Origin: Nitrospira sp. CG24E
GTDB lineage: Bacteria > Nitrospirota > Nitrospiria > Nitrospirales > Nitrospiraceae
Direction of reading: 5' to 3'
Assembly: GCA_002869895.2 (NCBI GenBank)
Contig: NEWP02000021.1
Location: 91,491 to 155,490 of the forward strand
DNA length: 64,000 bases
In this document: one piece after another, positions 1 through 64,000 of the stretch
Layout of the letters: each line of letters opens with the position of its first letter
How positions within the stretch are numbered: position 1 is the stretch's first letter
Made by a program: the position numbers and the translations under genes
The notes under the pieces: generated by a model
Databases searched by the model: none
Told to the model about the DNA's origin: nothing
The model's input: the letters and a program-made list of their open reading frames with translations, nothing else

Positions 1-2
1 CG

Positions 3-656
3 GCTGGCAAAAGCGGGTTCTTTCAGGCCAGAGTCGGGGCAGACGGGGAAATTGTCGGATATTTCGAGCGAATCCCGTTCGCCAAGGAAAAGGCAGAGAT
101 TGAAACATATATGGTTGAGCGCTTCATTGTTTCGATGAACAAAGGGATTAGCAAGACGGGGGATCGATTCTTTCTAGACAACCCACGACTCAATCCGGAA
201 GACGATTTTGATTTTACCGTATCATCCCCAAATGGTCCGGCATACCTAGAGTTGATGGAGATAGCTCCCTTAGCTGGTTCACACGAGAAGGCGCCGTCGG
301 CTTACAAGCCCTATGATTTTGGCAAGGTCATTCTTTCTGGCATCAGGGATAAATCGAATCGATACCCCACAAATCTTGGCCGTGATCTATTCCTACTCCT
401 GTACGTCACACATTGGTTCTTCATGCTCTCAGACGTTGCCGTAGCGTGCCTTCGCCATTGGCTAAGGTCTCAGCCAACGATCTTTCGTGCGATATTCACC
501 TATGAGCTATTGGATGCCAATGAGGGTGTACCTCGTTGGTTATATCCAGTCCCTCCTGAGCTGATTGGTCCCTTTGATCCCGAACAAGTCCGAGAAAATG
601 TTTGCTTGCACCTGGACCCACAAGGGTTTCAAATAGCACATGAACGCAAGTCGTAA
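3..656 (+). CDS. Hypothetical protein, 5' end outside the window
   Basis: The frame is open from the left edge of the window, so the true start lies upstream and only the last 217 residues are visible; the ATG at 111 is internal. I do not recognise the family. An acidic stretch (EDDFDFTV) is followed about ten residues later by LELMEIAP, a spacing seen in some nuclease folds, but that is too weak to name one. A tryptophan- and leucine-rich segment (LLLYVTHWFFML) lies near the middle. Codon use is less GC-rich than in the rTCA genes, fitting accessory DNA. A hairpin with a T-rich tail follows the stop. Confidence 0.6.
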   Translation, partial: AGKSGFFQARVGADGEIVGYFERIPFAKEKAEIETYMVERFIVSMNKGISKTGDRFFLDNPRLNPEDDFDFTVSSPNGPAYLELMEIAPLAGSHEKAPSAYKPYDFGKVILSGIRDKSNRYPTNLGRDLFLLLYVTHWFFMLSDVAVACLRHWLRSQPTIFRAIFTYELLDANEGVPRWLYPVPPELIGPFDPEQVRENVCLHLDPQGFQIAHERKS

Positions 657-698
657 TACTCCGTTACCGCACGCTTCCTGAGAGAGTACGGAGTTTAA

Positions 699-720
699 GG
701 GGGCTGGCCCCTTTGTTTTG
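699..720 (+). terminator. Candidate rho-independent terminator
   Basis: A G-rich arm and CCCC arm (GGGGGCTGGCCCC) are followed by CTTTGTTTTG, about 45 bases after the stop of the edge-truncated gene. An ACTCCGT / ACGGAGT inverted repeat sits just upstream. The loop is short, so this could also be a REP-like palindrome. Confidence 0.4.
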
Positions 721-760
721 TCTACGTTCCACTCAATCAGTTTGTCGCGTAGGAGGATGC

Positions 761-1591
761 ATGAGCAAACCACGCAAAGCCACTGTGAACGTGAAGGGAA
801 CTGCCATTACGGTATTGGTTCATCGCGAGCAGGACTACATTTCCCTCACGGATATTGCGCGGCACAAAGACTCCGAACGGACAGACTACCTGATCTCAAA
901 CTGGCTGCGGAACCGGAATAGCATCGAGTTTCTCGGTATCTGGGAGGCCCTGAACAACCCTGGTTTTAATCCCATCGAATTCGATGGGTTTAGGAAAAGC
1001 GCGGGGCTGAACAGCTTCATTCTGACGGTCAAGCAGTGGGTCGAGCGGACGCGGGCGATCGGTCTCGTGTCCAGGGCTGGACGCTACGGGGGAACATTCG
1101 CCCATAAAGACATCGCCTTCGAGTTTGCTTCCTGGATATCGGTGGAGTTCAAGCTCTATCTGATCAAGGAATTCCAGCGGCTCAAGGAGGAGGAAAACAG
1201 CCGCCTGTCACTTGCCTGGAACCTGAACCGTACCCTCTCCAAGCTCAACTACCGCATCCACACAGACGCGATCAAGGCCCACCTGATCCCGACGCAGGTC
1301 ACGCCGGCTCAGGCCAGTATGACCTACGCGAGCGAGGCCGACCTTCTGAATGTCGCTTTGTTTGGTCACACGGCCGTGGATTGGCGCAGGGCAAACCAGG
1401 ACAAGAAAGGCAATGTGCGCGATTACGCCATGGTCGAGCAGTTGCTCGTCCTGGCTAATATCGAGAGCATGAATGCCGAATTGATTCGCATGGGTCTGCC
1501 CCAAGGCGAGCGGCTCACGCGCCTCAACGAAATCGCTATCCGCCAGATGCAGGTGCTGACTTCAGTGCCCACAATCAAACAGATCAAATAA
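761..1591 (+). CDS. KilA-N domain protein
   Basis: A 276-residue protein. The ATG at 761 is chosen over the upstream ATG at 713 because a strong AGGAGG lies seven bases before it. Residues about 1-115 fit the KilA-N DNA-binding domain: a strand-rich start (AITVLVHREQDYISLTDIA), then the SNWLRNRNSIEFLGIWE helix and the GGTFAHKDIAFEFASWIS stretch typical of phage-related KilA-N proteins. The C-terminal half is helical (DLLNVALFGHTAVDWRRAN) and carries no second domain I can name. KilA-N proteins come from phages and large DNA viruses but are often resident in chromosomes, commonly beside four-helix-bundle proteins, as here. DNA binding is likely; the biological role is unknown. Confidence 0.85.
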   Translation: MSKPRKATVNVKGTAITVLVHREQDYISLTDIARHKDSERTDYLISNWLRNRNSIEFLGIWEALNNPGFNPIEFDGFRKSAGLNSFILTVKQWVERTRAIGLVSRAGRYGGTFAHKDIAFEFASWISVEFKLYLIKEFQRLKEEENSRLSLAWNLNRTLSKLNYRIHTDAIKAHLIPTQVTPAQASMTYASEADLLNVALFGHTAVDWRRANQDKKGNVRDYAMVEQLLVLANIESMNAELIRMGLPQGERLTRLNEIAIRQMQVLTSVPTIKQIK

Positions 1592-1632
1592 TTGCTGATT
1601 GTGGATTGGGGATTTTGGATTGGAAAATGGGA

Positions 1633-1790
1633 ATGAATGAGCAGGAGCTAAAGAACCGGACAAAGCAGTTTGCGTTGCGGGCCATCAAGCTGGTGGATGC
1701 CTTGCCAAGCACGACTGCGGGACGAGCCATAGGGAATCACCTGGTGCGCAGCGGAACATCAGTGGGCGAGAATTACCGGGAGGGGTTTAA
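1633..1790 (+). pseudogene. Truncated four-helix-bundle (23S rRNA IVP-like) gene
   Basis: From the ATG at 1633 the product begins MNEQELKNRTKQFALRAIK and reaches SVGENYREG, which matches the first half of the short four-helix-bundle proteins often encoded inside 23S rRNA intervening sequences or beside KilA-N genes. These normally run about 115-130 residues. Homology stops at about residue 50, exactly where a dispersed hairpin repeat (1791-1862) begins. The frame then runs to a stop at 1924-1926 through unrelated sequence. The gene is read as broken at the repeat. Confidence 0.65.
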
Positions 1791-1862
1791 GGGAGACATT
1801 CTGGTTTTCCTGCCGCGGAAAATGCATCATGGTCGAGGGAAATCCAGAATGTCCCCATTCCC
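1791..1862 (+). repeat. Family C hairpin repeat, copy 1
   Basis: A long imperfect inverted repeat: GACATTCTGG plus a TTTTCC tract on the left, GGAAATCCAGAATGTC on the right, flanked by GGGA / TCCC. The closest relative is the copy at 3596-3680, which has the same middle section (ATGCATCATGGTCGA versus ATGTATCACGGTCGA). Five shorter copies at 2.5, 27 and 29 kb share only the CAGAATGTCCCC right half. This copy sits at the junction of two broken genes. Confidence 0.75.
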
Positions 1863-2405
1863 TCACCCAATGAGCTTGTTGAAGAATGCCGCGCATTCGC
1901 TCCCGAACGAGTCAATCGGTATTTAAAAGCTCGGCATCACGGCATCGTGGCGGATACACCTTTCGCCCCGGCGTCCGCGGAATGCATCGAGCTGTTCAGA
2001 GACGGGCACTTCTACGGTGCGATTTCGCTTTCGCAGGCCGTGGGTGAGGCCCTTGTGCGTCACATGTGTCGATCGAACAAGTGGAAGCCTGCCGAAAACT
2101 TCGAGGAGAATGTTCGTAAGCTTAGTCAGCGACAGTTCATCGACGCTGCGATCAAATCCGAATTGCTGCGGCTGTGGGAGAAGCGAGACGACTACCACCA
2201 TCTGAATCCCACGGTCGCAAGAGACCGAGCCACGCTCGAAGAGCTGGCTTTGACGAAGGTTCGAGCACTTGGTCAGGTCGAGCGGTTTGTGTTCGGGTGG
2301 TCTCCAAGTGAGACGCCTGGCGCGGTCAGGCTATTGCGACCACAGTATTGGCTGGATAGGAAGGAGGGGCGCGTCAGTGTGTTTCTCAGGAATCCGTCGG
2401 TCTAA
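1863..2405 (+). pseudogene. 5'-truncated HEPN-like protein gene
   Basis: The reading frame that ends at 2405 is open back into the preceding repeat and encodes a plausible protein from its edge (NELVEECRAFAPERVNRYLK), but no start codon or ribosome site exists upstream. The first possible start is GTG at 1947 (152 residues), in the middle of the conserved-looking part. The helical core (CIELFRDGHFYGAISLSQAV, later LWEKRDDYHHLNP) resembles HEPN-fold proteins; RDDYHH matches the R-X4-H RNase signature of many toxins. I infer that the 5' end was lost when the repeat junction formed. Expression from the GTG cannot be excluded. Confidence 0.5.
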
Positions 2406-2440
2406 CAAGCTGCTGCATCTGACGGCACCGGGGGTGCTGA
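2400..2440 (+). other. attC-like NKLLHLTA remnant
   Basis: Directly after the HEPN-like stop comes GTCTAACAAGCTGCTGCATC, whose translation contains NKLLHLTAP. This phrase recurs after genes in integron-like cassette arrays, and TCTAAC resembles the outer core site of attC. I cannot find the partner GTTAGRC-type core in the following 150 bases, so this is at most a decayed half-site. Confidence 0.25.
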
Positions 2441-2546
2441 AACGGTATCGAGAGTTTTTTGCCGCGCCGAGGCGAGAAAAACTGGGGCATTCTTCATTTC
2501 GTAGGCGGGTGAGCGCTGGGCCAGACTCAACATTACTTTGGTCGAT

Positions 2547-2589
2547 GGCAGATGATAATGAGAATGTTGAATGTCCCCGTTCTGTTGCC
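2547..2589 (+). repeat. Family C hairpin repeat, copy 2
   Basis: GGCAGA on the left pairs loosely with TCTGTTGCC on the right around a TTGAATGTCCCCG loop, the variant form of the family C loop. The ATG of the downstream secreted-protein reading frame lies inside this element. Confidence 0.55.
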
Positions 2590-2909
2590 CTCGTGTTTTG
2601 ATTGCTGCAATCGCCCTCGCTGCTACAGGCTTGGCCTGTGCGAGGACTCAAGCCATTGACTTTGATGTCAGAATGCCAACTGAGTACACCCTATACCGTA
2701 CTGGCGTGGATTTGATCTCCAATGCGCACGATGAGACCTTGAGAATTCATATCGCCACGTTTGATGCTAACCAAGACTCCAAATACAACCAGGCAAACTG
2801 TGAATTTGCAAAAGAGTATTTTAATGCTAATCAGCCACATTATCGGGGCAGTATCTATAGCACCATCAAAATAAAGTACTGGTGTGAAAAAGGGCGATTT
2901 AGAAAATGA
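2571..2909 (+). CDS. Small secreted protein, start possibly supplied by a repeat
   Basis: A 112-residue product with a hydrophobic N-terminus (VLIAAIALAATGLACA) that looks like a signal or lipoprotein signal peptide, then a polar mature part with two cysteines (NQANCEFAKEYF, KIKYWCEK). No family is recognised. The ATG at 2571 is inside a family C repeat and has no clear Shine-Dalgarno sequence. A GTG at 2594, at the edge of the hydrophobic segment, is an alternative start. The gene may have lost its own 5' end and now depend on the repeat, or it may be dead. Base composition is AT-richer than neighbours, fitting acquired DNA. Confidence 0.45.
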   Translation: MSPFCCPRVLIAAIALAATGLACARTQAIDFDVRMPTEYTLYRTGVDLISNAHDETLRIHIATFDANQDSKYNQANCEFAKEYFNANQPHYRGSIYSTIKIKYWCEKGRFRK

Positions 2910-2999
2910 ATAGCATCTTGGCTAACCTGCCATTCCCGCTGACCGCCAAAAGCTACGCTGATACATCCGCTGAATATAATCGTTACGGGTTACAAACTT

Positions 3000-3536
3000 A
3001 TGGACATATCAATGGCATTTGAGCAACTGATGACTCGGATACTTGGCCAAAAGGCCTACCAGAGCGCTGGGCAGTTTGCGAACCCAACGACGCGCAATGA
3101 CTGGCTTCGCAAGACGTTCAAACTCATGCTAAAGGAAATCGACGAAATCGACACTACTTCACGACATAAGCAAATGCTTATGCGCGACCTGCAAGCGGTA
3201 ATTGATGGCCTGTCCATATCTCATGATCCAAGTTGGGAGATGATTTTCTCACTTATCTCTGCCTGTGCGCGATTTCTTGGTCACGACTATAGCGGCGCGA
3301 GAGTTAACACGCCGTCTTACTGGCAGTCGTCTGACCAAAGGTTTTCCCAGCACATCTTTGAAAGCGCCGAGCATAAGTTCGAAAATGTTAAGAAGGACGC
3401 GGTTACGATTCGTGCAAAAATATGCGTTGATCTTTGCGCTAATGGGACGGACACGTTTACCATCGCACTGGCGCTGAACACGTCGGAGCATCAAGTAAAG
3501 AAACTGATCCGTGAGGGAAGAAGGAAGCGGTTATGA
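3000..3536 (+). CDS. Hypothetical protein with C-terminal HTH-like segment
   Basis: A 178-residue protein of unknown family starting at the ATG at 3000; a second in-frame ATG at 3012 is also possible. The sequence is largely helical and lacks membrane segments. The last 35 residues (TIALALNTSEHQVKKLIREG) look like a helix-turn-helix: a short helix, a turn with NTSE, and a basic recognition-type helix ending in RRKRL. It lies within low-GC accessory DNA and is followed directly by repeat sequence. A DNA-binding role is inference from the tail alone. Confidence 0.5.
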   Translation: MDISMAFEQLMTRILGQKAYQSAGQFANPTTRNDWLRKTFKLMLKEIDEIDTTSRHKQMLMRDLQAVIDGLSISHDPSWEMIFSLISACARFLGHDYSGARVNTPSYWQSSDQRFSQHIFESAEHKFENVKKDAVTIRAKICVDLCANGTDTFTIALALNTSEHQVKKLIREGRRKRL

Positions 3537-3595
3537 AGGAAAAGATATCAACAGCTGTCTTGAGGCTCAGGCGTAGTGTGCCTCCACCTCTTGCC

Positions 3596-3680
3596 GGGGG
3601 GAAATTAAGGGTGCATTCTGGTTTTTGTCGCAGGAAATGTATCACGGTCGATGGAAATCCAGAATGTTCCCATTCCCCCC
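3596..3680 (+). repeat. Family C hairpin repeat, copy 3
   Basis: Outer arms are a GGGGGG run and a CCCCCC run. Inner arms are GCATTCTGGTTTTTG and GGAAATCCAGAATG. The middle closely matches the copy at 1791-1862, so the two are long-form members of the family. Confidence 0.7.
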
Positions 3681-3709
3681 TAGAGGTTCTCCTGAACCCC
3701 TTCTCGATA

Positions 3710-3828
3710 GGCTGTTCAAAAAGACCTTCCAGCAAGGCCGCAGCGAGTGAGGGGCCGAGGCGTACCCTTGAGGTACGTTGAGGGTCTGAACGATGCGAGA
3801 ACGAAGCTGGAGGGCTTTTTCAACAGCC
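3710..3828 (+). repeat. Family B inverted-repeat element, copy 1
   Basis: A 119-base element bounded by GGCTGTTCAAAAAGACC at 3710 and its near-complement GGCTTTTTCAACAGCC ending at 3828. The terminal arms are about 23 bases long with three mismatches. Inside are GAGGCGTACCCTTGAGGTAC, forming a CGTACC / GGTACG hairpin, then GTTGAGG and GCGAGAACGAAGC. The internal words recur at 33872-34056 with different terminal arms. No coding capacity; MITE-like in form. With the copy of family C before it, it fills the 3537-3829 gap. Confidence 0.75.
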
Positions 3829-3829
3829 G

Positions 3830-4009
3830 TTAGTCGGCTTCCGGTTCGGAGCTGCCGTGCTGGTGAGACACTCGGTCTTCGTCGAACATTGCGGCCATCT
3901 CTTCGGCAATCATGTCACGGTCGTTCGGGACGGAAACCAGCGGGATTTCCTTGCGTGGCTTCGGTGGGTCTGCCTTAGGCGGCTCTGGCTGTTTTTGTTC
4001 CTCAGTCAT
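3830..4009 (-). CDS. Small proline-rich hypothetical protein
   Basis: A 59-residue product if translation starts at the ATG at 4009; an in-frame TTG at 4039 would add ten residues. The sequence is charged and proline-rich at the start (QPEPPKADPPKPRKEIP), then acidic (RDMIAEEMAAMFDEDR), with no signal peptide or membrane segment. A TATACT box lies immediately upstream of the ATG, so the transcript could be nearly leaderless. The stop codon almost touches the family B element. The protein looks real from its biased, intact composition, but no function can be assigned. Confidence 0.5.
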   Translation of the reverse strand: MTEEQKQPEPPKADPPKPRKEIPLVSVPNDRDMIAEEMAAMFDEDRVSHQHGSSEPEAD

Positions 4010-4047
4010 GTCTGCAGTATACACCAGGACAACAGTCAAAAGTGGAG

Positions 4048-4407
4048 CTATTCAAAGGCCTCCAGCGAGGATTGTTGGGGAAAGGTTTTCTTGCAGCTGT
4101 TGCAGGTCAAAAAATAGATCGCTTCGCGGACGGACATGGTGGCGCGAAAATTGAGGCTTACGCCTTGGAGATTGCAGGTCGGACAAGACATCTCCTTAAG
4201 CCGGTAGGGGATATCCGGTTGGGTGCGCAGGTAGAACTCCATGTCCGTGTAAATGGGGAAGCTATAGAAGCATTTTTTACAGACCCCGCGCCATTCGCCA
4301 TCCGCTTGCGTAAATCGTTGATCGATTCCAAAGCTTGATCCCTTACAGATGGCGCAGTGAACGGTTCCCAGTCTGGTTTCAACTTCCTGAATGGTGGGGT
4401 TTGGCAT
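4048..4407 (-). CDS. Zinc-ribbon protein with four CxxC pairs
   Basis: A 119-residue protein. The ATG at 4407 is chosen because AGGAGC precedes it; the upstream frame to 4464 has no such site. Four CxxC knuckles are visible in order: CAIC, CKKC, CPTC and CNSC, which would form two zinc ribbons. The first pair is followed by GSSFGIDQRFTQADGEWRGV and the third by NLQGVSLNFRATMSVREAIY. Proteins of this type bind nucleic acid or another protein, but no specific family is recognised. It is transcribed divergently from the phosphatase gene at 4539. Confidence 0.65.
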   Translation of the reverse strand: MPNPTIQEVETRLGTVHCAICKGSSFGIDQRFTQADGEWRGVCKKCFYSFPIYTDMEFYLRTQPDIPYRLKEMSCPTCNLQGVSLNFRATMSVREAIYFLTCNSCKKTFPQQSSLEAFE

Positions 4408-4538
4408 CGGCGAGGCTCCTAGGCGGCAATGATCGATATCATGCTGCCAGTATAGCGTTCGCATGGACGAGACCGCAACCGGATAGGTTGGAGATTTCTC
4501 CTTGACCTGGCAAGCCTGCTGCTTATACTGAGGTCCGT

Positions 4539-4979
4539 ATGCATCTTATTACCGAGACCCTATTGGTTGGGAATATCAACGATGCGAAGGACCCGCCTGC
4601 GAAGATCGGCGCCCTGCTCTTTGTTGCAGCAGAGTACAAGTTGGAAGCTCCCGGTTGGTTGCTCTCCGGCAGGATTCCATTTTCCGAGTATGCCGAAGCC
4701 ATGCCGCTCTTATTGGATCGAGCCGTCAGTTGGGTTGAACAACATATGTCAGACCGTCGGGTCATGGTCTGTTGCCGCGCCGGCATGGGCCGGTCCGTGT
4801 CGGTCGTGATGGCCTATCTCTGTTGTGTCGAAGGGATGACCTATGCCGATGTCTTAAGTTTGGTTATGAGGCGACGACCCGGCGCCATGCCCCTTCCAAA
4901 GCTGGAAGAAGCCATTGCCCAGGTTCGACTGCTTCGCGAGGCTCGCGCAACGGACAAGAAGAACCTCCCTTCCCGCTAA
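4539..4979 (+). CDS. Dual-specificity protein phosphatase family
   Basis: A 146-residue cytoplasmic protein matching the compact dual-specificity (cysteine-based) phosphatase fold. The CX5R signature is CRAGMGRS, with catalytic Cys79 and Arg85; VVMAYLCCVEGMTYADVLS follows as the usual helix after the P-loop. The residue before the nucleophile is Cys78 instead of the usual His, an oddity that could alter the cysteine pKa or allow a disulphide. Predicted activity is removal of phosphate from Ser/Thr/Tyr residues or another phosphorylated substrate. It stands alone between a zinc-ribbon gene and mutM, with no cognate kinase visible. Confidence 0.75.
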   Translation: MHLITETLLVGNINDAKDPPAKIGALLFVAAEYKLEAPGWLLSGRIPFSEYAEAMPLLLDRAVSWVEQHMSDRRVMVCCRAGMGRSVSVVMAYLCCVEGMTYADVLSLVMRRRPGAMPLPKLEEAIAQVRLLREARATDKKNLPSR

Positions 4980-5015
4980 GCTGCGGTATTCATGGTGGTT
5001 CGTCGTGAAATCGTT

Positions 5016-5115
5016 TGAAAAACGTTCCTCGTGAAGCGTATCGCCTAATCTCGCATATGGCGAGACGGAGACATTCTTTCAGCCCTGCGCTTCACGAATG
5101 TCGCTTCACGCACAA
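5016..5115 (+). repeat. Family D intergenic element, copy 1
   Basis: AAACGTTCCTCGTGAAGCGTATC at 5019 onward is shared almost exactly with the element at 20659. The same gap also holds CGCTTCACGAA and CGCTTCACG, complementary to CGTGAAGCG. The gap 4980-5217 contains this element and no gene. Confidence 0.55.
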
Positions 5116-5217
5116 GCGCAGCGGTGCTTCAGGCACCCTTTGCCTTTCCTGTTCCATCCATGGCCTAATCTGCCGGATTAGGGATTGGGCGCGGACACAT
5201 TACAAGGACCTCTTTCG

Positions 5218-6057
5218 ATGCCGGAACTACCGGAAGCCGAAGTCGTTGCCCGGCAACTGCGAGCGCAACTGCTCGGCGCGCGGCTTGATAGCTGTCTAGT
5301 GGGACGAACGGATATTGTTCGGGAGGGGTTATCCACCATCTCGTGGTATCAGGGCTCGGTGCTGGAGGCGGTGGAGCGATACGGCAAGAGCGTCGCTTTA
5401 GAGTTGAAGAAAAAGGAGGAGACCAGATATCTCGTGGCGGAGCTTGGCATGACAGGTCTTCTCCTCTTTCCTGCCGCGCAAACGAAGCACCCGCAGCATG
5501 TGCATGTCCGCATGTCGTTCACGGGAGGGCGTGAAACAGAGTTACGCTATTGGAATCCTCGACGATTCGGACGGATTTCTCTGTTCGATCGGGCAGGCCT
5601 TGACCGTTACCGTACTCGCCGCTTTGGGGTCGATCCCCTCACGCTGCCGTGCGATGAGTTCGTCCGTCTCATGCAAGCCCGCCGTGGACGATTGAAGCCG
5701 CTCTTGATGCATCAGCAAGTGATCGCAGGGATTGGGAATATTTACGCGAACGAGATTCTCTTTCGCGCCGGGCTCCATCCGGACCGTTTAGTGAACCGGT
5801 TGCGCGCAGGCACGATTGCCACGCTCTATGACACAATGCAAACTGTGCTTCGAGAGGCGATCTCCTGTGGCGGGTCGAGCGTCAAAGATTTCTATGCACC
5901 GGACGGGACGGAAGGCCGATACAAACTTCGCCATCTCGTCTATGGTAAAGAAGGTCAACCCTGTCCTAACCGTTGCGGGCGTCTGATTCACCGTCTTCAA
6001 AGTGAGCGCAGCTCATTTTTTTGCCCTTCCTGCCAATCCAAGCGCCTTCCAGGATAG
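5218..6057 (+). CDS. mutM: Formamidopyrimidine-DNA glycosylase (Fpg/MutM)
   Basis: A 279-residue base-excision repair enzyme that removes 8-oxoguanine and ring-opened purines and then cleaves the abasic strand. Start at 5218 gives the invariant MPELPEAE, where the processed N-terminal Pro2 is the Schiff-base nucleophile and Glu3 the general acid. The H2TH region (QQVIAGIGNIYANEILFRAG) is intact. The C-terminal zinc finger is CPNRC...CPSC near residues 250-272. Length is normal for the family. It is transcribed alone, with a repeat element upstream and a T-tract after the stop. Confidence 0.95.
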   Translation: MPELPEAEVVARQLRAQLLGARLDSCLVGRTDIVREGLSTISWYQGSVLEAVERYGKSVALELKKKEETRYLVAELGMTGLLLFPAAQTKHPQHVHVRMSFTGGRETELRYWNPRRFGRISLFDRAGLDRYRTRRFGVDPLTLPCDEFVRLMQARRGRLKPLLMHQQVIAGIGNIYANEILFRAGLHPDRLVNRLRAGTIATLYDTMQTVLREAISCGGSSVKDFYAPDGTEGRYKLRHLVYGKEGQPCPNRCGRLIHRLQSERSSFFCPSCQSKRLPG

Positions 6058-6067
6058 TTTCTCCGCG

Positions 6068-6093
6068 CGTGCGCGTGCGCATTTTTTTGGAAA
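6068..6093 (+). terminator. Possible terminator after mutM
   Basis: A run of alternating GCGCGTGCGCGTGCGC is followed by ATTTTTTT shortly after the mutM stop. The GC stretch can fold on itself but the loop is tight, so this is tentative. Confidence 0.35.
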
Positions 6094-6213
6094 GTGGAAA
6101 TTGGCATATAGTTTCATGAGCTTAGGCCATAGGTCTCTACCTCAGCCTCGTTGTTAGGCCTTTCGAACCATTTGTCAGTTAGTTCCTCTGACAGCTTGAG
6201 TCGCCCGACGGAT

Positions 6214-6240
6214 TTGGTTAGAATCCTCGTCCTTTACAAT
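6214..6240 (+). promoter_or_regulatory. Candidate promoter of the rTCA operon
   Basis: TTGGTT and TACAAT are separated by 15 bases and end 30 bases before the aclB start. AAGGAG precedes the start codon. The spacing is shorter than ideal, so this is a weak sequence-only prediction. Confidence 0.3.
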
Positions 6241-6270
6241 TGTTTCTCATCATTCTGAAGGAGTGGCGTT

Positions 6271-7470
6271 ATGGCGAAGGTGCTTGAAGGTCCCGGAATG
6301 GGCCTGATGAAGAAATGGGGCATTACGGTTCCCAATTATGTCGTCGTCACCTCGATCGACGAACTGACGAAGCTTGGCCAAGCCAATGAATGGCTGAAGA
6401 AATCGAAGTTGGTAGTAAAGGCCCATGAAGCGCTCGGCTCACGATTCAAGCTGGGCTTGGTGAAGGTCGATCTCGATCTCAAGGGGGCGGAAGCGGCGGC
6501 GAAAGAAATGATCGGCCGCCAGGTGGGCAGCATCACGGTCTCGCAAGTGATCGTGTCGGAAATGATTCCGCACAAGGAGGAATATTATTGCGCGGTGAAA
6601 TCCACCAGAGAAGGGACGGACGTGCTGGTCGCCAACTGCGGCGGCATCGAAGTCGAATCGAATTGGGATCGCGTAAAGCGTCTGGCTGTGGAGATCGGGC
6701 AGCAGCCCTCGCCGGCCTCGTTCGAGAAGTTGGCCAAGGATGCGGGTTTTGCCGGGCCGCTCGCGAAGAAGATGGCGGAGTTTGCGGGCAAGATGTTTAC
6801 CTGCTTCGACAGCGAGGACGCGCAGTATCTGGAAGTGAATCCGGTGGTTCTGCGCGAGCAAGATCATGAACTGATCGCATTGGACGCGGTGACGCTGCTC
6901 GATGGCGATGCGAAGTTCCGGCACCCGGACTGGAATTTTGCCTTTGCCGCAGAGTTCGGACGTGCCTATTCCAAACACGAGATGGAAGTCATGGCGGTCG
7001 ATTCCAAGATCAAGGGTTCCGTGAAATTCATCGAAATTCCAGGCGGCGATACAGCGATGCTGCCGGCCGGTGGTGGTGCCAGCGTCTATTATTCAGACGC
7101 GGTTGTCGCGCGCGGCGGGAAGTTGGCCAATTATGCCGAATATTCCGGCGATCCGCCTGACTGGGCGGTTGAAGTCCTGACGGATAAGGTCTGTTCCCTG
7201 CCAGGGATCAGAAACATCATAGTCGGCGGCGCCATTGCCAATTTCACCGACGTAAAAAAGACGTTCGGCGGCATCATCAATGGATTCCGCAAGGCACAGT
7301 CAGAAGGCAAGCTCAAGGGTGTCAAGATTTGGGTGCGTCGAGGGGGCCCTCGTGAGAAGGAAGGGCTCGATGCCATGCGCGCGCTCAAGGATGAAGGGTT
7401 CGACATCAATGTTTTTGACCGTAATACACCGCTCACCGATATCGTAGATAAGGCGCTACAGGGGAAGTGA
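6271..7470 (+). CDS. aclB: ATP-citrate lyase, beta (ATP-grasp) subunit
   Basis: A 399-residue subunit, the usual size of bacterial AclB. It corresponds to the N-terminal, succinyl-CoA-ligase-beta-like part of animal ATP-citrate lyase and provides the ATP-grasp site for phosphorylating the partner subunit. Visible landmarks are KLVVKAHEALGSRFKLGLV near residue 50, the metal/ATP segment AQYLEVNPVVL near 190, and the glycine-rich IPGGDTAMLPAGGGASVYYS citrate/CoA-side region near 255. With AclA it cleaves citrate to acetyl-CoA and oxaloacetate using ATP and CoA, the committing step of the rTCA cycle. It opens a co-directional operon running to sucD. Confidence 0.93.
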   Translation: MAKVLEGPGMGLMKKWGITVPNYVVVTSIDELTKLGQANEWLKKSKLVVKAHEALGSRFKLGLVKVDLDLKGAEAAAKEMIGRQVGSITVSQVIVSEMIPHKEEYYCAVKSTREGTDVLVANCGGIEVESNWDRVKRLAVEIGQQPSPASFEKLAKDAGFAGPLAKKMAEFAGKMFTCFDSEDAQYLEVNPVVLREQDHELIALDAVTLLDGDAKFRHPDWNFAFAAEFGRAYSKHEMEVMAVDSKIKGSVKFIEIPGGDTAMLPAGGGASVYYSDAVVARGGKLANYAEYSGDPPDWAVEVLTDKVCSLPGIRNIIVGGAIANFTDVKKTFGGIINGFRKAQSEGKLKGVKIWVRRGGPREKEGLDAMRALKDEGFDINVFDRNTPLTDIVDKALQGK

Positions 7471-7560
7471 GCAGTGAAGTGTGATGCGTGATGAGTGTGG
7501 CCGGCTCACGGCGCCAATCGCTCGCCACGCGCTCATCACCGATTACTCGTCACCGATGAC
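7471..7560 (+). repeat. Palindromic aclB-aclA spacer
   Basis: GTGATGCGTGATGAGTG near 7479 faces CACGCGCTCATCACCGATTA near 7532, giving an imperfect long hairpin between the two lyase genes. The same GTGATGCGTGAT word occurs in the ahcY-metK gap at 32551. The Shine-Dalgarno of aclA lies outside the palindrome. Confidence 0.5.
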
Positions 7561-7584
7561 AGCGTTGAAGAAGGGGAAATTCCG

Positions 7585-9405
7585 ATGAGTATCCTGGCAA
7601 ATAAGGACACCTATGTGGTCATCCAGGGCGGTCTCGCAGGGGTCAACGCCGCACGCCGGATGGCTGAATTTTGCTATCTGATAAAACGGTCGCTGAACGT
7701 CCTGGCCTTCGTCTACCCTCCGGACGCAGGCAAGACGAATGAGATTCCCTACGGCAGCGGGTTATTGGCCGTTCCCATCTATAAGTCCATCGCGGAAGCC
7801 ACCCACAACCATTCCCAGATCAATACCAGCCTGGTGTACATCGGGGCCGATCGCGCCATGAAGGGCGGGATGGAAGCGCTGGACGATTCCCATATCAAAG
7901 TCGTCTCGATGATTACCGAAGGTGTGCCTGAGAAAGACGCCAAAATTCTCGGCGCCCATGCGCGCAAGCTCGGGAAGGTCTTCAATGGCCCTTCGTCGAT
8001 CGGGATTGTCTCAGCCGGCTCCTGCCGCTTGGGTGTCATCGGAGGCGCTTTCGACAACCTCGTTCTTTCCAAGCTCTACCGTGAAGGTTCGTTCGGCGTC
8101 ATCACCAAGTCAGGCGGCCTCTCCAACGAGATTATTTGGATCTGCTCGCAGTTTGCCGACGGTATCACCACGGCAATTGGAATCGGCGGAGATGCCTACC
8201 CGGGAACCGACTACGTCAGTTATCTCGACATGTTCGAGAACGATCCGCAAACCAAGGCGGTCGTCATCGTCGGCGAAATGGGCGGCGATCTCGAAGAGCG
8301 GGCGGCCGAGTGGTACGGAGCAAAGAGGCGGCGTGTAAAGTTGATTGCTGTCGTTTCCGGTTTCTGCCAGGAAAGTTTGCCGAAGGGCATGAAGTTCGGC
8401 CATGCAGGAGCCAAGGAAGGTCTGAAGGGCGAGGGATCTGCCCGTTCCAAGTCTGATGCACTCAAGAAGTCCGGCGCGATAGTCCCTGCGACGTTCGGGG
8501 CCTTAGGCCCTGCAATCAAGGAGACGTATCAGGAGCTGTTGAAGTCGGGCCAGGTTAAGGAACTGGTTGAGCCGGCCGTGCTGCCGAAGTTGCCGAAAAG
8601 TATTGAAGAGGCGATGAAGGCGAACGAAGTCATGGTCGCTCCGTTGATCCGCACGACGATCAGCGACGACCGAGGCGATGAGCCCTGTTATGACGGATAT
8701 CCTGCTTCCGAACTCATCAATAAGGGCTACGAGATTCCCCATGTCGTTGGGCTGTTATGGGACAAGCGGCTGATCTCCAAACAAGAAGCTGAAATCATCA
8801 AACGCATCATGATGCTCTCCGCCGACCATGGCCCCTGCGTCAGCGGAGCATTGGGGACGATCATTGCGGCCTGCGCGGGGATCGGCATGTCCCAGTCGGT
8901 TGCAGCAGGGCTCATCATGATCGGCCCCCGCTTCGGGGGCGCCGTGACCGATGCCGGTCGCTATTTCAAGTATGCGGTCGACAACAAGCTGTCTGTCGAT
9001 GACTTCCTTGCCTACATGAAGAAGAATGTCGGGCCGGTGCCGGGGATCGGCCATCGCGTCAAGAGTCTGCGCAATCCGGACAAGCGGGTGAAGGAGTTGG
9101 TCGGGTACGTCAAGAGTCTGAACATCAAGACCCCCTGCCTGGACTTTGCGCTCGAAGTGGAAAAGATCACGTCGGTAAAGAAAGACAACCTGATTCTGAA
9201 TGTGGATGGAACGATGGCCGCAGTCCTCGTCGATATCGGATTCCCGGTCGACAGCTTGAACGGCTTCTTCATCCTCTCACGCACGATCGGGTTGATCGGC
9301 CATTGGGTCGATCAGAAGCGCCAAGACAGCCGTCTGATCCGGCTGTTCGATTATCTGGTCAACTATGCGGCGCCCAAAAGGCGAGAAGTCCCGCCGTTGA
9401 AGTAG
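7585..9405 (+). CDS. aclA: ATP-citrate lyase, alpha subunit
   Basis: A 606-residue subunit combining a succinyl-CoA-ligase-alpha-like half and a citrate-synthase-like half. The ATG at 7585, preceded by AAGGGGAA, is preferred to one 90 bases upstream because homologous sequence begins MSILANKDTYVVIQGG. The phosphohistidine is His273 in FGHAGAKEG. The citrate-synthase half shows His415 (SADHGPCVSG) and His490 (GIGHRVKS), equivalent to the citrate synthase catalytic histidines. Together with AclB this forms the citrate cleavage enzyme. Downstream follows aconitase in the same direction. Confidence 0.94.
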   Translation: MSILANKDTYVVIQGGLAGVNAARRMAEFCYLIKRSLNVLAFVYPPDAGKTNEIPYGSGLLAVPIYKSIAEATHNHSQINTSLVYIGADRAMKGGMEALDDSHIKVVSMITEGVPEKDAKILGAHARKLGKVFNGPSSIGIVSAGSCRLGVIGGAFDNLVLSKLYREGSFGVITKSGGLSNEIIWICSQFADGITTAIGIGGDAYPGTDYVSYLDMFENDPQTKAVVIVGEMGGDLEERAAEWYGAKRRRVKLIAVVSGFCQESLPKGMKFGHAGAKEGLKGEGSARSKSDALKKSGAIVPATFGALGPAIKETYQELLKSGQVKELVEPAVLPKLPKSIEEAMKANEVMVAPLIRTTISDDRGDEPCYDGYPASELINKGYEIPHVVGLLWDKRLISKQEAEIIKRIMMLSADHGPCVSGALGTIIAACAGIGMSQSVAAGLIMIGPRFGGAVTDAGRYFKYAVDNKLSVDDFLAYMKKNVGPVPGIGHRVKSLRNPDKRVKELVGYVKSLNIKTPCLDFALEVEKITSVKKDNLILNVDGTMAAVLVDIGFPVDSLNGFFILSRTIGLIGHWVDQKRQDSRLIRLFDYLVNYAAPKRREVPPLK

Positions 9406-9509
9406 CGTGAAACGTGAAGCGTCGTTCGTGAAGCGCGGGAAGGTCAGCACAATACGCTTATCGAGAGATGAGCGAAGGAATTAATAGATAAAGAATACGG
9501 AGACGCACC
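9406..9509 (+). repeat. Family D element in the aclA-acn gap
   Basis: GTGAAACGTGAAGCGTCGTT followed by CGTGAAGCGCGGG. These are the recurring family D words. The rest of the gap holds no gene; the acn start is preceded by GGAGACGCACC. Confidence 0.5.
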
Positions 9510-11756
9510 ATGTCGATAGATCTTGCCAAGAATTTATATGCAAAGATGCCGGAGGTATTTGCCAAGGCACGAAAGAAGTTCGGTCGTGGTCTCACCTTGT
9601 CGGAAAAGGTGCTGGTGTCACATGCCGACAATTTCGAGACCCAGACCTGGGAGCGAGGCAAGGCGATGTTGGCCCTGCGTCCGGATCGTGTGGCGATGCA
9701 GGATGCAACGGCTCAGATGGCTATATTGCAGTTCATGCAGGCCAACAAGAAGCAAGCAGCCGTCCCGAGCACCATCCATTGCGACCATTTGATTCGCGCC
9801 GAGATGGGTTCCGAGAAGGACCTGCTTCGGGCGGTGGACGAGAACAAGGAGGTCTATAATTTCCTTGCCTCGGCGGCCAAGAAATACGGTATCGGCTTTT
9901 GGAAGCCGGGCGCCGGGATCATTCACCAAGTGGTGTTGGAAAATTACGCATTCCCCGGCAGCTTGATTATCGGAACCGACTCGCATACGCCGAACGGCGG
10001 TGGGCTGGGTGGATTGGCAATCGGTGTCGGCGGCGCCGATGCCGGCGAAGTGATGGCCGGTCTGCCTTGGGAAGTACTCCATCCGAAACTGATCGGCATC
10101 CATTTGACCGGTAAATTGAGCGGCTGGGCGTCGCCGAAGGATGTGATTCTGTACCTCTGCGGTTTACTCACGGTGAAGGGCGGAACCAATAAGATCGTCG
10201 AATACTTCGGCTCCGGCGCGGAAACCATCAGCGCGACCGGCAAGGGGACGATCTGCAATATGGGCGCAGAACTGGGGGCTACGACGTCGGTGTTTCCCTT
10301 CGACCAGAAGATGGTCGCCTATTTGAACATTACGGATCGGGCCGATCTGGCCAATCTGGCGATGGCCAACAAGTCATTGCTGGTGGCGGACCCGGAAGTC
10401 TTTCAGTCGCCGGAGAAATACTACGATCAGATCGTCGAAGTCGACTTGTCGACCCTCGAACCCCATGTCGTCGGACCCCATACGCCGGATCTTGCGCGAC
10501 CCATTTCAAAGATGGCGGCTGAGGCAAAGGAAAAGGGCTATCCGGTCGAACTCAAAGCGGCCCTGATCGGAAGCTGCACCAATTCATCCTATGAAGATAT
10601 CAGCCGTTCAGCCCACATCGCCCAGCAGGGGTTGAAGGCCGGGCTCAAAGCGAAAACCTCGTTCCTGGTGTCGCCCGGATCCGAGCGTATTTATCATACG
10701 ATGAAGCGCGACGGATTCTTGGACACCTTCGAGCAATTGGGCGGCACGGTGTTGTCCAACTCTTGCGGCCCTTGTATCGGTCAGTGGAAACGAGCCGATG
10801 GTGTGAAGGGGAAAGCGGATTCAATCGTCAGTTCCTTTAACCGCAATTTCCCAGGCCGTAACGACGGCATCAATGAGACGCTTTCATTCCTTGCGAGTCC
10901 TGAAGTTGTGACCGCCTATGCCATCTCTGGCGATTTGAATTTTGACCCCGTCCATCAGACGCTCAAGGGAGCGGACGGCAAGGAATTCAAGTTTCAGCCG
11001 CCGCAGGGAGAAGAGCTTCCAGCCAAGGGTTTTGCGAAGGGGGAAGAAGGGTTTGTCGAGCCGGCTGCCAGCGGCGAAGGCTTGACCGTCGAAGTTCCAC
11101 CGACCAGCGAGCGGCTGCAGTTGCTGCAACCCTTCCCACGCTGGGACGGCAAAAATTTCGAGAAACTTCCGCTGCTCATCAAGACCAAGGGCAAGACCAC
11201 CACGGACCATATTTCTCCGGCGGGGCCCTGGCTTAAGTTCCGCGGCCACTTGGACCGGATCAGCGACAATATGTTCCTGGGTGCGAACAATGCCTTTTCG
11301 TCCGAGCCAGGCAAGGGTACGGACGTGTTGACGGGTGAGGCGGGGCTGACCATCGCCCAGATCGCTCGCCGGTATAAGGCAAAGGGTATCGGTTCTATCG
11401 TGGTGGGTGACGAAAACTACGGCGAGGGGAGCAGCCGGGAGCATGCGGCGATGTCGCCGCGTTTCCTCAATGTGCAGGTGGTTATCACGAAAAGCTTTGC
11501 GCGTATTCACGAGACGAATTTGAAGAAACAGGGGATCTTGGCGTTGACCTTTGCTGACCCGAAGGATTACGAGAAGATCGAACAGCAGGATCGCATCAGC
11601 GTGACAGGGCTAATCAGTCTGGCTCCTGGCAAACCGGTGCAAGTGACCATCCATAAGCCGGATGGTACGTCACTCACCATTCAGGCGAATCACAGCATCA
11701 CCGAACAGCAGGTTGCGTGGTTCAAGGCCGGTTCAGCGTTGAATGCGCTGAACTAA
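9510..11756 (+). CDS. acn: Aconitate hydratase
   Basis: A 748-residue aconitase of the mitochondrial-like type, interconverting citrate and isocitrate through cis-aconitate. The three cluster ligands are visible: Cys356 in GSCTNSSYED and Cys419/Cys422 in SCGPCIGQW. The C-terminal swivel domain carries GDENYGEGSSREHAAMSPR, which holds the substrate-binding serine/arginine region. In the rTCA direction it supplies citrate for AclBA from isocitrate. It is 24 bases upstream of icd, so the two are almost certainly co-transcribed. Confidence 0.94.
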   Translation: MSIDLAKNLYAKMPEVFAKARKKFGRGLTLSEKVLVSHADNFETQTWERGKAMLALRPDRVAMQDATAQMAILQFMQANKKQAAVPSTIHCDHLIRAEMGSEKDLLRAVDENKEVYNFLASAAKKYGIGFWKPGAGIIHQVVLENYAFPGSLIIGTDSHTPNGGGLGGLAIGVGGADAGEVMAGLPWEVLHPKLIGIHLTGKLSGWASPKDVILYLCGLLTVKGGTNKIVEYFGSGAETISATGKGTICNMGAELGATTSVFPFDQKMVAYLNITDRADLANLAMANKSLLVADPEVFQSPEKYYDQIVEVDLSTLEPHVVGPHTPDLARPISKMAAEAKEKGYPVELKAALIGSCTNSSYEDISRSAHIAQQGLKAGLKAKTSFLVSPGSERIYHTMKRDGFLDTFEQLGGTVLSNSCGPCIGQWKRADGVKGKADSIVSSFNRNFPGRNDGINETLSFLASPEVVTAYAISGDLNFDPVHQTLKGADGKEFKFQPPQGEELPAKGFAKGEEGFVEPAASGEGLTVEVPPTSERLQLLQPFPRWDGKNFEKLPLLIKTKGKTTTDHISPAGPWLKFRGHLDRISDNMFLGANNAFSSEPGKGTDVLTGEAGLTIAQIARRYKAKGIGSIVVGDENYGEGSSREHAAMSPRFLNVQVVITKSFARIHETNLKKQGILALTFADPKDYEKIEQQDRISVTGLISLAPGKPVQVTIHKPDGTSLTIQANHSITEQQVAWFKAGSALNALN

Positions 11757-14012
<2,256 letters not shown>

Positions 14013-14019
14013 GCTGGCT

Positions 14020-14100
14020 ACGTGGTGAGAGGCGAGGGGCGAGGGGTGATAATCTCGTCCTCTGGCCACTAGCCCCGCGCCTCTGGCCCTCTGGGTTATT
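14020..14100 (+). repeat. Palindromic icd-frdB spacer
   Basis: AGAGGCGAGGGGCGAGGGG on the left faces CCCCGCGCCTCTGGCC on the right, forming an imperfect hairpin that fills the gap. It has the same pattern of locus-specific complementary arms seen at other junctions of the operon. Confidence 0.45.
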
Positions 14101-14103
14101 GAT

Positions 14104-14817
14104 ATGGCACAAGAAGACAAAGAGAACGTCATCGACCAGCCGGAAGTCATTCGGCACAGGATGGTCACGATCGAGATCGCCGGCAAGAAGTACGATGTGC
14201 CGGAGGGGATCACGGTCATCAAGGCCCTGTGGTATTCGGGGCAGGAAGTCGTTCGAGGGGCCGGCTGTCTCGGAGGATTCTGCGGCGCTTGTGCAGCCTA
14301 CTATCGGACCAAGGACGATCCAAAAGTGCGGACCTGCCTAGCCTGCCAAATGGCGGTGCAAGACGGTATGTCGATCACGATGATGCCGCCCTTTCCAGCC
14401 CGGAAGGCGACCTACGATATCCAGACCCTTAAAGAACCGAAGCAAGACCTCTTCAATCTCTATCCTGAAACGCCGCTCTGTCGGAATTGCAATGCCTGCA
14501 CAGAGGCCTGCCCGCAGCAGATCGATGTGCGGGAGGGAGTCTGGAAGGCGGTCTTCGGGGACTTTAAGAGCGTATCTGAGATGTTCATGGATTGCGTGAT
14601 GTGCGGGATGTGCACGCCGGTTTGTATCGCCGACATTGCGCCCAACCTTGTGGCCCTCTATGTGAGCCGGGCGCAGGGGGCCCATTTCATCGAGCCGCCG
14701 CTGGGTCTGGACACGCGCATTAAGGAAATCCAGGACGGCCGTTTCAACGACGAGTGGGCGAAGATTTTCAAGATGACAGAAAAGGAACTGGCCGATCACT
14801 GCGCAACGGTGAAGTAA
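14104..14817 (+). CDS. Fumarate reductase-like iron-sulfur subunit
   Basis: A 237-residue protein with three cluster motifs in order. A plant-type 2Fe-2S set lies in residues 55-81 (Cys55, Cys60, Cys63, then Cys78/Cys81). Two CxxCxxCxxxC sets follow at Cys126/129/132/136 and Cys164/167/170/174. Canonical FrdB/SdhB has 2Fe-2S, 4Fe-4S and a 3Fe-4S cluster; here the third set has four cysteines, so two 4Fe-4S clusters are likely. No membrane anchor gene is present in the operon, suggesting a soluble or peripheral enzyme. It presumably passes electrons to the flavoprotein encoded next, reducing fumarate in the rTCA cycle. The electron donor is not evident. Confidence 0.8.
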   Translation: MAQEDKENVIDQPEVIRHRMVTIEIAGKKYDVPEGITVIKALWYSGQEVVRGAGCLGGFCGACAAYYRTKDDPKVRTCLACQMAVQDGMSITMMPPFPARKATYDIQTLKEPKQDLFNLYPETPLCRNCNACTEACPQQIDVREGVWKAVFGDFKSVSEMFMDCVMCGMCTPVCIADIAPNLVALYVSRAQGAHFIEPPLGLDTRIKEIQDGRFNDEWAKIFKMTEKELADHCATVK

Positions 14818-14820
14818 GAT

Positions 14821-14860
14821 GGGTAAGTGGCAAGTGGTAAGTGGCAAGTGGTATGAGATG
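14821..14860 (+). repeat. Short tandem repeat in the frdB-frdA spacer
   Basis: GTAAGTGGCAAGTG occurs twice in direct succession (GTAAGTGGCAAGTGGTAAGT...). No complementary arm was found, unlike the other junctions of this operon. Confidence 0.5.
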
Positions 14861-14901
14861 GGATTCTCCCTTAACATATCCTCGCCTCTCGCCTGATAAT
14901 C

Positions 14902-16485
14902 ATGGACATCCACGCGCTCCAACAGATTGTTCACAGTACCAGGGATGCTCGCCGGCAGCAGACCATTCCAAAGTTTCCTCCTGCAGAGCAGGATCAACTG
15001 ATCCACAAGTATCATCCTGATTACCGGGCCAGCGCCTATCGTCCCATCCGCTTTGGACCCAATGCCGATGATAAGACGGTCGTCGAGTTAGCAGCATTGC
15101 TGGAAGGGGATAGCCCAATTTCCGGTGATTCGGATTTGACGCCGGACTATACGACCGATGTGCTGGTGGTAGGCGGCGGGGGCGCAGGCTGCGCCGCTGC
15201 GCTCCATGCGCATGGAGCCGGCGCCAAGGTCATTCTGGCGACGAAGCTCCGTCTCGGCGACTCCAACAGTGTGATGGCTCAGGGGGGCATGCAAATTTCT
15301 GTCGCTCCCGGGGACTCTCCTGTCACCCACTTTGTGGATACGCTGAAGGGCGGCCACATGCAGAACGACCATGATCTGCTCAAGGTGATGGTCGAAGAGG
15401 GCCCTTCGATTGCAAAATGGCTGTTGAGCCTGGGCGTCCTGTTCGATCGTGACGGGGACGGCAATCTCCATGTGAAAAAAGGCGGTGGAAGTTCAAAGCC
15501 TCGCCTGCTCACCTGTTCAGACTACACAGGCCTTGAAATCATGCGGGTGCTCAAGGACGAAGTGCTGAATCAGAAAATTCAGTTACTCGAATTTTGCGCT
15601 GCGGTCGAGCTGACAAGCGACGACTCGGGGAACTGCACCGGCGCGATTTTCAAAGACCTCGACAACCATCGTCAGGTCGTCGTCGCGGCCAAGTCCGTCA
15701 TTCTAGCGACCGGCGGGATCGGACGGCTCCATATTCAAGGATTTCCGACCAGCAATCACTACGGCGCGACCGGCGACGGGCTCTGCCTGGCCTATCGAAT
15801 GGGCGCCAAACTCATGCATATCGATACGTTCCAGTATCACCCTTCCGGCGCGGTCTATCCCGAACAGCTCATCGGGGCCTTGGTGACAGAGGGCATTCGA
15901 TCCGAAGGCGGCCACCTGGTCAATGCCAGGGGTGAGCGGTTCGTCAACGAATTGGATACCCGCGATGTCGTGTCCTCCTCCATCATTCGTGAATGTGAAG
16001 AGGGGCGCGGCATCCGTACGATGTCCGGGCGCATCGGCGTCTGGCTCGATACCCCGCTCCTCGATGCCGAGCAGGGGCCCGGCACGGTGGAGAAGCATTT
16101 CCCCGCCATGATGCTGCAATTTGAGCGGTTCGGTATCGATATCAGCAAGGATCCCGTCTTGATCTATCCGACGTTGCACTATCAGAACGGCGGCGTGAAG
16201 ATCGATACCAATTCAGAAACCAATGTGAAGAATCTATTCGTCGCGGGCGAGGCCTCAGGCGGATTGCATGGACGCAACCGATTGATGGGCAATTCGCTCC
16301 TGGATCTTATGGTCTTTGGCAAACGGTCCGGGTTGACCTCCGCTGCCCGCGCTGCAGCGATGCCGCAAGGAAAGTTGACGCTTGGGCATCTGAAACGGTT
16401 TCGCGCCGAAGCCAAGAAGCATGGCAGTGGGAGCGGTGTTGTCTCACCCATGATCCTGCCGGCGTACACACGAAGGGAAGGTTGA
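14902..16485 (+). CDS. Fumarate reductase/succinate dehydrogenase-like flavoprotein
   Basis: A 527-residue FAD-binding protein. The Rossmann motif is VVGGGGAGCAAALHAHGAG near residue 90; the substrate-side HPSGAVYPEQ and the C-terminal GRNRLMGNSLLDLMVFGKR are typical of FrdA/SdhA/NadB relatives. Where SdhA and FrdA carry the histidine that binds FAD covalently (SHTVSAQGG), this protein has SNSVMAQGG, so FAD is probably non-covalent. An unusual ~85-residue extension precedes the FAD domain. Paired with the Fe-S gene upstream it is the likely fumarate-reducing enzyme of the rTCA cycle. L-aspartate oxidase activity is a less likely alternative. Confidence 0.82.
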   Translation: MDIHALQQIVHSTRDARRQQTIPKFPPAEQDQLIHKYHPDYRASAYRPIRFGPNADDKTVVELAALLEGDSPISGDSDLTPDYTTDVLVVGGGGAGCAAALHAHGAGAKVILATKLRLGDSNSVMAQGGMQISVAPGDSPVTHFVDTLKGGHMQNDHDLLKVMVEEGPSIAKWLLSLGVLFDRDGDGNLHVKKGGGSSKPRLLTCSDYTGLEIMRVLKDEVLNQKIQLLEFCAAVELTSDDSGNCTGAIFKDLDNHRQVVVAAKSVILATGGIGRLHIQGFPTSNHYGATGDGLCLAYRMGAKLMHIDTFQYHPSGAVYPEQLIGALVTEGIRSEGGHLVNARGERFVNELDTRDVVSSSIIRECEEGRGIRTMSGRIGVWLDTPLLDAEQGPGTVEKHFPAMMLQFERFGIDISKDPVLIYPTLHYQNGGVKIDTNSETNVKNLFVAGEASGGLHGRNRLMGNSLLDLMVFGKRSGLTSAARAAAMPQGKLTLGHLKRFRAEAKKHGSGSGVVSPMILPAYTRREG

Positions 16486-16562
16486 GGCTGAGGTTAAGGT
16501 TGAGTAGAGGGCGATCATGGTCCTCCTTTCTCAACCTTAGCCTGAACCTTAACCTGAAAGGA
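16484..16562 (+). repeat. Family E palindromic spacer, copy 1
   Basis: AGGTTAAGGTTGAG on the left faces CTCAACCTTAGCCTGAACC on the right in the gap before sucC. The GGTTAAGGTTGAGG word recurs at 22343, where it again faces CTCAACCT. Confidence 0.6.
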
Positions 16563-16567
16563 TTTTG

Positions 16568-17746
16568 ATGAACGTTCATGAATTTCAGGCCAAGCAATTG
16601 TTCGCGCAGTTCGGGGTTCCGGTGCCTCGCGGGAAAGAGATTACCTCGCCTGAGGCAGGAGCATCATGGGCGGCGGAACTCAACACCCCCGTGTTTGTCG
16701 TCAAGGCGCAGATCCACGCAGGCGGTCGAGGTAAAGCCGGCGGCGTCAAGATTACGAAGGACAAGGCGGCTGTCCCAGGCCTGGTCAAGGAACTGCTCGG
16801 CAAGACGCTCATTACTCACCAGACCGGCCCCAAGGGCAGGGAAGTGCGGCGATTGCTGATCGAAGAAGGGGCTGCAATTGTCAAGGAACTGTATGTGAGT
16901 CTCCTTGTCGATCGGGACAGCGGCTGGCCCGTGTTTATTGCAAGCACCGAGGGCGGGATGGAGATCGAGGAAGTCGCCGCCCACAGGCCGGAGAAGATCA
17001 TCCGGGAAGCAGTCGATCCGGCGGTCGGGTTTCAACCGTACAACGGGCGAAACGTCGCCTTCGCGCTCGGGCTTCCCGCCATGGAACCGGCGGTCGTGAA
17101 TCCCTTCATTCAGATGCTGGGAAACCTCTATCGCCTGTTCATGGAGAAGAACGCGGCCATGGTGGAGATCAATCCTCTGGTCATCACCGGAGACAAGAAG
17201 TTGATCGCGCTGGACGGCAAAGTCTCGTTCGACGATAACGCGCTGTTCCGGCACGCCGATGTGCAGCAGATGCGTGATCTCAACGAAGAAGATCCGCTCG
17301 AGATCGAAGCGGGAGAAAGTAATCTGAACTACATCAAGCTCGACGGTAACATTGCCTGCATGGTGAACGGCGCGGGCCTGGCCATGGCGACGATGGACGT
17401 CATCAAGCTGGCTGGCAGCGAGCCCGCGAACTTTCTGGATGTCGGCGGCGGCGCGACGAAAGAAACGGTGGCAGCCGGTTTCCGGATTCTGCTGAAAGAT
17501 CCGAACGTGAAGGGTATCTTCATCAACATCTTCGGCGGCATCGTTCGTTGCGAGCGGATCGCCCATGGCGTCATTGAAGCGGCCAAAGAAGTGAAGATCA
17601 ATGTGCCGTTGGTCGTCCGGTTACAGGGCACGAATGCAGACGAAGGCCGCAAGCTCTTGGCAGAATCAGGTTTGAAGCTGGAAGTGGCCAACGATTTATG
17701 GGAGGCGGCGCAAAAAATTGTGAAGTTGACGGGCAAAGCGGCGTAG
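16568..17746 (+). CDS. sucC: Succinate-CoA ligase, beta subunit
   Basis: A 392-residue ATP-grasp subunit starting MNVHEFQAKQLFAQFGVPVP, with AAAGGA five bases before the ATG at 16568. The N-terminal lysine-rich nucleotide segment (VKAQIHAGGRGKAGGVK) and NPLVITGDKKLIALDGK near residue 205 are standard for SucC. With SucD it interconverts succinyl-CoA and succinate with ATP; in the rTCA direction it activates succinate. It is separated from sucD by a 171-base gap that carries a family A structured element, an unusually large spacer for this gene pair. Confidence 0.95.
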   Translation: MNVHEFQAKQLFAQFGVPVPRGKEITSPEAGASWAAELNTPVFVVKAQIHAGGRGKAGGVKITKDKAAVPGLVKELLGKTLITHQTGPKGREVRRLLIEEGAAIVKELYVSLLVDRDSGWPVFIASTEGGMEIEEVAAHRPEKIIREAVDPAVGFQPYNGRNVAFALGLPAMEPAVVNPFIQMLGNLYRLFMEKNAAMVEINPLVITGDKKLIALDGKVSFDDNALFRHADVQQMRDLNEEDPLEIEAGESNLNYIKLDGNIACMVNGAGLAMATMDVIKLAGSEPANFLDVGGGATKETVAAGFRILLKDPNVKGIFINIFGGIVRCERIAHGVIEAAKEVKINVPLVVRLQGTNADEGRKLLAESGLKLEVANDLWEAAQKIVKLTGKAA

Positions 17747-17749
17747 CGC

Positions 17750-17853
17750 GCGCAAGAGGCACAGGGCTATGCCCCTGTGCTCGCAGAACGCGCACGATAA
17801 GACCGTGCTCGTTCGATGCGCGCAGTGGGGGCACAACCCTGTGCCTCTTGCGC
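17750..17853 (+). repeat. Family A structured element, copy 1 (sucC-sucD)
   Basis: Left arm 17750-17775 begins GCGCAAGAGGCACAGGG; right arm 17828-17853 is its near-perfect complement, so about 26 bases pair with few mismatches. Between them is the family core 17780-17826: CTCGCAG, an inner hairpin GAACGCGCACG / CGTGCTCGTTC with one C-T mismatch, then ATGCGCGCAGT. The same core, with different outer arms, occurs at 41983-42029 on this strand and three times on the other strand at 30.7-31.2 kb. It starts three bases after the sucC stop. Confidence 0.85.
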
Positions 17854-17917
17854 AAGCAGATTTAGATACTAAGCCTTCCCCGTCATGGTGGGGGAGGGGG
17901 GAAGAAGAGAGGAAATC

Positions 17918-18790
17918 GTGAGCATTCTTGTGAATAAGAATACGCGGGTGGTGGTGCAGGGGATTACTGGTAAGGAAGGCTCGTTCCATGCGATTCAGTG
18001 TAAGGCCTATGGGACGCAGGTTGTCGCGGGCGTAACGCCTGGTAAGGCGGGGCAGGAAGTCGAAGGGATTCCGGTTTTCAATACGGTGCGCGATGCGGTG
18101 AAGAAGACCCAGTGCGACACGTCGCTGATTTTTGTGCCTCCGCCGTTTTGCGCCGATGCGATCCTGGAAGCAGCCGATGCCGGTGTGAAGTTGATTATCT
18201 GCATTACCGAAGGCATCCCGGTGAACGACATGGTCAAGGTCAAACGCGCGCTCCGCGGCAAGGATGTGCGATTGATCGGACCCAATTGTCCAGGTGTGAT
18301 CACGGTCGATGAAGCGAAGATCGGCATCATGCCGGGCTTTATTCATAAGAAGGGCGTCGTGGGTGTCGTGTCGCGCAGCGGGACCCTCACGTATGAAGCC
18401 GTTCATCAACTTTCGACGCTCGGGTTAGGTGAAACGACCTGCGTTGGCATCGGCGGCGATCCGGTCAATGGCACAGGCTTCGTCGATGTATTGGCACTGT
18501 TCGAAAAAGATCCCGAGACCCAGGCGATCGTGATGATCGGCGAGATCGGCGGCGATGCGGAAGAGAAAGCCGCTGAGTTCATCAAGAAGAATGTCACAAA
18601 ACCGGTCGTCAGCTTCATCGCCGGAATCACGGCTCCTCCTGGCCGCCGCATGGGCCATGCCGGCGCCATCATCTCCGGTGGCAAGGGAACTGCCGCTGAA
18701 AAGATGAAGACGCTCGAAGCAGCCGGCGTGCGCGTGGTGAAAAATCCGGCCGAGATCGGCAACGAAGTGAAAAAATCGTTGGGCCGTTAA
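17918..18790 (+). CDS. sucD: Succinate-CoA ligase, alpha subunit
   Basis: A 290-residue subunit. The GTG at 17918, with AGAGAGGAAATC before it, gives the family start [17 protein letters not shown]. The CoA-binding Rossmann fold leads to [11 protein letters not shown]; the phosphohistidine is His247 in [14 protein letters not shown]. It completes the ligase with SucC and is the last gene of the rTCA operon seen here. 2-oxoglutarate and pyruvate synthases, malate dehydrogenase and fumarase are not in this window. The 227-base gap to the next gene holds no clear feature beyond a weak GC-rich hairpin. Confidence 0.95.
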
Positions 18791-19017
18791 CCGGTACAGG
18801 AAGCTTTTTCGGCGGGGTGCTGGAACCAGGCCGGTGCCCCGTCGACCGATAGCCATCTATTCCCTTTCTCTTGGATTGGAATCGTGGTAATTTAAATCCT
18901 CCAGCAAGGTAGTGATATTCACCTGTTTCTCAGTCCCTCACTCCGTCACTCCGTCCCAGGTAATATTTCAATAGTTGTTCTCTCGAATACTGATCGAGTT
19001 AGAACCAAGGAGTTTGT

Positions 19018-20652
19018 TTGCGAGTATTTCTCGTCCACGTCCGTGATCCGCAGTTTTACGCGCTCCCTGCTAAAACCCGCGCAAAAAACGGTCGTATTAG
19101 AGTCATGGGTTTCCCGCCCATCGGCATCATGTCACTCTCGGCGGTTCTGAAGCAGGCAGGCCACGAATGTGTGATGTTTGATCAGGCGAACCCCGATACG
19201 CCGAACGAGGTCATCCTCGATGAAATCAACCGGCAGCAGCCGACCCTGGTCGGCCTCAGTTTTCTCAGCACCACGAGCTATCCCTACGCGAAGATCTTGG
19301 CCCGTCAGATTCGCGCTGCCAACACGACGGTCAAACTGGCTTTCGGGGGCGTCTTCGCAAGTTTGAACGCCGCGCTTGTCAAACTGCAGTGTCCTGAAGT
19401 GGATTTTGTCTGTCGTGGAGACGGTGAGCAGTTGCTCCTCGATCTGCTCGAACGGATTGAGGATCCAGCCGGCGTCGCCGGGCTGACCTGGGCGAAAGAC
19501 GGTCAGGTTGTGCAGAACTCCGGACGGCCGATGGAGCGCCATCTCGATCAGTGGCCCTTCCCCGATCGCGAAGGTCTGCCGCTCGACTTCGTTGAATCGA
19601 TGCCGCTGGATGTTCCGGCAGTGCTCTCGATGGAACGGTTCACGACGATGCAGACCTCACGAGGCTGCCCATGGCCCTGCGTGTTCTGCGACATCCCGAT
19701 CTTCAACGAAGGCAAATGGCGCGCGCGGACTGCCCAGCATGTAGTGAACGAACTCAAGTACCTCGAAGAATGCGGCTATGGGTCCGTCTATTTCGTGGAC
19801 GATCATTTCTTGCTCCAGCCCAAGCGGATCGAGGCGATTTGCCAGGGCGTGATGGATGCGAAGCTTACAATCCAATGGGGCATCGAAGGGCGTGTAGACT
19901 CAGTCGCCCAGCATCTGTTTCCCGCGATGGCCAAGGCCCATTGCCGGACGGTCATGTTCGGGATCGAAAGCGGGAGTCAGAAGATTCTCGACCGGCTTAA
20001 GAAAGAACAGACGTTGGAAGAAGTGGCGACAGCGGTCAAGAATGCCAAACAGGCCGGTATCGAGATCGTCCACGGGTTCTTTACCGTGGGCAACCCGGAT
20101 GAAACGGTCGAAGATATGAACGCCACGTTCGACTTGGCCTCCAAGTTGCCGCTCGATACCTTCGGCTTCAATCGACTCTGTGTCTATCGGGGAACCCCGC
20201 TCTGGCAGGAATATGTGAAGCGCGGATTGGTCAGCGAAACGACAGACTGGTACAAGTATTTTAAGTGTTCAACGATCGATCCGACCTGCTTGCCGGGTGA
20301 AGTGATCAATGAGGTCCGTCGTCAGGGACTCAAGCGGTTGTTTATCTATAAGCTCCTGCATTATCCCGTCCAGACATTTCGGTTGCTGCGGCGGTTTCTC
20401 CGTTTCATGCCGGCGCGGGATGTGGCCTACCTCATTATCAAGCCGTTCCTGGGCCAGAAGACAGGAGCCACGAAGGCCGAAGTGCTGTCCCGTGCTGTCG
20501 AACATGCCGATATGAAGGACGCAGCGGCACAGGTGACCCAGATGACGGACGAGATGTTGCAGGACGTGATGGAAGCTTCCCGCCTGGAGCGGCTACGCAT
20601 TCAACAGGAAGCGGAAGGTTTGCGAGAACTACCAATGGTCCACACCCGCTAG
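19018..20652 (+). CDS. B12-binding radical SAM protein
   Basis: A 544-residue protein starting at TTG 19018 with AAGGAG seven bases upstream. The N-terminal ~140 residues form a cobalamin-binding Rossmann domain (GIMSLSAVLKQAGHECVMFD, then GGVFASLNAALVK). The radical SAM core follows with the 4Fe-4S motif Cys217/Cys221/Cys224 (SRGCPWPCVFC) and VYFVDDHFLLQPKRIEAIC. The C-terminus is a helical DUF4070-like tail. Relatives include BchE and hopanoid enzymes such as HpnJ and HpnP, but many others have unknown substrates. It stands alone, so the substrate cannot be inferred. Confidence 0.85.
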   Translation: MRVFLVHVRDPQFYALPAKTRAKNGRIRVMGFPPIGIMSLSAVLKQAGHECVMFDQANPDTPNEVILDEINRQQPTLVGLSFLSTTSYPYAKILARQIRAANTTVKLAFGGVFASLNAALVKLQCPEVDFVCRGDGEQLLLDLLERIEDPAGVAGLTWAKDGQVVQNSGRPMERHLDQWPFPDREGLPLDFVESMPLDVPAVLSMERFTTMQTSRGCPWPCVFCDIPIFNEGKWRARTAQHVVNELKYLEECGYGSVYFVDDHFLLQPKRIEAICQGVMDAKLTIQWGIEGRVDSVAQHLFPAMAKAHCRTVMFGIESGSQKILDRLKKEQTLEEVATAVKNAKQAGIEIVHGFFTVGNPDETVEDMNATFDLASKLPLDTFGFNRLCVYRGTPLWQEYVKRGLVSETTDWYKYFKCSTIDPTCLPGEVINEVRRQGLKRLFIYKLLHYPVQTFRLLRRFLRFMPARDVAYLIIKPFLGQKTGATKAEVLSRAVEHADMKDAAAQVTQMTDEMLQDVMEASRLERLRIQQEAEGLRELPMVHTR

Positions 20653-20658
20653 CTGAAA

Positions 20659-20737
20659 AACCGTCAAACGTTCCTCGTGAAGCGTATCTCGCAAGCAAGG
20701 AAGGAAGCTCTCTGCTTGCGAACGACGAATGACGGTT
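20659..20737 (+). repeat. Family D intergenic element with outer arms, copy 3
   Basis: Outer arms AACCGTCA (20659) and TGACGGTT (ending 20737) enclose the family word ACGTTCCTCGTGAAGCGTAT and an inner hairpin CGCAAGCA / TGCTTGCG. The shared word matches the element at 5019. It lies between two convergent genes. Confidence 0.65.
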
Positions 20738-20786
20738 ACTTGAGCATCCTGCGAGGCCGCGCTCCTCTTAAGTCGCAATCCCCCTG

Positions 20787-20912
20787 TCAGCTGATCAGGA
20801 AGTAGGCGCCAAAGCCGAAAGCTGCGAATAGAGCGATGCTCAACATTGCTTTCTCATGCCCGCACAGTCCCACCCGCGCTTTGCAGACTGCCAGAGAACA
20901 CATGACCGACAT
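20787..20912 (-). CDS. 41-residue single-pass membrane peptide
   Basis: A short gene with an excellent ribosome site: AAAGGAG seven bases before the ATG at 20912. The peptide starts MSVMCSLAVCKARVGLCGHE and ends in one hydrophobic helix (MLSIALFAAFGFGAYFLIS) that reaches the stop. Three cysteines at positions 5, 10 and 17 precede the helix, together with a His/Glu/Lys cluster (GHEK). It lies in the same direction as, and 135 bases downstream of, the dioxygenase-like gene, so it could be the last gene of that group. No family is recognised. Coding is inferred from the ribosome site and the clean membrane topology. Confidence 0.55.
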   Translation of the reverse strand: MSVMCSLAVCKARVGLCGHEKAMLSIALFAAFGFGAYFLIS

Positions 20913-21047
20913 CGTAGACTCCTTTGGTAATGTCCATGGATGCGCAGGACGATACGCCGCTTAACCAGTAGAGTCAACGGCGCTCATTGTTGCTCCACCA
21001 ATAGCCCGGTTGCTGTTCATGCTTACGAGGGAGTCGATCAGAAAAGC

Positions 21048-22250
21048 CTACTGAACGATGGCTTGTTTCGTCTCGTCCAGATGTTTCTGGAGGTAGGGCA
21101 TGAAGGGTGTGGCGCCCGTTCCCACGGCAGTGGGGTTGCTCTCGTGGGCTTGATGCTGGCGAAAAATATAACTGTCGGCGTAGCCGATGTGGATCTGGCG
21201 GAATTGGGCAAGGAGATCGACGCACCCGCAATAGGCGGTCCAGACATCGGGGTTGCGGGATTTTCGATCGCGCACATAGCCGGAGAGTATGGGGCGGCCC
21301 AAGTGGTCGGTGGTCTTCTCCAGAGCCTGTAGGAATGCTCGGTGGCGCGGAGGCATATAGTCGCGCATCTCCAGCAGATAGACGGTCAGGGGGTCTGGAG
21401 CATGGGCGATTCCAAGCCCGGCGTCGAGACAGGGGACAATTGTGCTTTGCGCGCCGGTTTCACCTCGAAACTGCTGTGGTCGTCCTGCATAAGCGTCCAC
21501 TCCATCATAGGTGAGTCCGTTCGGTAGGGTAGGACTGTTCTTCCAGCCATGGATATAGGGCCGCACGCGGTTGTAGTAGACATAGGGATCACAGCGTTCT
21601 TTCATCCTGAGTAACGTATCGCGCATCGCCGTTTGGGCTGACGCCAAAGATGTGAGTCCCAGCCAGACTTCGTTCTCCTGGTCTGTGGCGGCGCCATTCA
21701 TTGCTCGAAGAAGCCCTGCCAGTCCAGGCCCCGCCTCCCTCTCGATCTGGATGTGAACGACGACAAACCACTCTTCATCCAACCCGCCGAGAAAATTTTG
21801 CAACAGCACAATGTTATCGAGCTGAATTGGTTGCGTCCGGTCGAGCCTTCGCCAGTTGTCGAGCGCATAGGAAGCATACGACAAGACAGGCGGGCGTCCA
21901 AGATGCTGTGCCACTTCATACCAAGGCTTTGCCAATTGCCGGGGTAATTTCGCAACCGGCTGGTCCGGCACCTCCCATACATAGGCATGTCCGGCGAAGG
22001 AAAGGATCCGCATCGCGGCCCGGAAATCTTCCGTGCGCCAGCTTGGAGGGAGAGAGGGGAGCAGGTGGTGCTGTTCATCGATGAACCGCCGGACTGTATG
22101 GGCGCTTAGCAGTTTCGGCAGTTCATACCCAAACTGGTTGAGCGATGGGCAGTCTGGCAGATTTGCACAGGGGTCTTGAGGGAGGAATCCCTGTTCAGCA
22201 GAAATCTCGTAATCGGAGATCGAGAGGGGAACGAAGGCTGTCGATTTCAT
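21048..22250 (-). CDS. Indoleamine 2,3-dioxygenase family haem protein
   Basis: A 400-residue protein; the ATG at 22250 with GGAG six bases before it is preferred to a GTG at 22265. Family signatures are YYNRVRPYIHGWK near residue 226, FRGETGAQSTIVPCLDAGLG near 262, the proximal haem histidine in YMPPRHRAFL (about His303) and GTGATPFMPYL near the end. The family opens the indole ring of tryptophan with O2 to give N-formylkynurenine; bacterial members are poorly characterised and often sluggish on tryptophan. Downstream kynurenine-pathway genes are not present. It lies downstream of the ZorAB/MotAB-like pair in the same direction, after a 254-base gap. Confidence 0.82.
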   Translation of the reverse strand: MKSTAFVPLSISDYEISAEQGFLPQDPCANLPDCPSLNQFGYELPKLLSAHTVRRFIDEQHHLLPSLPPSWRTEDFRAAMRILSFAGHAYVWEVPDQPVAKLPRQLAKPWYEVAQHLGRPPVLSYASYALDNWRRLDRTQPIQLDNIVLLQNFLGGLDEEWFVVVHIQIEREAGPGLAGLLRAMNGAATDQENEVWLGLTSLASAQTAMRDTLLRMKERCDPYVYYNRVRPYIHGWKNSPTLPNGLTYDGVDAYAGRPQQFRGETGAQSTIVPCLDAGLGIAHAPDPLTVYLLEMRDYMPPRHRAFLQALEKTTDHLGRPILSGYVRDRKSRNPDVWTAYCGCVDLLAQFRQIHIGYADSYIFRQHQAHESNPTAVGTGATPFMPYLQKHLDETKQAIVQ

Positions 22251-22340
22251 GGGAGACTCCGGCACTCACGACCAAAATATAGCGTTTCACTTTACCACAG
22301 ATGGCAGGACGGTGAAAAAGCCCACCAGCGGTGACGGCAG

Positions 22341-22427
22341 GTTAAGGTTGAGGCGAAGGATGCCAACGGTTTGAGGTACGAGGCTTGAGGCCTCTATCCT
22401 CCAACGCTTCCAGACCTCAACCTACTG
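22341..22427 (+). repeat. Family E palindromic spacer, copy 2
   Basis: GGTTAAGGTTGAGGCG at 22343 faces CTCAACCTA at 22420, with GAGGCTTGAGGCCTC as a further palindrome inside. The GGTTAAGGTTGAGG word is shared with the frdA-sucC gap. Confidence 0.55.
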
Positions 22428-22504
22428 CAGACGGTTCTGCCTTGCCTGGGATAAGGCGCATCTGGGAACGTATCGGTACGAAGAGCAGTCTTGTGGGTGC
22501 CCTG

Positions 22505-23182
22505 TCAGAGGGCTTTGGCGGGCTGTTCAATCCGATCGCGTTGCTCGGCGGAGCGGAGGCGAATCTTGAAGATCACTCGGCGGCTTTTTTCGCGGTTTAC
22601 GATATCAGTCGATTCATAAATCAAGTCTTGCCGTCCGCGCCCGGCTGCCGATGTAATTTCCTGAAAACATTGGTACGAAGCAGGCTCTGTCGCTTGAATG
22701 ACCTCCAGGCCCTTCACCATCACGGCCAACGACCGTTCCTGACTCAATTTCAAATTAAATGCGTCGCTGCCCTGGTCATCCGTGTGTCCTTCGATTGCGA
22801 GAGAGTCGATCTTGCCGCGCAGCGGTCCGCACAGGGCTCCCACATAGAAGGGCAACGCTTCGGCAAGAAACTGCTCTGCGGTCGGCGACAACGTGCTTTT
22901 CCCGGACTCGAAGGTGAGGAGGTTTTCCGGAACCACGATCAAGAGCGCAAGCGGATCGCGAGGATCCGCATCGAGCGAGAGACCCAGCCGCTGAATGTGA
23001 TCGCGGAGCGCCGTCTGCACGTCCTCTTTGTTTTCTTCCAGTTCAGACTGGGCTGCGGAGGAGATTTTGGTGATTTGTGCCGCGAAGAGCAGGATGAATA
23101 CGATCGCGAGTGAAGTCATCAGATCGGTGATGCCGATCGTTGTGTGGGAGGGGCCGGCCTCCTGTGGCGCTGCATACCTCAT
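22505..23182 (-). CDS. MotB/OmpA-like stator protein (ZorB-like)
   Basis: A 225-residue inner-membrane protein whose ATG overlaps the stop of the upstream motor gene (ATGA), so the two are translationally coupled. One N-terminal helix (TDLMTSLAIVFILLFAAQI) carries an aspartate at the position of the proton-conducting Asp of MotB. A periplasmic OmpA-like peptidoglycan-binding domain follows: LLTFESGKSTLSPTAEQFL, then IEGHTDDQGSDAFNLKLSQE. An insert with a CxxxxC-type pair (near VGALCGPL and YQCFQE) lies around the OmpA fold. The pair forms a predicted ion-driven 5:2 motor. No flagellar genes are nearby, which favours ZorB- or ExbD/TolR-type roles over swimming. Confidence 0.75.
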   Translation of the reverse strand: MRYAAPQEAGPSHTTIGITDLMTSLAIVFILLFAAQITKISSAAQSELEENKEDVQTALRDHIQRLGLSLDADPRDPLALLIVVPENLLTFESGKSTLSPTAEQFLAEALPFYVGALCGPLRGKIDSLAIEGHTDDQGSDAFNLKLSQERSLAVMVKGLEVIQATEPASYQCFQEITSAAGRGRQDLIYESTDIVNREKSRRVIFKIRLRSAEQRDRIEQPAKAL

Positions 23183-24408
23183 GCAGTGGGCCGTGGCGCC
23201 GACGCCATCGCTCGTTTTGACCAAAACCGGCGTCCCTCAGGGCGCGCGACGCTGGACGAGGCCCGCTGGTCAGCGAGCGTATCCGTCAGGCGGCTCATGA
23301 GGTCGTCGAGTGTCATTGTTGTCTGACTCCGATGTGCGTGCGCATCCTTCAGAAGCCGCGTGAGATCATGTATCGAGTCATTCAGCTCCTTCATTGGAGC
23401 AATGAATTCCTCACGGAAGACTCGTGGTAGTTCATCCGTCATCCGTTGCCTCGCTGCCTGTTCGTCCTGCTTCCATTGCGTCAAGGATCGAACGGCCGAA
23501 GTCAGTTCGGCAATGGGCAGAGCCAGACTCTCGGTGCGCGATCCCTCATGGAGTTCATGTGGTTCACCGCCTGACACAGGCCTATTTCTGCTCTGTGGCC
23601 CGTGAACCGGCGTGAGTTGCTCCAACATCTGTTCCATAGTTTTTCGAGGAAAAAGTTTGTCCAGGAGATCGAGAAAGGTCTGGTGCCGGTTCATGAGTCG
23701 AAAGACCATCGGCTTTTCGATGAGGGTGAACAGATTGGCGGCAATCAGTCCGACGATGGAAGAGAGAAATTTTCCAGCCAGTCCGTTGATGAGCCCCTGA
23801 ATTCCGACAATCTCGCTTCCATCTGCGTGGAGTCTACTGAGTCCGATGAATAGGGCCAGGAACGTCAACAGTAATCCGGTGCCGGTCACCAAGGAGGGAA
23901 GCTGGCTATAGAATGCCAGGTTCACACGGTGGTTCAGCAGCATGTCTTGCGTGAAAATATCCTCTGCTCGGCGCGTGCTGAAAATGCGCGGTTCAATAAA
24001 CCACGGTGTATGCTCCAGAATCAGGGTCTTGCGGAATTGCATCCAGGGATGCCGAAACATCGGTTCCTTTTGCATGGCTGTCTCGACGGATTGCAAGTCG
24101 TCGCAGTCGATGCGCGCGGCGGCAGACGATGTCTGGTACGTTTGAGGCGTAAATCCCACCAAGGCACGGGTGGTGAATCGTTCACGATCCAGGTCTCCAC
24201 GATCGTTTGCGAGGGCGGTCAGCATCGGGCCTACTCGGTCGAAGGGCCGTCGCGCGCGCGCGACCTCACCGGTCAACCGTATGACCTGCCACACAAAGAA
24301 GAGTATGATTCCGAAAGACCCGAGCCAGCTCAGCATCGGGCTTTGTGGGCCACCGAAGAAGGCTGTATCGCGGCTCAAAAATTCCCACAGATTGGACATG
24401 TCGATCAT
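23179..24408 (-). CDS. MotA/TolQ/ExbB-like proton channel (ZorA-like)
   Basis: A 409-residue protein with three predicted membrane helices: residues about 26-44 (WLGSFGIILFFVWQVIRL), 190-212 (LPSLVTGTGLLLTFLALFIG) and 225-250 (FLSSIVGLIAANLFTLIE). Three helices instead of four and a cytoplasmic tail after residue 270 are features of ZorA, the motor of the Zorya anti-phage system. The tail here is only about 140 residues, helical and charged, much shorter than in E. coli ZorA. No ZorC, ZorD or ZorE gene is nearby, so a defence role is conjecture. It is coupled to the ZorB-like gene downstream. Confidence 0.72.
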   Translation of the reverse strand: MIDMSNLWEFLSRDTAFFGGPQSPMLSWLGSFGIILFFVWQVIRLTGEVARARRPFDRVGPMLTALANDRGDLDRERFTTRALVGFTPQTYQTSSAAARIDCDDLQSVETAMQKEPMFRHPWMQFRKTLILEHTPWFIEPRIFSTRRAEDIFTQDMLLNHRVNLAFYSQLPSLVTGTGLLLTFLALFIGLSRLHADGSEIVGIQGLINGLAGKFLSSIVGLIAANLFTLIEKPMVFRLMNRHQTFLDLLDKLFPRKTMEQMLEQLTPVHGPQSRNRPVSGGEPHELHEGSRTESLALPIAELTSAVRSLTQWKQDEQAARQRMTDELPRVFREEFIAPMKELNDSIHDLTRLLKDAHAHRSQTTMTLDDLMSRLTDTLADQRASSSVARPEGRRFWSKRAMASAPRPTA

Positions 24409-24626
24409 CCTATCCTCAGTTCAGACACGCTGGATCTCGTCGCGGTTCACCATTGGCAAAGCCTTCTCAACTTCCGTGCCTGGTGCTGCAGAGGGGAAAG
24501 CGCTCAAAACGCCAATGATCTACCTGCTCATTGCAATCTATGAGTAGCCGCTCGGCAAAGAATACCCGCCATGTCGGCAGGTTCAGCCTCTCTCTCAGGA
24601 AGTCTGTGTTTGCTTTCTTGTTCAGG

Positions 24627-24672
24627 TATTCCGCGAATAGGCCTCCGGTTTTTTCGAGTCTGTGGCCTTGCA
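24627..24672 (-). repeat. Family B element, fragment
   Basis: Read on the minus strand this contains GCCACAG, then AAAAACCGGAGGCCTATTCG and GGAATACCTGA, matching the section GCCACAG...AAAAACCGGAGGCGTATTCG of the element at 33872-34056. Terminal arms are not recognisable. Confidence 0.55.
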
Positions 24673-24757
24673 TCTATCAGCATCTCCTTCGCCTCGCAAC
24701 GAAGGATTACTTGGACAGGCTCCCAGGATCTTGAACCCACACTGACACGGTTTTCTT

Positions 24758-24903
24758 TTCAGTAGTGTCGGCCATTCATGCCCAAGAAAATTGAGCGATG
24801 GGTAGTACGGCAGGTTGTCGCAGGGGTCTTGAGGGAGGAATCCCTGTGCAGCGGACATCTCGTAAGCGGAGAGCGAGAGGGGAACGAAGGGTGTCGATTT
24901 CAG
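24758..24903 (-). pseudogene. Truncated duplicate of the dioxygenase 5' end
   Basis: The minus strand here repeats the first ~45 codons and leader of the dioxygenase-like gene at 21048-22250. The frame is preserved: SAAQGFLPQDPCDNLPYYPS against SAEQGFLPQDPCANLPDCPS. The start codon is CTG where the intact gene has ATG, and similarity ends after the PTLL/PKLL residues. By eye the DNA is about 85% identical over 125 bases. The motor gene pair lies between the two copies, giving a direct repeat about 2.65 kb apart around it. Confidence 0.8.
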
Positions 24904-25040
24904 GGAAGACTACGGCACACATGACCGTAGCGCCTGTCCGCACTGTACCGCGCCGGGAATGAATCCTGATCGATTCACGGGCTAGAAACTCTGTATAGCG
25001 CTCTGGGCGTTCCCGTGGAATATTCGGGCTGTGGAGAGAA

Positions 25041-26204
25041 TTAGAAGACCGTTTTTCTCACTTCACTTGAGGCGCAGCCTTCTGCCACGGAGCCATAGGC
25101 AGTCACTGCAAAATAATAGGTCGTCCCGCTTCTGAGACCGGAAAATACATAGCTGTTCTTCAAGCCCACATCGATTGCCTGCTGATAGGATTTCGGCGCA
25201 GTCCCATAGTAGACTTTATACCCTCTTACGGAAGAGTCGCTCGCGAAGTCCCACATGAGCCTGACCTGGATTCCATTTGAAGGTGTCACGATTTCTGCGG
25301 ACGTGAGTGGCCCGGTGCTGCCGTGCCCTCCCGCAACCAGCACAGTACCATTCTGCAGCAGTGTGGCGGTGTGGTGGATAGCCCTGACGACAGTCAGGTC
25401 TCCAGTAGAGACCCATTGCCCATTTGCCGGATCATAGAGCTCGGTGGACGTGAGGGGCCCGGTTCCTCCATGTCCCCCTGCTGCCAGCACGGATCCATTC
25501 GGTAGCGGTGTTGTCAGCAGGGTTGCGATATGGCCGGTCCTGGCAACGGTCAGGTCTCCGGTGGGGGTCCATTGCCCCGTTACCGGATCATAGAGCTCGG
25601 CAGACGTGAGGAGCCCGCTGCTTCCGTGCCCTCCTGCGATCAGCACGCGCTCATTTGGCAACAGGGTCGCGGTGTGGCCGGTCCTGGCGATAGCCAAGGC
25701 TCCGGTGGCAGCCCATTGACCCGTTGTCTGGTTATAGAGTTCGGCGGATGTCAGGAGTGGACCGGTGTTCCCGGAGCCTCCCGTAATCAGGACGGTTCCA
25801 TTTGTGAGCAGGGTGGCGGTATGGCCGGTACGGGCGACAGCCAGATTACCGGTGGCGGTCCATTGCCCTGTCGTTGGATTGTAGAGCTCGGTCGAGACGA
25901 GTGACCCACTGGCTCCAGAGCCTCCCGTAACTAACACCATTCCATTTGTCAGTAGTGTGGCGGTATGGCTGGCCCGTGCAGAGTTGAGTGCATCCGTCAG
26001 AGGGGAGCCTCTCACCAGCGGGGGACTACACAGTGAGGCCAGCACCGGATCAGGAGAAGAGCTGGAAGAGCTTCCACCTGAACAGGCCAAGAGGTTGGCG
26101 AGGGTGAAATAGACCAGCGCAACCAGTGTAGCGAACTGTGTCTTCGAGTACGTCCATTCAGGGGTACTGTGACTCCCCTGTTCTTGAATAGATTCTTTTG
26201 CCAT
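25041..26204 (-). CDS. Kelch-repeat lipoprotein with fibronectin III-like end
   Basis: A 387-residue predicted lipoprotein. A hydrophobic segment ends in a lipobox (LANLLAC, Cys about 41), followed by a serine linker. Five kelch-type repeats of about 50 residues fill residues 80-300, each reading like ARTGHTATLLTNGTVLITGG plus ELYxPxTGQW; together they should form most of a beta-propeller. A fibronectin type III-like domain closes the protein (GYKVYYGTAPKSYQQAIDVG, then GTTYYFAVTAYG). The repeats are highly similar at DNA level, suggesting recent expansion. Likely surface or periplasmic binding protein; the ligand is unknown. The start ATG lacks a good ribosome site. Confidence 0.75.
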   Translation of the reverse strand: MAKESIQEQGSHSTPEWTYSKTQFATLVALVYFTLANLLACSGGSSSSSSPDPVLASLCSPPLVRGSPLTDALNSARASHTATLLTNGMVLVTGGSGASGSLVSTELYNPTTGQWTATGNLAVARTGHTATLLTNGTVLITGGSGNTGPLLTSAELYNQTTGQWAATGALAIARTGHTATLLPNERVLIAGGHGSSGLLTSAELYDPVTGQWTPTGDLTVARTGHIATLLTTPLPNGSVLAAGGHGGTGPLTSTELYDPANGQWVSTGDLTVVRAIHHTATLLQNGTVLVAGGHGSTGPLTSAEIVTPSNGIQVRLMWDFASDSSVRGYKVYYGTAPKSYQQAIDVGLKNSYVFSGLRSGTTYYFAVTAYGSVAEGCASSEVRKTVF

Positions 26205-26392
26205 CAGGTAGTAACACTTATGGTGATGTTGTATTAGGCGCTAGAATCGGAGGAAGGACAATTCCACGGAGGAAGAGGATCCCTCCCCTTATGGGGGGCG
26301 CAGGGTACGTCGGAGCAGAAAATGGCGGCGAGATTTCTGAATATTGGATGGTCGAGCCGGCGTCTCCGGATGTATGCAGGCAGGGAGTCAGA

Positions 26393-26842
26393 TTACATGC
26401 TTCGCCAATCGGAGAAAGGCGATGTGCGGCCACGGCCTTCGAGGACGGCCCTGAATCGCTCAAGATCTCCCTGGACGCGCGAAGCCAGCGCTTCCGATGG
26501 ATCGCCGTCATGTCCCACGAAGCCCTGAGGGTCATACTCAACTTGCAGCGTGACTTTTGACCAGTCCTTCGAGAGTTCATGGAATGTCGCGACCCATCCT
26601 TTGATGGCGCCGCTTCGATAGGCCATTGCGACACGCTGGCGCTCCGTCTGCTCTGTCACCTCCGCATCCCACTCTGGATCCTGACCCGCGATCGTTGCCT
26701 TCCAACGATACCGTTTAGCGCCCAGCCACGTGACTTCTTTCACACCCTGCATGAACTTGGGATATTCATCAAAGCTGGTCCATTGATTGTACGCGACATA
26801 CTGCGGCACGCCGACTTCAATGGATTTTTCAATGGTCGCCAT
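26393..26842 (-). CDS. SRPBCC-family (polyketide cyclase/coenzyme Q-binding-like) protein
   Basis: A 149-residue soluble protein with AGGAGG before the ATG at 26842. The START/SRPBCC fold is indicated by the N-terminal strand and helix (SIEVGVPQYVAYNQWTSFDE), the FMQGVKEVTWLG segment and the long C-terminal helix (GDPSEALASRVQGDLERFRA). Members bind hydrophobic ligands in a central cavity; some help quinone biosynthesis and others are stress-induced. The ligand is unknown. It is a lone gene between the kelch lipoprotein and a long non-coding gap. Confidence 0.75.
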   Translation of the reverse strand: MATIEKSIEVGVPQYVAYNQWTSFDEYPKFMQGVKEVTWLGAKRYRWKATIAGQDPEWDAEVTEQTERQRVAMAYRSGAIKGWVATFHELSKDWSKVTLQVEYDPQGFVGHDGDPSEALASRVQGDLERFRAVLEGRGRTSPFSDWRSM

Positions 26843-27324
26843 GGTTTCCTCCTAGACGCAATTTTCGGTGAGCCGGCCACCCCATGGGCGGTCTTCTCAT
26901 CGCACGGCATAAACTATCACCACCGCTCCTGGGGCTCAATACCAGTTTGCAGCGTCTGCAACAGCAGACCTACTCAGTCGCTCTGGCCTTCCCCATCGTA
27001 GACAGGAAATTCAGAATGACCCTGTTTCTTCCTCATGTCGCCTGCGGTGCGCCATGTGGCCGTCCCTCGTTATCACTGCGAGCGCAGGGTAAAGAGGAAA
27101 CGAATGGAATCGGGCGATTCATGTCCGTTGATATCAGTTGAGATCGGGTCAGGACTGCTGGCGACGACCCCTGTTCTGTTTGAACCTCAGTCGATGCAGA
27201 AATTTGAAGGTTTGCTACATTTGTAAAACTCAGCTGCGAATCAGACCAAGATCGTCAAGGCTGAGAGTAAGAACGACAGGATCTCCGGGGGCGCTCCCGT
27301 AACCTATAAAAAAGGAACTGTGAT
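26843..27324. other. Gene-free gap
   Basis: A 482-base gap with a family C hairpin at 27001-27032 and no supported gene. The rest is low in coding signal on both strands. Confidence 0.5.
27001..27032 (+). repeat. Family C hairpin repeat, copy 4
   Basis: GACAGGAAATTCAGAATGAC followed by CCTGTTTCTTCC: arms CAGGAAA and TGTTTCTTC-like around the conserved TTCAGAATGACCC loop. Confidence 0.6.
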
Positions 27325-27441
27325 ATGAGCCCAATCTTCATGACGGTTGCACTGTACCTATGGTTGATAGTTGTGGGAGGCCTAGTCTATGTCCTCCTAA
27401 GGAAGTGCTACGGCAATGAGTTGTCTGAGCGTGCCGCATGA
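27325..27441 (+). CDS. 38-residue single-pass membrane peptide
   Basis: A short gene with AAGGAA seven bases before the ATG at 27325. The peptide starts MSPIFMTVALYLWLIVVGGL, continues as one membrane helix to VYVLLRKC, and ends in a charged tail (YGNELSERAA). The outline resembles small accessory subunits of membrane complexes, but no family is recognised and no partner gene is adjacent. Evidence is the ribosome site, the clean helix and positive residues just after it. Confidence 0.5.
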   Translation: MSPIFMTVALYLWLIVVGGLVYVLLRKCYGNELSERAA

Positions 27442-27544
27442 TCGCCACTGTCACAACCAAGCCTGCTCACCGAGAAATTTCGGCCAGTACCGTGACCCTC
27501 AGATAGACTTGCATGCCAAGTCGCTCTTGACCTATCCCGTCGCA

Positions 27545-27578
27545 GGCAAGAAATTCAGAATGACCCCGTTTTCTTGCC
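27545..27578 (+). repeat. Family C hairpin repeat, copy 5
   Basis: The clearest short copy: GGCAAGAAA and TTTTCTTGCC pair perfectly around the loop TTCAGAATGACCCCG. Confidence 0.75.
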
Positions 27579-27627
27579 CCCAGTTTTCTCCTCGGCAGTT
27601 CTGAGATAGCGGAGGAACAGGGTTGTC

Positions 27628-27660
27628 TTGACTCGGAAGGTAGGTCGATATTATGATCGA
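27628..27660 (+). promoter_or_regulatory. Candidate vapBC promoter with operator-like palindrome
   Basis: TTGACT (27628) and TATTAT (27649) are separated by 15 bases. The second box sits inside the palindrome TCGATATTATGATCGA, a position where an autoregulating VapB/VapC complex would block transcription. GGGAGA precedes the vapB start 25 bases further on. Confidence 0.4.
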
Positions 27661-27686
27661 TAACATATTTGTAGGGAGACTCTGAT

Positions 27687-27896
27687 ATGGCCACGACGAC
27701 AATTTCGACCAAGTTCCAGATTGTGATTCCCAAAGAAGTGCGGGAGAAGCTCCATCTCACTCCTCAACAGCGCTTACAGATCGTGGAGAAGGGTGGAATC
27801 ATCACGCTGGTGCCGGAAGTGCCGCTCAAATCGCTTAAGGGGACGCTCAAGGGGATGTCCAAGACCGATCTTCGGGAGAAGAAGGACCGATTGTGA
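27687..27896 (+). CDS. vapB: VapB-type antitoxin, AbrB/MazE-fold
   Basis: A 69-residue protein. The AbrB-like swapped-hairpin domain occupies residues 1-45 (TISTKFQIVIPKEVREKLHL, then QIVEKGGIITLVPE) and should bind operator DNA. The charged C-terminus (SKTDLREKKDRL) is the likely VapC-neutralising tail. The stop codon overlaps the start of vapC (GTGA). This is a standard type II toxin-antitoxin arrangement, probably autoregulated through the palindrome upstream. Confidence 0.9.
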   Translation: MATTTISTKFQIVIPKEVREKLHLTPQQRLQIVEKGGIITLVPEVPLKSLKGTLKGMSKTDLREKKDRL

Positions 27897-28264
27897 AGGT
27901 GGTGTTGGATTCCAGCGGATGGATTGAATTCTTTACAGATGGGCCACTGGCTGAACGGTATGCTGCCTATCTCACACCTCGGTATCAACTAATCACGCCG
28001 ACCATCGTCCTCTATGAGGTGTATAAAAAGATCAAGCGAGAGCGAGGGGAAGAGACCGCGTTATTGTTTGCCGGGCGGCTCCATTCGACCCAGGTGGTTC
28101 ACCTGACAGAATCTATCGCACTGCTCGCTGCGGACATTAGCTTGCGGCACGGTTTGGCAATGGCCGATGCCATTGTATATGCAACCGCCAAAGACCAGGA
28201 GGCAGAAGTGATTACAGGCGATGCGGACCTGAAGGATCTTCCTGGCGTGATGCACGTCAAGTAG
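27893..28264 (+). CDS. vapC: VapC-type PIN-domain toxin
   Basis: A 123-residue PIN-domain ribonuclease starting at a GTG that overlaps the vapB stop. The acidic metal-binding set is complete: Asp6 (VVLDSSGW), Glu42 (VLYEVYK), Asp92 (MADAIVYATA) and Asp110 (TGDADLK). VapC toxins cut tRNA or rRNA at specific sites and are held inactive by VapB. The intact active site suggests a functional toxin. Confidence 0.92.
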   Translation: MKVVLDSSGWIEFFTDGPLAERYAAYLTPRYQLITPTIVLYEVYKKIKRERGEETALLFAGRLHSTQVVHLTESIALLAADISLRHGLAMADAIVYATAKDQEAEVITGDADLKDLPGVMHVK

Positions 28265-28342
28265 GCGCCACTGGAATCCTCTATTTTAGAATCAAGAAAG
28301 ACTCCCTTTTTCATCGATGGCTAGGCAGAGAAGCGTGGAGGT

Positions 28343-29149
28343 ATGAGGGTGAGGCAGAAGGGGCAGGTTTGGTTGTCTGTTCTCTGGTTGCTGATGGCCG
28401 TAACCTGCGCCGCGTGCGTTGCAAAGCCGACGCCGACGCCGACACCGGAGATCACAGGCAAAGACGGGGCACCGATGATGCTGGTGCCAAGCGGGGAATT
28501 TACCATGGGAAGCAATGCAAGTTTTGCTCATGAACAGCCTTTGCATCGGATCACCCTCGATGCCTTTTACATGGACAAGTACGAAGTGACGGTGGGGCAG
28601 TATGCGAAGTTTTTGGAAGCCATGAGCTTGAGTGCGCCGCCGGACTGGAACGTGATGAATCAGCCGCTCCATCAGAATCGACCAGTCGTCAATATGAGTT
28701 GGTCGGATGCGAGCCTCTATTGCCGATGGGCCGGGAAACGGCTGCCGACGGAAGCGGAATGGGAGAAGGCGGCGCGGGGAACGGATGGGCGAATCTATCC
28801 CTGGGGCAATGATCCGCTCGATCAGCTCCGTGCGAACTATGGGAAAGAGACCTGGGCCAATCATGCGGCGCTAGCGCCGGTGGGGTCATTGGAGCTTGGA
28901 CGGAGCCTCTATGGGATCTACGATCTGGCGGGGAATGCCTGGGAATGGGTGAGTGACTGGTATGACAAGGACTATTACGAAAAGAGTCCGTCGCAGAACC
29001 CGAATGGCCCGGAACAGGGTGCGACAAAAGTGTTGCGGGGCGGCTCCTGGTACGCCAATCTGGGGTACCTGAAATCCACCTACCGATTCAACATCGCCCC
29101 GTCTGCCCGTGATAGCGACTTCGGGTTCCGGTGCGCGAAGACTCCATAG
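28343..29149 (+). CDS. Formylglycine-enzyme-fold (SUMF1-like) lipoprotein
   Basis: A 268-residue protein with a lipobox (AVTCAAC, Cys about 23 or 25) and a Thr-Pro linker (KPTPTPTPE). The FGE-sulfatase fold covers residues about 45-266: MMLVPSGEFTMGSN, DKYEVTVGQYAKFLE, RLPTEAEWEKAARG, GNAWEWVSDWYDK and VLRGGSWYAN. The paired active-site cysteines of true formylglycine-generating enzymes are not seen in the C-terminal part; only one cysteine (FGFRCAKTP) closes the fold. It is probably a structural or binding member rather than a sulfatase activator. It is a single gene following vapBC. Confidence 0.82.
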   Translation: MRVRQKGQVWLSVLWLLMAVTCAACVAKPTPTPTPEITGKDGAPMMLVPSGEFTMGSNASFAHEQPLHRITLDAFYMDKYEVTVGQYAKFLEAMSLSAPPDWNVMNQPLHQNRPVVNMSWSDASLYCRWAGKRLPTEAEWEKAARGTDGRIYPWGNDPLDQLRANYGKETWANHAALAPVGSLELGRSLYGIYDLAGNAWEWVSDWYDKDYYEKSPSQNPNGPEQGATKVLRGGSWYANLGYLKSTYRFNIAPSARDSDFGFRCAKTP

Positions 29150-29244
29150 CCGCGAGCCGAACCAAAGGGGTCTGAACCTTAGATCCCGGCTCTATCTCCG
29201 CATCCCCGGCGACATCCACTCGGCCAGTCCTCACCATCTGTGGC

Positions 29245-29277
29245 AACAGGAAACTCAGAATGTCCCCGTTTTCTGTT
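29245..29277 (+). repeat. Family C hairpin repeat, copy 6
   Basis: AACAGGAAA and TTTTCTGTT pair around the loop CTCAGAATGTCCCCG. Confidence 0.7.
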
Positions 29278-29551
29278 TCCCGAAGAATTTGTGCCCGTGT
29301 GAGTAGAGGCCGGGTGTCTGACCCCTTTTTCTTTTCACAGAATGCCGCAATTTTCTTGTCTTCTTGACATCCTAACAAAGACTCCAGACCCCTTATGTCG
29401 TCCCACCCGAGTCTCCTGCATAACGCAACCCGGCTGTGCTTCAATTGTAGGGTTTCACGCCTTTCTCCAATCGACCCCAGAAACACTCACACTTTCCGGC
29501 GGGTCTCCGCACCTCCGATGACGTAGGCTCCTGTCGATCACCGCCACCTGC

Positions 29552-29589
29552 GGCGACAGGAGGTTCAGAATGTTCAGGTGTTATTGCCC
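29552..29589 (+). repeat. Family C hairpin repeat, copy 7
   Basis: GGCGACAGGA and TGTTATTGCC pair imperfectly around GTTCAGAATGTTCAGG, a diverged form of the family loop. Confidence 0.55.
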
Positions 29590-29729
29590 CAGGGTGCGAT
29601 TGCCCACTGACTCTTAATCGCGGGCAGTCTGGATCTTTTTGCTTCCAAGGGTACCAGACCGTATAATCGCATGGGGAGAGCGTATATCCTCTACCTAGTG
29701 GATATACTTTTCCTGGGAGGCATCGATAC

Positions 29730-30545
29730 ATGAACACCATAGAGCTTGAGTCCTGGGAATGCTTCCAACAGCACGTGTCATCCATTTTCACTAACTGGCA
29801 GAAGCTCAAGACTGAAAAAATCTACAATCAATGGGCCACTCCTAGATTCAGAGGGCATTCCGATGCTGGCTGGAAGCTAGAAACAACCTTGGATCGCTTC
29901 ACCAAGAAAAATGTGGATACAGAGCATTACTTTAAGATGCTAAGAGACATTCGTCCCGCGGTCATCTCCATAACAGGAAAAAACTGGGACATTCCTGATG
30001 AGTTCGAGAGCGGACAACTTCCTCCATTGGGCTATGAATTCATGACTTACCTTAGACATCACGGATTTCCTTCACCATTGCTCGATTGGACACGTTCGCC
30101 CTATGTCGCTGCGTTTTTTGCCTTTCGTTCACAGGAGAAGCCCAAGAACGACAAAGTCGCTATTTACTCCTATGTTGAGCATTTTGAGCCTCCAGAAGGT
30201 TTCGACGGCGAAGCGCCAACCATCCATGGATTAGGCCCCTATGCAGTTACTCACAAGCGGCATTATGCACAACAATGTGAATATTCAATTTGTCAGAAAA
30301 GAACCAATGGCAGATATGGGTATAGCAACCATGAGACCGCCGTCTTTTCGGATAATAACTTCGGGCAAGGCCCAATGACGAAGTGCACCCTCCCCGTGAG
30401 TGACCGGGCAAAAGTGTTGAAGGAGTTACAACGTATGAATGTAACCGCTTTCTCTTTGTTCGGTAGCGAAGAAAGTCTCATGGAGACATTGGCCTATCAA
30501 GAAATTGAGACGAATTCTTTAATGTCTGACCTGCGAGAAGACTAA
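29730..30545 (+). CDS. FRG-domain protein
   Basis: A 271-residue protein matching the FRG domain, named for its Phe-Arg-Gly motif, here FRGHSDAGWKLETTLDR near residue 44. The second family signature, HHGFPSPLLDWTRSPYVAAF, lies near residue 110. No additional domain or membrane segment is visible. FRG proteins are uncharacterised enzymes that appear in accessory islands and have been linked to phage defence contexts. The gene is AT-richer than its neighbours and isolated among repeats, both signs of transfer. Confidence 0.82.
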   Translation: MNTIELESWECFQQHVSSIFTNWQKLKTEKIYNQWATPRFRGHSDAGWKLETTLDRFTKKNVDTEHYFKMLRDIRPAVISITGKNWDIPDEFESGQLPPLGYEFMTYLRHHGFPSPLLDWTRSPYVAAFFAFRSQEKPKNDKVAIYSYVEHFEPPEGFDGEAPTIHGLGPYAVTHKRHYAQQCEYSICQKRTNGRYGYSNHETAVFSDNNFGQGPMTKCTLPVSDRAKVLKELQRMNVTAFSLFGSEESLMETLAYQEIETNSLMSDLRED

Positions 30546-30727
30546 TCTAGCTGGATACCCATACTCTGGTGCGCTCTTGGTGTCAGTAGGATTACAAATA
30601 GATCGCACCTCCCCCAACCCATATTCATGTTGAGTCATGTTTCATTCGCGCTGTTTGATCGGGATTGCTCGTCGTGAGTGTTCTGATATAGCAGGCTGCG
30701 GGGAAACATTTTTTTAACCCCCTCCCT

Positions 30728-30774
30728 ACTGCGCACATTGGCCGAGCATATTCTGATTGTGTTTGGTCTGCGAG
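30728..30774 (-). repeat. Family A structured element, copy 5 (diverged)
   Basis: On the minus strand the core reads CTCGCAG ... ATATGCTCGGCC ... TGCGCAGT. Both ends of the core are conserved, but the inner hairpin has several mispairs, so this is the most decayed copy. Short outer arms (CCCTCCCT / GAGAGGG) remain. Confidence 0.55.
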
Positions 30775-30939
30775 GAGAGGGCGGATCTGCCCCGCTCCTT
30801 ATTCTAAGTGAGGGAGATGTAAGACACCGCTTCCAGTGGCTTTTTTCTTCGCTTCCCACTAGCAGTCTGATTTATGGATTCTAGGCGCGGGTGGGTCTGG
30901 TTTGGGCAGATGGTCGCCGTAACTATAATCTTCTGTAAT

Positions 30940-31029
30940 GGGTGGCCCGTTGGTCTCCAACTGCGCGCGTCCAACGAGGGCCTTCGGAGGCCGCGCGTTG
31001 CGCGAGCAAAGGAGACTAAGGGGCTACCC
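30940..31029 (-). repeat. Family A structured element, copy 4
   Basis: The outer arms GGGTGGCCCGTTGGTCTCC and GGAGACTAAGGGGCTACCC are near-complementary. In the core (30960-31006, minus strand) the inner stem is CAACG / CGTTG where other copies have GAACG / CGTTC, a compensatory change. The hairpin tip is GGCCT / AGGCC. Confidence 0.75.
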
Positions 31030-31104
31030 TTTCCCTCCTATACTGGGCGCGGTGCGAGGACAGGCGGACTGGTCAGCGATAGTTCTCCTGGTCACAAACA
31101 AAAA

Positions 31105-31133
31105 GACCACCGTTTCCGGTGGCCTTTTTTCTT
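31105..31133 (-). terminator. Bidirectional terminator downstream of ahcY
   Basis: CCACCG and CGGTGG form a stem with a TTTC loop. AAAAAG precedes and CTTTTTTC follows, so it could terminate in both directions. It lies about 140 bases after the ahcY stop. A similar but weaker unit is at 30815-30846. Confidence 0.6.
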
Positions 31134-31171
31134 CCCCTCTTTCCCCAAGCAGAGAGGGAGAGGTCTCCTAC

Positions 31172-31269
31172 AGGAGTAGTGGGAGTGCTCCCAACTGCGC
31201 GCATCGATCGAGCACATTCTGATCGTGCGCGGTCTGCGAGCAAAGGGAGTACCCCACCACTCCCTGCTC

Positions 31270-31271
<2 letters not shown>
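31172..31271 (-). repeat. Family A structured element, copy 3
   Basis: Outer arms AGGAGTAGTGGGAGTGCTCC and GGGAGTACCCCACCACTCCC pair with a small shift. The core at 31194-31240 reads, on the minus strand, CTCGCAG, then GACCGCGCACG / TGTGCTCGATC, then ATGCGCGCAGT. One outer arm touches the ahcY stop codon. Confidence 0.75.
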
Positions 31272-32613
<1,342 letters not shown>

Positions 32614-32618
32614 TTAAA

Positions 32619-33767
32619 TTACAGGCCTGCGTCTCTGCGCAAGACTTTCGCCTTGTCGGTCTTTTCCCAGGTGAACTCCGGTTCATTCCGACCGAAGTGC
32701 CCGTAGGATGCGGTCTTTCTGAAGATCGGTCGGCGGAGCTTGAGGTGGTCGATGATGCCTTGAGGAGTCAGCGGGAAATGTTTCCGCACGAGCTTATCCA
32801 GACTCTCAACCGCCACCTGTTCCGTGCCCTTCGTGTCGACTAGCACCGAGACTGGGTCTGCCACGCCGATGGCATAGGCGAGCTGCACTTCGCACTTTTT
32901 GGCCAATCCTGAGGCGACGAGGTTCTTCGCAATGTAGCGGGCCATGTACGAGGCCGACCGGTCTACCTTCGTGGGATCCTTGCCGGAGAAGGCGCCGCCT
33001 CCATGGCTTCCGTGGCCTCCGTAGGTATCGACGATGATCTTGCGGCCTGTCAGTCCTGTGTCGCCCATCGGGCCGCCGACTACGAAGCGGCCGGTGGGAT
33101 TGATGTGGTGTTTCACGCTCGATGGGTCGTAGAGCCCCTTCGGCATCACGGGCTTGATCACCTTCTCCATGATATCGCGCTCGATCTGCTTGTTCGTCAC
33201 GTCGGGGCTGTGTTGGGTCGAGACGACGATGGTATCGATCCGCACCGGTTTTCCGTCCCGGTATTCCACAGTCACTTGGGATTTTCCATCGGGGCGGACC
33301 CAGGGCAGGATGTTCTTTTTTCGGACTTCCGCCAATCGCTTGGTGAGACGATGCGCGAGCACGATCGGCATCGGCATGAGCTCGTCCGTTTCATTGGTGG
33401 CATAGCCGAACATCAGTCCCTGATCGCCGGCGCCGCCGGAATCCACACCCATCGAGATATCGCCTGACTGCTGATGGATGGCGGTCAGGACGGAACAGGT
33501 GTGGTAGTCGAATCCCCAGGAGGCGTCGGTGTAGCCGACATCCTTGATGACTTCGCGAATGATGTCCGGAATCTCGACGTAGGCCTTGGTGGAGATTTCA
33601 CCTGCGACGAAGGCAATGCCGGTCGTCAAAATTGTCTCGCAGGCTACCCGGGAATATTTGTCTTTCGCAATAATCGCATCGAGGATTCCGTCGGAGATCT
33701 GATCGGCAATCTTATCCGGATGCCCTTCGGTGACAGATTCAGATGTAAATAAATAATTATGTCGCAT
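32619..33767 (-). CDS. metK: S-adenosylmethionine synthetase
   Basis: A 382-residue enzyme making S-adenosylmethionine from ATP and methionine. The start [20 protein letters not shown] contains the ATP-phosphate histidine. [20 protein letters not shown] near residue 113 and [20 protein letters not shown] near 255 are the family signature sequences. GAGGGG precedes the ATG. A weak promoter (TAGACA / TATACT on the minus strand near 33850 and 33829) lies between the start and a family B element. I looked for a SAM riboswitch in the short leader and found none. Confidence 0.96.
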
Positions 33768-34397
33768 TAGCCCCTCTGGGTTCAGGTGGTCGATAATCGG
33801 ACAAAAGAGTGAATTCTTGCGATAGTATATGAACGAGCCGCGCTTGTCTATTGTCGATTTGTCAGAAGGCTAGGAGCCTGTCCGACATTGCCTTCGTGAC
33901 GAGGCGAAGGAGATGCGGCCAGGTGCGGGGCCACAGGCCAGGAAAAACCGGAGGCGTATTCGCTGGAATACGTTGAGGATTTTTTGGGGCCGAGAACGAC
34001 GCAGATGGATGCAGATCATTCGCCACACTAGAACGGTCAATGTCGGACAGGCTCCTAGGGCGAAGACTGAAAGGACGAGAGAGCTGTTCCCCCCCACGGT
34101 TCCTTGACAGGTATTTTGGGCCGCTTGTAAGATGATTGAAATTTCTGTGTCTATTCAGGCTTTGCTATTCTCCGTAGGACCGACCATAGCTGTCCCTCTC
34201 CACACTCTAGACGAGTTCTTCACGACAACTCTCTCTGTTCGAAGGTTTCAGGGATAATCTTTGCGATGCGAGGAAGGGTAACCGTCGGTATGAAGGGCAA
34301 TCGAGGTTCGATCCCCCATAAGGATGATTCACAGCTGTCCGACTCAGGGTTAAGATGGCACGAGCTCGTGGGTGAGTTTGTCCCATCTTTGGCTTCG
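33768..34397. other. Divergent intergenic region with family B element
   Basis: This 630-base region separates divergent metK and the thioredoxin-like gene. It contains a family B element at 33872-34056. The remainder shows no supported gene; an open frame leading into the thioredoxin-like gene from 34266 lacks a ribosome site. Confidence 0.5.
33872..34056 (+). repeat. Family B inverted-repeat element, copy 2
   Basis: A 185-base element with perfect 19-base terminal inverted repeats: AGGAGCCTGTCCGACATTG at 33872 and its exact complement ending at 34056. Inside are GAGGCGTATTCGCTGGAATAC, forming CGTATTC / GAATACG, then GTTGAGG and CCGAGAACGACGC. These internal words match copy 1 at 3710-3828, but the terminal repeats are unrelated. 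No coding capacity. Confidence 0.85.
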
Positions 34398-34934
<537 letters not shown>

Positions 34935-34958
34935 CAGGATGCTCAGAAGACCGTTATT

Positions 34959-35048
34959 GGTTTGTTTCGTTTATCTCGTTTGTTTGGTTGCACGAACTAG
35001 CCCGATGAACCAAACCAACCAGCTACACCAAACAAACCAGACAAACAG
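34959..35048 (+). repeat. Family F palindromic spacer, copy 1
   Basis: GGTTTGTTTCG and TCGTTTGTTTGGTTG on the left face AACCAAACCAACC and CACCAAACAAACC on the right. The same TTTGTTTGGTTG / CAACCAAACAAA words recur between mlaD and mlaC (52345-52420). Confidence 0.65.
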
Positions 35049-35076
35049 GGCTTGGTTCTAGGAGGCCCGTTCGACA

Positions 35077-35823
35077 TTGTCGCAATCGGTCACGAATATT
35101 TCTCTTGTGGCGGCTTTTTCGGCCGGACTGCTGTCGTTTGTCTCGCCCTGCGTGCTCCCGCTGGTTCCCTCCTATATTTCGTATATTACAGGCCTGTCCA
35201 TCGAACAGCTCACAGACTCGACGGTGCGGTCGAAGTTCAAGAAATCGATTGTCGTCAATGCCCTGTTGTTTATCGGCGGGTTTTCGGCAGTCTTTGTGAC
35301 CTTCGGCGCGTCGGCCAGCTTTATCGGACAGATCTTTGTCACCTATCAGGACTACATTCGGCGGATCGGCGGGGTGTTGATCGTCATTTTCGGCCTCTAT
35401 CTATTGGGGATCTTGAACATCAACTTTCTGAAAATGGAGCATCGATTTCAATTCAGAAGTCGTCCGGTCGGGTATGTGGGATCGTTTCTGATCGGCGTGG
35501 CCTTTGCCGCAGGCTGGACTCCTTGTGTCGGGCCGGTGCTCGGGACTATTTTGTTGTATGCCAGCACCACCGACTCGATGTCGAACGGCGTGCTGTTGCT
35601 GATGAGCTATTCGTTGGGATTGGGGCTGCCGTTATTCCTCACGGCCTTGGGTGTGGATCGGTTTCTTGCCTATTTCAAACAGGCCCGTCTGTATCTGTGG
35701 GGCGTCTCCACGGTGAGCGGGGTGCTGATGATCGTCGTCGGCGTCATGATTTACGCCAATAGCCTCACCATGATTACCGGGTTTTTAGAACGGTATGGAA
35801 TCGGCTGGTACCTCGGGCAGTAG
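35077..35823 (+). CDS. ccdA: CcdA-type cytochrome c biogenesis/thiol electron transporter
   Basis: A 248-residue inner-membrane protein with six predicted helices, starting at TTG 35077 behind AGGAGG. The two redox cysteines lie in the family motifs SFVSPCVLPLVPSY (about residue 26) and AAGWTPCVGPVLGT (about 151). CcdA passes reducing equivalents from cytoplasmic thioredoxin across the membrane to periplasmic thiol proteins. The preceding TlpA-like gene is its probable partner, and a c-type cytochrome-rich metabolism, as expected in Nitrospira, would need it. Confidence 0.92.
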   Translation: MSQSVTNISLVAAFSAGLLSFVSPCVLPLVPSYISYITGLSIEQLTDSTVRSKFKKSIVVNALLFIGGFSAVFVTFGASASFIGQIFVTYQDYIRRIGGVLIVIFGLYLLGILNINFLKMEHRFQFRSRPVGYVGSFLIGVAFAAGWTPCVGPVLGTILLYASTTDSMSNGVLLLMSYSLGLGLPLFLTALGVDRFLAYFKQARLYLWGVSTVSGVLMIVVGVMIYANSLTMITGFLERYGIGWYLGQ

Positions 35824-35841
35824 GCCTGGGACAGGCTACCC

Positions 35842-37044
35842 ATGGTTCCCGATAATAAGATCTATGATGCAATCGTGGTCGGTTTGGGGCCTGCTGGGGC
35901 TACCGCCGCCTACGAAATGAGCCGTGCCGGCCTGTCAGTTCTTGCCATCGAGAAACAGACACATCCCCGCTACAAAGTCTGCGGCGGCGGCCTGTCCGCT
36001 CGGATCGAGCAGCTTCTCGATCCGGGGTTCAAGTCCGTCGTCGAACAGACTATTTCAGGCATTCAGTTTTCGTATCGAGGCCAGGATTCCATCTCCATCG
36101 AATCGCCCAATCCGATCGCCTACATGGTGATGCGCGATCGGTTCGATCATCACCTGGTTGAACAGGCGCGTCGCGTCGGTACGGACATTCATGAAGGGGA
36201 GTCGTCGAAGTCATTCCGTCACCTGCCGGATGGCGTCGAGGTCACGACCGATCGAGGGTGCTATCAGGGGAAGGTCTTGATCGGCGCCGATGGAGCGAAC
36301 AGCCAGGTTGCCCGGCACTTGTTTCCAGGCCGACGGTTGCGTTGCATACCGACGCTGGAAAGCGAGGTCGAGGTTGGGCCGGGACTGCAGTATCCGGCTC
36401 AGGGCAAGGCCCTCGTCGATATCGGCGCCGGTTCGATGGGCTACGCCTGGGTCTTTCCCAAGCAGGGGCGGCTCTCGGTCGGTGTAGGGGAGTTTCAAAG
36501 CAAACCGGCGAGCCTCAAGAATACCTTCGATCGCTTTGTGCGGGGAGAGAAGGGCTTGGCAAATTTGGAGATCCCGAAGCCGCTCGGTCATCCGCTGCCG
36601 CTTTTCAGCAAGCGGATTGAACCATATAAGGAGCAGGAGCCAGGCGAGTTCGTGAACGGCCGAGCGCTGCTGGTGGGCGACGCCGGGCATCTTGTCGATC
36701 CGCTGTTCGGCGAGGGCATCTACTATGCCGTACGCTCCGGTAAGATGGCCGCAACGACGGTCCTCGGTCAACTGCACGATCGGAACAAGAGTCTGTGGGG
36801 ATTTGAGTTGGCGATCAGAGAAGAATTGTATCCAGAGTTTCGGATTTGCTCGCGTCTCGCAGACATCGTGTATATGTTCCCGCGCCTCTGTCACCGGTTG
36901 TTGACTCCCTATCAAGCGGTGATTCAGCTGTACTATGAAGTCATGCAGGGGAAGGAGACCTATCAATCGTTCTATCGTCGGGCGAAGGGGATCGTGAAAT
37001 CCTCCACCAGCGAACTCCTGCTCGAAGCCCTGCATCTGCGCTGA
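35842..37044 (+). CDS. Geranylgeranyl reductase-family flavoprotein
   Basis: A 400-residue FAD-dependent oxidoreductase. The FAD fold is DAIVVGLGPAGATAAYEMSR near residue 8; RYKVCGGGLSARIEQLLD follows as the family cysteine-containing signature, and ALLVGDAGHLVDPLFGEGIY near 280 is the second FAD motif. Family members saturate isoprenoid chains (geranylgeranyl groups, menaquinone tails, archaeal lipids). The substrate here is unknown; quinone or lipid isoprenoids are possible given isoprenoid genes elsewhere in the window. It lies 18 bases after ccdA, so the two may be co-transcribed. Confidence 0.83.
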   Translation: MVPDNKIYDAIVVGLGPAGATAAYEMSRAGLSVLAIEKQTHPRYKVCGGGLSARIEQLLDPGFKSVVEQTISGIQFSYRGQDSISIESPNPIAYMVMRDRFDHHLVEQARRVGTDIHEGESSKSFRHLPDGVEVTTDRGCYQGKVLIGADGANSQVARHLFPGRRLRCIPTLESEVEVGPGLQYPAQGKALVDIGAGSMGYAWVFPKQGRLSVGVGEFQSKPASLKNTFDRFVRGEKGLANLEIPKPLGHPLPLFSKRIEPYKEQEPGEFVNGRALLVGDAGHLVDPLFGEGIYYAVRSGKMAATTVLGQLHDRNKSLWGFELAIREELYPEFRICSRLADIVYMFPRLCHRLLTPYQAVIQLYYEVMQGKETYQSFYRRAKGIVKSSTSELLLEALHLR

Positions 37045-37150
37045 CGACAAAGGCAGCCGTTAGCCGACAGCAATCAGCCTTCAGTTAAAGAAGCAGAGGA
37101 TCCAAATCTTGCTGACGGCTGAACGCTGATAGCTTCGGTGTTGTTTGGAA

Positions 37151-38083
37151 TCAGCACCAGGCGCCGAGGCGGCAGCTCACAAAAGATTGGCCCAACGATG
37201 CGGCGGAAGGGAGGCGGAAGGATGTAGCCGGGGCAGAGGGGCTCAGTCCGGCGCTAAGGCTTGGCCGATTCTCCGATGGGGGGCTCGCAGGTGACTGAGG
37301 GGCGGATGTGGATTCGGTCTTCAGGGCCAGCAGGGTCGGGGGATTCTTTCCGCCGATTTTTGCGAGCAGGCTCTTTCCTTCGCCGGAATAAGCGGAGCCA
37401 GGATACTTCTCTGCCAGCAGCGTCAGCTGTTCGCTCGCCCAATCGTCTGCACCAAGATCGTGGTAGCTGAGTGCCAGAAAGTACAGGGCATCGGGCGCCA
37501 CCGACTTGTCCGGGTAGAGTTTCATGATTTGTTCGAAACGGTGCGCAGCGGCTAGATACGATCCCCGCCGATAGTAGAATTCGCCCACGAAGAGATGTGT
37601 CTGCGCGAGAAGGTCATGGCATTCCTGTATCTTCTGAAGCGCTGGACCGTCATAGCGGCTTCCCGGAAAGGTTTTCCGCAGCCGTTCAAAGGCTTCGAGG
37701 GCTTTCTGAATGGGAGCCGGGTCGCGCTGGATCCCCTTGGTCAGTTTCATCTGACTTTCTCCGATTCGGAACTCCGCGTAGGGAGCCAGAATGTGGGCGC
37801 GATGGAGATCGAGGAAATGGGTATACTCGACGATGGCCTCCGTGTATTCTTCTTTTTCGAAGAAGGCTTCTCCTCGCTTCATGATGACGTTGGGGTCGTA
37901 GTTCTTTTTAATCGAGTCGCCCAAGAAAATCTGTTCGTCTGTGCCGCTCAGGGCTTTCTTCGCCGTATCCTGAGTCTTGGGAGCGCTGGAGCAGGCGGAG
38001 ATAAGGCAGAATAGGGCCAGGAAGAGGCAGCCAGCCCCTGTATATCGCGCGTTAGTAGTCAAGATGGGGGAAACTTGTGCCAT
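37151..38083 (-). CDS. bamD: BamD-like outer-membrane assembly lipoprotein
   Basis: A 310-residue lipoprotein. The ATG at 38083 places a signal peptide ending in the lipobox LISAC (Cys about 30). Tetratricopeptide repeats cover residues about 65-235, as in BamD/YfiO: YTEAIVEYTHFLDLHRAHI, APYAEFRIGESQMKL, YLAAAHRFEQIMKLYPDKS and YSGEGKSLLAK. A Ser/Pro-rich tail of about 60 residues extends beyond the usual length. BamD works with BamA to insert beta-barrels into the outer membrane. The gene is divergent from fabH, sharing a 126-base promoter region. Confidence 0.82.
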   Translation of the reverse strand: MAQVSPILTTNARYTGAGCLFLALFCLISACSSAPKTQDTAKKALSGTDEQIFLGDSIKKNYDPNVIMKRGEAFFEKEEYTEAIVEYTHFLDLHRAHILAPYAEFRIGESQMKLTKGIQRDPAPIQKALEAFERLRKTFPGSRYDGPALQKIQECHDLLAQTHLFVGEFYYRRGSYLAAAHRFEQIMKLYPDKSVAPDALYFLALSYHDLGADDWASEQLTLLAEKYPGSAYSGEGKSLLAKIGGKNPPTLLALKTESTSAPQSPASPPSENRPSLSAGLSPSAPATSFRLPSAASLGQSFVSCRLGAWC

Positions 38084-38209
38084 TACTGGCTGAAAATGTA
38101 CCAGGGGCTTGGAGAGAATGCAAGGTATCTCGCTCTGTAAGTTGACCCCTACGGCAGCGAGACCTATAATCCCGCCGACCCTGCAGCACACCACACAGTA
38201 TTCAGACCT

Positions 38210-39202
38210 ATGATGCGGACGAGAATTATTGGGACTGGTTCGTACCTCCCGGAGCTGGTGGTGTCGAATCACGAGGTGGGGGCCTCGTTGGGCATTGAGC
38301 CGGCGACTATCGCACGCCTGACAGGGATTCAGGAACGGCGCAGAGCTGCTCCGTCCCAAGCCACTTCGGATCTTGCCGTGGAAGCAGCGAGACAGGCGCT
38401 TGACGCTGCCGGACTTCCGGTTTCTGAGCTCGGAGGGATTCTGCTCTCGACGACCTCCCCCGATTCGGTTTTCCCCTCTACTGCTTGCCATGTTCAGCGC
38501 ATGCTCGGTTGTTCCGCAATCCCGGCATTCGACCTGGCTGCTTCCTGTTCGGGCTTTCTCTATGGGCTTTCGATGGCCGATGCGATGATTCGGAGTGGGC
38601 AGGTGAAGACCTGTTTGGTGGTGGCTGCGGAAGCGAAGTCTCGTTCGATCGATCCGGAGGATGGCGATACGGCCCTTCTATTCGGCGATGGGGCCGGGGC
38701 GGTCGTGGTCTGTGGTGAGCCAGATGCAGGCCAGCTCAGTTCGGGCCTCTTGGGAGTCCGTCTCTACGCGGACGGTTCCCAGCACAGTTTGATTACCATT
38801 CCTGCAGGCGGATCGCGTCGACCGACGACGACAGAGACGGTTGAGACAGGGAGCCATACGTTGCGGATGCAAGGGGCGCCGCTCTTTCGTCTGGCGGTCA
38901 AGCGATTGGACCAGGCCATTCGCGAAATCGTGAAAGAGTTCGGCGTCGATATCCAGGACATCGCGCAGTTGGTGTTGCATCAAGCGAACGGGCGAATTCT
39001 CGATCAGCTCACGAAGCGGCTGGGAATCCTGCCGGAACGGGTTTGTTCAGTAATCGAACGCTATGGCAATACGTCGTCGGCGTCATTGCCGATCGCCCTC
39101 GACCACGCAGTCCGTTCGGGGAGAATTCTGCCTCATGACATCGTCGTCCTGGGCAGTTTTGGGGGTGGTGTGACCTGGGCGACAGGGTTTCTTCGTTGGT
39201 GA
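38210..39202 (+). CDS. fabH: 3-oxoacyl-ACP synthase III
   Basis: A 330-residue thiolase-fold enzyme starting fatty acid synthesis by condensing acetyl-CoA with malonyl-ACP. The catalytic triad is Cys113 (AASCSGFLYG), His257 (LHQANGRI) and Asn287 (RYGNTSSAS), counting from the ATG at 38210; an ATG one codon later is equally possible. The C-terminal VLGSFGGGVTWATGFLRW is typical of FabH. No acpP or fabD gene is adjacent. Confidence 0.92.
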   Translation: MMRTRIIGTGSYLPELVVSNHEVGASLGIEPATIARLTGIQERRRAAPSQATSDLAVEAARQALDAAGLPVSELGGILLSTTSPDSVFPSTACHVQRMLGCSAIPAFDLAASCSGFLYGLSMADAMIRSGQVKTCLVVAAEAKSRSIDPEDGDTALLFGDGAGAVVVCGEPDAGQLSSGLLGVRLYADGSQHSLITIPAGGSRRPTTTETVETGSHTLRMQGAPLFRLAVKRLDQAIREIVKEFGVDIQDIAQLVLHQANGRILDQLTKRLGILPERVCSVIERYGNTSSASLPIALDHAVRSGRILPHDIVVLGSFGGGVTWATGFLRW

Positions 39203-39303
39203 TATGCGCGAGACAAGCGAGCAAGGCACGACTCGCGCGATGGGCGAGAGGGATGATGGGTCGAGGTCCGAACTTCGTGTCGCGCTTTTCCCGCTAGTCT
39301 CGC

Positions 39304-41124
39304 CTATTGTTGGACCGGTAGCCTGACGACAAAACGGCTGCCGGTCGGAACATTCCCTTCGACCCATACCCGCCCGCCAAGCCCTTCGACGATATGTTTG
39401 ACAATCGCCAACCCGAGCCCTGTCCCGCCTAATTCACGCGAGCGGGCCTTATCTACCCGATAGAACCGCTCGAATATGCGCGGGCGATCGAGTTCAGGAA
39501 TGCCGATACCGGTATCGGTCACGCTCAGCTCCACGGCCGTGACTACCGAAGATTGTGCGGCATTGTCAGAAACCGGGTGGACTGCAACAGTGATGGTCCC
39601 TTTTCCTGCGGTATATTTGATGGCGTTATCCAGCAAGTTGGACAGGACTTGCATCAGCCGGTCTTCATCGCCGAGCACTGTAGGCAGGTTGTCCTCTACG
39701 AAGGAGACGAGCCGGTGCCCACTCTTATCCGCTAAGGGTTTGATCATGGCCAGGGTTCGTTCGACGACGCTCTGGATGTGAAGCGGCTCACGCTTGAACA
39801 GGATCTGCCCGGATTCGATCCGTGAAAGCTGGAGGAGGTCCTCGAGTATCAGGTTTAGCCGGTCGCTTTGCTTGAGAATGATGTCGAGGAATTTTGTGCT
39901 GGTCTCAGGATCGTCTTTGGCGCCATCGAGCAAGGCTTCGATATATCCTTTGATCGACGTGAGTGGGGTCCTCAGCTCGTGTGAGACGTTGGCGACGAAA
40001 TCTTTTCGGATCAGTTCCAGGCGGCGTAATTCCGTCATGTCGTGAAAAATCAGCACTGCGAACACGTCGTTCTCTCGATCGTTGGCGGTGACGGAGGCCT
40101 CGATATGGAGGCGGCGACCACTTGGATGCAGGAGAATTTCGTCTTCTGCGTTCATGCGTTTTGTCAGGACCGCTGAGACTAGGGTATCCAGCTGTGGATA
40201 TCGGAAGACATCGGAGCAGGGATGTCCCCGCACTTCCATTCTGGTGACGTCGAACATTCGCTCCAGTGCCGGGTTGATTTGCAGCACGCGGCCTCGGCTG
40301 TCCAGGACCATTACGCCTTCGACCATCGAGGTCAGCATGGCCAAGAGCTGACCCCGGTCTTCTGAAAGCTCATCGATCTTGGCTTTAAGCTGGTTGGTCA
40401 TGTGGTTGAGTGTGTCGGCTAACAGGCCGACTTCATCCCGTGATCCGGTCTGAATGCGGACAGCATGGTCACCCTTTGCCAGCTGTTGCGCGGCCATCGC
40501 AATATCGGACAGGGGTTTCGTAATGCTATGGGCGAGCCAGACGCTCAGTCCGATGGCAATCAAGAAAGCAATTCCAAAGGCGAGGGCCAAGTTCCGGTGC
40601 ATCGTGTCTACTTCACGATCAAAGACAGTCATCGGCAACCCCAGTCTTAAGAAGACGGATGGGCCCGCTTGGTTCGGACTATGCAGAGGGATAGCCAGAT
40701 ACAACGTACGTTCACCGCTGGTGTGACTTGTGCGGAAGTCCGTTCCACGTCCGGTGGCAACGGCCTGTTGAATTTCTGGTTGCGCAAGTTGGTTCTCGAC
40801 CGTAGCAAGGTTACTCTCCGAAACGGCGCTGTCGGCTAGCACCTGTCCATTGGGAGCGATGACGGTCACGCGTGCGAGGGCTCGCGCGCTGAGATCTCGG
40901 ACGACTGCCTGTAATTGGTGGGTTGAAGACAGCGATTCTGGTTGAGTCAGAACTTGCTGTAACCCATAGGCGACGAGACTGGATTGAGCCTCCAGTATGT
41001 GACCCGATTGGATGATCTCCTGTTGCTCCAGGGAACGAACCGTCAAGCTACGGGCGATGAGAAGTCCGCAGGCGAGGACCAGCAGGATTCCGATCGTGAC
41101 TTTCCATCTGATGGAGAGTGCCAT
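39304..41124 (-). CDS. phoR: PhoR-type sensor histidine kinase
   Basis: A 606-residue inner-membrane kinase. Domains in order: membrane helix (residues 8-25), a periplasmic region of about 150 residues, second helix (178-198), HAMP (199-250), PAS (about 258-365), HisKA with phospho-accepting His382 (VSHELRTPLTSIKGY), and HATPase with NLLDNAIKYT, DTGIGIP and GTGLGLAIVKHI. It is the partner of the response regulator encoded immediately upstream. The PhoR name is by architecture; the signal could be something other than phosphate, and no pst genes are in the window. Confidence 0.88.
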   Translation of the reverse strand: MALSIRWKVTIGILLVLACGLLIARSLTVRSLEQQEIIQSGHILEAQSSLVAYGLQQVLTQPESLSSTHQLQAVVRDLSARALARVTVIAPNGQVLADSAVSESNLATVENQLAQPEIQQAVATGRGTDFRTSHTSGERTLYLAIPLHSPNQAGPSVFLRLGLPMTVFDREVDTMHRNLALAFGIAFLIAIGLSVWLAHSITKPLSDIAMAAQQLAKGDHAVRIQTGSRDEVGLLADTLNHMTNQLKAKIDELSEDRGQLLAMLTSMVEGVMVLDSRGRVLQINPALERMFDVTRMEVRGHPCSDVFRYPQLDTLVSAVLTKRMNAEDEILLHPSGRRLHIEASVTANDRENDVFAVLIFHDMTELRRLELIRKDFVANVSHELRTPLTSIKGYIEALLDGAKDDPETSTKFLDIILKQSDRLNLILEDLLQLSRIESGQILFKREPLHIQSVVERTLAMIKPLADKSGHRLVSFVEDNLPTVLGDEDRLMQVLSNLLDNAIKYTAGKGTITVAVHPVSDNAAQSSVVTAVELSVTDTGIGIPELDRPRIFERFYRVDKARSRELGGTGLGLAIVKHIVEGLGGRVWVEGNVPTGSRFVVRLPVQQ

Positions 41125-41140
41125 AATGGACGTGTTTCGT

Positions 41141-41208
41141 TAACCGTTCATCGTGAATCGTTGAAAGATTTCTGGACATCTCTTGCGTTTAATGATTCAC
41201 GATTCACG
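41141..41208 (-). repeat. Palindromic spacer between regulator and kinase
   Basis: CGTGAATCGTTGAA faces TGATTCACGATTCACG, a hairpin that overlaps the last codons of the regulator gene. The words resemble family D (CGTGAA..CG) with altered arms. Confidence 0.5.
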
Positions 41209-41901
41209 TTCTTTTAATTTGTAGCCCAGAGATTTGACCGAAATAATCGCCTCGCTGAGTGAAGGGAGTTTCTGCTTAAGTCTTCGGATGTGGACGTCGA
41301 CGGTCCGCGTCGTTCCATAGTAATCGTATCCCCAGACGGTATTGAGGAGGACATCTCTTGTCAGGACTCTGCCGGGATTGCGCAGGAGGTGTTCGAGCAG
41401 TCCGAATTCTTTGGCTGTGAGGGGGACTTCAATCTTTTTGAAGGTGACTTCGTGTCGCGCGAGATCCATGACGAGATTGCCATAGCGATAGGGGGTCTGG
41501 CTGTCGTCCGGTGTCCGTTCAAGCCGCCGAAAGAGCGCTTTGATGCGGGCGACCAGAGTCTTAGGGCTGAACGGTTTGGTAATGTAATCGTCTGCTCCCA
41601 ATTCCAGACCGACAACTGTGTCCGATTCCTCCGCTTTGGCGGTCAGCATAATGATGGGGAGCAGCGCGGTTTCAGGAGCCGATCGAAGTCGTTTACAGAC
41701 TTCGATGCCATCGATCTCTGGCAGCATTAAGTCGAGGACGACCAAATCCGGCTTCTCCTGTTTTACTTGCCGGAGACCTTCCATACCGGTCGCAGCGGAT
41801 ACGGTTCGAAGGCCCTCTTTCTCTAAATAGAGTTTGACCAGTTGGAGAATGTCCGGCTCATCTTCAACGATGAGGATTTTTTTGCTGGTTGAACTTGACA
41901 T
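41197..41901 (-). CDS. phoB: PhoB/OmpR-type response regulator
   Basis: A 234-residue regulator. The ATG at 41901 starts directly before the receiver domain (MSSSTSKKILIVEDEPD), with phospho-acceptor Asp57 (VVLDLMLPE) and Lys near 106 (YITKPFSPK). A winged-helix DNA-binding domain follows (TAKEFGLLEHLLRNPGRVLT, then YYGTTRTVDVHIRRLKQKL). The frame is open 300 bases upstream only because it passes through a family A element. The regulator precedes its kinase in transcription order. Confidence 0.92.
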   Translation of the reverse strand: MSSSTSKKILIVEDEPDILQLVKLYLEKEGLRTVSAATGMEGLRQVKQEKPDLVVLDLMLPEIDGIEVCKRLRSAPETALLPIIMLTAKAEESDTVVGLELGADDYITKPFSPKTLVARIKALFRRLERTPDDSQTPYRYGNLVMDLARHEVTFKKIEVPLTAKEFGLLEHLLRNPGRVLTRDVLLNTVWGYDYYGTTRTVDVHIRRLKQKLPSLSEAIISVKSLGYKLKERES

Positions 41902-42232
41902 GGCTGGCAACGTGAGACTACGGGGGAGAGGCCAAGGTGTCAAGACGGGGTGCAGGGGGGGGGCGGCCTGGTCGTCCTCCTGCTCGCGGAACGCGCACGA
42001 TAGGAATGTGCTCGTTCGACGCGCGCAATCGAGGATCGCCCAGGCCGCCCCCTGCGAGAGATAACAGGGGGTATAGTGAGGGGGAATATGCACGGGAGAC
42101 GAGCAGGGGGGGGAGCCGCCGGCCAATTGTATTGACGAGGCCCGCTGCTCTGACGTAATGTGGACGACAGTGATCTGTGGCAGTGTGGCGTTCGAGTACA
42201 CCCTAAGACCGACTTAAGGAGAGGTGGCGGCT
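41902..42232. other. Divergent intergenic region
   Basis: 331 bases between the divergent response regulator and ispH. A family A element occupies 41953-42057. The remainder is purine-rich with G-runs; the AAGGAGAGG ribosome site of ispH is at 42216. Confidence 0.5.
41953..42057 (+). repeat. Family A structured element, copy 2
   Basis: Outer arms GCGGCCTGG(T)CG and CG(C)CCAGGCCGC with G/C runs pair over about 22 bases and share no sequence with the arms of copy 1. The core 41983-42029 reads CTCGCGG, GAACGCGCACG / TGTGCTCGTTC, GACGCGCGCAAT, nearly identical to copy 1. Confidence 0.8.
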
Positions 42233-43186
42233 ATGAGGATCTATCTCGCCAACCCACGAGGGTTTTGCGCCGGAGTCGACCGAGCGATCGATATTGTCGA
42301 TCTCTCGCTTAAGAAGTATGGGGCGCCGATCTATGTCCGACATGAAATCGTCCATAGCCGGCATGTCGTGAACTCGCTCCGTACCAAGGGCGCGGTATTC
42401 GTGGAAGAGTTGGGGGAAGTGCCGGAGGGTTCGGTCGTGATCTTCAGCGCCCACGGGGTGGCCAAGTCTGTCTGGGAAGAAGCGAATCGGCGGCGGCTGC
42501 ATGTGATCGATGCGACCTGTCCGTTGGTCATCAAAGTGCATAACGAGGTCAACCGCGACTATACGCAGGGGTATGACCTTATTCTGATCGGCCATGCCGG
42601 CCATCCGGAAGTGATCGGGACGCTCGGGCAGATCCCGGACAAGTTCCATCTGGTCTCTTCGGTGGCCGATGTCGAAAAGTTGCAGGTCGATAATGTCCAC
42701 GACCTCTCGTATGTCACCCAAACGACGCTGAGCGTAGACGAATGTCGAGATATCGTCGGCGCCCTTCATAAACGGTTTCCGCACATCAAAGGGCCGCACC
42801 AGGAGGATATCTGCTACGCAACTCAGAACCGCCAGAACGCTGTGAAGGAGCTCTCCAAACTGGTCGACGTCATTCTCGTCATCGGCTCCCCGAATAGCTC
42901 GAACTCCAATCGTCTGCGTGAGTTGGGGGAGCAGTGTGGGATTGCATCCTATCTGATCGATGCCGCGTCGGATATCAATCCGGTCTGGCTCACAAACGTG
43001 AAAGCGGTCGGGATCACAGCCGGGGCATCAGCGCCGGAAGTTTTGGTCGAAGAAGTGGTGGCGTACCTCAAGACCTTTGGAACTGCAGAGGTCCAAGACC
43101 TGACTGTGATCGAAGAGGACGTCGAGTTTCTTCTTCCGAAGGAACTGATTACCATTGAACCCTTCAAGAGTTCTGTCGGAGCTTAG
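42233..43186 (+). CDS. ispH: 4-hydroxy-3-methylbut-2-enyl diphosphate reductase
   Basis: A 317-residue Fe-S enzyme catalysing the last MEP-pathway step, HMBPP to IPP and DMAPP. The ATG at 42233 is preferred to GTG 42224 because AAGGAGAGG would overlap the latter. The three cluster cysteines are Cys12 ([10 protein letters not shown]), Cys96 (DATCPLV) and Cys194 ([10 protein letters not shown]). It supplies C5 units that can feed hopanoid and quinone synthesis; dxs and ispG lie 12-15 kb further on. Confidence 0.95.
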
Positions 43187-43357
43187 ACGGGATAACCCCA
43201 TCTCTCTCTACCGGCCCTCTCCCCAAATATTGTGGGTCATTCTCCGCTCTCTACCACCGGCGGTATTTTTCTTTGATTTCCCTCCAAGGTCTGTGCTACA
43301 GAACGACAGTCCTATTCTCTTGCATCCGCTCGAAACATGCTACCGAAGGAGTCGTCG

Positions 43358-46300
43358 ATGTATTTGAAATCCATCGAGATGGCGGGGTTTAAGTCGTTTG
43401 CGGAAGCCCGGATCCAATTTCCCGAAGGCGTTACCGCTATTGTCGGTCCGAACGGAAGCGGGAAGAGCAATGTTGTCGATGCGATTCTTTGGGTACTCGG
43501 CGAGCAGAGCACGAAGGCCCTGCGGAGCGAGAAGATGGAAGATGTGATCTTTAACGGAACCGAAATGCGAAAGCCTCTCGGCCTCGCCGAAGTGTCGCTC
43601 GTGATCAGTGGACTGGATCGAATCCATGTGGATCCCCTATCCGGTCTTTCGAGCCAGCTGTCTGAATATCAAGAACTCATGATCACCCGCCGCCTGTACC
43701 GTAATGGCGAAAGCGAATATCTCATCAATAAGACCCTGTGCCGCTTGAAGGATATCCGGAGCATCCTGCTGGACACCAGGGCCGGCACAAAGGGCCATAC
43801 CGTCATTGCGCAGGGGCAAATCGATCAGATCCTGAACGCATCTCCGCATGATAGGCGCGAATTGATCGAGGAAACCGCCGGCATCGTTCGGTATAAAAAG
43901 CAGAAAGCCGAAACGCTGCGCAAGTTGGATTCAACGCAGCAAAATCTTTTGCGGGTGCGGGACATCATTGCGGAGGTGAAAAAGCAGCTGAATTCCCTGG
44001 AGCGGCAAGCGCGGCAGGCGCGATCCTATCAGACGTTGCACCAAGAGGCCAAGGGGCTGGAGATCCAGTTGCTGACGAACGAATACCGGGTCTTGCGCAC
44101 GAGGCTCGATGAGGTAGAGTCGGAATTGCAGATCTTGGGAGACCGCGAGTCCGAACAGTCCGCCGGGCTGGCTCGTTTGAATGCGGAACTCGAGCAGGTC
44201 AAGCTCGCAATGGGCATCGCGAGCGAAGCGATCGGGCAGCGGCGAGAGGAACTATCGAAAATCGAACAGCAACAGGCCCAGGCGTTGACGGCTGCAGAGG
44301 TTGAGCGGAATCGGGAAGAGCTCTATGTGCAGCAGCAGAGTCAGGGGGGGCAGGAACTCGAGCGTCTGACCCAAGAACAGAAGCAAGGCGCGGCAGAGGC
44401 TGCAACCCTTGAGGATGCGTTGGCATCGCTTGAGCGTGAATGTGCGGAGCGGGAACAGGTGTTCGCGATGCTCGATCGGGAGATGAAAGAGCTGGGAGCG
44501 CAACGGTCGGCTGTGTTGGCTGAGGAGGAGCGGGGGCGTCAGGATGTGCTCAACCTGGCCGTATTGGCCGCGAATACTGAGCAGACTCTGGTGCAATTGG
44601 CCGCCCGCATTCAAGAGGCAGCGGATCGTGAAGGCCGGTTGGCTTGCGAGCGGGAAGACTTTCGCTTGCAACATACGACGGCAACGGAGAAGCGCCAGGC
44701 GCTCCAACAGGCTTCCCATGACGCCGAGCAATTGGTTATAAATCTGCGTCGGCAGCGGCAAGCGGTTGAGGAGGGGGGCGAACGCCTGTCGTCCGAGTTG
44801 GCCGAGGTCGACCAGTTGATATTTCGTCAGTCGGAAGAAGTGGCCGCAGTAGACTCGCACCTCAGAACGTTGCAGGGTGTGCTGCAGGAAGATATGGGTT
44901 ATGGGCGGCGCGGCGACGAAGAGTCGACGGCGCTCAAAGCCTGTGCTGGAGTTCGCGATGCCATTGCCGAGTGGTTGGTTGTGCCTCCCGGATGGGACCG
45001 TGCGGTGGAAGCGATTTTGGGCGAGCGGGTCAGGGGATGGTTCGTCGACAGTCCCGCTGCGGCTTGTGACGCGATTGAGTTCCTCAAAGGGAAGGATCTG
45101 GGGCGAGGCACCTTCATCCCTCAGCAGCCTCGATGGGCAGCCGGGGATACGACATCCAACCAGTGGTGGGCCAAGATGGAGGGCTACCCCGGTGTGGTTG
45201 GACGTGCGGTCGACCTGATCCAGGCAGAGGGCCACCGTGAAGCGGCCCGTAATTATCTCTTCGATCGGATCGTATTCGTCGATACCTTGAAGGCTGCGAC
45301 GGCATTGTGGGAACAACAGCCTAACGCTGCTCCTAACGGACCTATTTTCGTGACGCGTGCAGGGGAAGTCTTGGATGCAGCCGGGGTGATTTCCGGTGGA
45401 CAGGCCGGCGAAACGGGAGGGCTGTTACAGCGTCGCCGAGAGGTCCTTCGCCTGGAATCCCAAAGCGTCTCGTTGACGGGTGGTGTGGAAGAGGCGAAGC
45501 AGCGAAGAGAACGGTTGCTGGCGCAGGGACAGGAGTTGCGCGAGCAGAGCCGGCAACTGGTCGAGTCCCTGCGTGACGCTGAAATGCAGGAGCTTTCGTT
45601 GCGAAAAGACGAAGCCGGACTTCAGCAAGCGCTGGGAGATCTGACCCAGCGGATCGAAACATTAATGAGCGATGCGCAGCGAGGCTCGGTGGAAGCGCAG
45701 CGCCTCGAACAGGAGGTGCGATCCGGCGAAGCGCAATTGGCGCAATGGATGGCTGAGAAGGCCGGTCAGGAAACCGGGCTCAACCGTGTGCACGAGCGAG
45801 TCAGGCAGATTGACCATCATATGCAGGAGCTCCAACAGCGGTGCACAGAGGCGCAATTGGTGGCGCAGGAAATCCGGACGACCCGCGAACATCGCCATCG
45901 CGATCTTCTACGGATTCAGCAACAGCAACAGGAGGCGGTTTCACGCATTGAGACCTTGACGCGCCATGTCGGGGGACTCACAGCTTCAATTGAACAAAGC
46001 CGGGCCGAACGTGAGCGCCAGGAAGCTCGGTGCCGTGAATTTGGCGAGTCGGCAGCACAGGGGAAGGCTCGGTTGGTTGAGATGCAGGAGCGGCAGGCTC
46101 AGGATATGGCGGCGGCGCACAAGCTGGATGCCGGGTTGGAGGAGGTCCGTCATTCCTTGTCGGCCCTTCGCGAATCCCGCATGGAGGTGGAGGTCAAGAA
46201 GGCCGAAATTCGAGTGCAATTGGGCACGGTCGAATCCACACTTTTGGGAACCTACCAGGTCGATCTCGCGATACTGCATGAATCACCGATTCTGGACATG

Positions 46301-47044
46301 ACATCTGAACAGCCATCCATCGGGGAAGAGCCGATTCCAGAAAGCCGGACGGCAGTCGATGAGGCTGCGCTACGGGAACAGTTGCAGAAGATTCGCGAGA
46401 AGCTCGATCGTCTGGGGCCGATCAATTTGGCAGCCATTCAAGAGCATCAGGAGTTGGATGAACGGTATCGATTCCTGACGACGCAGGAACAAGACCTCTC
46501 CACGTCCATCGGCTCGCTCAAAGAAATCATCCAGCACATCAACCGCACCACAAAAGACATGTTCGCCAGTACCTTTACCGATCTCCAACAGAAATTCAGC
46601 GAGGTGTTTGTGAAGCTCTTCCCCGGTGGCCGGGCGGAACTGCAGCTGGTCGAGGCGCCGGCAGATGAGACAGCAGAAGGGGCTGGACCACAGGAGCCGG
46701 GAGTCGATATCGTGGTGCAACCCCCGGGCAAGCGCTTAAAGAGTATCACCATGCTTTCGGGCGGTGAGAAGACCTTGACGGCAATGGCTCTGCTCTTCGC
46801 GAGCTTCTTGATCAGGCCGACGCCGTTCTGCATTCTCGACGAAATTGACGCGCCGCTGGACGAGGAGAATATCGGCCGCTTTACCGGTGTATTGCGTGAA
46901 CTTTCTCAAGACGCGCAGTTCCTGGTCATCACCCACAGTAAGCAGACGATGGCTATCGCAGACTCGTTGTTTGGAGTCACTATGGAGGAGCCTGGTATCT
47001 CCAAAATTGTCTCGGTGAGGCTGGGGAACTTGCAGTCGGTCTGA
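43358..47044 (+). CDS. smc: Chromosome segregation SMC ATPase
   Basis: A 1228-residue protein. The ATG at 43358, eight bases after AAGGAG, gives the family start MYLKSIEMAGFKSFAEAR. The N-terminal Walker A is GPNGSGKSN (about residue 31). Two long coiled coils flank a hinge domain at about residues 500-690 (VRDAIAEWLVVPPGWDRAVE). The C-terminal head has the signature LSGGEKTLTAMALLFASF and Walker B CILDEIDAPLDEENIGRF. With ScpA and ScpB (not in the window) it loops and condenses the chromosome. The coils are rich in Gln and Glu. Confidence 0.96.
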   Translation: MYLKSIEMAGFKSFAEARIQFPEGVTAIVGPNGSGKSNVVDAILWVLGEQSTKALRSEKMEDVIFNGTEMRKPLGLAEVSLVISGLDRIHVDPLSGLSSQLSEYQELMITRRLYRNGESEYLINKTLCRLKDIRSILLDTRAGTKGHTVIAQGQIDQILNASPHDRRELIEETAGIVRYKKQKAETLRKLDSTQQNLLRVRDIIAEVKKQLNSLERQARQARSYQTLHQEAKGLEIQLLTNEYRVLRTRLDEVESELQILGDRESEQSAGLARLNAELEQVKLAMGIASEAIGQRREELSKIEQQQAQALTAAEVERNREELYVQQQSQGGQELERLTQEQKQGAAEAATLEDALASLERECAEREQVFAMLDREMKELGAQRSAVLAEEERGRQDVLNLAVLAANTEQTLVQLAARIQEAADREGRLACEREDFRLQHTTATEKRQALQQASHDAEQLVINLRRQRQAVEEGGERLSSELAEVDQLIFRQSEEVAAVDSHLRTLQGVLQEDMGYGRRGDEESTALKACAGVRDAIAEWLVVPPGWDRAVEAILGERVRGWFVDSPAAACDAIEFLKGKDLGRGTFIPQQPRWAAGDTTSNQWWAKMEGYPGVVGRAVDLIQAEGHREAARNYLFDRIVFVDTLKAATALWEQQPNAAPNGPIFVTRAGEVLDAAGVISGGQAGETGGLLQRRREVLRLESQSVSLTGGVEEAKQRRERLLAQGQELREQSRQLVESLRDAEMQELSLRKDEAGLQQALGDLTQRIETLMSDAQRGSVEAQRLEQEVRSGEAQLAQWMAEKAGQETGLNRVHERVRQIDHHMQELQQRCTEAQLVAQEIRTTREHRHRDLLRIQQQQQEAVSRIETLTRHVGGLTASIEQSRAERERQEARCREFGESAAQGKARLVEMQERQAQDMAAAHKLDAGLEEVRHSLSALRESRMEVEVKKAEIRVQLGTVESTLLGTYQVDLAILHESPILDMTSEQPSIGEEPIPESRTAVDEAALREQLQKIREKLDRLGPINLAAIQEHQELDERYRFLTTQEQDLSTSIGSLKEIIQHINRTTKDMFASTFTDLQQKFSEVFVKLFPGGRAELQLVEAPADETAEGAGPQEPGVDIVVQPPGKRLKSITMLSGGEKTLTAMALLFASFLIRPTPFCILDEIDAPLDEENIGRFTGVLRELSQDAQFLVITHSKQTMAIADSLFGVTMEEPGISKIVSVRLGNLQSV

Positions 47045-47237
47045 GTAGGCCAGACTGGCTAAAACATCCATACTTCAGAGGACTTCCGACTCTCTCTTTC
47101 TTGACGTCCGAGCTGGGGGTCTGCTATATACCCCAAGCGTGCAGATCTCTGGGTATGCAGCTCCTAGATTGAACCTTACGAGGGCTACATGGGGTGGGGT
47201 ACCCATTTCTATTTCCGCTGTCCGCAGGCCGATATAA

Positions 47238-49412
47238 ATGAAACTGATTCGAACACTTCTGGATCGTCTGTCCGATAGCCTCTTTGTCTCCGTTCCGGAG
47301 ATGCGCGGGCTGGCGGCCGAGCCATCCAACATTCCTCCGTTGCGTCTGGTGTCGGACAAACCCGTGCTTTCGGCGCCGGTCGATACGGCGGCCCGTCGCC
47401 CAACCAATCCGATCAGCCAGATGGATGCGCTCGACGATGCGGTCAGGCGCAGTCAAGGCTGGTTTTTATCCAGACAACATACAACAGAGGGCTATTGGGT
47501 TGCGGAGCTTGAAGCAGATACCACGTTGACGGCCGAGTATCTCATGCTGCGGCGGTTTCTTGAGCGGGTCGATCCCGAGCGGGAACGCCGGGCAGTCCAT
47601 TATCTCCGCGCCATGCAGTTGCCCGATGGAGGCTGGCCGATTTTCTACGGAGGGCCTTCAGAGATCAGCGCCTCCGTGAAGGCCTATTTTGCGTTGAAGT
47701 TGAGCGGGGTGTCGGTAGATGAGCCCTTCATGGTGCGCGCCAAGGACTGTGTCCTCGCGAAGGGTGGAGTGGTGCAAGCGAATGTGTTTACCAAAATCGC
47801 GCTGGCGCTGTTTGACCAATACGACTGGGAAGGCGTCCCTCACATGCCGGTTGAGCTGATGCTGCTCCCGAAGGGATTCTACTTTAATATCTATGCCATT
47901 TCCTATTGGTCCCGCGCCGTTTTAGTTCCATTGCTGATTATTTTCGCACACCGCCCGGTGTGTCAGATCCCGCGGGAGCAGGGGATCGAGGAGTTGTATC
48001 TCATTCCGCGCAAGGAGATCCGTTATTGGAAGTTCCCGCCGTTCAATAAAGACCAAAAGTGGTTCACCCCGCACAATCTCTTTGTCGCACTGGATGCGAT
48101 GCTGAAGCTCTACGACCGAATGCCTCTCTTGTGGCTGCGCGAAAAAGCGGTGCATCGCACTGCGACTTGGATGTTGGAACATATTAAAGGCAGTGGTGGA
48201 CTGGGGGCCATTTATCCGGCGATGAGCAATTCGATCATAGCGCTGCAGTGCTTGGGCTACCAGGTCGACGATCCTCTGGTGCGGAAAGCGCTTCACGAAA
48301 TCGAAGCATTGGAAGTCTACGACAAGGCTTCGATCGGCGATCAGCGCGTCGATACGCTCCATCTTCAGCCCTGCCACTCTCCTATCTGGGATACGGCATT
48401 ACTGCTGAATGCCTTGATCGAGACCGGCATGCCGCAGGATCACCCTTCCCTTCAGAAAGCGGCTGCCTATTTGGTTTCGCGCCAGACAAAAACGGTGGGA
48501 GATTGGAAGTTCTCGTCTCCCGATGCAGAACCTGGGGGCTGGTACTTCCAGTTTGAGAACGAGCTGTACCCCGATGTGGATGACTCGGCCGTGGTGTTGA
48601 TGGGGCTGTCAAAAATCCAGATGTCTCAGACGACGGATTTACAGGAATCCATCCAGCGGGGGATGAAGTGGGTTCTTGCCATGCAAGGATCCGATGGCGG
48701 GTGGGGCGCATACGACAAGGACAACAACCGCATTGTCTTCAACTATATCCCATTTGCCGACCACCATGCTCTGCTCGATCCGAGCACATCCGACTTGACC
48801 GGACGCTGCCTCGAGATGCTCGCGGCACTGGGCTACGACCAGACGCATCCCGCCGTGGCGCCGGCCCTTCGGTTTCTCAAGCGTGAGCAGGAGGCAGACG
48901 GCAGTTGGTTCGGCCGGTGGGGCGTCAATTATATTTATGGAACCTGGTCCGTCCTCGCCGGTCTTCATGCGATTGGAGAGGATCTCTCGAAGCCCTATGT
49001 TCGCCGTGCGATCACCTGGCTTGAGTCGAAACAGAACCCCGATGGCGGGTGGGGCGAGTCCTGCTTGTCTTACGGCGATCCGGCATGGAGCGGAAAGGGC
49101 GATAGTACGCCTTCCCAAACGGCCTGGGCCATCATGGGGCTCATGTCGGCAGGGATGGCCGATGCCTTCAGCGTCGCTCGCGGCGTGCAGTATCTGCTCC
49201 GCCATCAAACGAAAGATGGGTCGTGGGAAGAGGTCCGCCATACAGGCACCGGATTTCCCCGGGTGTTTTATCTCCGCTACCATTGGTATTGCCAATACTT
49301 TCCCTTATGGGCCTTGGCGATGTATCGGAATCTGCGGACGCGCGGGAAGATGCGAGCTGACGAAGTACGGCAGCAGGTCCTCGCGTCCGGGTGTCATCGA
49401 GCCGATCGTTGA
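47238..49412 (+). CDS. shc: Squalene-hopene cyclase
   Basis: A 724-residue class II terpene cyclase that folds squalene into hopene/hopanol at the membrane. The catalytic DXDD motif is D446-V-D448-D449 (YPDVDDSAVV). Several QW-type repeats are visible, such as RAMQLPDGGWPIFYGG, LAMQGSDGGWGAYDKDN and ESKQNPDGGWGESCLSYGD. An extra 55-60 residues precede the usual start. The stop overlaps the upstream open frame of the hpnG-like gene, and the genes that follow fit one hopanoid and envelope-lipid operon. Confidence 0.95.
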   Translation: MKLIRTLLDRLSDSLFVSVPEMRGLAAEPSNIPPLRLVSDKPVLSAPVDTAARRPTNPISQMDALDDAVRRSQGWFLSRQHTTEGYWVAELEADTTLTAEYLMLRRFLERVDPERERRAVHYLRAMQLPDGGWPIFYGGPSEISASVKAYFALKLSGVSVDEPFMVRAKDCVLAKGGVVQANVFTKIALALFDQYDWEGVPHMPVELMLLPKGFYFNIYAISYWSRAVLVPLLIIFAHRPVCQIPREQGIEELYLIPRKEIRYWKFPPFNKDQKWFTPHNLFVALDAMLKLYDRMPLLWLREKAVHRTATWMLEHIKGSGGLGAIYPAMSNSIIALQCLGYQVDDPLVRKALHEIEALEVYDKASIGDQRVDTLHLQPCHSPIWDTALLLNALIETGMPQDHPSLQKAAAYLVSRQTKTVGDWKFSSPDAEPGGWYFQFENELYPDVDDSAVVLMGLSKIQMSQTTDLQESIQRGMKWVLAMQGSDGGWGAYDKDNNRIVFNYIPFADHHALLDPSTSDLTGRCLEMLAALGYDQTHPAVAPALRFLKREQEADGSWFGRWGVNYIYGTWSVLAGLHAIGEDLSKPYVRRAITWLESKQNPDGGWGESCLSYGDPAWSGKGDSTPSQTAWAIMGLMSAGMADAFSVARGVQYLLRHQTKDGSWEEVRHTGTGFPRVFYLRYHWYCQYFPLWALAMYRNLRTRGKMRADEVRQQVLASGCHRADR

Positions 49413-49465
49413 ATACTCCCCCGCCGACGTCCGTTGGCGTGGAGCATCTCTCCTCAGGATCTACG

Positions 49466-50236
49466 GTGAATCCCATCGCTATCTTCGCTGCAACTCGCTG
49501 GGAACTCCAGGCCGTTCGTCGTGCGCTCGCGACGGATCATACTGCAACCATTGCCGGAGTCCGCTGCCATATCGGGCAGAGAGGGAGTCGCAGCTATTGG
49601 CTCATTCAAACCGGTGTCGGTCCCGTTGCAGCAGCAGCTGTTGCTGCAAAAGTTCTGAAGGCACAGGCCATGTCGCTGGTCATGTCGACGGGATTCGCCT
49701 GCGCCCTCGTTCCGGCTCAGGTGGGAGACCTCCTCATCGGGACATCGGTGTCTTCCGTGCAGGCTGAAGGAGACTGGACCATGGGCGCCAACCCTGTGTT
49801 GTGCGATGAGACGGCACGGGCAGGCCTTCTCGTTGCAGCGCAGGATGCGGGGTTGGTTGCACGGGTCGGAACCTTCGTGTCATCGGAGACCGTGGTCTGT
49901 CAGGCAGAGGGAAAGCGTAGGCTACAATGGCTGACCGGTGCGACAGGGCTGGATATGGAAAGTGCGGCGCTGGCGGCGGTCGCTCAGGAACAGGGCCTGC
50001 CTATGGTGATTGTGCGGACCGTCTCCGATTTGGTGGACGAGGATCTCCCTCTTGACTTCAACCTCTTTCTCAGGCCCACTGGCTGGGTCAAGGGTATGCA
50101 GGAGCTGATCGGCCACCCTTCCAGCTTCGCGGGGCTGAATCGGCTGCGAAAGCAGAGCCAGGTGGCGGCGGATCGATTGACGGAATGGTTTCAGTTCCTT
50201 GCGGAGACCGATAGGGAATCTCTTCTGTCCAGATAA
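49466..50236 (+). CDS. hpnG: Hopanoid-associated phosphorylase (HpnG-like)
   Basis: A 256-residue nucleoside-phosphorylase-fold protein. Start is uncertain: GTG at 49466 directly precedes the conserved NPIAIFAATRWELQAVRRAL, while ATG 49391 would overlap shc. STGFACALVPAQVGDLLIGT and LDMESAALAAVAQEQGLPM are the family purine-binding and catalytic segments. HpnG releases adenine from adenosylhopane, the product of HpnH, which is encoded 9 kb downstream. Its position immediately after shc supports the hopanoid assignment over general MTA/SAH nucleosidase. Confidence 0.82.
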   Translation: MNPIAIFAATRWELQAVRRALATDHTATIAGVRCHIGQRGSRSYWLIQTGVGPVAAAAVAAKVLKAQAMSLVMSTGFACALVPAQVGDLLIGTSVSSVQAEGDWTMGANPVLCDETARAGLLVAAQDAGLVARVGTFVSSETVVCQAEGKRRLQWLTGATGLDMESAALAAVAQEQGLPMVIVRTVSDLVDEDLPLDFNLFLRPTGWVKGMQELIGHPSSFAGLNRLRKQSQVAADRLTEWFQFLAETDRESLLSR

Positions 50237-50250
50237 CCGATGAGTAACCA

Positions 50251-51021
50251 ATGACAAACGTAATTGAACAGTTGGGACAGTGGGCCGTCGGTCGTGTGCG
50301 GGAGATGGGCCGCATGCTGTTGTTTCTGTTGTCGGCTTTTGCCTGGCTGGTGAGGCCTCCGTTCCGATTCCATCAGTTTATGAAACAGCTCCACTTTATC
50401 GGATACAAGTCCGTGTTTGTCGTCGTGCTCACTGCAGGGTTTACGGGGATGGTGTTGGCGCTTCAAGGCTACTACAGCTTGCGGAAATTTGGCTCCGAAG
50501 GGCTGCTGGGCTCCGCAGTGGCGTTGAGCATGATCCGGGAATTGGGGCCGGTGTTGGCAGCATTGATGGTGACGGCACGCGCCGGATCCGCTATGACCGC
50601 GGAAATCGGCATCATGCGGATTACGGAACAGGTCGATGCGCTGGATACCATGGCCATCAATCCGATGCAATATTTGGTTGCGCCAAAATTGGTGGGAGGG
50701 TTGATCGGGGTGCCGCTGCTCGTCGCTTTGTTCGATGTGGTCGGTATTTACGGAGGCTCCCTTGTCGGAGTGGACCTATTGGGTGTGAGCGAAGGGGCCT
50801 ATTGGAACTCGATGGAATCGGCCGTGGAATGGAAAGACGTGTACGGCGGTATTCTGAAGTCGGTCAGCTTCGGGCTGATCGTCAGTTGGGTCTGTTGTTA
50901 TAAAGGGTTCTACACAAGGCAAAGCGCTGAGGGACTTGGGCGTGCGACGACGGAAGCGGTGGTTCTCTCGTCGGTGCTCATCCTCGTATGCGACTATTTC
51001 CTGACCTCGGTGCTGCTCTAG
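50251..51021 (+). CDS. mlaE: MlaE-type lipid ABC transporter permease
   Basis: A 256-residue integral membrane protein with about five helices. The family signature SALVMIRELGPVLAALMVTARAG-like region is at residues about 90-112 here (SMIRELGPVLAALMVTARAG), followed by AEIGIMRITEQVDALDTMAI. It forms the membrane channel of the MlaFEDB-type complex that moves lipids between inner and outer membranes. It starts 14 bases after the hpnG-like stop, so the transporter is physically part of the hopanoid operon. Confidence 0.93.
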   Translation: MTNVIEQLGQWAVGRVREMGRMLLFLLSAFAWLVRPPFRFHQFMKQLHFIGYKSVFVVVLTAGFTGMVLALQGYYSLRKFGSEGLLGSAVALSMIRELGPVLAALMVTARAGSAMTAEIGIMRITEQVDALDTMAINPMQYLVAPKLVGGLIGVPLLVALFDVVGIYGGSLVGVDLLGVSEGAYWNSMESAVEWKDVYGGILKSVSFGLIVSWVCCYKGFYTRQSAEGLGRATTEAVVLSSVLILVCDYFLTSVLL

Positions 51022-51023
51022 AA

Positions 51024-51111
51024 AATGGTCAATGGTCAATGGTTAATGGGTTCGAATCCGACGGGGATCTTGTTCCGTCGCTACCATCACCCATTTACCA
51101 TAAACCATGGG
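51024..51111 (+). repeat. Palindromic mlaE-mlaF spacer
   Basis: AATGGTCAATGGTCAATGG and TTAATGGG face CCCATTTACCATAAACCAT. The arms again are complementary and specific to this gap; CCGACGGGG / TTCCGTCG makes an inner stem. Confidence 0.55.
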
Positions 51112-51122
51112 CTTTGTCGCAG

Positions 51123-51878
51123 ATGATCAGGCTGGTCGGGGTCGAAAAAAAACTTGGTGGGCAGCCGGTGCTGCAGGGGGTCGATCTTTCGATCCCAGTC
51201 GGCAAACTTACGACCATTATCGGCCGCAGCGGAGAGGGAAAGAGCGTGCTTCTCAAACGCATGATCGGGCTTCTGCAGCCTGATCGCGGCGAGGTGTGGG
51301 TCGGCGACGTGGAAATATCCCGCCTGTCTGGGACGCGCTTAAACGATGTGCGCAAACGGTTCGCGATGCTCTTTCAAGGCGCCGCCCTGTTCGACTCCCT
51401 CTCGGTGTTCGAGAATGTGGCCTTCCCATTGCGGGAGAAGTTGCGCATGAAAGGACCGGGAGTGACGAAGCGGGTTGAGGAGAAGCTGGCGGAAGTCGGA
51501 TTGGCGGGGATGGGACACAAGTTTCCCGCCGAGTTGAGCGGCGGCATGAGAAAGCGGGCTGGATTGGCGCGCGCGTTGGTCATGGAGCCGGAGATCATTC
51601 TTTTCGACGAACCCACGACCGGGCTGGATCCTTTGATGGCGAAATCGATTCACGATTTGATTGTCACCATGCAGCAGCGGTTCGGCTTTACCGCGATCAT
51701 GGTCAGCCATGAAATTCCGGAGATCTTCGGAATTTCCGATTGGGTGGCGATGCTTCGGAAAGGTAAGATTGCGTTGATGGCCACGGCCACAGAGTTCCAG
51801 CGGACGACCGATCCGGAGATTCGCGAATTCATTTCAGTCGGTGGAACTGTAGCGTTGCCCGGTTCGCTCGCTGGGTGA
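51123..51878 (+). CDS. mlaF: MlaF-type lipid ABC transporter ATPase
   Basis: A 251-residue ATPase; the ATG at 51123 begins the ABC domain directly (MIRLVGVEKKLGGQPVLQGV). Walker A is GRSGEGKS, the signature LSGGMRKRAGLARAL, and Walker B IILFDEPTTGLDP, with the switch histidine in VSHEIPE. It powers lipid movement by the MlaE permease. The DVRKRFAMLFQGAALFDSLS stretch is typical of MlaF rather than general exporters. Confidence 0.94.
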   Translation: MIRLVGVEKKLGGQPVLQGVDLSIPVGKLTTIIGRSGEGKSVLLKRMIGLLQPDRGEVWVGDVEISRLSGTRLNDVRKRFAMLFQGAALFDSLSVFENVAFPLREKLRMKGPGVTKRVEEKLAEVGLAGMGHKFPAELSGGMRKRAGLARALVMEPEIILFDEPTTGLDPLMAKSIHDLIVTMQQRFGFTAIMVSHEIPEIFGISDWVAMLRKGKIALMATATEFQRTTDPEIREFISVGGTVALPGSLAG

Positions 51879-51894
51879 GGGAGGAGCACCGAAG

Positions 51895-52338
51895 ATGGAA
51901 AAAACCAAGTTGGAGATGGTGGTCGGCGTGTTCGTGCTCGTCGGCGTCTTGTGCCTCGCGTATCTGTCGATCAAGCTCGGGAAACTCGAGATGATCGGCG
52001 GCGATGTTTACGAAGTCGAGGCGCAGTTCAACAGCGCCTCGGGACTCAAACCTGGCTCCACCATTGAAATCGCCGGCGTCGAGGTCGGCCGGGTTCGAGG
52101 GATTACACTCGTCGAGGACCGTGCAAAGGTGAAGTTGGCGGTCAATAAGACGGTGAAGCTCTATACCGACACCTTTGCTTCCATCAAGACGCGGGGCATC
52201 ATCGGAGAAAAATTTTTGGCTCTGGCGCCGGGAGGGGGTGGCGATACGCTCAAACCGGGAGATATGATACGCGACACTGAGTCGGGCCTCGATCTTGAGG
52301 AGTTGGTGAGTCAATATGTGCATGGCAAAGTAAACTGA
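51895..52338 (+). CDS. mlaD: MlaD-type MCE-domain protein
   Basis: A 147-residue protein with one N-terminal membrane helix (MVVGVFVLVGVLCLAYLSI) and a single MCE domain (EVEAQFNSASGLKPGSTIEI, then ASIKTRGIIGEKFLALAPGG). MlaD forms a hexameric ring on the permease and contacts lipid. It is 16 bases after mlaF. Proteins with several MCE domains instead form tunnels; the single domain fits the MlaD class. Confidence 0.92.
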   Translation: MEKTKLEMVVGVFVLVGVLCLAYLSIKLGKLEMIGGDVYEVEAQFNSASGLKPGSTIEIAGVEVGRVRGITLVEDRAKVKLAVNKTVKLYTDTFASIKTRGIIGEKFLALAPGGGGDTLKPGDMIRDTESGLDLEELVSQYVHGKVN

Positions 52339-52344
52339 CCTAAC

Positions 52345-52420
52345 GAGTTTGTTTGGTTGATTTGGTTGAACGAAACTAACCAGGTGAACAAAACAACCCA
52401 AATCAACCAAACAAACTAAA
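52345..52420 (+). repeat. Family F palindromic spacer, copy 2
   Basis: AGTTTGTTTGGTTGATTTGG and its exact complement CCAAATCAACCAAACAAACT bound this element, giving a 20-base perfect stem. AACGAAACTAACC / GTGAACAAAACAACC lies inside. Related to the element at 34959. Confidence 0.75.
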
Positions 52421-52456
52421 TAGACCGAATAACATTTTGGTACAGATGGAGGAGAC

Positions 52457-53107
52457 ATGGAGATCAAGGGATCTGCCGCGACGCAAGCGCAGCGATGGAG
52501 TTGGGGCAGCGTCGTAAGCGGAATGGTCGGTCTGCTGTTGCTTGGCGTGGTTGCGGTTCAGCCGGCAACGGCTGGTGGCGCGACGGATGCCATGAAACAC
52601 ACCATCGACGAGGTGCTCACTACCATTCGGGACAAGGAGCTCAAACAGTCCGGGAAAGCTGAAGAGCGCCGGCAGAAGTTGGAGCAGATTGTCGGAGACC
52701 GGTTCGACTATCAGGAAATGTCGAGGCGATCGCTGGGCGCTCCCTGGAGTACCTTATCCGACAAGGACAAACAAGAATTCGTCGCGCTATTTCAGACGCT
52801 CTTGACCAATTCATATGCCGACAAGATCGAGTCCTACTCGGGAGAAGGTGTGAAGTATATCAATGAACGGACTGAGAATGACTATGCAGAAGTCAGGACC
52901 AAGGTGCTCACCGGCAAGGTCGAAATTCCGCTCGACTACCGTTTGCTCAACAAGGGCGGTGATTGGCGTGTATATGACGTGGTGGTGGACGGTGTCAGTT
53001 TAGTCAATAATTACCGGGGGCAGTTTTCAAAGATCCTCCGGTCTTCAAGCTATGCCGACCTGGTCGATCAGCTTCGCAAGAAGTCCGATAAGATCAAAGC
53101 ACAATAA
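52457..53107 (+). CDS. mlaC: MlaC-type periplasmic lipid-binding protein
   Basis: A 216-residue secreted protein; GGAGGAGAC precedes the ATG at 52457. The signal peptide covers about 40 residues (SGMVGLLLLGVVAVQPATAG). The MlaC fold is indicated by DRFDYQEMSRRSLGAPWSTL and LLNKGGDWRVYDVVVDGVSL. MlaC shuttles a lipid across the periplasm between the MlaFED complex and an outer-membrane partner. No MlaA gene is present; the Omp85-like barrel encoded next may be the outer-membrane partner. Confidence 0.93.
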   Translation: MEIKGSAATQAQRWSWGSVVSGMVGLLLLGVVAVQPATAGGATDAMKHTIDEVLTTIRDKELKQSGKAEERRQKLEQIVGDRFDYQEMSRRSLGAPWSTLSDKDKQEFVALFQTLLTNSYADKIESYSGEGVKYINERTENDYAEVRTKVLTGKVEIPLDYRLLNKGGDWRVYDVVVDGVSLVNNYRGQFSKILRSSSYADLVDQLRKKSDKIKAQ

Positions 53108-53124
53108 CCCTCTCCAGGAATTTC

Positions 53125-54327
53125 ATGACACGACTGCGCGGCCTCGTCGCCGTTGTCATCCTGTTTCTTACGGCGAGCGCTGTTGTGTTGCCGGGCTATG
53201 CGCTGGCCGGTGTTGAATACTTCCCGATTCCATCCGTATCGACCAGCAAAAATGACGGAAACGATGTCGGGTTGATCGTCCCGGTTCTGATCAGCGACCC
53301 TGACGGGGAGCTCAAATATCTCATTGCTCCGATGATCATCCGCAATTCCATCGTTGGAACCCGCGGGGCGCTCAATATATTTCGCTACGACCCGGGCGGG
53401 CGTGAAATGAGGTTTACCGGGTCCTTCACAGAGGAGATCGAGCGAAAAGTGGTATTCAGTTACGCCGATCCGGCTTTCAGCCAGGGACGCTACTCGTTGA
53501 ATTTTGGCGCGTCGTTCTTTAAAAATGCCACGCCTCGGTTTTTCGGACTAGGGCAAGAGACAGCGCTACCGGAGCAAACGAATTACACTGCGCGAGAAGG
53601 GCGGCTGAACTGGCGCTTCGGGATCTACTTGAACGAAGTCACCCAGATTGCCGTCGGCCAGCGGCTCCGCGACGTGCGCCTGCAAAAGGGCGCGACGGAT
53701 CTTCCCTTTACCGTGGACCGTTTCCCTACGGTGGATGGGGTGCAGGGAGAGTCGATCATTCTCGGACATAGGGCGACGTTTTATTACGATACGCGGGACA
53801 GCCTTGTCTCGCCGACCGACGGGATGGCCGTGACCGCCTATGCGGAGGTGAATCAAAATATCCGCAACGGCAGTCATCCCATCTATTCCCGCTATGGGCT
53901 CGAGGTCAAGAAGCTGTTCCCGAGTGAATCGAAACGCGCCATTCTCATCGTTCGGGCTGACCTGCAGGCGACGATCGGGACGGAGGTGCCGTTTTTCGAG
54001 CAAAGTTCGTTGGGCGGGCAAAACAACCTTCGCGGATTCGGGGTCGATCGTTTTATCGACAAGCATCTCGTTTCAGCGAGTATCGAACAGAGAATCCACC
54101 TGGCACGAACGAAGATTGCGGGGGTGACGGCGGATTTTGAGATTGCGCCGTTTTTGGATACGGGGCAGGTCTTCAATAGTTTCAGAGACGTGAGCTTTAG
54201 GGACTATCGGGTCACCCCTGGTATCGGATTCCGCGGGCTGGTCAAACCCAATGTCGTCGGACGCATCGACTACGGCTACAGCCGAGAAGGGGGTGCGGTC
54301 TTTGCGGGGCTGGATTTTCCATACTGA
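53125..54327 (+). CDS. Omp85-superfamily outer-membrane barrel
   Basis: A 400-residue protein with signal peptide (VAVVILFLTASAVVLPGYAL) and a C-terminal bacterial surface antigen-type barrel. Barrel landmarks include GHRATFYYDTRDSLVSPTDG near residue 220, SSLGGQNNLRGFGVDRFIDK near 300 and a C-terminal aromatic residue (GLDFPY). There are no POTRA domains of the usual size before the barrel, unlike BamA or TamA. It starts 17 bases after mlaC, so it is a good candidate for an outer-membrane lipid acceptor that replaces MlaA. Confidence 0.85.
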   Translation: MTRLRGLVAVVILFLTASAVVLPGYALAGVEYFPIPSVSTSKNDGNDVGLIVPVLISDPDGELKYLIAPMIIRNSIVGTRGALNIFRYDPGGREMRFTGSFTEEIERKVVFSYADPAFSQGRYSLNFGASFFKNATPRFFGLGQETALPEQTNYTAREGRLNWRFGIYLNEVTQIAVGQRLRDVRLQKGATDLPFTVDRFPTVDGVQGESIILGHRATFYYDTRDSLVSPTDGMAVTAYAEVNQNIRNGSHPIYSRYGLEVKKLFPSESKRAILIVRADLQATIGTEVPFFEQSSLGGQNNLRGFGVDRFIDKHLVSASIEQRIHLARTKIAGVTADFEIAPFLDTGQVFNSFRDVSFRDYRVTPGIGFRGLVKPNVVGRIDYGYSREGGAVFAGLDFPY

Positions 54328-54347
54328 TTTGCCGAGGAGCTACTGTT

Positions 54348-55358
54348 TTGGGACGCATGTTACTCGGTTTGGGGTTGCTCGCAGGACTCCTCATTGTTGT
54401 CTGTGCCCAGCCCTCGCCGGTTAAAGCAGAGGGGTTCGGCCCATTCCCTGTCAGAAACTTCCAGCCCCTCCAACAGCTGGCCATGAGCATGCCGGGGGAT
54501 CGTGCTGCTGTGTTGAAGCAGGGAGTGGTGGATGTTCGGGTCGAACTTGCGGAGACCGCCAGTGTTTTTAATGATGTCGGATCCCAGGCCAACGTGACGA
54601 TGAAATTCGAGACCCTGCGATCCGGTGTATTTCTTCGCTATGGGGCAACAGAGCGGTGGGAGCTCGCTTTGGAAGTTCCCACCCTCTATCGCAATCGTGG
54701 GTTCATGGATGGTCCCATCAAAGCAGTGGAGGGGGCAACGACTGGCGTGGCGCCGGCCCGAGACGCATTGGCCAACACAGATTATGCTTTCAACATTTCA
54801 CGCGGCGGACGCACCATTGCGAGCGGGCGGGAAGGAGTTGTCGGATTGGGGGACAGCACAGTGATGAGCAAGTATCAATTGTTGCAAGAGGCGGCATGGA
54901 TGCCGACTCTGTCTATCCGTACGGCGTTGAAATTGCCCACGGGGGACCGAAGCCAATTCTACGGGAGCGGCAGTCCGGATTTCGGGTTGGGGTTGGCGGC
55001 TGAAAAAGGGTTCGGCGGCCGCTGGGTCGTCTATGGCAACCTCAACGGAGTGGTTCCGACCGGCCGTATCGCGGGGCAGGCACTCCATCCGACGATATCG
55101 GGGCTTCTCGCAGTGGAATATCTCTGGTCGGACAATCTTTCCTTCACAACACAGCTGGATTACTATTCCTCGCCATTTCATGGTGTGGGCATAAAGGAGC
55201 TGGATAAGGGTGTAGTGGAGTCGGTGTTGGGGTTCAGTTACCGTTTCACCCAACGGTTTCTGTGGCAAGGTTACATGGTCGAAAATCTTGACTTCATCAG
55301 GGGGAGCGCAGCAGACTTCACACTCTCGACCCTGTTGACCTATCGATTTGAGGCATGA
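54348..55358 (+). CDS. DUF3187-family protein
   Basis: A 336-residue protein starting at TTG 54348 behind GAGGAG; ATG 54357 is an alternative. A signal peptide (LLGLGLLAGLLIVVCAQPSP) precedes the family start GFGPFPVRNFQPLQQL. Alternating hydrophobic strands (LRSGVFLRYGATERWELALE, LSIRTALKLPTGDRSQFYGS) and the C-terminal TLLTYRFEA suggest an outer-membrane barrel. DUF3187 proteins are uncharacterised. Its place after the Omp85-like gene in the Mla operon suggests a role at the outer membrane in the same pathway. Confidence 0.78.
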   Translation: MGRMLLGLGLLAGLLIVVCAQPSPVKAEGFGPFPVRNFQPLQQLAMSMPGDRAAVLKQGVVDVRVELAETASVFNDVGSQANVTMKFETLRSGVFLRYGATERWELALEVPTLYRNRGFMDGPIKAVEGATTGVAPARDALANTDYAFNISRGGRTIASGREGVVGLGDSTVMSKYQLLQEAAWMPTLSIRTALKLPTGDRSQFYGSGSPDFGLGLAAEKGFGGRWVVYGNLNGVVPTGRIAGQALHPTISGLLAVEYLWSDNLSFTTQLDYYSSPFHGVGIKELDKGVVESVLGFSYRFTQRFLWQGYMVENLDFIRGSAADFTLSTLLTYRFEA

Positions 55359-55532
55359 GCGGCGCGGGAGGCTCGGCGGTGAGAGGGGCTAACACCTTGA
55401 CAACATGGAACTCACATGTGAAACTCACCCCTGCGGGCTCCAAACTGCCACACCGCAGTGCCGTGGCCATCAGGGCCTAGTTCGTTGCTACAGATGTACA
55501 TGTGTAGGTATTGATGCAAAGGAGCATCTGCT

Positions 55533-57482
55533 ATGTCGATTTTGAAGACTATTCATAGCCCGGCCGATCTGAAACGACTGTCACCGACACAGTATCCTGC
55601 CTTGTGCCAGGAGCTGCGGGAACAGATTATCGGAGTAGTGTCCAACGTCGGAGGTCATTTGGCTTCGAACCTCGGAGTGATTGAACTCACGGTGGCGTTG
55701 CATGCCCGGCTGAATACTCCCAAGGATAAGATCGTGTGGGATACGAGCAATCAAGCCTATGCGCACAAACTGCTGACTGGGCGCCGGGAAGGGTTCCATA
55801 CGCTCCGGCAGTACGGAGGGTTGAGCGGTTTCTGTAAGCGTGAAGAAAGCGACCACGATTCGTTCAACGCAGGCCATGCAGGAACCGGCGTATCCGCCGC
55901 CTACGGTATGGTCGAAGCGCGTGAACAGTTGAAGCAACGGCACAAGGTCGTCTGTGTCGTCGGCGACGGCGCCATGACGGCCGGGATGACGCTGGAAGGT
56001 CTACAGCATGCCGGAGGGCTGGGAAAAGATTTTCTCGTCATCTTGAACGACAATCAGATGTCCATTTCGAAGAATGTCGGAGCGATTTCCTCTTACTTGA
56101 ACCGGACCATCACCGGAGACTTCTATGACAAGATGCGGGAGGAGACAGGGCAACTCTTAGGGAAGATTCCCCACATCGGTCAAGATGTACAGAAGTGGGC
56201 CCGCCGGGCTGAAGAATTGGCCAAGGGAGCGATCCTTCCCGGGCTGCTCTTTGAAGAGCTTGGGTTCAGGTATGCGGGGCCGATCGATGGACACAACTTC
56301 GAACATCTGCTGCCTACCTTGGAAAATGTGTTGAAGATGAAGGGGCCGGTCTTACTCCATGTCGTGACGAAAAAAGGGCTGGGCTATGAACCTGCGGTCA
56401 AGAATCCGGTTTGGTTCCACGCCTGTCCTCCCTTTGTCCGGGAAACCGGTGTCCCTGCCAAGAAAGCCGCGCGGCCGTCCTACACACAATTCGCCATCGA
56501 GGCGTTGGTCAAGCTGGCCCGATCGGATAAGCGGATTGTCGCGATCACCGCTGCGATGTGCGAAGGGACCGGTCTGAATCTTTTCGAGAAGGAGTTTCCG
56601 GACCGGCTCTACGACGTGGGGATTGCCGAACAGCATGCGGTGACGTTTGCGGCTGGTCTTGCCACGCAGGGCCTCCGTCCAGTGGTGGTCCTGTATGCCA
56701 CCTTCTTGCAGCGCGCATACGATCAGGTAGTGCATGACGTCGCCACACAGAATCTGCCTGTGACCTTCTGCATCGATCGTGGCGGGCTGGTTGCCGAAGA
56801 TGGGACGACGCACCACGGAGCATTCGATTATGCGTTTCTGCGCCACGTGCCGAACATGATCGTCATGGCGCCGAAGGATGAAAACGAGTTGCAGCATATG
56901 ATGAAAACCTGCATCCAGCATGAGGGACCTGCCTCGGTGCGGTACCCACGCGGACTGAGCCTGGGCGTCGCGATGGATCCGGAACCGGAGGCCTTGCCGG
57001 TTGGGAAGGGTGAATTGCTGCGCGATGGCACGGAAGTGGCGATTGTGGCCATCGGTGTGCCGGTCTCGCAAGCTGTGACTGCGGCGAAACGGCTTGAGGC
57101 GGAAGGGATTTCCACGGCGGTGATCAATGCCCGTTTTGTGAAGCCGTTGGATCAGGACTTGATCGTCGAGGTGGCGAAGCGGGTTCGATACGTGGTGACG
57201 GTTGAAGAAGGTTGCAAAATGGGAGGATTCGGTTCAGCCGTTCTCGAGGCCCTGTCCGAAGGCGGCGTGACCGGTGTGACGACGAAGATCCTTGGATTGC
57301 CGGATTGGTACATCGAGCAGGGACCGCAGGATTTTCTGCGCGAACGGTACGGCTTGACAGCGGAAGGTATCTATCAGAGCGTCAAGGAATTGATCGACAA
57401 GACACCGGCTGTTTCACGGGAGCAGTTTACCTTTGCGTCATCGGCCGATCGGCTGCCGCACGGAGATGAACAGGGGAGCTAG
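55533..57482 (+). CDS. dxs: 1-deoxy-D-xylulose-5-phosphate synthase
   Basis: A 649-residue thiamine-diphosphate enzyme making DXP from pyruvate and glyceraldehyde 3-phosphate, the entry step of the MEP pathway. The TPP motif is GDGAMTAGMTLEGLQHAG near residue 149. The pyrimidine domain has GIAEQHAVTFAAGLATQGL near 365 and DRGGLVAEDGTTHHGAFD near 425. Full length. It is placed after the hopanoid-transport genes and before ispG, so precursor supply sits with product synthesis. A 174-base gap precedes it; AAAGGAG is 9 bases before the start. Confidence 0.95.
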   Translation: MSILKTIHSPADLKRLSPTQYPALCQELREQIIGVVSNVGGHLASNLGVIELTVALHARLNTPKDKIVWDTSNQAYAHKLLTGRREGFHTLRQYGGLSGFCKREESDHDSFNAGHAGTGVSAAYGMVEAREQLKQRHKVVCVVGDGAMTAGMTLEGLQHAGGLGKDFLVILNDNQMSISKNVGAISSYLNRTITGDFYDKMREETGQLLGKIPHIGQDVQKWARRAEELAKGAILPGLLFEELGFRYAGPIDGHNFEHLLPTLENVLKMKGPVLLHVVTKKGLGYEPAVKNPVWFHACPPFVRETGVPAKKAARPSYTQFAIEALVKLARSDKRIVAITAAMCEGTGLNLFEKEFPDRLYDVGIAEQHAVTFAAGLATQGLRPVVVLYATFLQRAYDQVVHDVATQNLPVTFCIDRGGLVAEDGTTHHGAFDYAFLRHVPNMIVMAPKDENELQHMMKTCIQHEGPASVRYPRGLSLGVAMDPEPEALPVGKGELLRDGTEVAIVAIGVPVSQAVTAAKRLEAEGISTAVINARFVKPLDQDLIVEVAKRVRYVVTVEEGCKMGGFGSAVLEALSEGGVTGVTTKILGLPDWYIEQGPQDFLRERYGLTAEGIYQSVKELIDKTPAVSREQFTFASSADRLPHGDEQGS

Positions 57483-57494
57483 TGAGGACGTGAG

Positions 57495-57565
57495 TTGTTA
57501 AACGTGAAGCGTTATTCGCAAGAAAGATGTGTTCCGGTTCACGATTAACCAATAACGATTAACAA
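57495..57565 (+). repeat. Family D element with outer arms, copy 4 (dxs-ispG)
   Basis: TTGTTAA and TTAACAA form the outer arms; inside are ACGTGAAGCGTTATTCG and TTCACGATTAACC. The CGTGAAGCGT word is common to the family. Confidence 0.55.
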
Positions 57566-57569
57566 AGCC

Positions 57570-58754
57570 ATGCATATTACCAGACGGAAAACGCGGCAGA
57601 TTCAAGTCGGCAAGGTCAAGATCGGCGGAGATGCGCCCGTGTCCGTCCAGTCGATGTGTTCAACCGACACACGCGATGCTGCCGCGACGATCGAGCAAAT
57701 TCATCAGTTAGAGGCTGCAGGGTGCGAAGTGATCCGTGTCGCTGTGCCGGACGACGAAGCGGCGGCGGCGCTGCCCAAGATCAAAGCGGCGATGACTGTG
57801 CCGTTGATCGCGGACATTCATTTCGACCATCGGCTGGCGTTGAAGGCCGCCGAGATTGTGGATTGTGTCCGGATCAATCCCGGCAACATCGGAGCTTGGT
57901 GGAAAGTCGAAGAAGTCATCAAGGCTGTGAACGATCACGGCATTCCGATTCGCGTCGGTGTCAATGGAGGCTCGCTGGAACGGGATCTATTGGACAAGTA
58001 CGGATGGCCCTCGCCGGAAGCTTTGGCCGAATCGGCGCTCAATGCTGTCCATGCGCTCGAAGACGTCGGCTTCACCAATATGAAAGTCTCGCTGAAGGCA
58101 TCGGATGTGCACCATGCGATCGATGCCTACTGGTTGTTTGCGCACCAGTCGGACTATCCGCTGCATATCGGTATTACAGAGGCGGGAACGGCGATGACCG
58201 GGGCGGTCAAGTCCACCATGGGCCTCGGGTACTTGCTTTCGCAGGGGATCGGCGACACGTTGCGTGTGTCGCTCGCGGCTGATCCGGTCGAAGAAGTGAA
58301 GGTGGGGTTCGAAATCTTGAAGTCGCTCGAACTGCGTCATCGGGGGATCAATGTCATTGCCTGTCCCACCTGCGGCCGCGTCGAGATCGACGTCGTGAAG
58401 CTGGCCAATGAATTGGAAAAGAAGCTAGGCCATATCAAGACCCCGCTCAATGTGTCGGTCCTCGGCTGTGTTGTGAACGGTATTGGCGAAGGCAAGGAGG
58501 CCGATATCGGGATCGCTGGGGGAGAAGGCAAAGGCATTTTGTTCAAGAAGGGCAAACTCGTCCGGAAGGTGCCGATCGAAGAGTTAATGGATACGTTGAT
58601 TTATGAAGTTGAGCTGATGGCCAAGGAAAAGGATGCAGAAGAGAATGGGACGGTCGCAATCCATTCGAACGAGGGATGGGAACCAATGGTTCCGCAGTCG
58701 GATCAGTCTTCGACGCTCGGAAAAGAAATTCCAGTCCTCTCCAGTAAGCGGTAG
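57570..58754 (+). CDS. ispG: 4-hydroxy-3-methylbut-2-en-1-yl diphosphate synthase
   Basis: A 394-residue 4Fe-4S enzyme converting MEcPP to HMBPP, directly before IspH. The TIM-barrel start is TRQIQVGKVKIGGDAPVSVQ, and DIHFDHRLALKAAE follows. The cluster cysteines are in ACPTCGRVEID and SVLGCVVNGIGEGKEADIG. The form is the compact bacterial type without the plant insert. A ~35-residue hydrophilic tail follows the conserved end. Confidence 0.95.
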   Translation: MHITRRKTRQIQVGKVKIGGDAPVSVQSMCSTDTRDAAATIEQIHQLEAAGCEVIRVAVPDDEAAAALPKIKAAMTVPLIADIHFDHRLALKAAEIVDCVRINPGNIGAWWKVEEVIKAVNDHGIPIRVGVNGGSLERDLLDKYGWPSPEALAESALNAVHALEDVGFTNMKVSLKASDVHHAIDAYWLFAHQSDYPLHIGITEAGTAMTGAVKSTMGLGYLLSQGIGDTLRVSLAADPVEEVKVGFEILKSLELRHRGINVIACPTCGRVEIDVVKLANELEKKLGHIKTPLNVSVLGCVVNGIGEGKEADIGIAGGEGKGILFKKGKLVRKVPIEELMDTLIYEVELMAKEKDAEENGTVAIHSNEGWEPMVPQSDQSSTLGKEIPVLSSKR

Positions 58755-58810
58755 ATCTCTCCTCTTGCCCCTAGCCTCTAGCCTCTCCCACAGACTATAA
58801 TGCCCTCCAC

Positions 58811-58886
58811 GGCGCCGTACCCAAGTGGTTAAGGGAGCAGTCTGCAAAACTGCGATGCAGCGGTTCGACCCCGCTCGGCGCCTCCA
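58811..58886 (+). tRNA. tRNA-Cys (anticodon GCA), CCA encoded
   Basis: A 76-base cloverleaf: acceptor GGCGCCG / CGGCGCC, anticodon stem GCAGT / ACTGC with loop CTGCAAA (anticodon GCA at 58844-58846), T arm AGCGG / CCGCT with loop TTCGACC, discriminator T and an encoded CCA end. Confidence 0.95.
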
Positions 58887-59537
58887 CACTGCAAGTGTTT
58901 CGATTTTCCGTCTACTCCTTTTGCCATCGTGAATCTTCGGAGAAGGCGGCACTCCCCTGCTGGCCGTTCACGTCCGGTTCTGGGAGGGCGTAGGAGTGCA
59001 ATTCTCCCGCGCTACTCAACGCTCTTCACGCCATACTTGTCAATTGCCACTGAATGAAGACCGGTCAGCGGCGGAAGGCCAGACCAAGCTGCTTGATTGC
59101 GACGGATTCGACTTGCTTGAAGCTGGACTGTAGGAAACAAGGATCGGTCAGGTTTTATTGGTCGTTGCGCGTGGGAGAGCGACGCGATGATGTCGCTGTG
59201 CGCGCGATCTTTTCTCCAGGATCTGTAGGAGTGTTCTTGGCGGCGGGAGAAAACCATCCAGCGTTTTGTCTTTTCCCCGTATCGTCAGCTCTTCTTATCG
59301 AGATGAAGTAGATCTGCGCTTCTTTCCCTCAAGGAGCGACTCGTTCGGACTATACTGGGAAGAAAGCCCGGCGAGAAACAGATGACTCTTGGGGATGGTC
59401 GTACATATCATCGTGGTGGGAAGTAAATTGACGGGCGGTGGGACTGGGTGCTAGAATTCCCAGCGATTACAACCTGCTAGTTCGGTGGCCGGACTGCTGC
59501 CGTTACCAATACAGATTGAAGTAAAGGAGAGAGAGGA
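58887..59537. other. Gene-free gap after tRNA-Cys with possible group II intron remnant
   Basis: No supported gene in 651 bases. At 58967-59010 the sequence CGTTCACGTCCGGTTCTGGG followed by a GGGCGTAGGAG / CTCCCGCGCTACTC hairpin resembles the last part of a group II intron (end of domain V and domain VI). The 5' half of domain V (GAGCC...) is not present, so at most a decayed 3' end. Open frames at 59012-59311 have no ribosome sites. Confidence 0.3.
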
Positions 59538-60554
59538 ATGGCCGTTCCACTTTCCCAGATGGCTACTGTCACGAAGTACGTGCTCACCCAAAAGATGAAC
59601 GGGGTGAAGCGGTATCCGCTTGTATTGATGCTGGAGCCCTTGTTCCGCTGCAATTTGGCCTGTGCCGGCTGCGGAAAGATTCAATACCCGGATCATGTGC
59701 TGGATAAGCGGCTTACGGTCGAACAGTGTTTGGCCGCAGCCGAGGAGTGCGGGGCGCCAATCGTCAGCATTCCCGGTGGCGAACCGATGATCCATCCCGA
59801 GATGCCGGCAATTGTCCGCGGGCTGGTTGCGCAAGAGCGGTATATCTATCTCTGCACCAATGCGATTTTGATGGAGCGAAAGCTCGACGAGTATCAGCCT
59901 TCCAAGTTTCTTACCTTCAGTGTCCATATGGACGGCCTGAAAGACGAGCACGACTTGGCGGTCTGCCGCGACGGTGTCTATGACGTGGCGGTGAAGGCGA
60001 TCAAGGCGGCGCTGAAGCGGGGGCACAGGGTCACGACCAATACGACCCTCTTCGACGACGCCAATCCTGAGCGCGTGCGGAAATTCTTCGATGCGATGAT
60101 GGATCTCGGCGTTGAGGGCATGATGATTTCGCCTGGGTACAGCTATCAGAAGGCGCCGGACCAGCAACATTTTCTGAAGCGAGAGCGCACGAAAGAATTG
60201 TTTTCGCGTATTTTGGGGAGTCCGAAGAAGGGGTGGCAGTTCAATCAATCGCCATTGTTCTTAGATTTCTTGATGGGGCGGCGGGAGTATCAATGCACGC
60301 CCTGGGGCAATCCGACCTATAACGTTTTTGGATGGCAGAAGCCCTGTTACTTACTCCAAGAGGGGTACGCGAAGACATTTAAAGAATTGATGGACAGCAC
60401 GGAGTGGGATGACTACGGGACAGGTCGAAACGAGAAATGCGCCGATTGCATGGTGCATTGCGGCTATGAACCGTCCGCAGTGGAAGATACGTTTGGCACG
60501 ATGTCCGGGTTCGTCCGGACAGCCAAGTTGACGATGCTCCCCACCTCGCGATGA
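59538..60554 (+). CDS. hpnH: Hopanoid biosynthesis radical SAM protein HpnH
   Basis: A 338-residue radical SAM enzyme that attaches the adenosyl group to the diploptene side chain, producing adenosylhopane for C35 hopanoids. The cluster motif is Cys38/Cys42/Cys45 (RCNLACAGCGKI). GGEPMIHPEMPAIVRGLVAQ near residue 77 is the SAM-binding GGE motif, and the C-terminal CADCMVHCGYEPSAVEDTF is typical of HpnH. GGAGAGAGAGG precedes the ATG. Its product is the substrate of the HpnG-like enzyme at 49.5 kb. Confidence 0.95.
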   Translation: MAVPLSQMATVTKYVLTQKMNGVKRYPLVLMLEPLFRCNLACAGCGKIQYPDHVLDKRLTVEQCLAAAEECGAPIVSIPGGEPMIHPEMPAIVRGLVAQERYIYLCTNAILMERKLDEYQPSKFLTFSVHMDGLKDEHDLAVCRDGVYDVAVKAIKAALKRGHRVTTNTTLFDDANPERVRKFFDAMMDLGVEGMMISPGYSYQKAPDQQHFLKRERTKELFSRILGSPKKGWQFNQSPLFLDFLMGRREYQCTPWGNPTYNVFGWQKPCYLLQEGYAKTFKELMDSTEWDDYGTGRNEKCADCMVHCGYEPSAVEDTFGTMSGFVRTAKLTMLPTSR

Positions 60555-60561
60555 TTCAGTC

Positions 60562-60641
60562 CGTGAAGCATCGTTCGTCTCTCGTCGCTCGAAAGACCTC
60601 TCCGCGCTTCACGCTTTACGTTTCACGAACGACGGTCTTTC
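60562..60641 (+). repeat. Family D element with outer arms, copy 5
   Basis: GAAAGACC (60591) and GGTCTTTC (60634-60641) form a stem around GCGCTTCACGCTTTACGTTT. CCGTGAAGCATCGTTCG precedes it and faces CGTTTCACGAACGACGG. The right arm ends directly at the next start codon. Confidence 0.65.
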
Positions 60642-60642
60642 A

Positions 60643-61038
60643 ATGACCGACACCAAGAATCATAGTGCTGCTGGAGTAGCTGGATCGCCCGAAGGCCGTG
60701 TCTTTCAGCCGGCTTCCTTCGCTGAACTTGCAGAAGCGGTGGAGCTGGCGTTCGATTATCGCGGCGATGTCACTGTGTCATTGAAGTCTGGCGAATCCCT
60801 CAGCGGGTATCTCTTCAACCGCCAGGTTAGTGGGTCTGACTCCTCTCTCGATATTTTCCCTTCCGACAGTTCTCCGGCGCGACAGATTCGCTACGACCAG
60901 ATTACCGCGATCGTCTTTACCGGGGAGGATACGGCCACCGGGAAGTCCTGGGAAGACTGGGTCGCCAAGAAGGGTTCGGAGCGACGAGCCGAAATAGAAC
61001 GTGTCGCAGCCGATGCACAAGCGCGAGGAATCTTGTAA
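60643..61038 (+). CDS. Conserved-looking hypothetical protein
   Basis: A 131-residue soluble protein with no recognised family. The core, residues 30-95, is strand-rich (GDVTVSLKSGESLSGYLFNR, then QIRYDQITAIVFTGEDTATG), consistent with a small beta-barrel such as an SH3- or Sm-like fold. The end is helical and charged (KGSERRAEIERVAADAQARG). There is no Shine-Dalgarno sequence; the start lies just after the family D stem, so translation could be coupled to or controlled by that structure. Located after hpnH but with no clear tie to hopanoids. Confidence 0.6.
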   Translation: MTDTKNHSAAGVAGSPEGRVFQPASFAELAEAVELAFDYRGDVTVSLKSGESLSGYLFNRQVSGSDSSLDIFPSDSSPARQIRYDQITAIVFTGEDTATGKSWEDWVAKKGSERRAEIERVAADAQARGIL

Positions 61039-61258
61039 GTTCCCCCCCTGCCGTTCGTATCCCTGTTTCTCATTTCCTCCTACACAGGTTATTGCGAATG
61101 CCTTTCTTCAAGTGCTTGAAAATGAGCCTACTTTTCAGTCAGTCTGACCGTCAGTTCGTTGACAATGGGTAGGGGCTATGTTAAAAATCGAGCCTTAAAA
61201 TTAGCCGGAATTGTCAGTGATCACACGTTCTATTGTGTGAGGCGGAAGCCAGTGTTCG

Positions 61259-61828
61259 GTGACGGAAAGAGGCGTCAGTCCGGAGTACGTGAGGCTCAGA
61301 CAGATCGCACAGAGTAAGTCACGATGGCGGGAATGGGTCCTTGCCATTGCGGTATTGGGTGGACTCCCTTCGGTTGTGTTTGCGACGCATGAAGCAGACC
61401 ATCGGTTTACGGTCGAAGGGTTTGTCTGCGGGGCGGATGGAAAAAGCAGCGCAAACATCGATGTGCTGGTCAAAGACACCAGGATCTCTTACGGGCAGGT
61501 TGTTAAGACCGATGGCGATGGGTACTACAAAGCCGCATTTCACCTTCATAATGATAATCTTGGCGATCCGCTTCTGATTGAAGCCAATGGAGAGCAGCAA
61601 CAGCAGAAAGTTTCGTTTGACCCGAAAGATCTGGAGGCAGAGCGAATCATCCAGGTCAATTTTGGGACCGGCTGCGCACGCGACAAGGGCAGCGACTCTT
61701 TGTGGCTCTATGTAGGGTCGGGGGCTCTGGCCATAGCAGTCGGTGGGTTCGTTGGGGTCAGAGTGATTCGTTCATGGCGGAAGCAGGAGCTGAAACGCGG
61801 AAAGTCTCAGAGCAAGCGTAAGAAATGA
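61259..61828 (+). CDS. Membrane-anchored carboxypeptidase-regulatory-like protein
   Basis: A 189-residue protein, start uncertain (GTG 61259). A signal peptide (WVLAIAVLGGLPSVVFATHE) leads to a periplasmic beta-sandwich of about 90 residues that looks like a carboxypeptidase-regulatory or transthyretin-like domain (FTVEGFVCGADGKSSANIDV, then TDGDGYYKAAFHLHNDNLGD). A C-terminal helix (LWLYVGSGALAIAVGGFVGV) and a basic tail (RKQELKRGKSQSKRKK) anchor it in the inner membrane. It precedes the cytochrome c gene by 200 bases with a strong terminator between, so the two are separate units. Function unknown. Confidence 0.65.
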   Translation: MTERGVSPEYVRLRQIAQSKSRWREWVLAIAVLGGLPSVVFATHEADHRFTVEGFVCGADGKSSANIDVLVKDTRISYGQVVKTDGDGYYKAAFHLHNDNLGDPLLIEANGEQQQQKVSFDPKDLEAERIIQVNFGTGCARDKGSDSLWLYVGSGALAIAVGGFVGVRVIRSWRKQELKRGKSQSKRKK

Positions 61829-61922
61829 CCGAAGCCGTCCGTGGGGCTGATGTGCACCTCGCTGGATCGGTGAATTGAAGTGGCGGGGAGTACGAGTGTC
61901 GTCACGGTATTCGTTAGAATCG

Positions 61923-61968
61923 ACGCTTTTACTGGGGAAGTGATTTCCCAGTAAGAGCGTTTTTTTTG
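61923..61968 (+). terminator. Strong rho-independent terminator
   Basis: CGCTTTTACTGGG and CCCAGTAAGAGCG form a 13-base stem with one wobble pair, followed by TTTTTTTT. It closes the unit ending at 61828. Confidence 0.85.
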
Positions 61969-62029
61969 GTCTTTGTGCGTGGCTGGAACGTCAGCGACGC
62001 GGTTGAGGCGAGAGGAGCGGCTGAAGGTT

Positions 62030-62593
62030 ATGAAACAGAAGGAATGTTTGTTGCTGGCGGTTGCGTTGGGGATGGGGCTTTCCCTCGCGGCCTGTGGAGG
62101 AGAGGGGTGTGCGAAGAATTCTGGCCCGACTCCTTCAGGAGGGATGGCTTACTCTGGGGAACCAACGCCATTGCCTCCAGTTCCGGACGATTATGCCGAC
62201 AAACATATGCCGGCTGGCTGGTGGACCGATGCGGCCAAATTGGAAGAAGGGCGGAAGCTATACGCCGGCGAGACAAATCCTGATGTGAATTGTGGCAACT
62301 GCCACGGCAAGGACGGTAAGCCGACCAAGGCCGGCGCCAGGGACTTCCGCGTGACCGATCGGATGAAACTCTATTCCGATTCAGTTTGGGCCTGGCGGAT
62401 TGCCGAGGGGGTTCCCAATACGAAGATGAAGGCATGGAAGAGCAAGTTATCAGAGGACGATACGTGGAAGCTCGTATTGTATGCGGCGAGTTACGGATTG
62501 CCTGGGAAGGGATGGGATGCAGCCACGAAGTCTTGGGTCGACGCAGCGAGCGTTGGGGCAGTTCCGGCTGCACCGGATTCGGCTGGCAAGTAA
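62030..62593 (+). CDS. Lipoprotein c-type cytochrome
   Basis: A 187-residue protein starting at ATG 62030. The signal peptide ends in a lipobox (LSLAAC, Cys about 22), so the cytochrome is tethered in the periplasm. A single haem-binding motif CGNCH is at residues about 85-89 (NPDVNCGNCHGKDGKPTKAG), and a distal methionine is likely in VPNTKMKAWKSKLSEDDTWK. The fold is a class I cytochrome c. It lies 422 bases before a bd-like oxidase subunit gene and is a plausible electron donor to it. Confidence 0.85.
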   Translation: MKQKECLLLAVALGMGLSLAACGGEGCAKNSGPTPSGGMAYSGEPTPLPPVPDDYADKHMPAGWWTDAAKLEEGRKLYAGETNPDVNCGNCHGKDGKPTKAGARDFRVTDRMKLYSDSVWAWRIAEGVPNTKMKAWKSKLSEDDTWKLVLYAASYGLPGKGWDAATKSWVDAASVGAVPAAPDSAGK

Positions 62594-63015
62594 GGGTATT
62601 TCAGCTTCGGAGGCTGCGGACCGATATTAATCCAGAAGCTTTTTTATTCTGAGCCTCTGGGTAGCCTACTGGTCTGTTCGGGGCACGAGAATCTCCGGTG
62701 AATGAGATACCGGAACGAACCGTTCGCTTCTAAGAACATGACTAGATCTTCTCGCTGCCCCCGTTATTAGTGCTTGTCGCTGAGTCATCGCGCGGTTTAC
62801 GGTGAAATGACGCTATTCTGCACGACGCACAATCTCTCTCACGCCCAAAGCCTCCGACTGCAAGATAGAGTTGCAGCGAAGAGTTTTTATTGGGGATCAG
62901 GACATGAGAGCCATCGTTGGCCGTCTATCGGTGAGTCTGTCACAGAAGAGGGGCAGCAAAACGCAACACCCTCGACGTTGGACCGGCTCTCAGCGAAGAG
63001 AGGCGGCAAAGTATT
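62594..63015. other. Gene-free gap before the oxidase gene
   Basis: 422 bases with a possible terminator at 62602-62647. I see no supported gene; an open frame starting at 62871 overlaps the oxidase gene in another frame and is rejected. Confidence 0.5.
62602..62647 (+). terminator. Possible terminator after the cytochrome c gene
   Basis: AGCTTC and GAAGCT form a stem with a long loop, followed by TTTTTTA. The long loop weakens the call. Confidence 0.4.
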
Positions 63016-64000
63016 ATGAAAATGTGGCAGCGCAGTCTCATCCTTGCCTGTGCGATGTTGGCGTTGTTCGGCGGCGTGGCCTATGCTCAAGCTCCTGGCC
63101 TGTCGCCGGTGGAGTTTCGTTATACGGGAAATCGGACCGCCGTATGGATCGTTGCCCAGCTGCACACGCTCTTTGGGGCCTTCGTTCTCGGCGCCCCGAT
63201 CTTTATCGTCATCTCAGAATGGTTGGGGCATTGGAAGCAGGACCCCCGGTACGATCGCTTGGCCAGAGAGGTGACCAAGGTCACGGTCATACTCTTCAGT
63301 ATGACGGCTGTGACCGGCGGCCTGTTTATTTTTGTGCTCCTCGCGGCATACCCGCAGTTCACCACATGGTTCATCAACCAGTTCTATCTCGTGTTCGCGG
63401 TCTTCTATCCGGCGCTGTTCATCAGCGGGACTATCGTGTTGTACGCCTATTTCTATACCTGGGATGGCTGGAAGGGTGAAAAGAAGGGGCGCCATATCGC
63501 CCTCGGCGTGCTCTTGAATCTCATCTGCATGGTCACGATGTTTGTGATCAATGGTCCGACATCCTTCATGAATACTCCGGTGAAGGCGGAGGGTCTGTCT
63601 CCCCAAGATATTCTCGCCGCGGCGAGCTTGTGGGATAAGATCGCCAACCAAAGCTGGATGCCGCTGAATCTCCATCGCATCGACGGCAACGTGGCGTTCG
63701 GAGGATTTATAACTGGTTTGATCGCCGCCTATATGTACATGGGGGCGAAAACGCAGGAAGATCGGGCCTATTACGATTGGATGGGTTTTGTCGGAAGTCT
63801 CATCGCCGTGGGCGCGACGCTCTTCCAGCCCTTCACGGGATTGCTGCTGGCCTATGAAATGTGCGATTACGATTTTTCGTTCTGCCCCTACATGATGGCC
63901 GATCAGCTCTCGATGTTTTTCGAAATGCAGGGAGCGATGATCGGACTGTTGTTCTTGGCCATTAACTATTACGGATGGCTCAGTTTAAAACGCGTTGAGG
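63016..64000 (+). CDS. Cytochrome bd-like oxidase subunit (CydA-like), 3' end outside window
   Basis: Translation from ATG 63016 is open to the window edge (328 residues visible); ATG 63022 is an alternative start. An N-terminal signal-like helix (LILACAMLALFGGVAYAQ) is not found in canonical CydA. Multiple membrane helices follow. His50 (WIVAQLHTLFGAFVLGAP) and His220 (LNLHRIDGNVAFGGF) are candidates for the haem ligands equivalent to CydA His19 and His186. FFEMQGAMIGLLFLAINYYG lies near the edge. Nitrospira genomes carry such divergent bd-like proteins as putative terminal oxidases in nitrite oxidation, beside a c-type cytochrome, as here. Confidence 0.8.
   Translation, partial: MKMWQRSLILACAMLALFGGVAYAQAPGLSPVEFRYTGNRTAVWIVAQLHTLFGAFVLGAPIFIVISEWLGHWKQDPRYDRLAREVTKVTVILFSMTAVTGGLFIFVLLAAYPQFTTWFINQFYLVFAVFYPALFISGTIVLYAYFYTWDGWKGEKKGRHIALGVLLNLICMVTMFVINGPTSFMNTPVKAEGLSPQDILAAASLWDKIANQSWMPLNLHRIDGNVAFGGFITGLIAAYMYMGAKTQEDRAYYDWMGFVGSLIAVGATLFQPFTGLLLAYEMCDYDFSFCPYMMADQLSMFFEMQGAMIGLLFLAINYYGWLSLKRVE

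Follow-up and report, generated by a model that had tools for sequence, protein, structure and literature searches.

Nitrospira miniature transposable elements with unrelated ends and a homologous hairpin core

Results

Two hairpin elements in the window

The window, a 64,000-nucleotide stretch of Nitrospira sp. CG24E DNA, contains two strongly folded non-coding elements (Table 1). One, which we call T2, sits between divergent open reading frames at 32619-33767 (minus strand), which we take from its sequence to be an S-adenosylmethionine synthetase, and 34266-34934 (plus strand), presumably a thioredoxin-fold protein. The other, T1, abuts a minus-strand open reading frame (3830-4039) whose stop codon, TAA, is the TTA at 3830-3832 within the adjoining TTAG. 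Folding z-scores against dinucleotide shuffles were -10.1 for 33872-34056 and -6.7 for 3707-3831. A sequence-only reading of the window had described elements at 33872-34056 and 3710-3828, and both exist as it described. Its account of their terminal repeats needs amendment. The first element does have inverted ends, but the repeat AGGAGCC...GGCTCCT takes in parts of a CTAG duplication, the true limits being GAGCC...GGCTC with CTAG on either side. The arms of the second do pair, but they form an inner hairpin, B-B', in which only B' is a transposon end.

Table 1. Features of the two elements in the window
Feature	Position	Strand	Basis
Left target-site duplication CTAG (YTAR) of T2 copy	33870..33873		sequence
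T2 MITE, 181 bp, ends GAGCCTGTCCGACATTG / CAATGTCGGACAGGCTC, single long hairpin fold	33874..34054	+	sequence, folding
Common core within T2 copy	33927..33999	+	core-only model R2, 66.9 bits, E=2.8e-15
Right target-site duplication CTAG of T2 copy	34055..34058		sequence
T1 hairpin B-core-B', old copy, A end unrecognisable	3710..3828	+	model R1, 128.8 bits
T1 arm B, GGCTGTTCAAAAAG: decoy of end, TCAAAA replacing TGAAAA	3710..3723	+	
Common core within T1 copy	3734..3804	+	model R2, 82.1 bits; copy belongs to training set
T1 arm B', CTTTTTCAACAGCC: IS5-type right end	3815..3828	+	
TTAG (YTAR) adjoining B' of T1 copy	3830..3833		

Abundance and distribution of the family

The 3.45-Mb genome of the same organism has 73 occurrences of the motif TACGTTGAGG, against four of a reversed control, and the motif lies nearly always within a long imperfect hairpin. 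A covariance model of the family, built from 37 copies, matched 114 places in this genome at E<=0.01, corresponding to about 110 copies. With up to 85 candidates scored per genome, it also detected the family in every one of the 25 genomes of the genus and in 40 of the 41 close genomes to which these belong; across the phylum 131 of 296 genomes carried matches. Nearly all copies in the genome of origin have one of two end types. The commoner, T1, is multicopy, carries no transposase of its own and has ends of the form CAGGnTGn(T/G)GAAAAA, while T2 ends read as given in Table 1. Collections of viral contigs, plasmids and phages, each searched with one pattern or query, gave no match. Nor did the known structured RNAs of Rfam 15 at or above the gathering score. 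A search of the open literature (most subscription journals lie outside it) turned up neither a description of the family nor a match to its end sequences.

T1 elements have IS5-type ends

Copies with a recognisable left end revealed that the hairpin B-core-B' makes up no more than the right-hand portion of T1. The full order is YTAR, A (CAGGcTGCgGAAAAAC), spacer, B (CAGGaTGCTCAAAAAG), core, B' (CTTTTTCAGCATCCTG), YTAR, with A lying 75-77 nt upstream of B in Nitrospira and 28 nt upstream in metagenome-assembled genomes (MAGs) of Deltaproteobacteria recovered by a collection scan. A is recognisable in about 10 of 46 copies in the genome of origin. Of 91 T1 copies, 39 have YTAR after B' and 3 have it before B; the hairpin B-B' was ruled out as the transposon itself, B having no flanking YTAR. 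A promoter upstream of B was likewise ruled out, as the common upstream sequence is the A end plus spacer. Arm B reads TCAAAA where real ends read TGAAAA, which accounts for a conserved C.C mismatch in the hairpin. B is thus a decoy rather than a transposon end, and its pairing with B' is not explained by transposase recognition. In 26 of 73 copies (our own count) the stop codon of an open reading frame of at least 80 codons falls exactly at the end of B', at least partly because YTAR contains TAG/TAA.

Scoring of T1 duplications requires a recognisable A, so copies such as that at 3710 were left out. Three A-bearing copies of the genome of origin (L279, L016 and L015) have exact YTAR duplications and further ones were read by eye in L284, L288 and L290. 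Among the T1 copies of Deltaproteobacteria MAGs, 24 of 44 had exact 4-bp duplications against 8.3 expected (maximum 18 in 20,000 permutations). A DDE search of relatives recovered two insertion sequences (ISs) with T1 ends, the transposases of which match NCBIfam transpos_IS5_4 with E values of 1e-79 and 4e-70, and a search of 118 family genomes yielded more; L319 and L315 are among the loci with such ISs. Identical 4-bp flanks, nearly all YTAR, surround 13 of 17 such ISs (our own count; 1.31-1.38 kb between recognised ends), and YTAR is the known target motif of IS5 (PMC10359306). By sequence, then, A and B', the outer ends, agree with those of IS5-family ISs in related genomes, and a duplicated YTAR flanks them. 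On the matching ends, transpos_IS5_4 transposases, YTAR duplications and motif, we assign T1 to the MITEs (non-coding, non-autonomous elements), presumably moved by IS5-family transposases.

The window copy of T2 is also bounded by YTAR, and among 16 T2 copies YTAR stands at the left flank of 11 and at the right flank of 12. Exact duplications numbered 5 of 16 against 4.9 expected by permutation, no excess being seen because most flanks are CTAG, and the loci read, from 11 genomes, held no autonomous IS with T2 ends. The target-site duplications and matching transposase that the earlier reading had proposed looking for were therefore both found for T1, whereas for T2 the flanks have the YTAR motif and no transposase was recovered. 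Some T2 elements (L324, L325 and L346) have shrunk to hairpins of 55-56 bp or 104 bp, as if the hairpin tip had been deleted. Lone T2 ends lie straight after YTAR in L323, L328, L332, L337 and L339, partnerless within 2.5 kb.

The same core lies within unrelated ends

A core-only model (R2) trained on T1 copies finds the core of T2 (E=2.8e-15), bearing out the conserved interior of the earlier reading, and on 102 kb of other loci it gave two matches, both known T1 copies. Besides the unrelated T1 and T2 ends, core-bearing elements elsewhere in the phylum have ends that we read as CGAACGCAAGAAATG (with TA flanks in L137 and L152), ATTCTAATTTTAATTC (L141, L142), CGGAGTTGCATTC (L140, where the core match is weak, E=0.0006), GAGCGTGTCTTAAAAGTCC (L138) and GTAGGCGTTCGATTTTGG (L139). 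The core thus occurs in at least four end types; a total of seven is our own reading, several resting on a single locus. Sequence comparison shows a homologous core between MITEs with unrelated ends. The Deltaproteobacterial T1 elements have the ends and layout in common, but none of their cores scored at E<=0.01 with the core model, leaving core homology unsupported in that group.

T1 or T2 ends also surround unrelated palindromes (L288, L290 and L341), which suggests that ends and interiors recombine. On the 3' side of folE an element lies at or near the stop codon in 11 of 14 species of the same genus, with differing arms that are sometimes chimeric (L245, L247). In one Deltaproteobacteria MAG (L231) the apical TA of a T1 element has seemingly received a CGAACGC-type hairpin, and in L191, also from a Deltaproteobacteria MAG, one lies beside a T1 element; insertion of this kind is a possible route for end exchange. 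CGAACGC-type elements also stand immediately before tRNA-like sequences (ggaggggtggccgagtgg...) in L133 and L135. A second palindrome family (TTTCTCACCCGCCC...GGCGGGTGAGAA) occupies the apical loop, or lies beside the core, of some copies in the genome of origin (L016 14119, L037 2039, L056 8383 and L057 2072).

Arms covary and the plus strand appears to be the folded molecule

The arms of the hairpin remain matched to each other as their sequences change. In 44 copies, 6.20 of the 7 outer-arm positions pair when the partner comes from the same copy and 4.97 when it comes from another, a difference reached in none of 20,000 permutations. Over 129 copies, both sides changed in 27 of 35 pairs, including all 17 of the outer helix, and 96.7% of cells were paired against 88.1% after shuffling; sliding the partner arm abolished the pairing signal. 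At one site, 3' of a YbjQ-like gene and with alignable flanks, the arms are GGAGAC/GTCTCC in one copy (L110) and AGACAGC/GCTGTCT in another (L109), one-mismatch intermediates occur (L116, L123 and L264), and the copy in L268 resembles a deletion remnant. B and B' thus stay complementary between copies and species whose arms differ in sequence, one orthologous site included. The compensated arm difference noted in the earlier reading is real, but one arm type alone exists in numerous compensated variants, alongside a second, unrelated type.

Among one-sided states on the plus strand, G.U outnumbers A.C by 132 to 32, and by 41 to 12 (our own count) in an alignment not fitted to the structure. 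This asymmetry suggests that the plus strand, as RNA or single-stranded DNA, is the constrained folded molecule, although common descent or biased mutation could account for part of the G.U excess. Simple terminator scans of the elements gave nothing convincing.

Discussion

The usual definition of a MITE rests on its ends. The family described here is a MITE of known class with an unusual property, in that its ends are exchangeable and the fold of its interior is retained, with covariation that is clear in a large number of copies. The interpretation of the sequence-only reading is partly supported. We consider it probable that these elements are MITEs built round a portable hairpin. IS5-family transposases, acting on A and B', would move T1, and the folded plus strand would come under constraint after insertion. 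The most likely cause of that constraint would be a stable transcript hairpin at gene ends, which may make an insertion tolerable or useful, with a putative terminator- or 3'-UTR-like function. The hairpin would then be kept after the transposon ends decay, and ends and interiors would be swapped through recombination and nested insertion. More tentatively, and with rather less confidence than in this mechanism, the structured hairpin may be mobile cargo in itself. It would be kept as a folded plus strand and outlive its ends, having passed into several end systems, of which T1 and T2 sit at YTAR and the others apparently at TA, in Nitrospirota and possibly in adjacent phyla.

The main rival to a transcript-hairpin function is correction of quasi-palindromes by template switching, in which one arm is copied from the other during replication, so that complementarity maintains itself, and the MITE simply carries the hairpin along, free of selection. 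In its favour are the long imperfect hairpins, the exchange of half-elements and the matched replacement of several bases at one orthologous site (L109 versus L110). We nevertheless regard it as unlikely, since the one-mismatch intermediates at that site persist, the C.C mismatch and internal loops are conserved uncorrected, and the strand-specific asymmetry of G.U over A.C is not predicted by correction alone. Less likely still are two ordinary MITE families whose interior is common only because one was once built from the other. The falling of nearly all copies of the genome of origin into T1 and T2 does define two MITE families and bears out half of the refuting condition that the earlier reading had set, yet the homologous core, the diverse and compensated T1 arms and the further unrelated ends elsewhere in the phylum, flanked by TA as well as YTAR, show that they are not ordinary ones. 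An origin as REP-like palindromes, with a RAYT or IS200-type single-strand transposase as mover, is very improbable: two RAYT-like genes and one IS200-like gene are present in the genome of origin and the TAG beside the foot of the hairpin is reminiscent of GTAG REPs (PMC3733652), but this origin is contradicted by the 4-bp YTAR duplications and matching IS5 ends, neither RAYT-like gene has an element in its 3.3-kb locus, a GTAG/CGTC tag is absent, and the elements measure 120-205 bp rather than 20-40 bp. Those RAYT-like Y1 transposase genes (L061 1500-2055 and L062 1060-1863, on C1 and C89), one with an internal stop, and the IS200-like gene (L060 1052-1456, on C28), which carries its own end hairpins, are unlinked to the elements as mover. 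Identity as integron attC sites is unlikely, given dispersed copies with YTAR duplications.

With elements built round a portable hairpin, one can test whether the hairpins of MITEs function as RNAs (terminators or 3'-UTR elements) and how mini-transposons change transposase, and the work yields a covariance model of a repeat that is abundant in nitrite-oxidising bacteria. Like IS5-family MITEs, the elements are short, non-coding and multicopy, with IS5-like ends and YTAR duplication; they differ in that the interior is a conserved covarying hairpin, also found within unrelated ends, and that a decoy end forms the inner left arm. YPAL elements are placed near stop codons. With YPAL, ERIC and Correia/NEMIS (PMC2229807) the family has in common that they are intergenic mini-elements foldable as long transcript hairpins, but hosts, ends and target sites differ, YPAL duplications varying from 3 to 26 bp where those here are YTAR. 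GTAG REPs are 20-40 bp long with a GTAG tag and a RAYT link, and their ends often supply a stop codon (PMC3733652); the foot of the hairpin here likewise adjoins TAG and often supplies the stop codon, but size, tag and RAYT link are all absent. Finally, the Geobacter 'short RNA element' family (PMC2700814) may be a relative: it is also intergenic, and GRCGTAGCGCTGCTACGCC, the palindrome at its centre, is similar to the apex GGCGTAGTT..ACTACGCC found in Deltaproteobacterial copies, a likeness read from these motifs.
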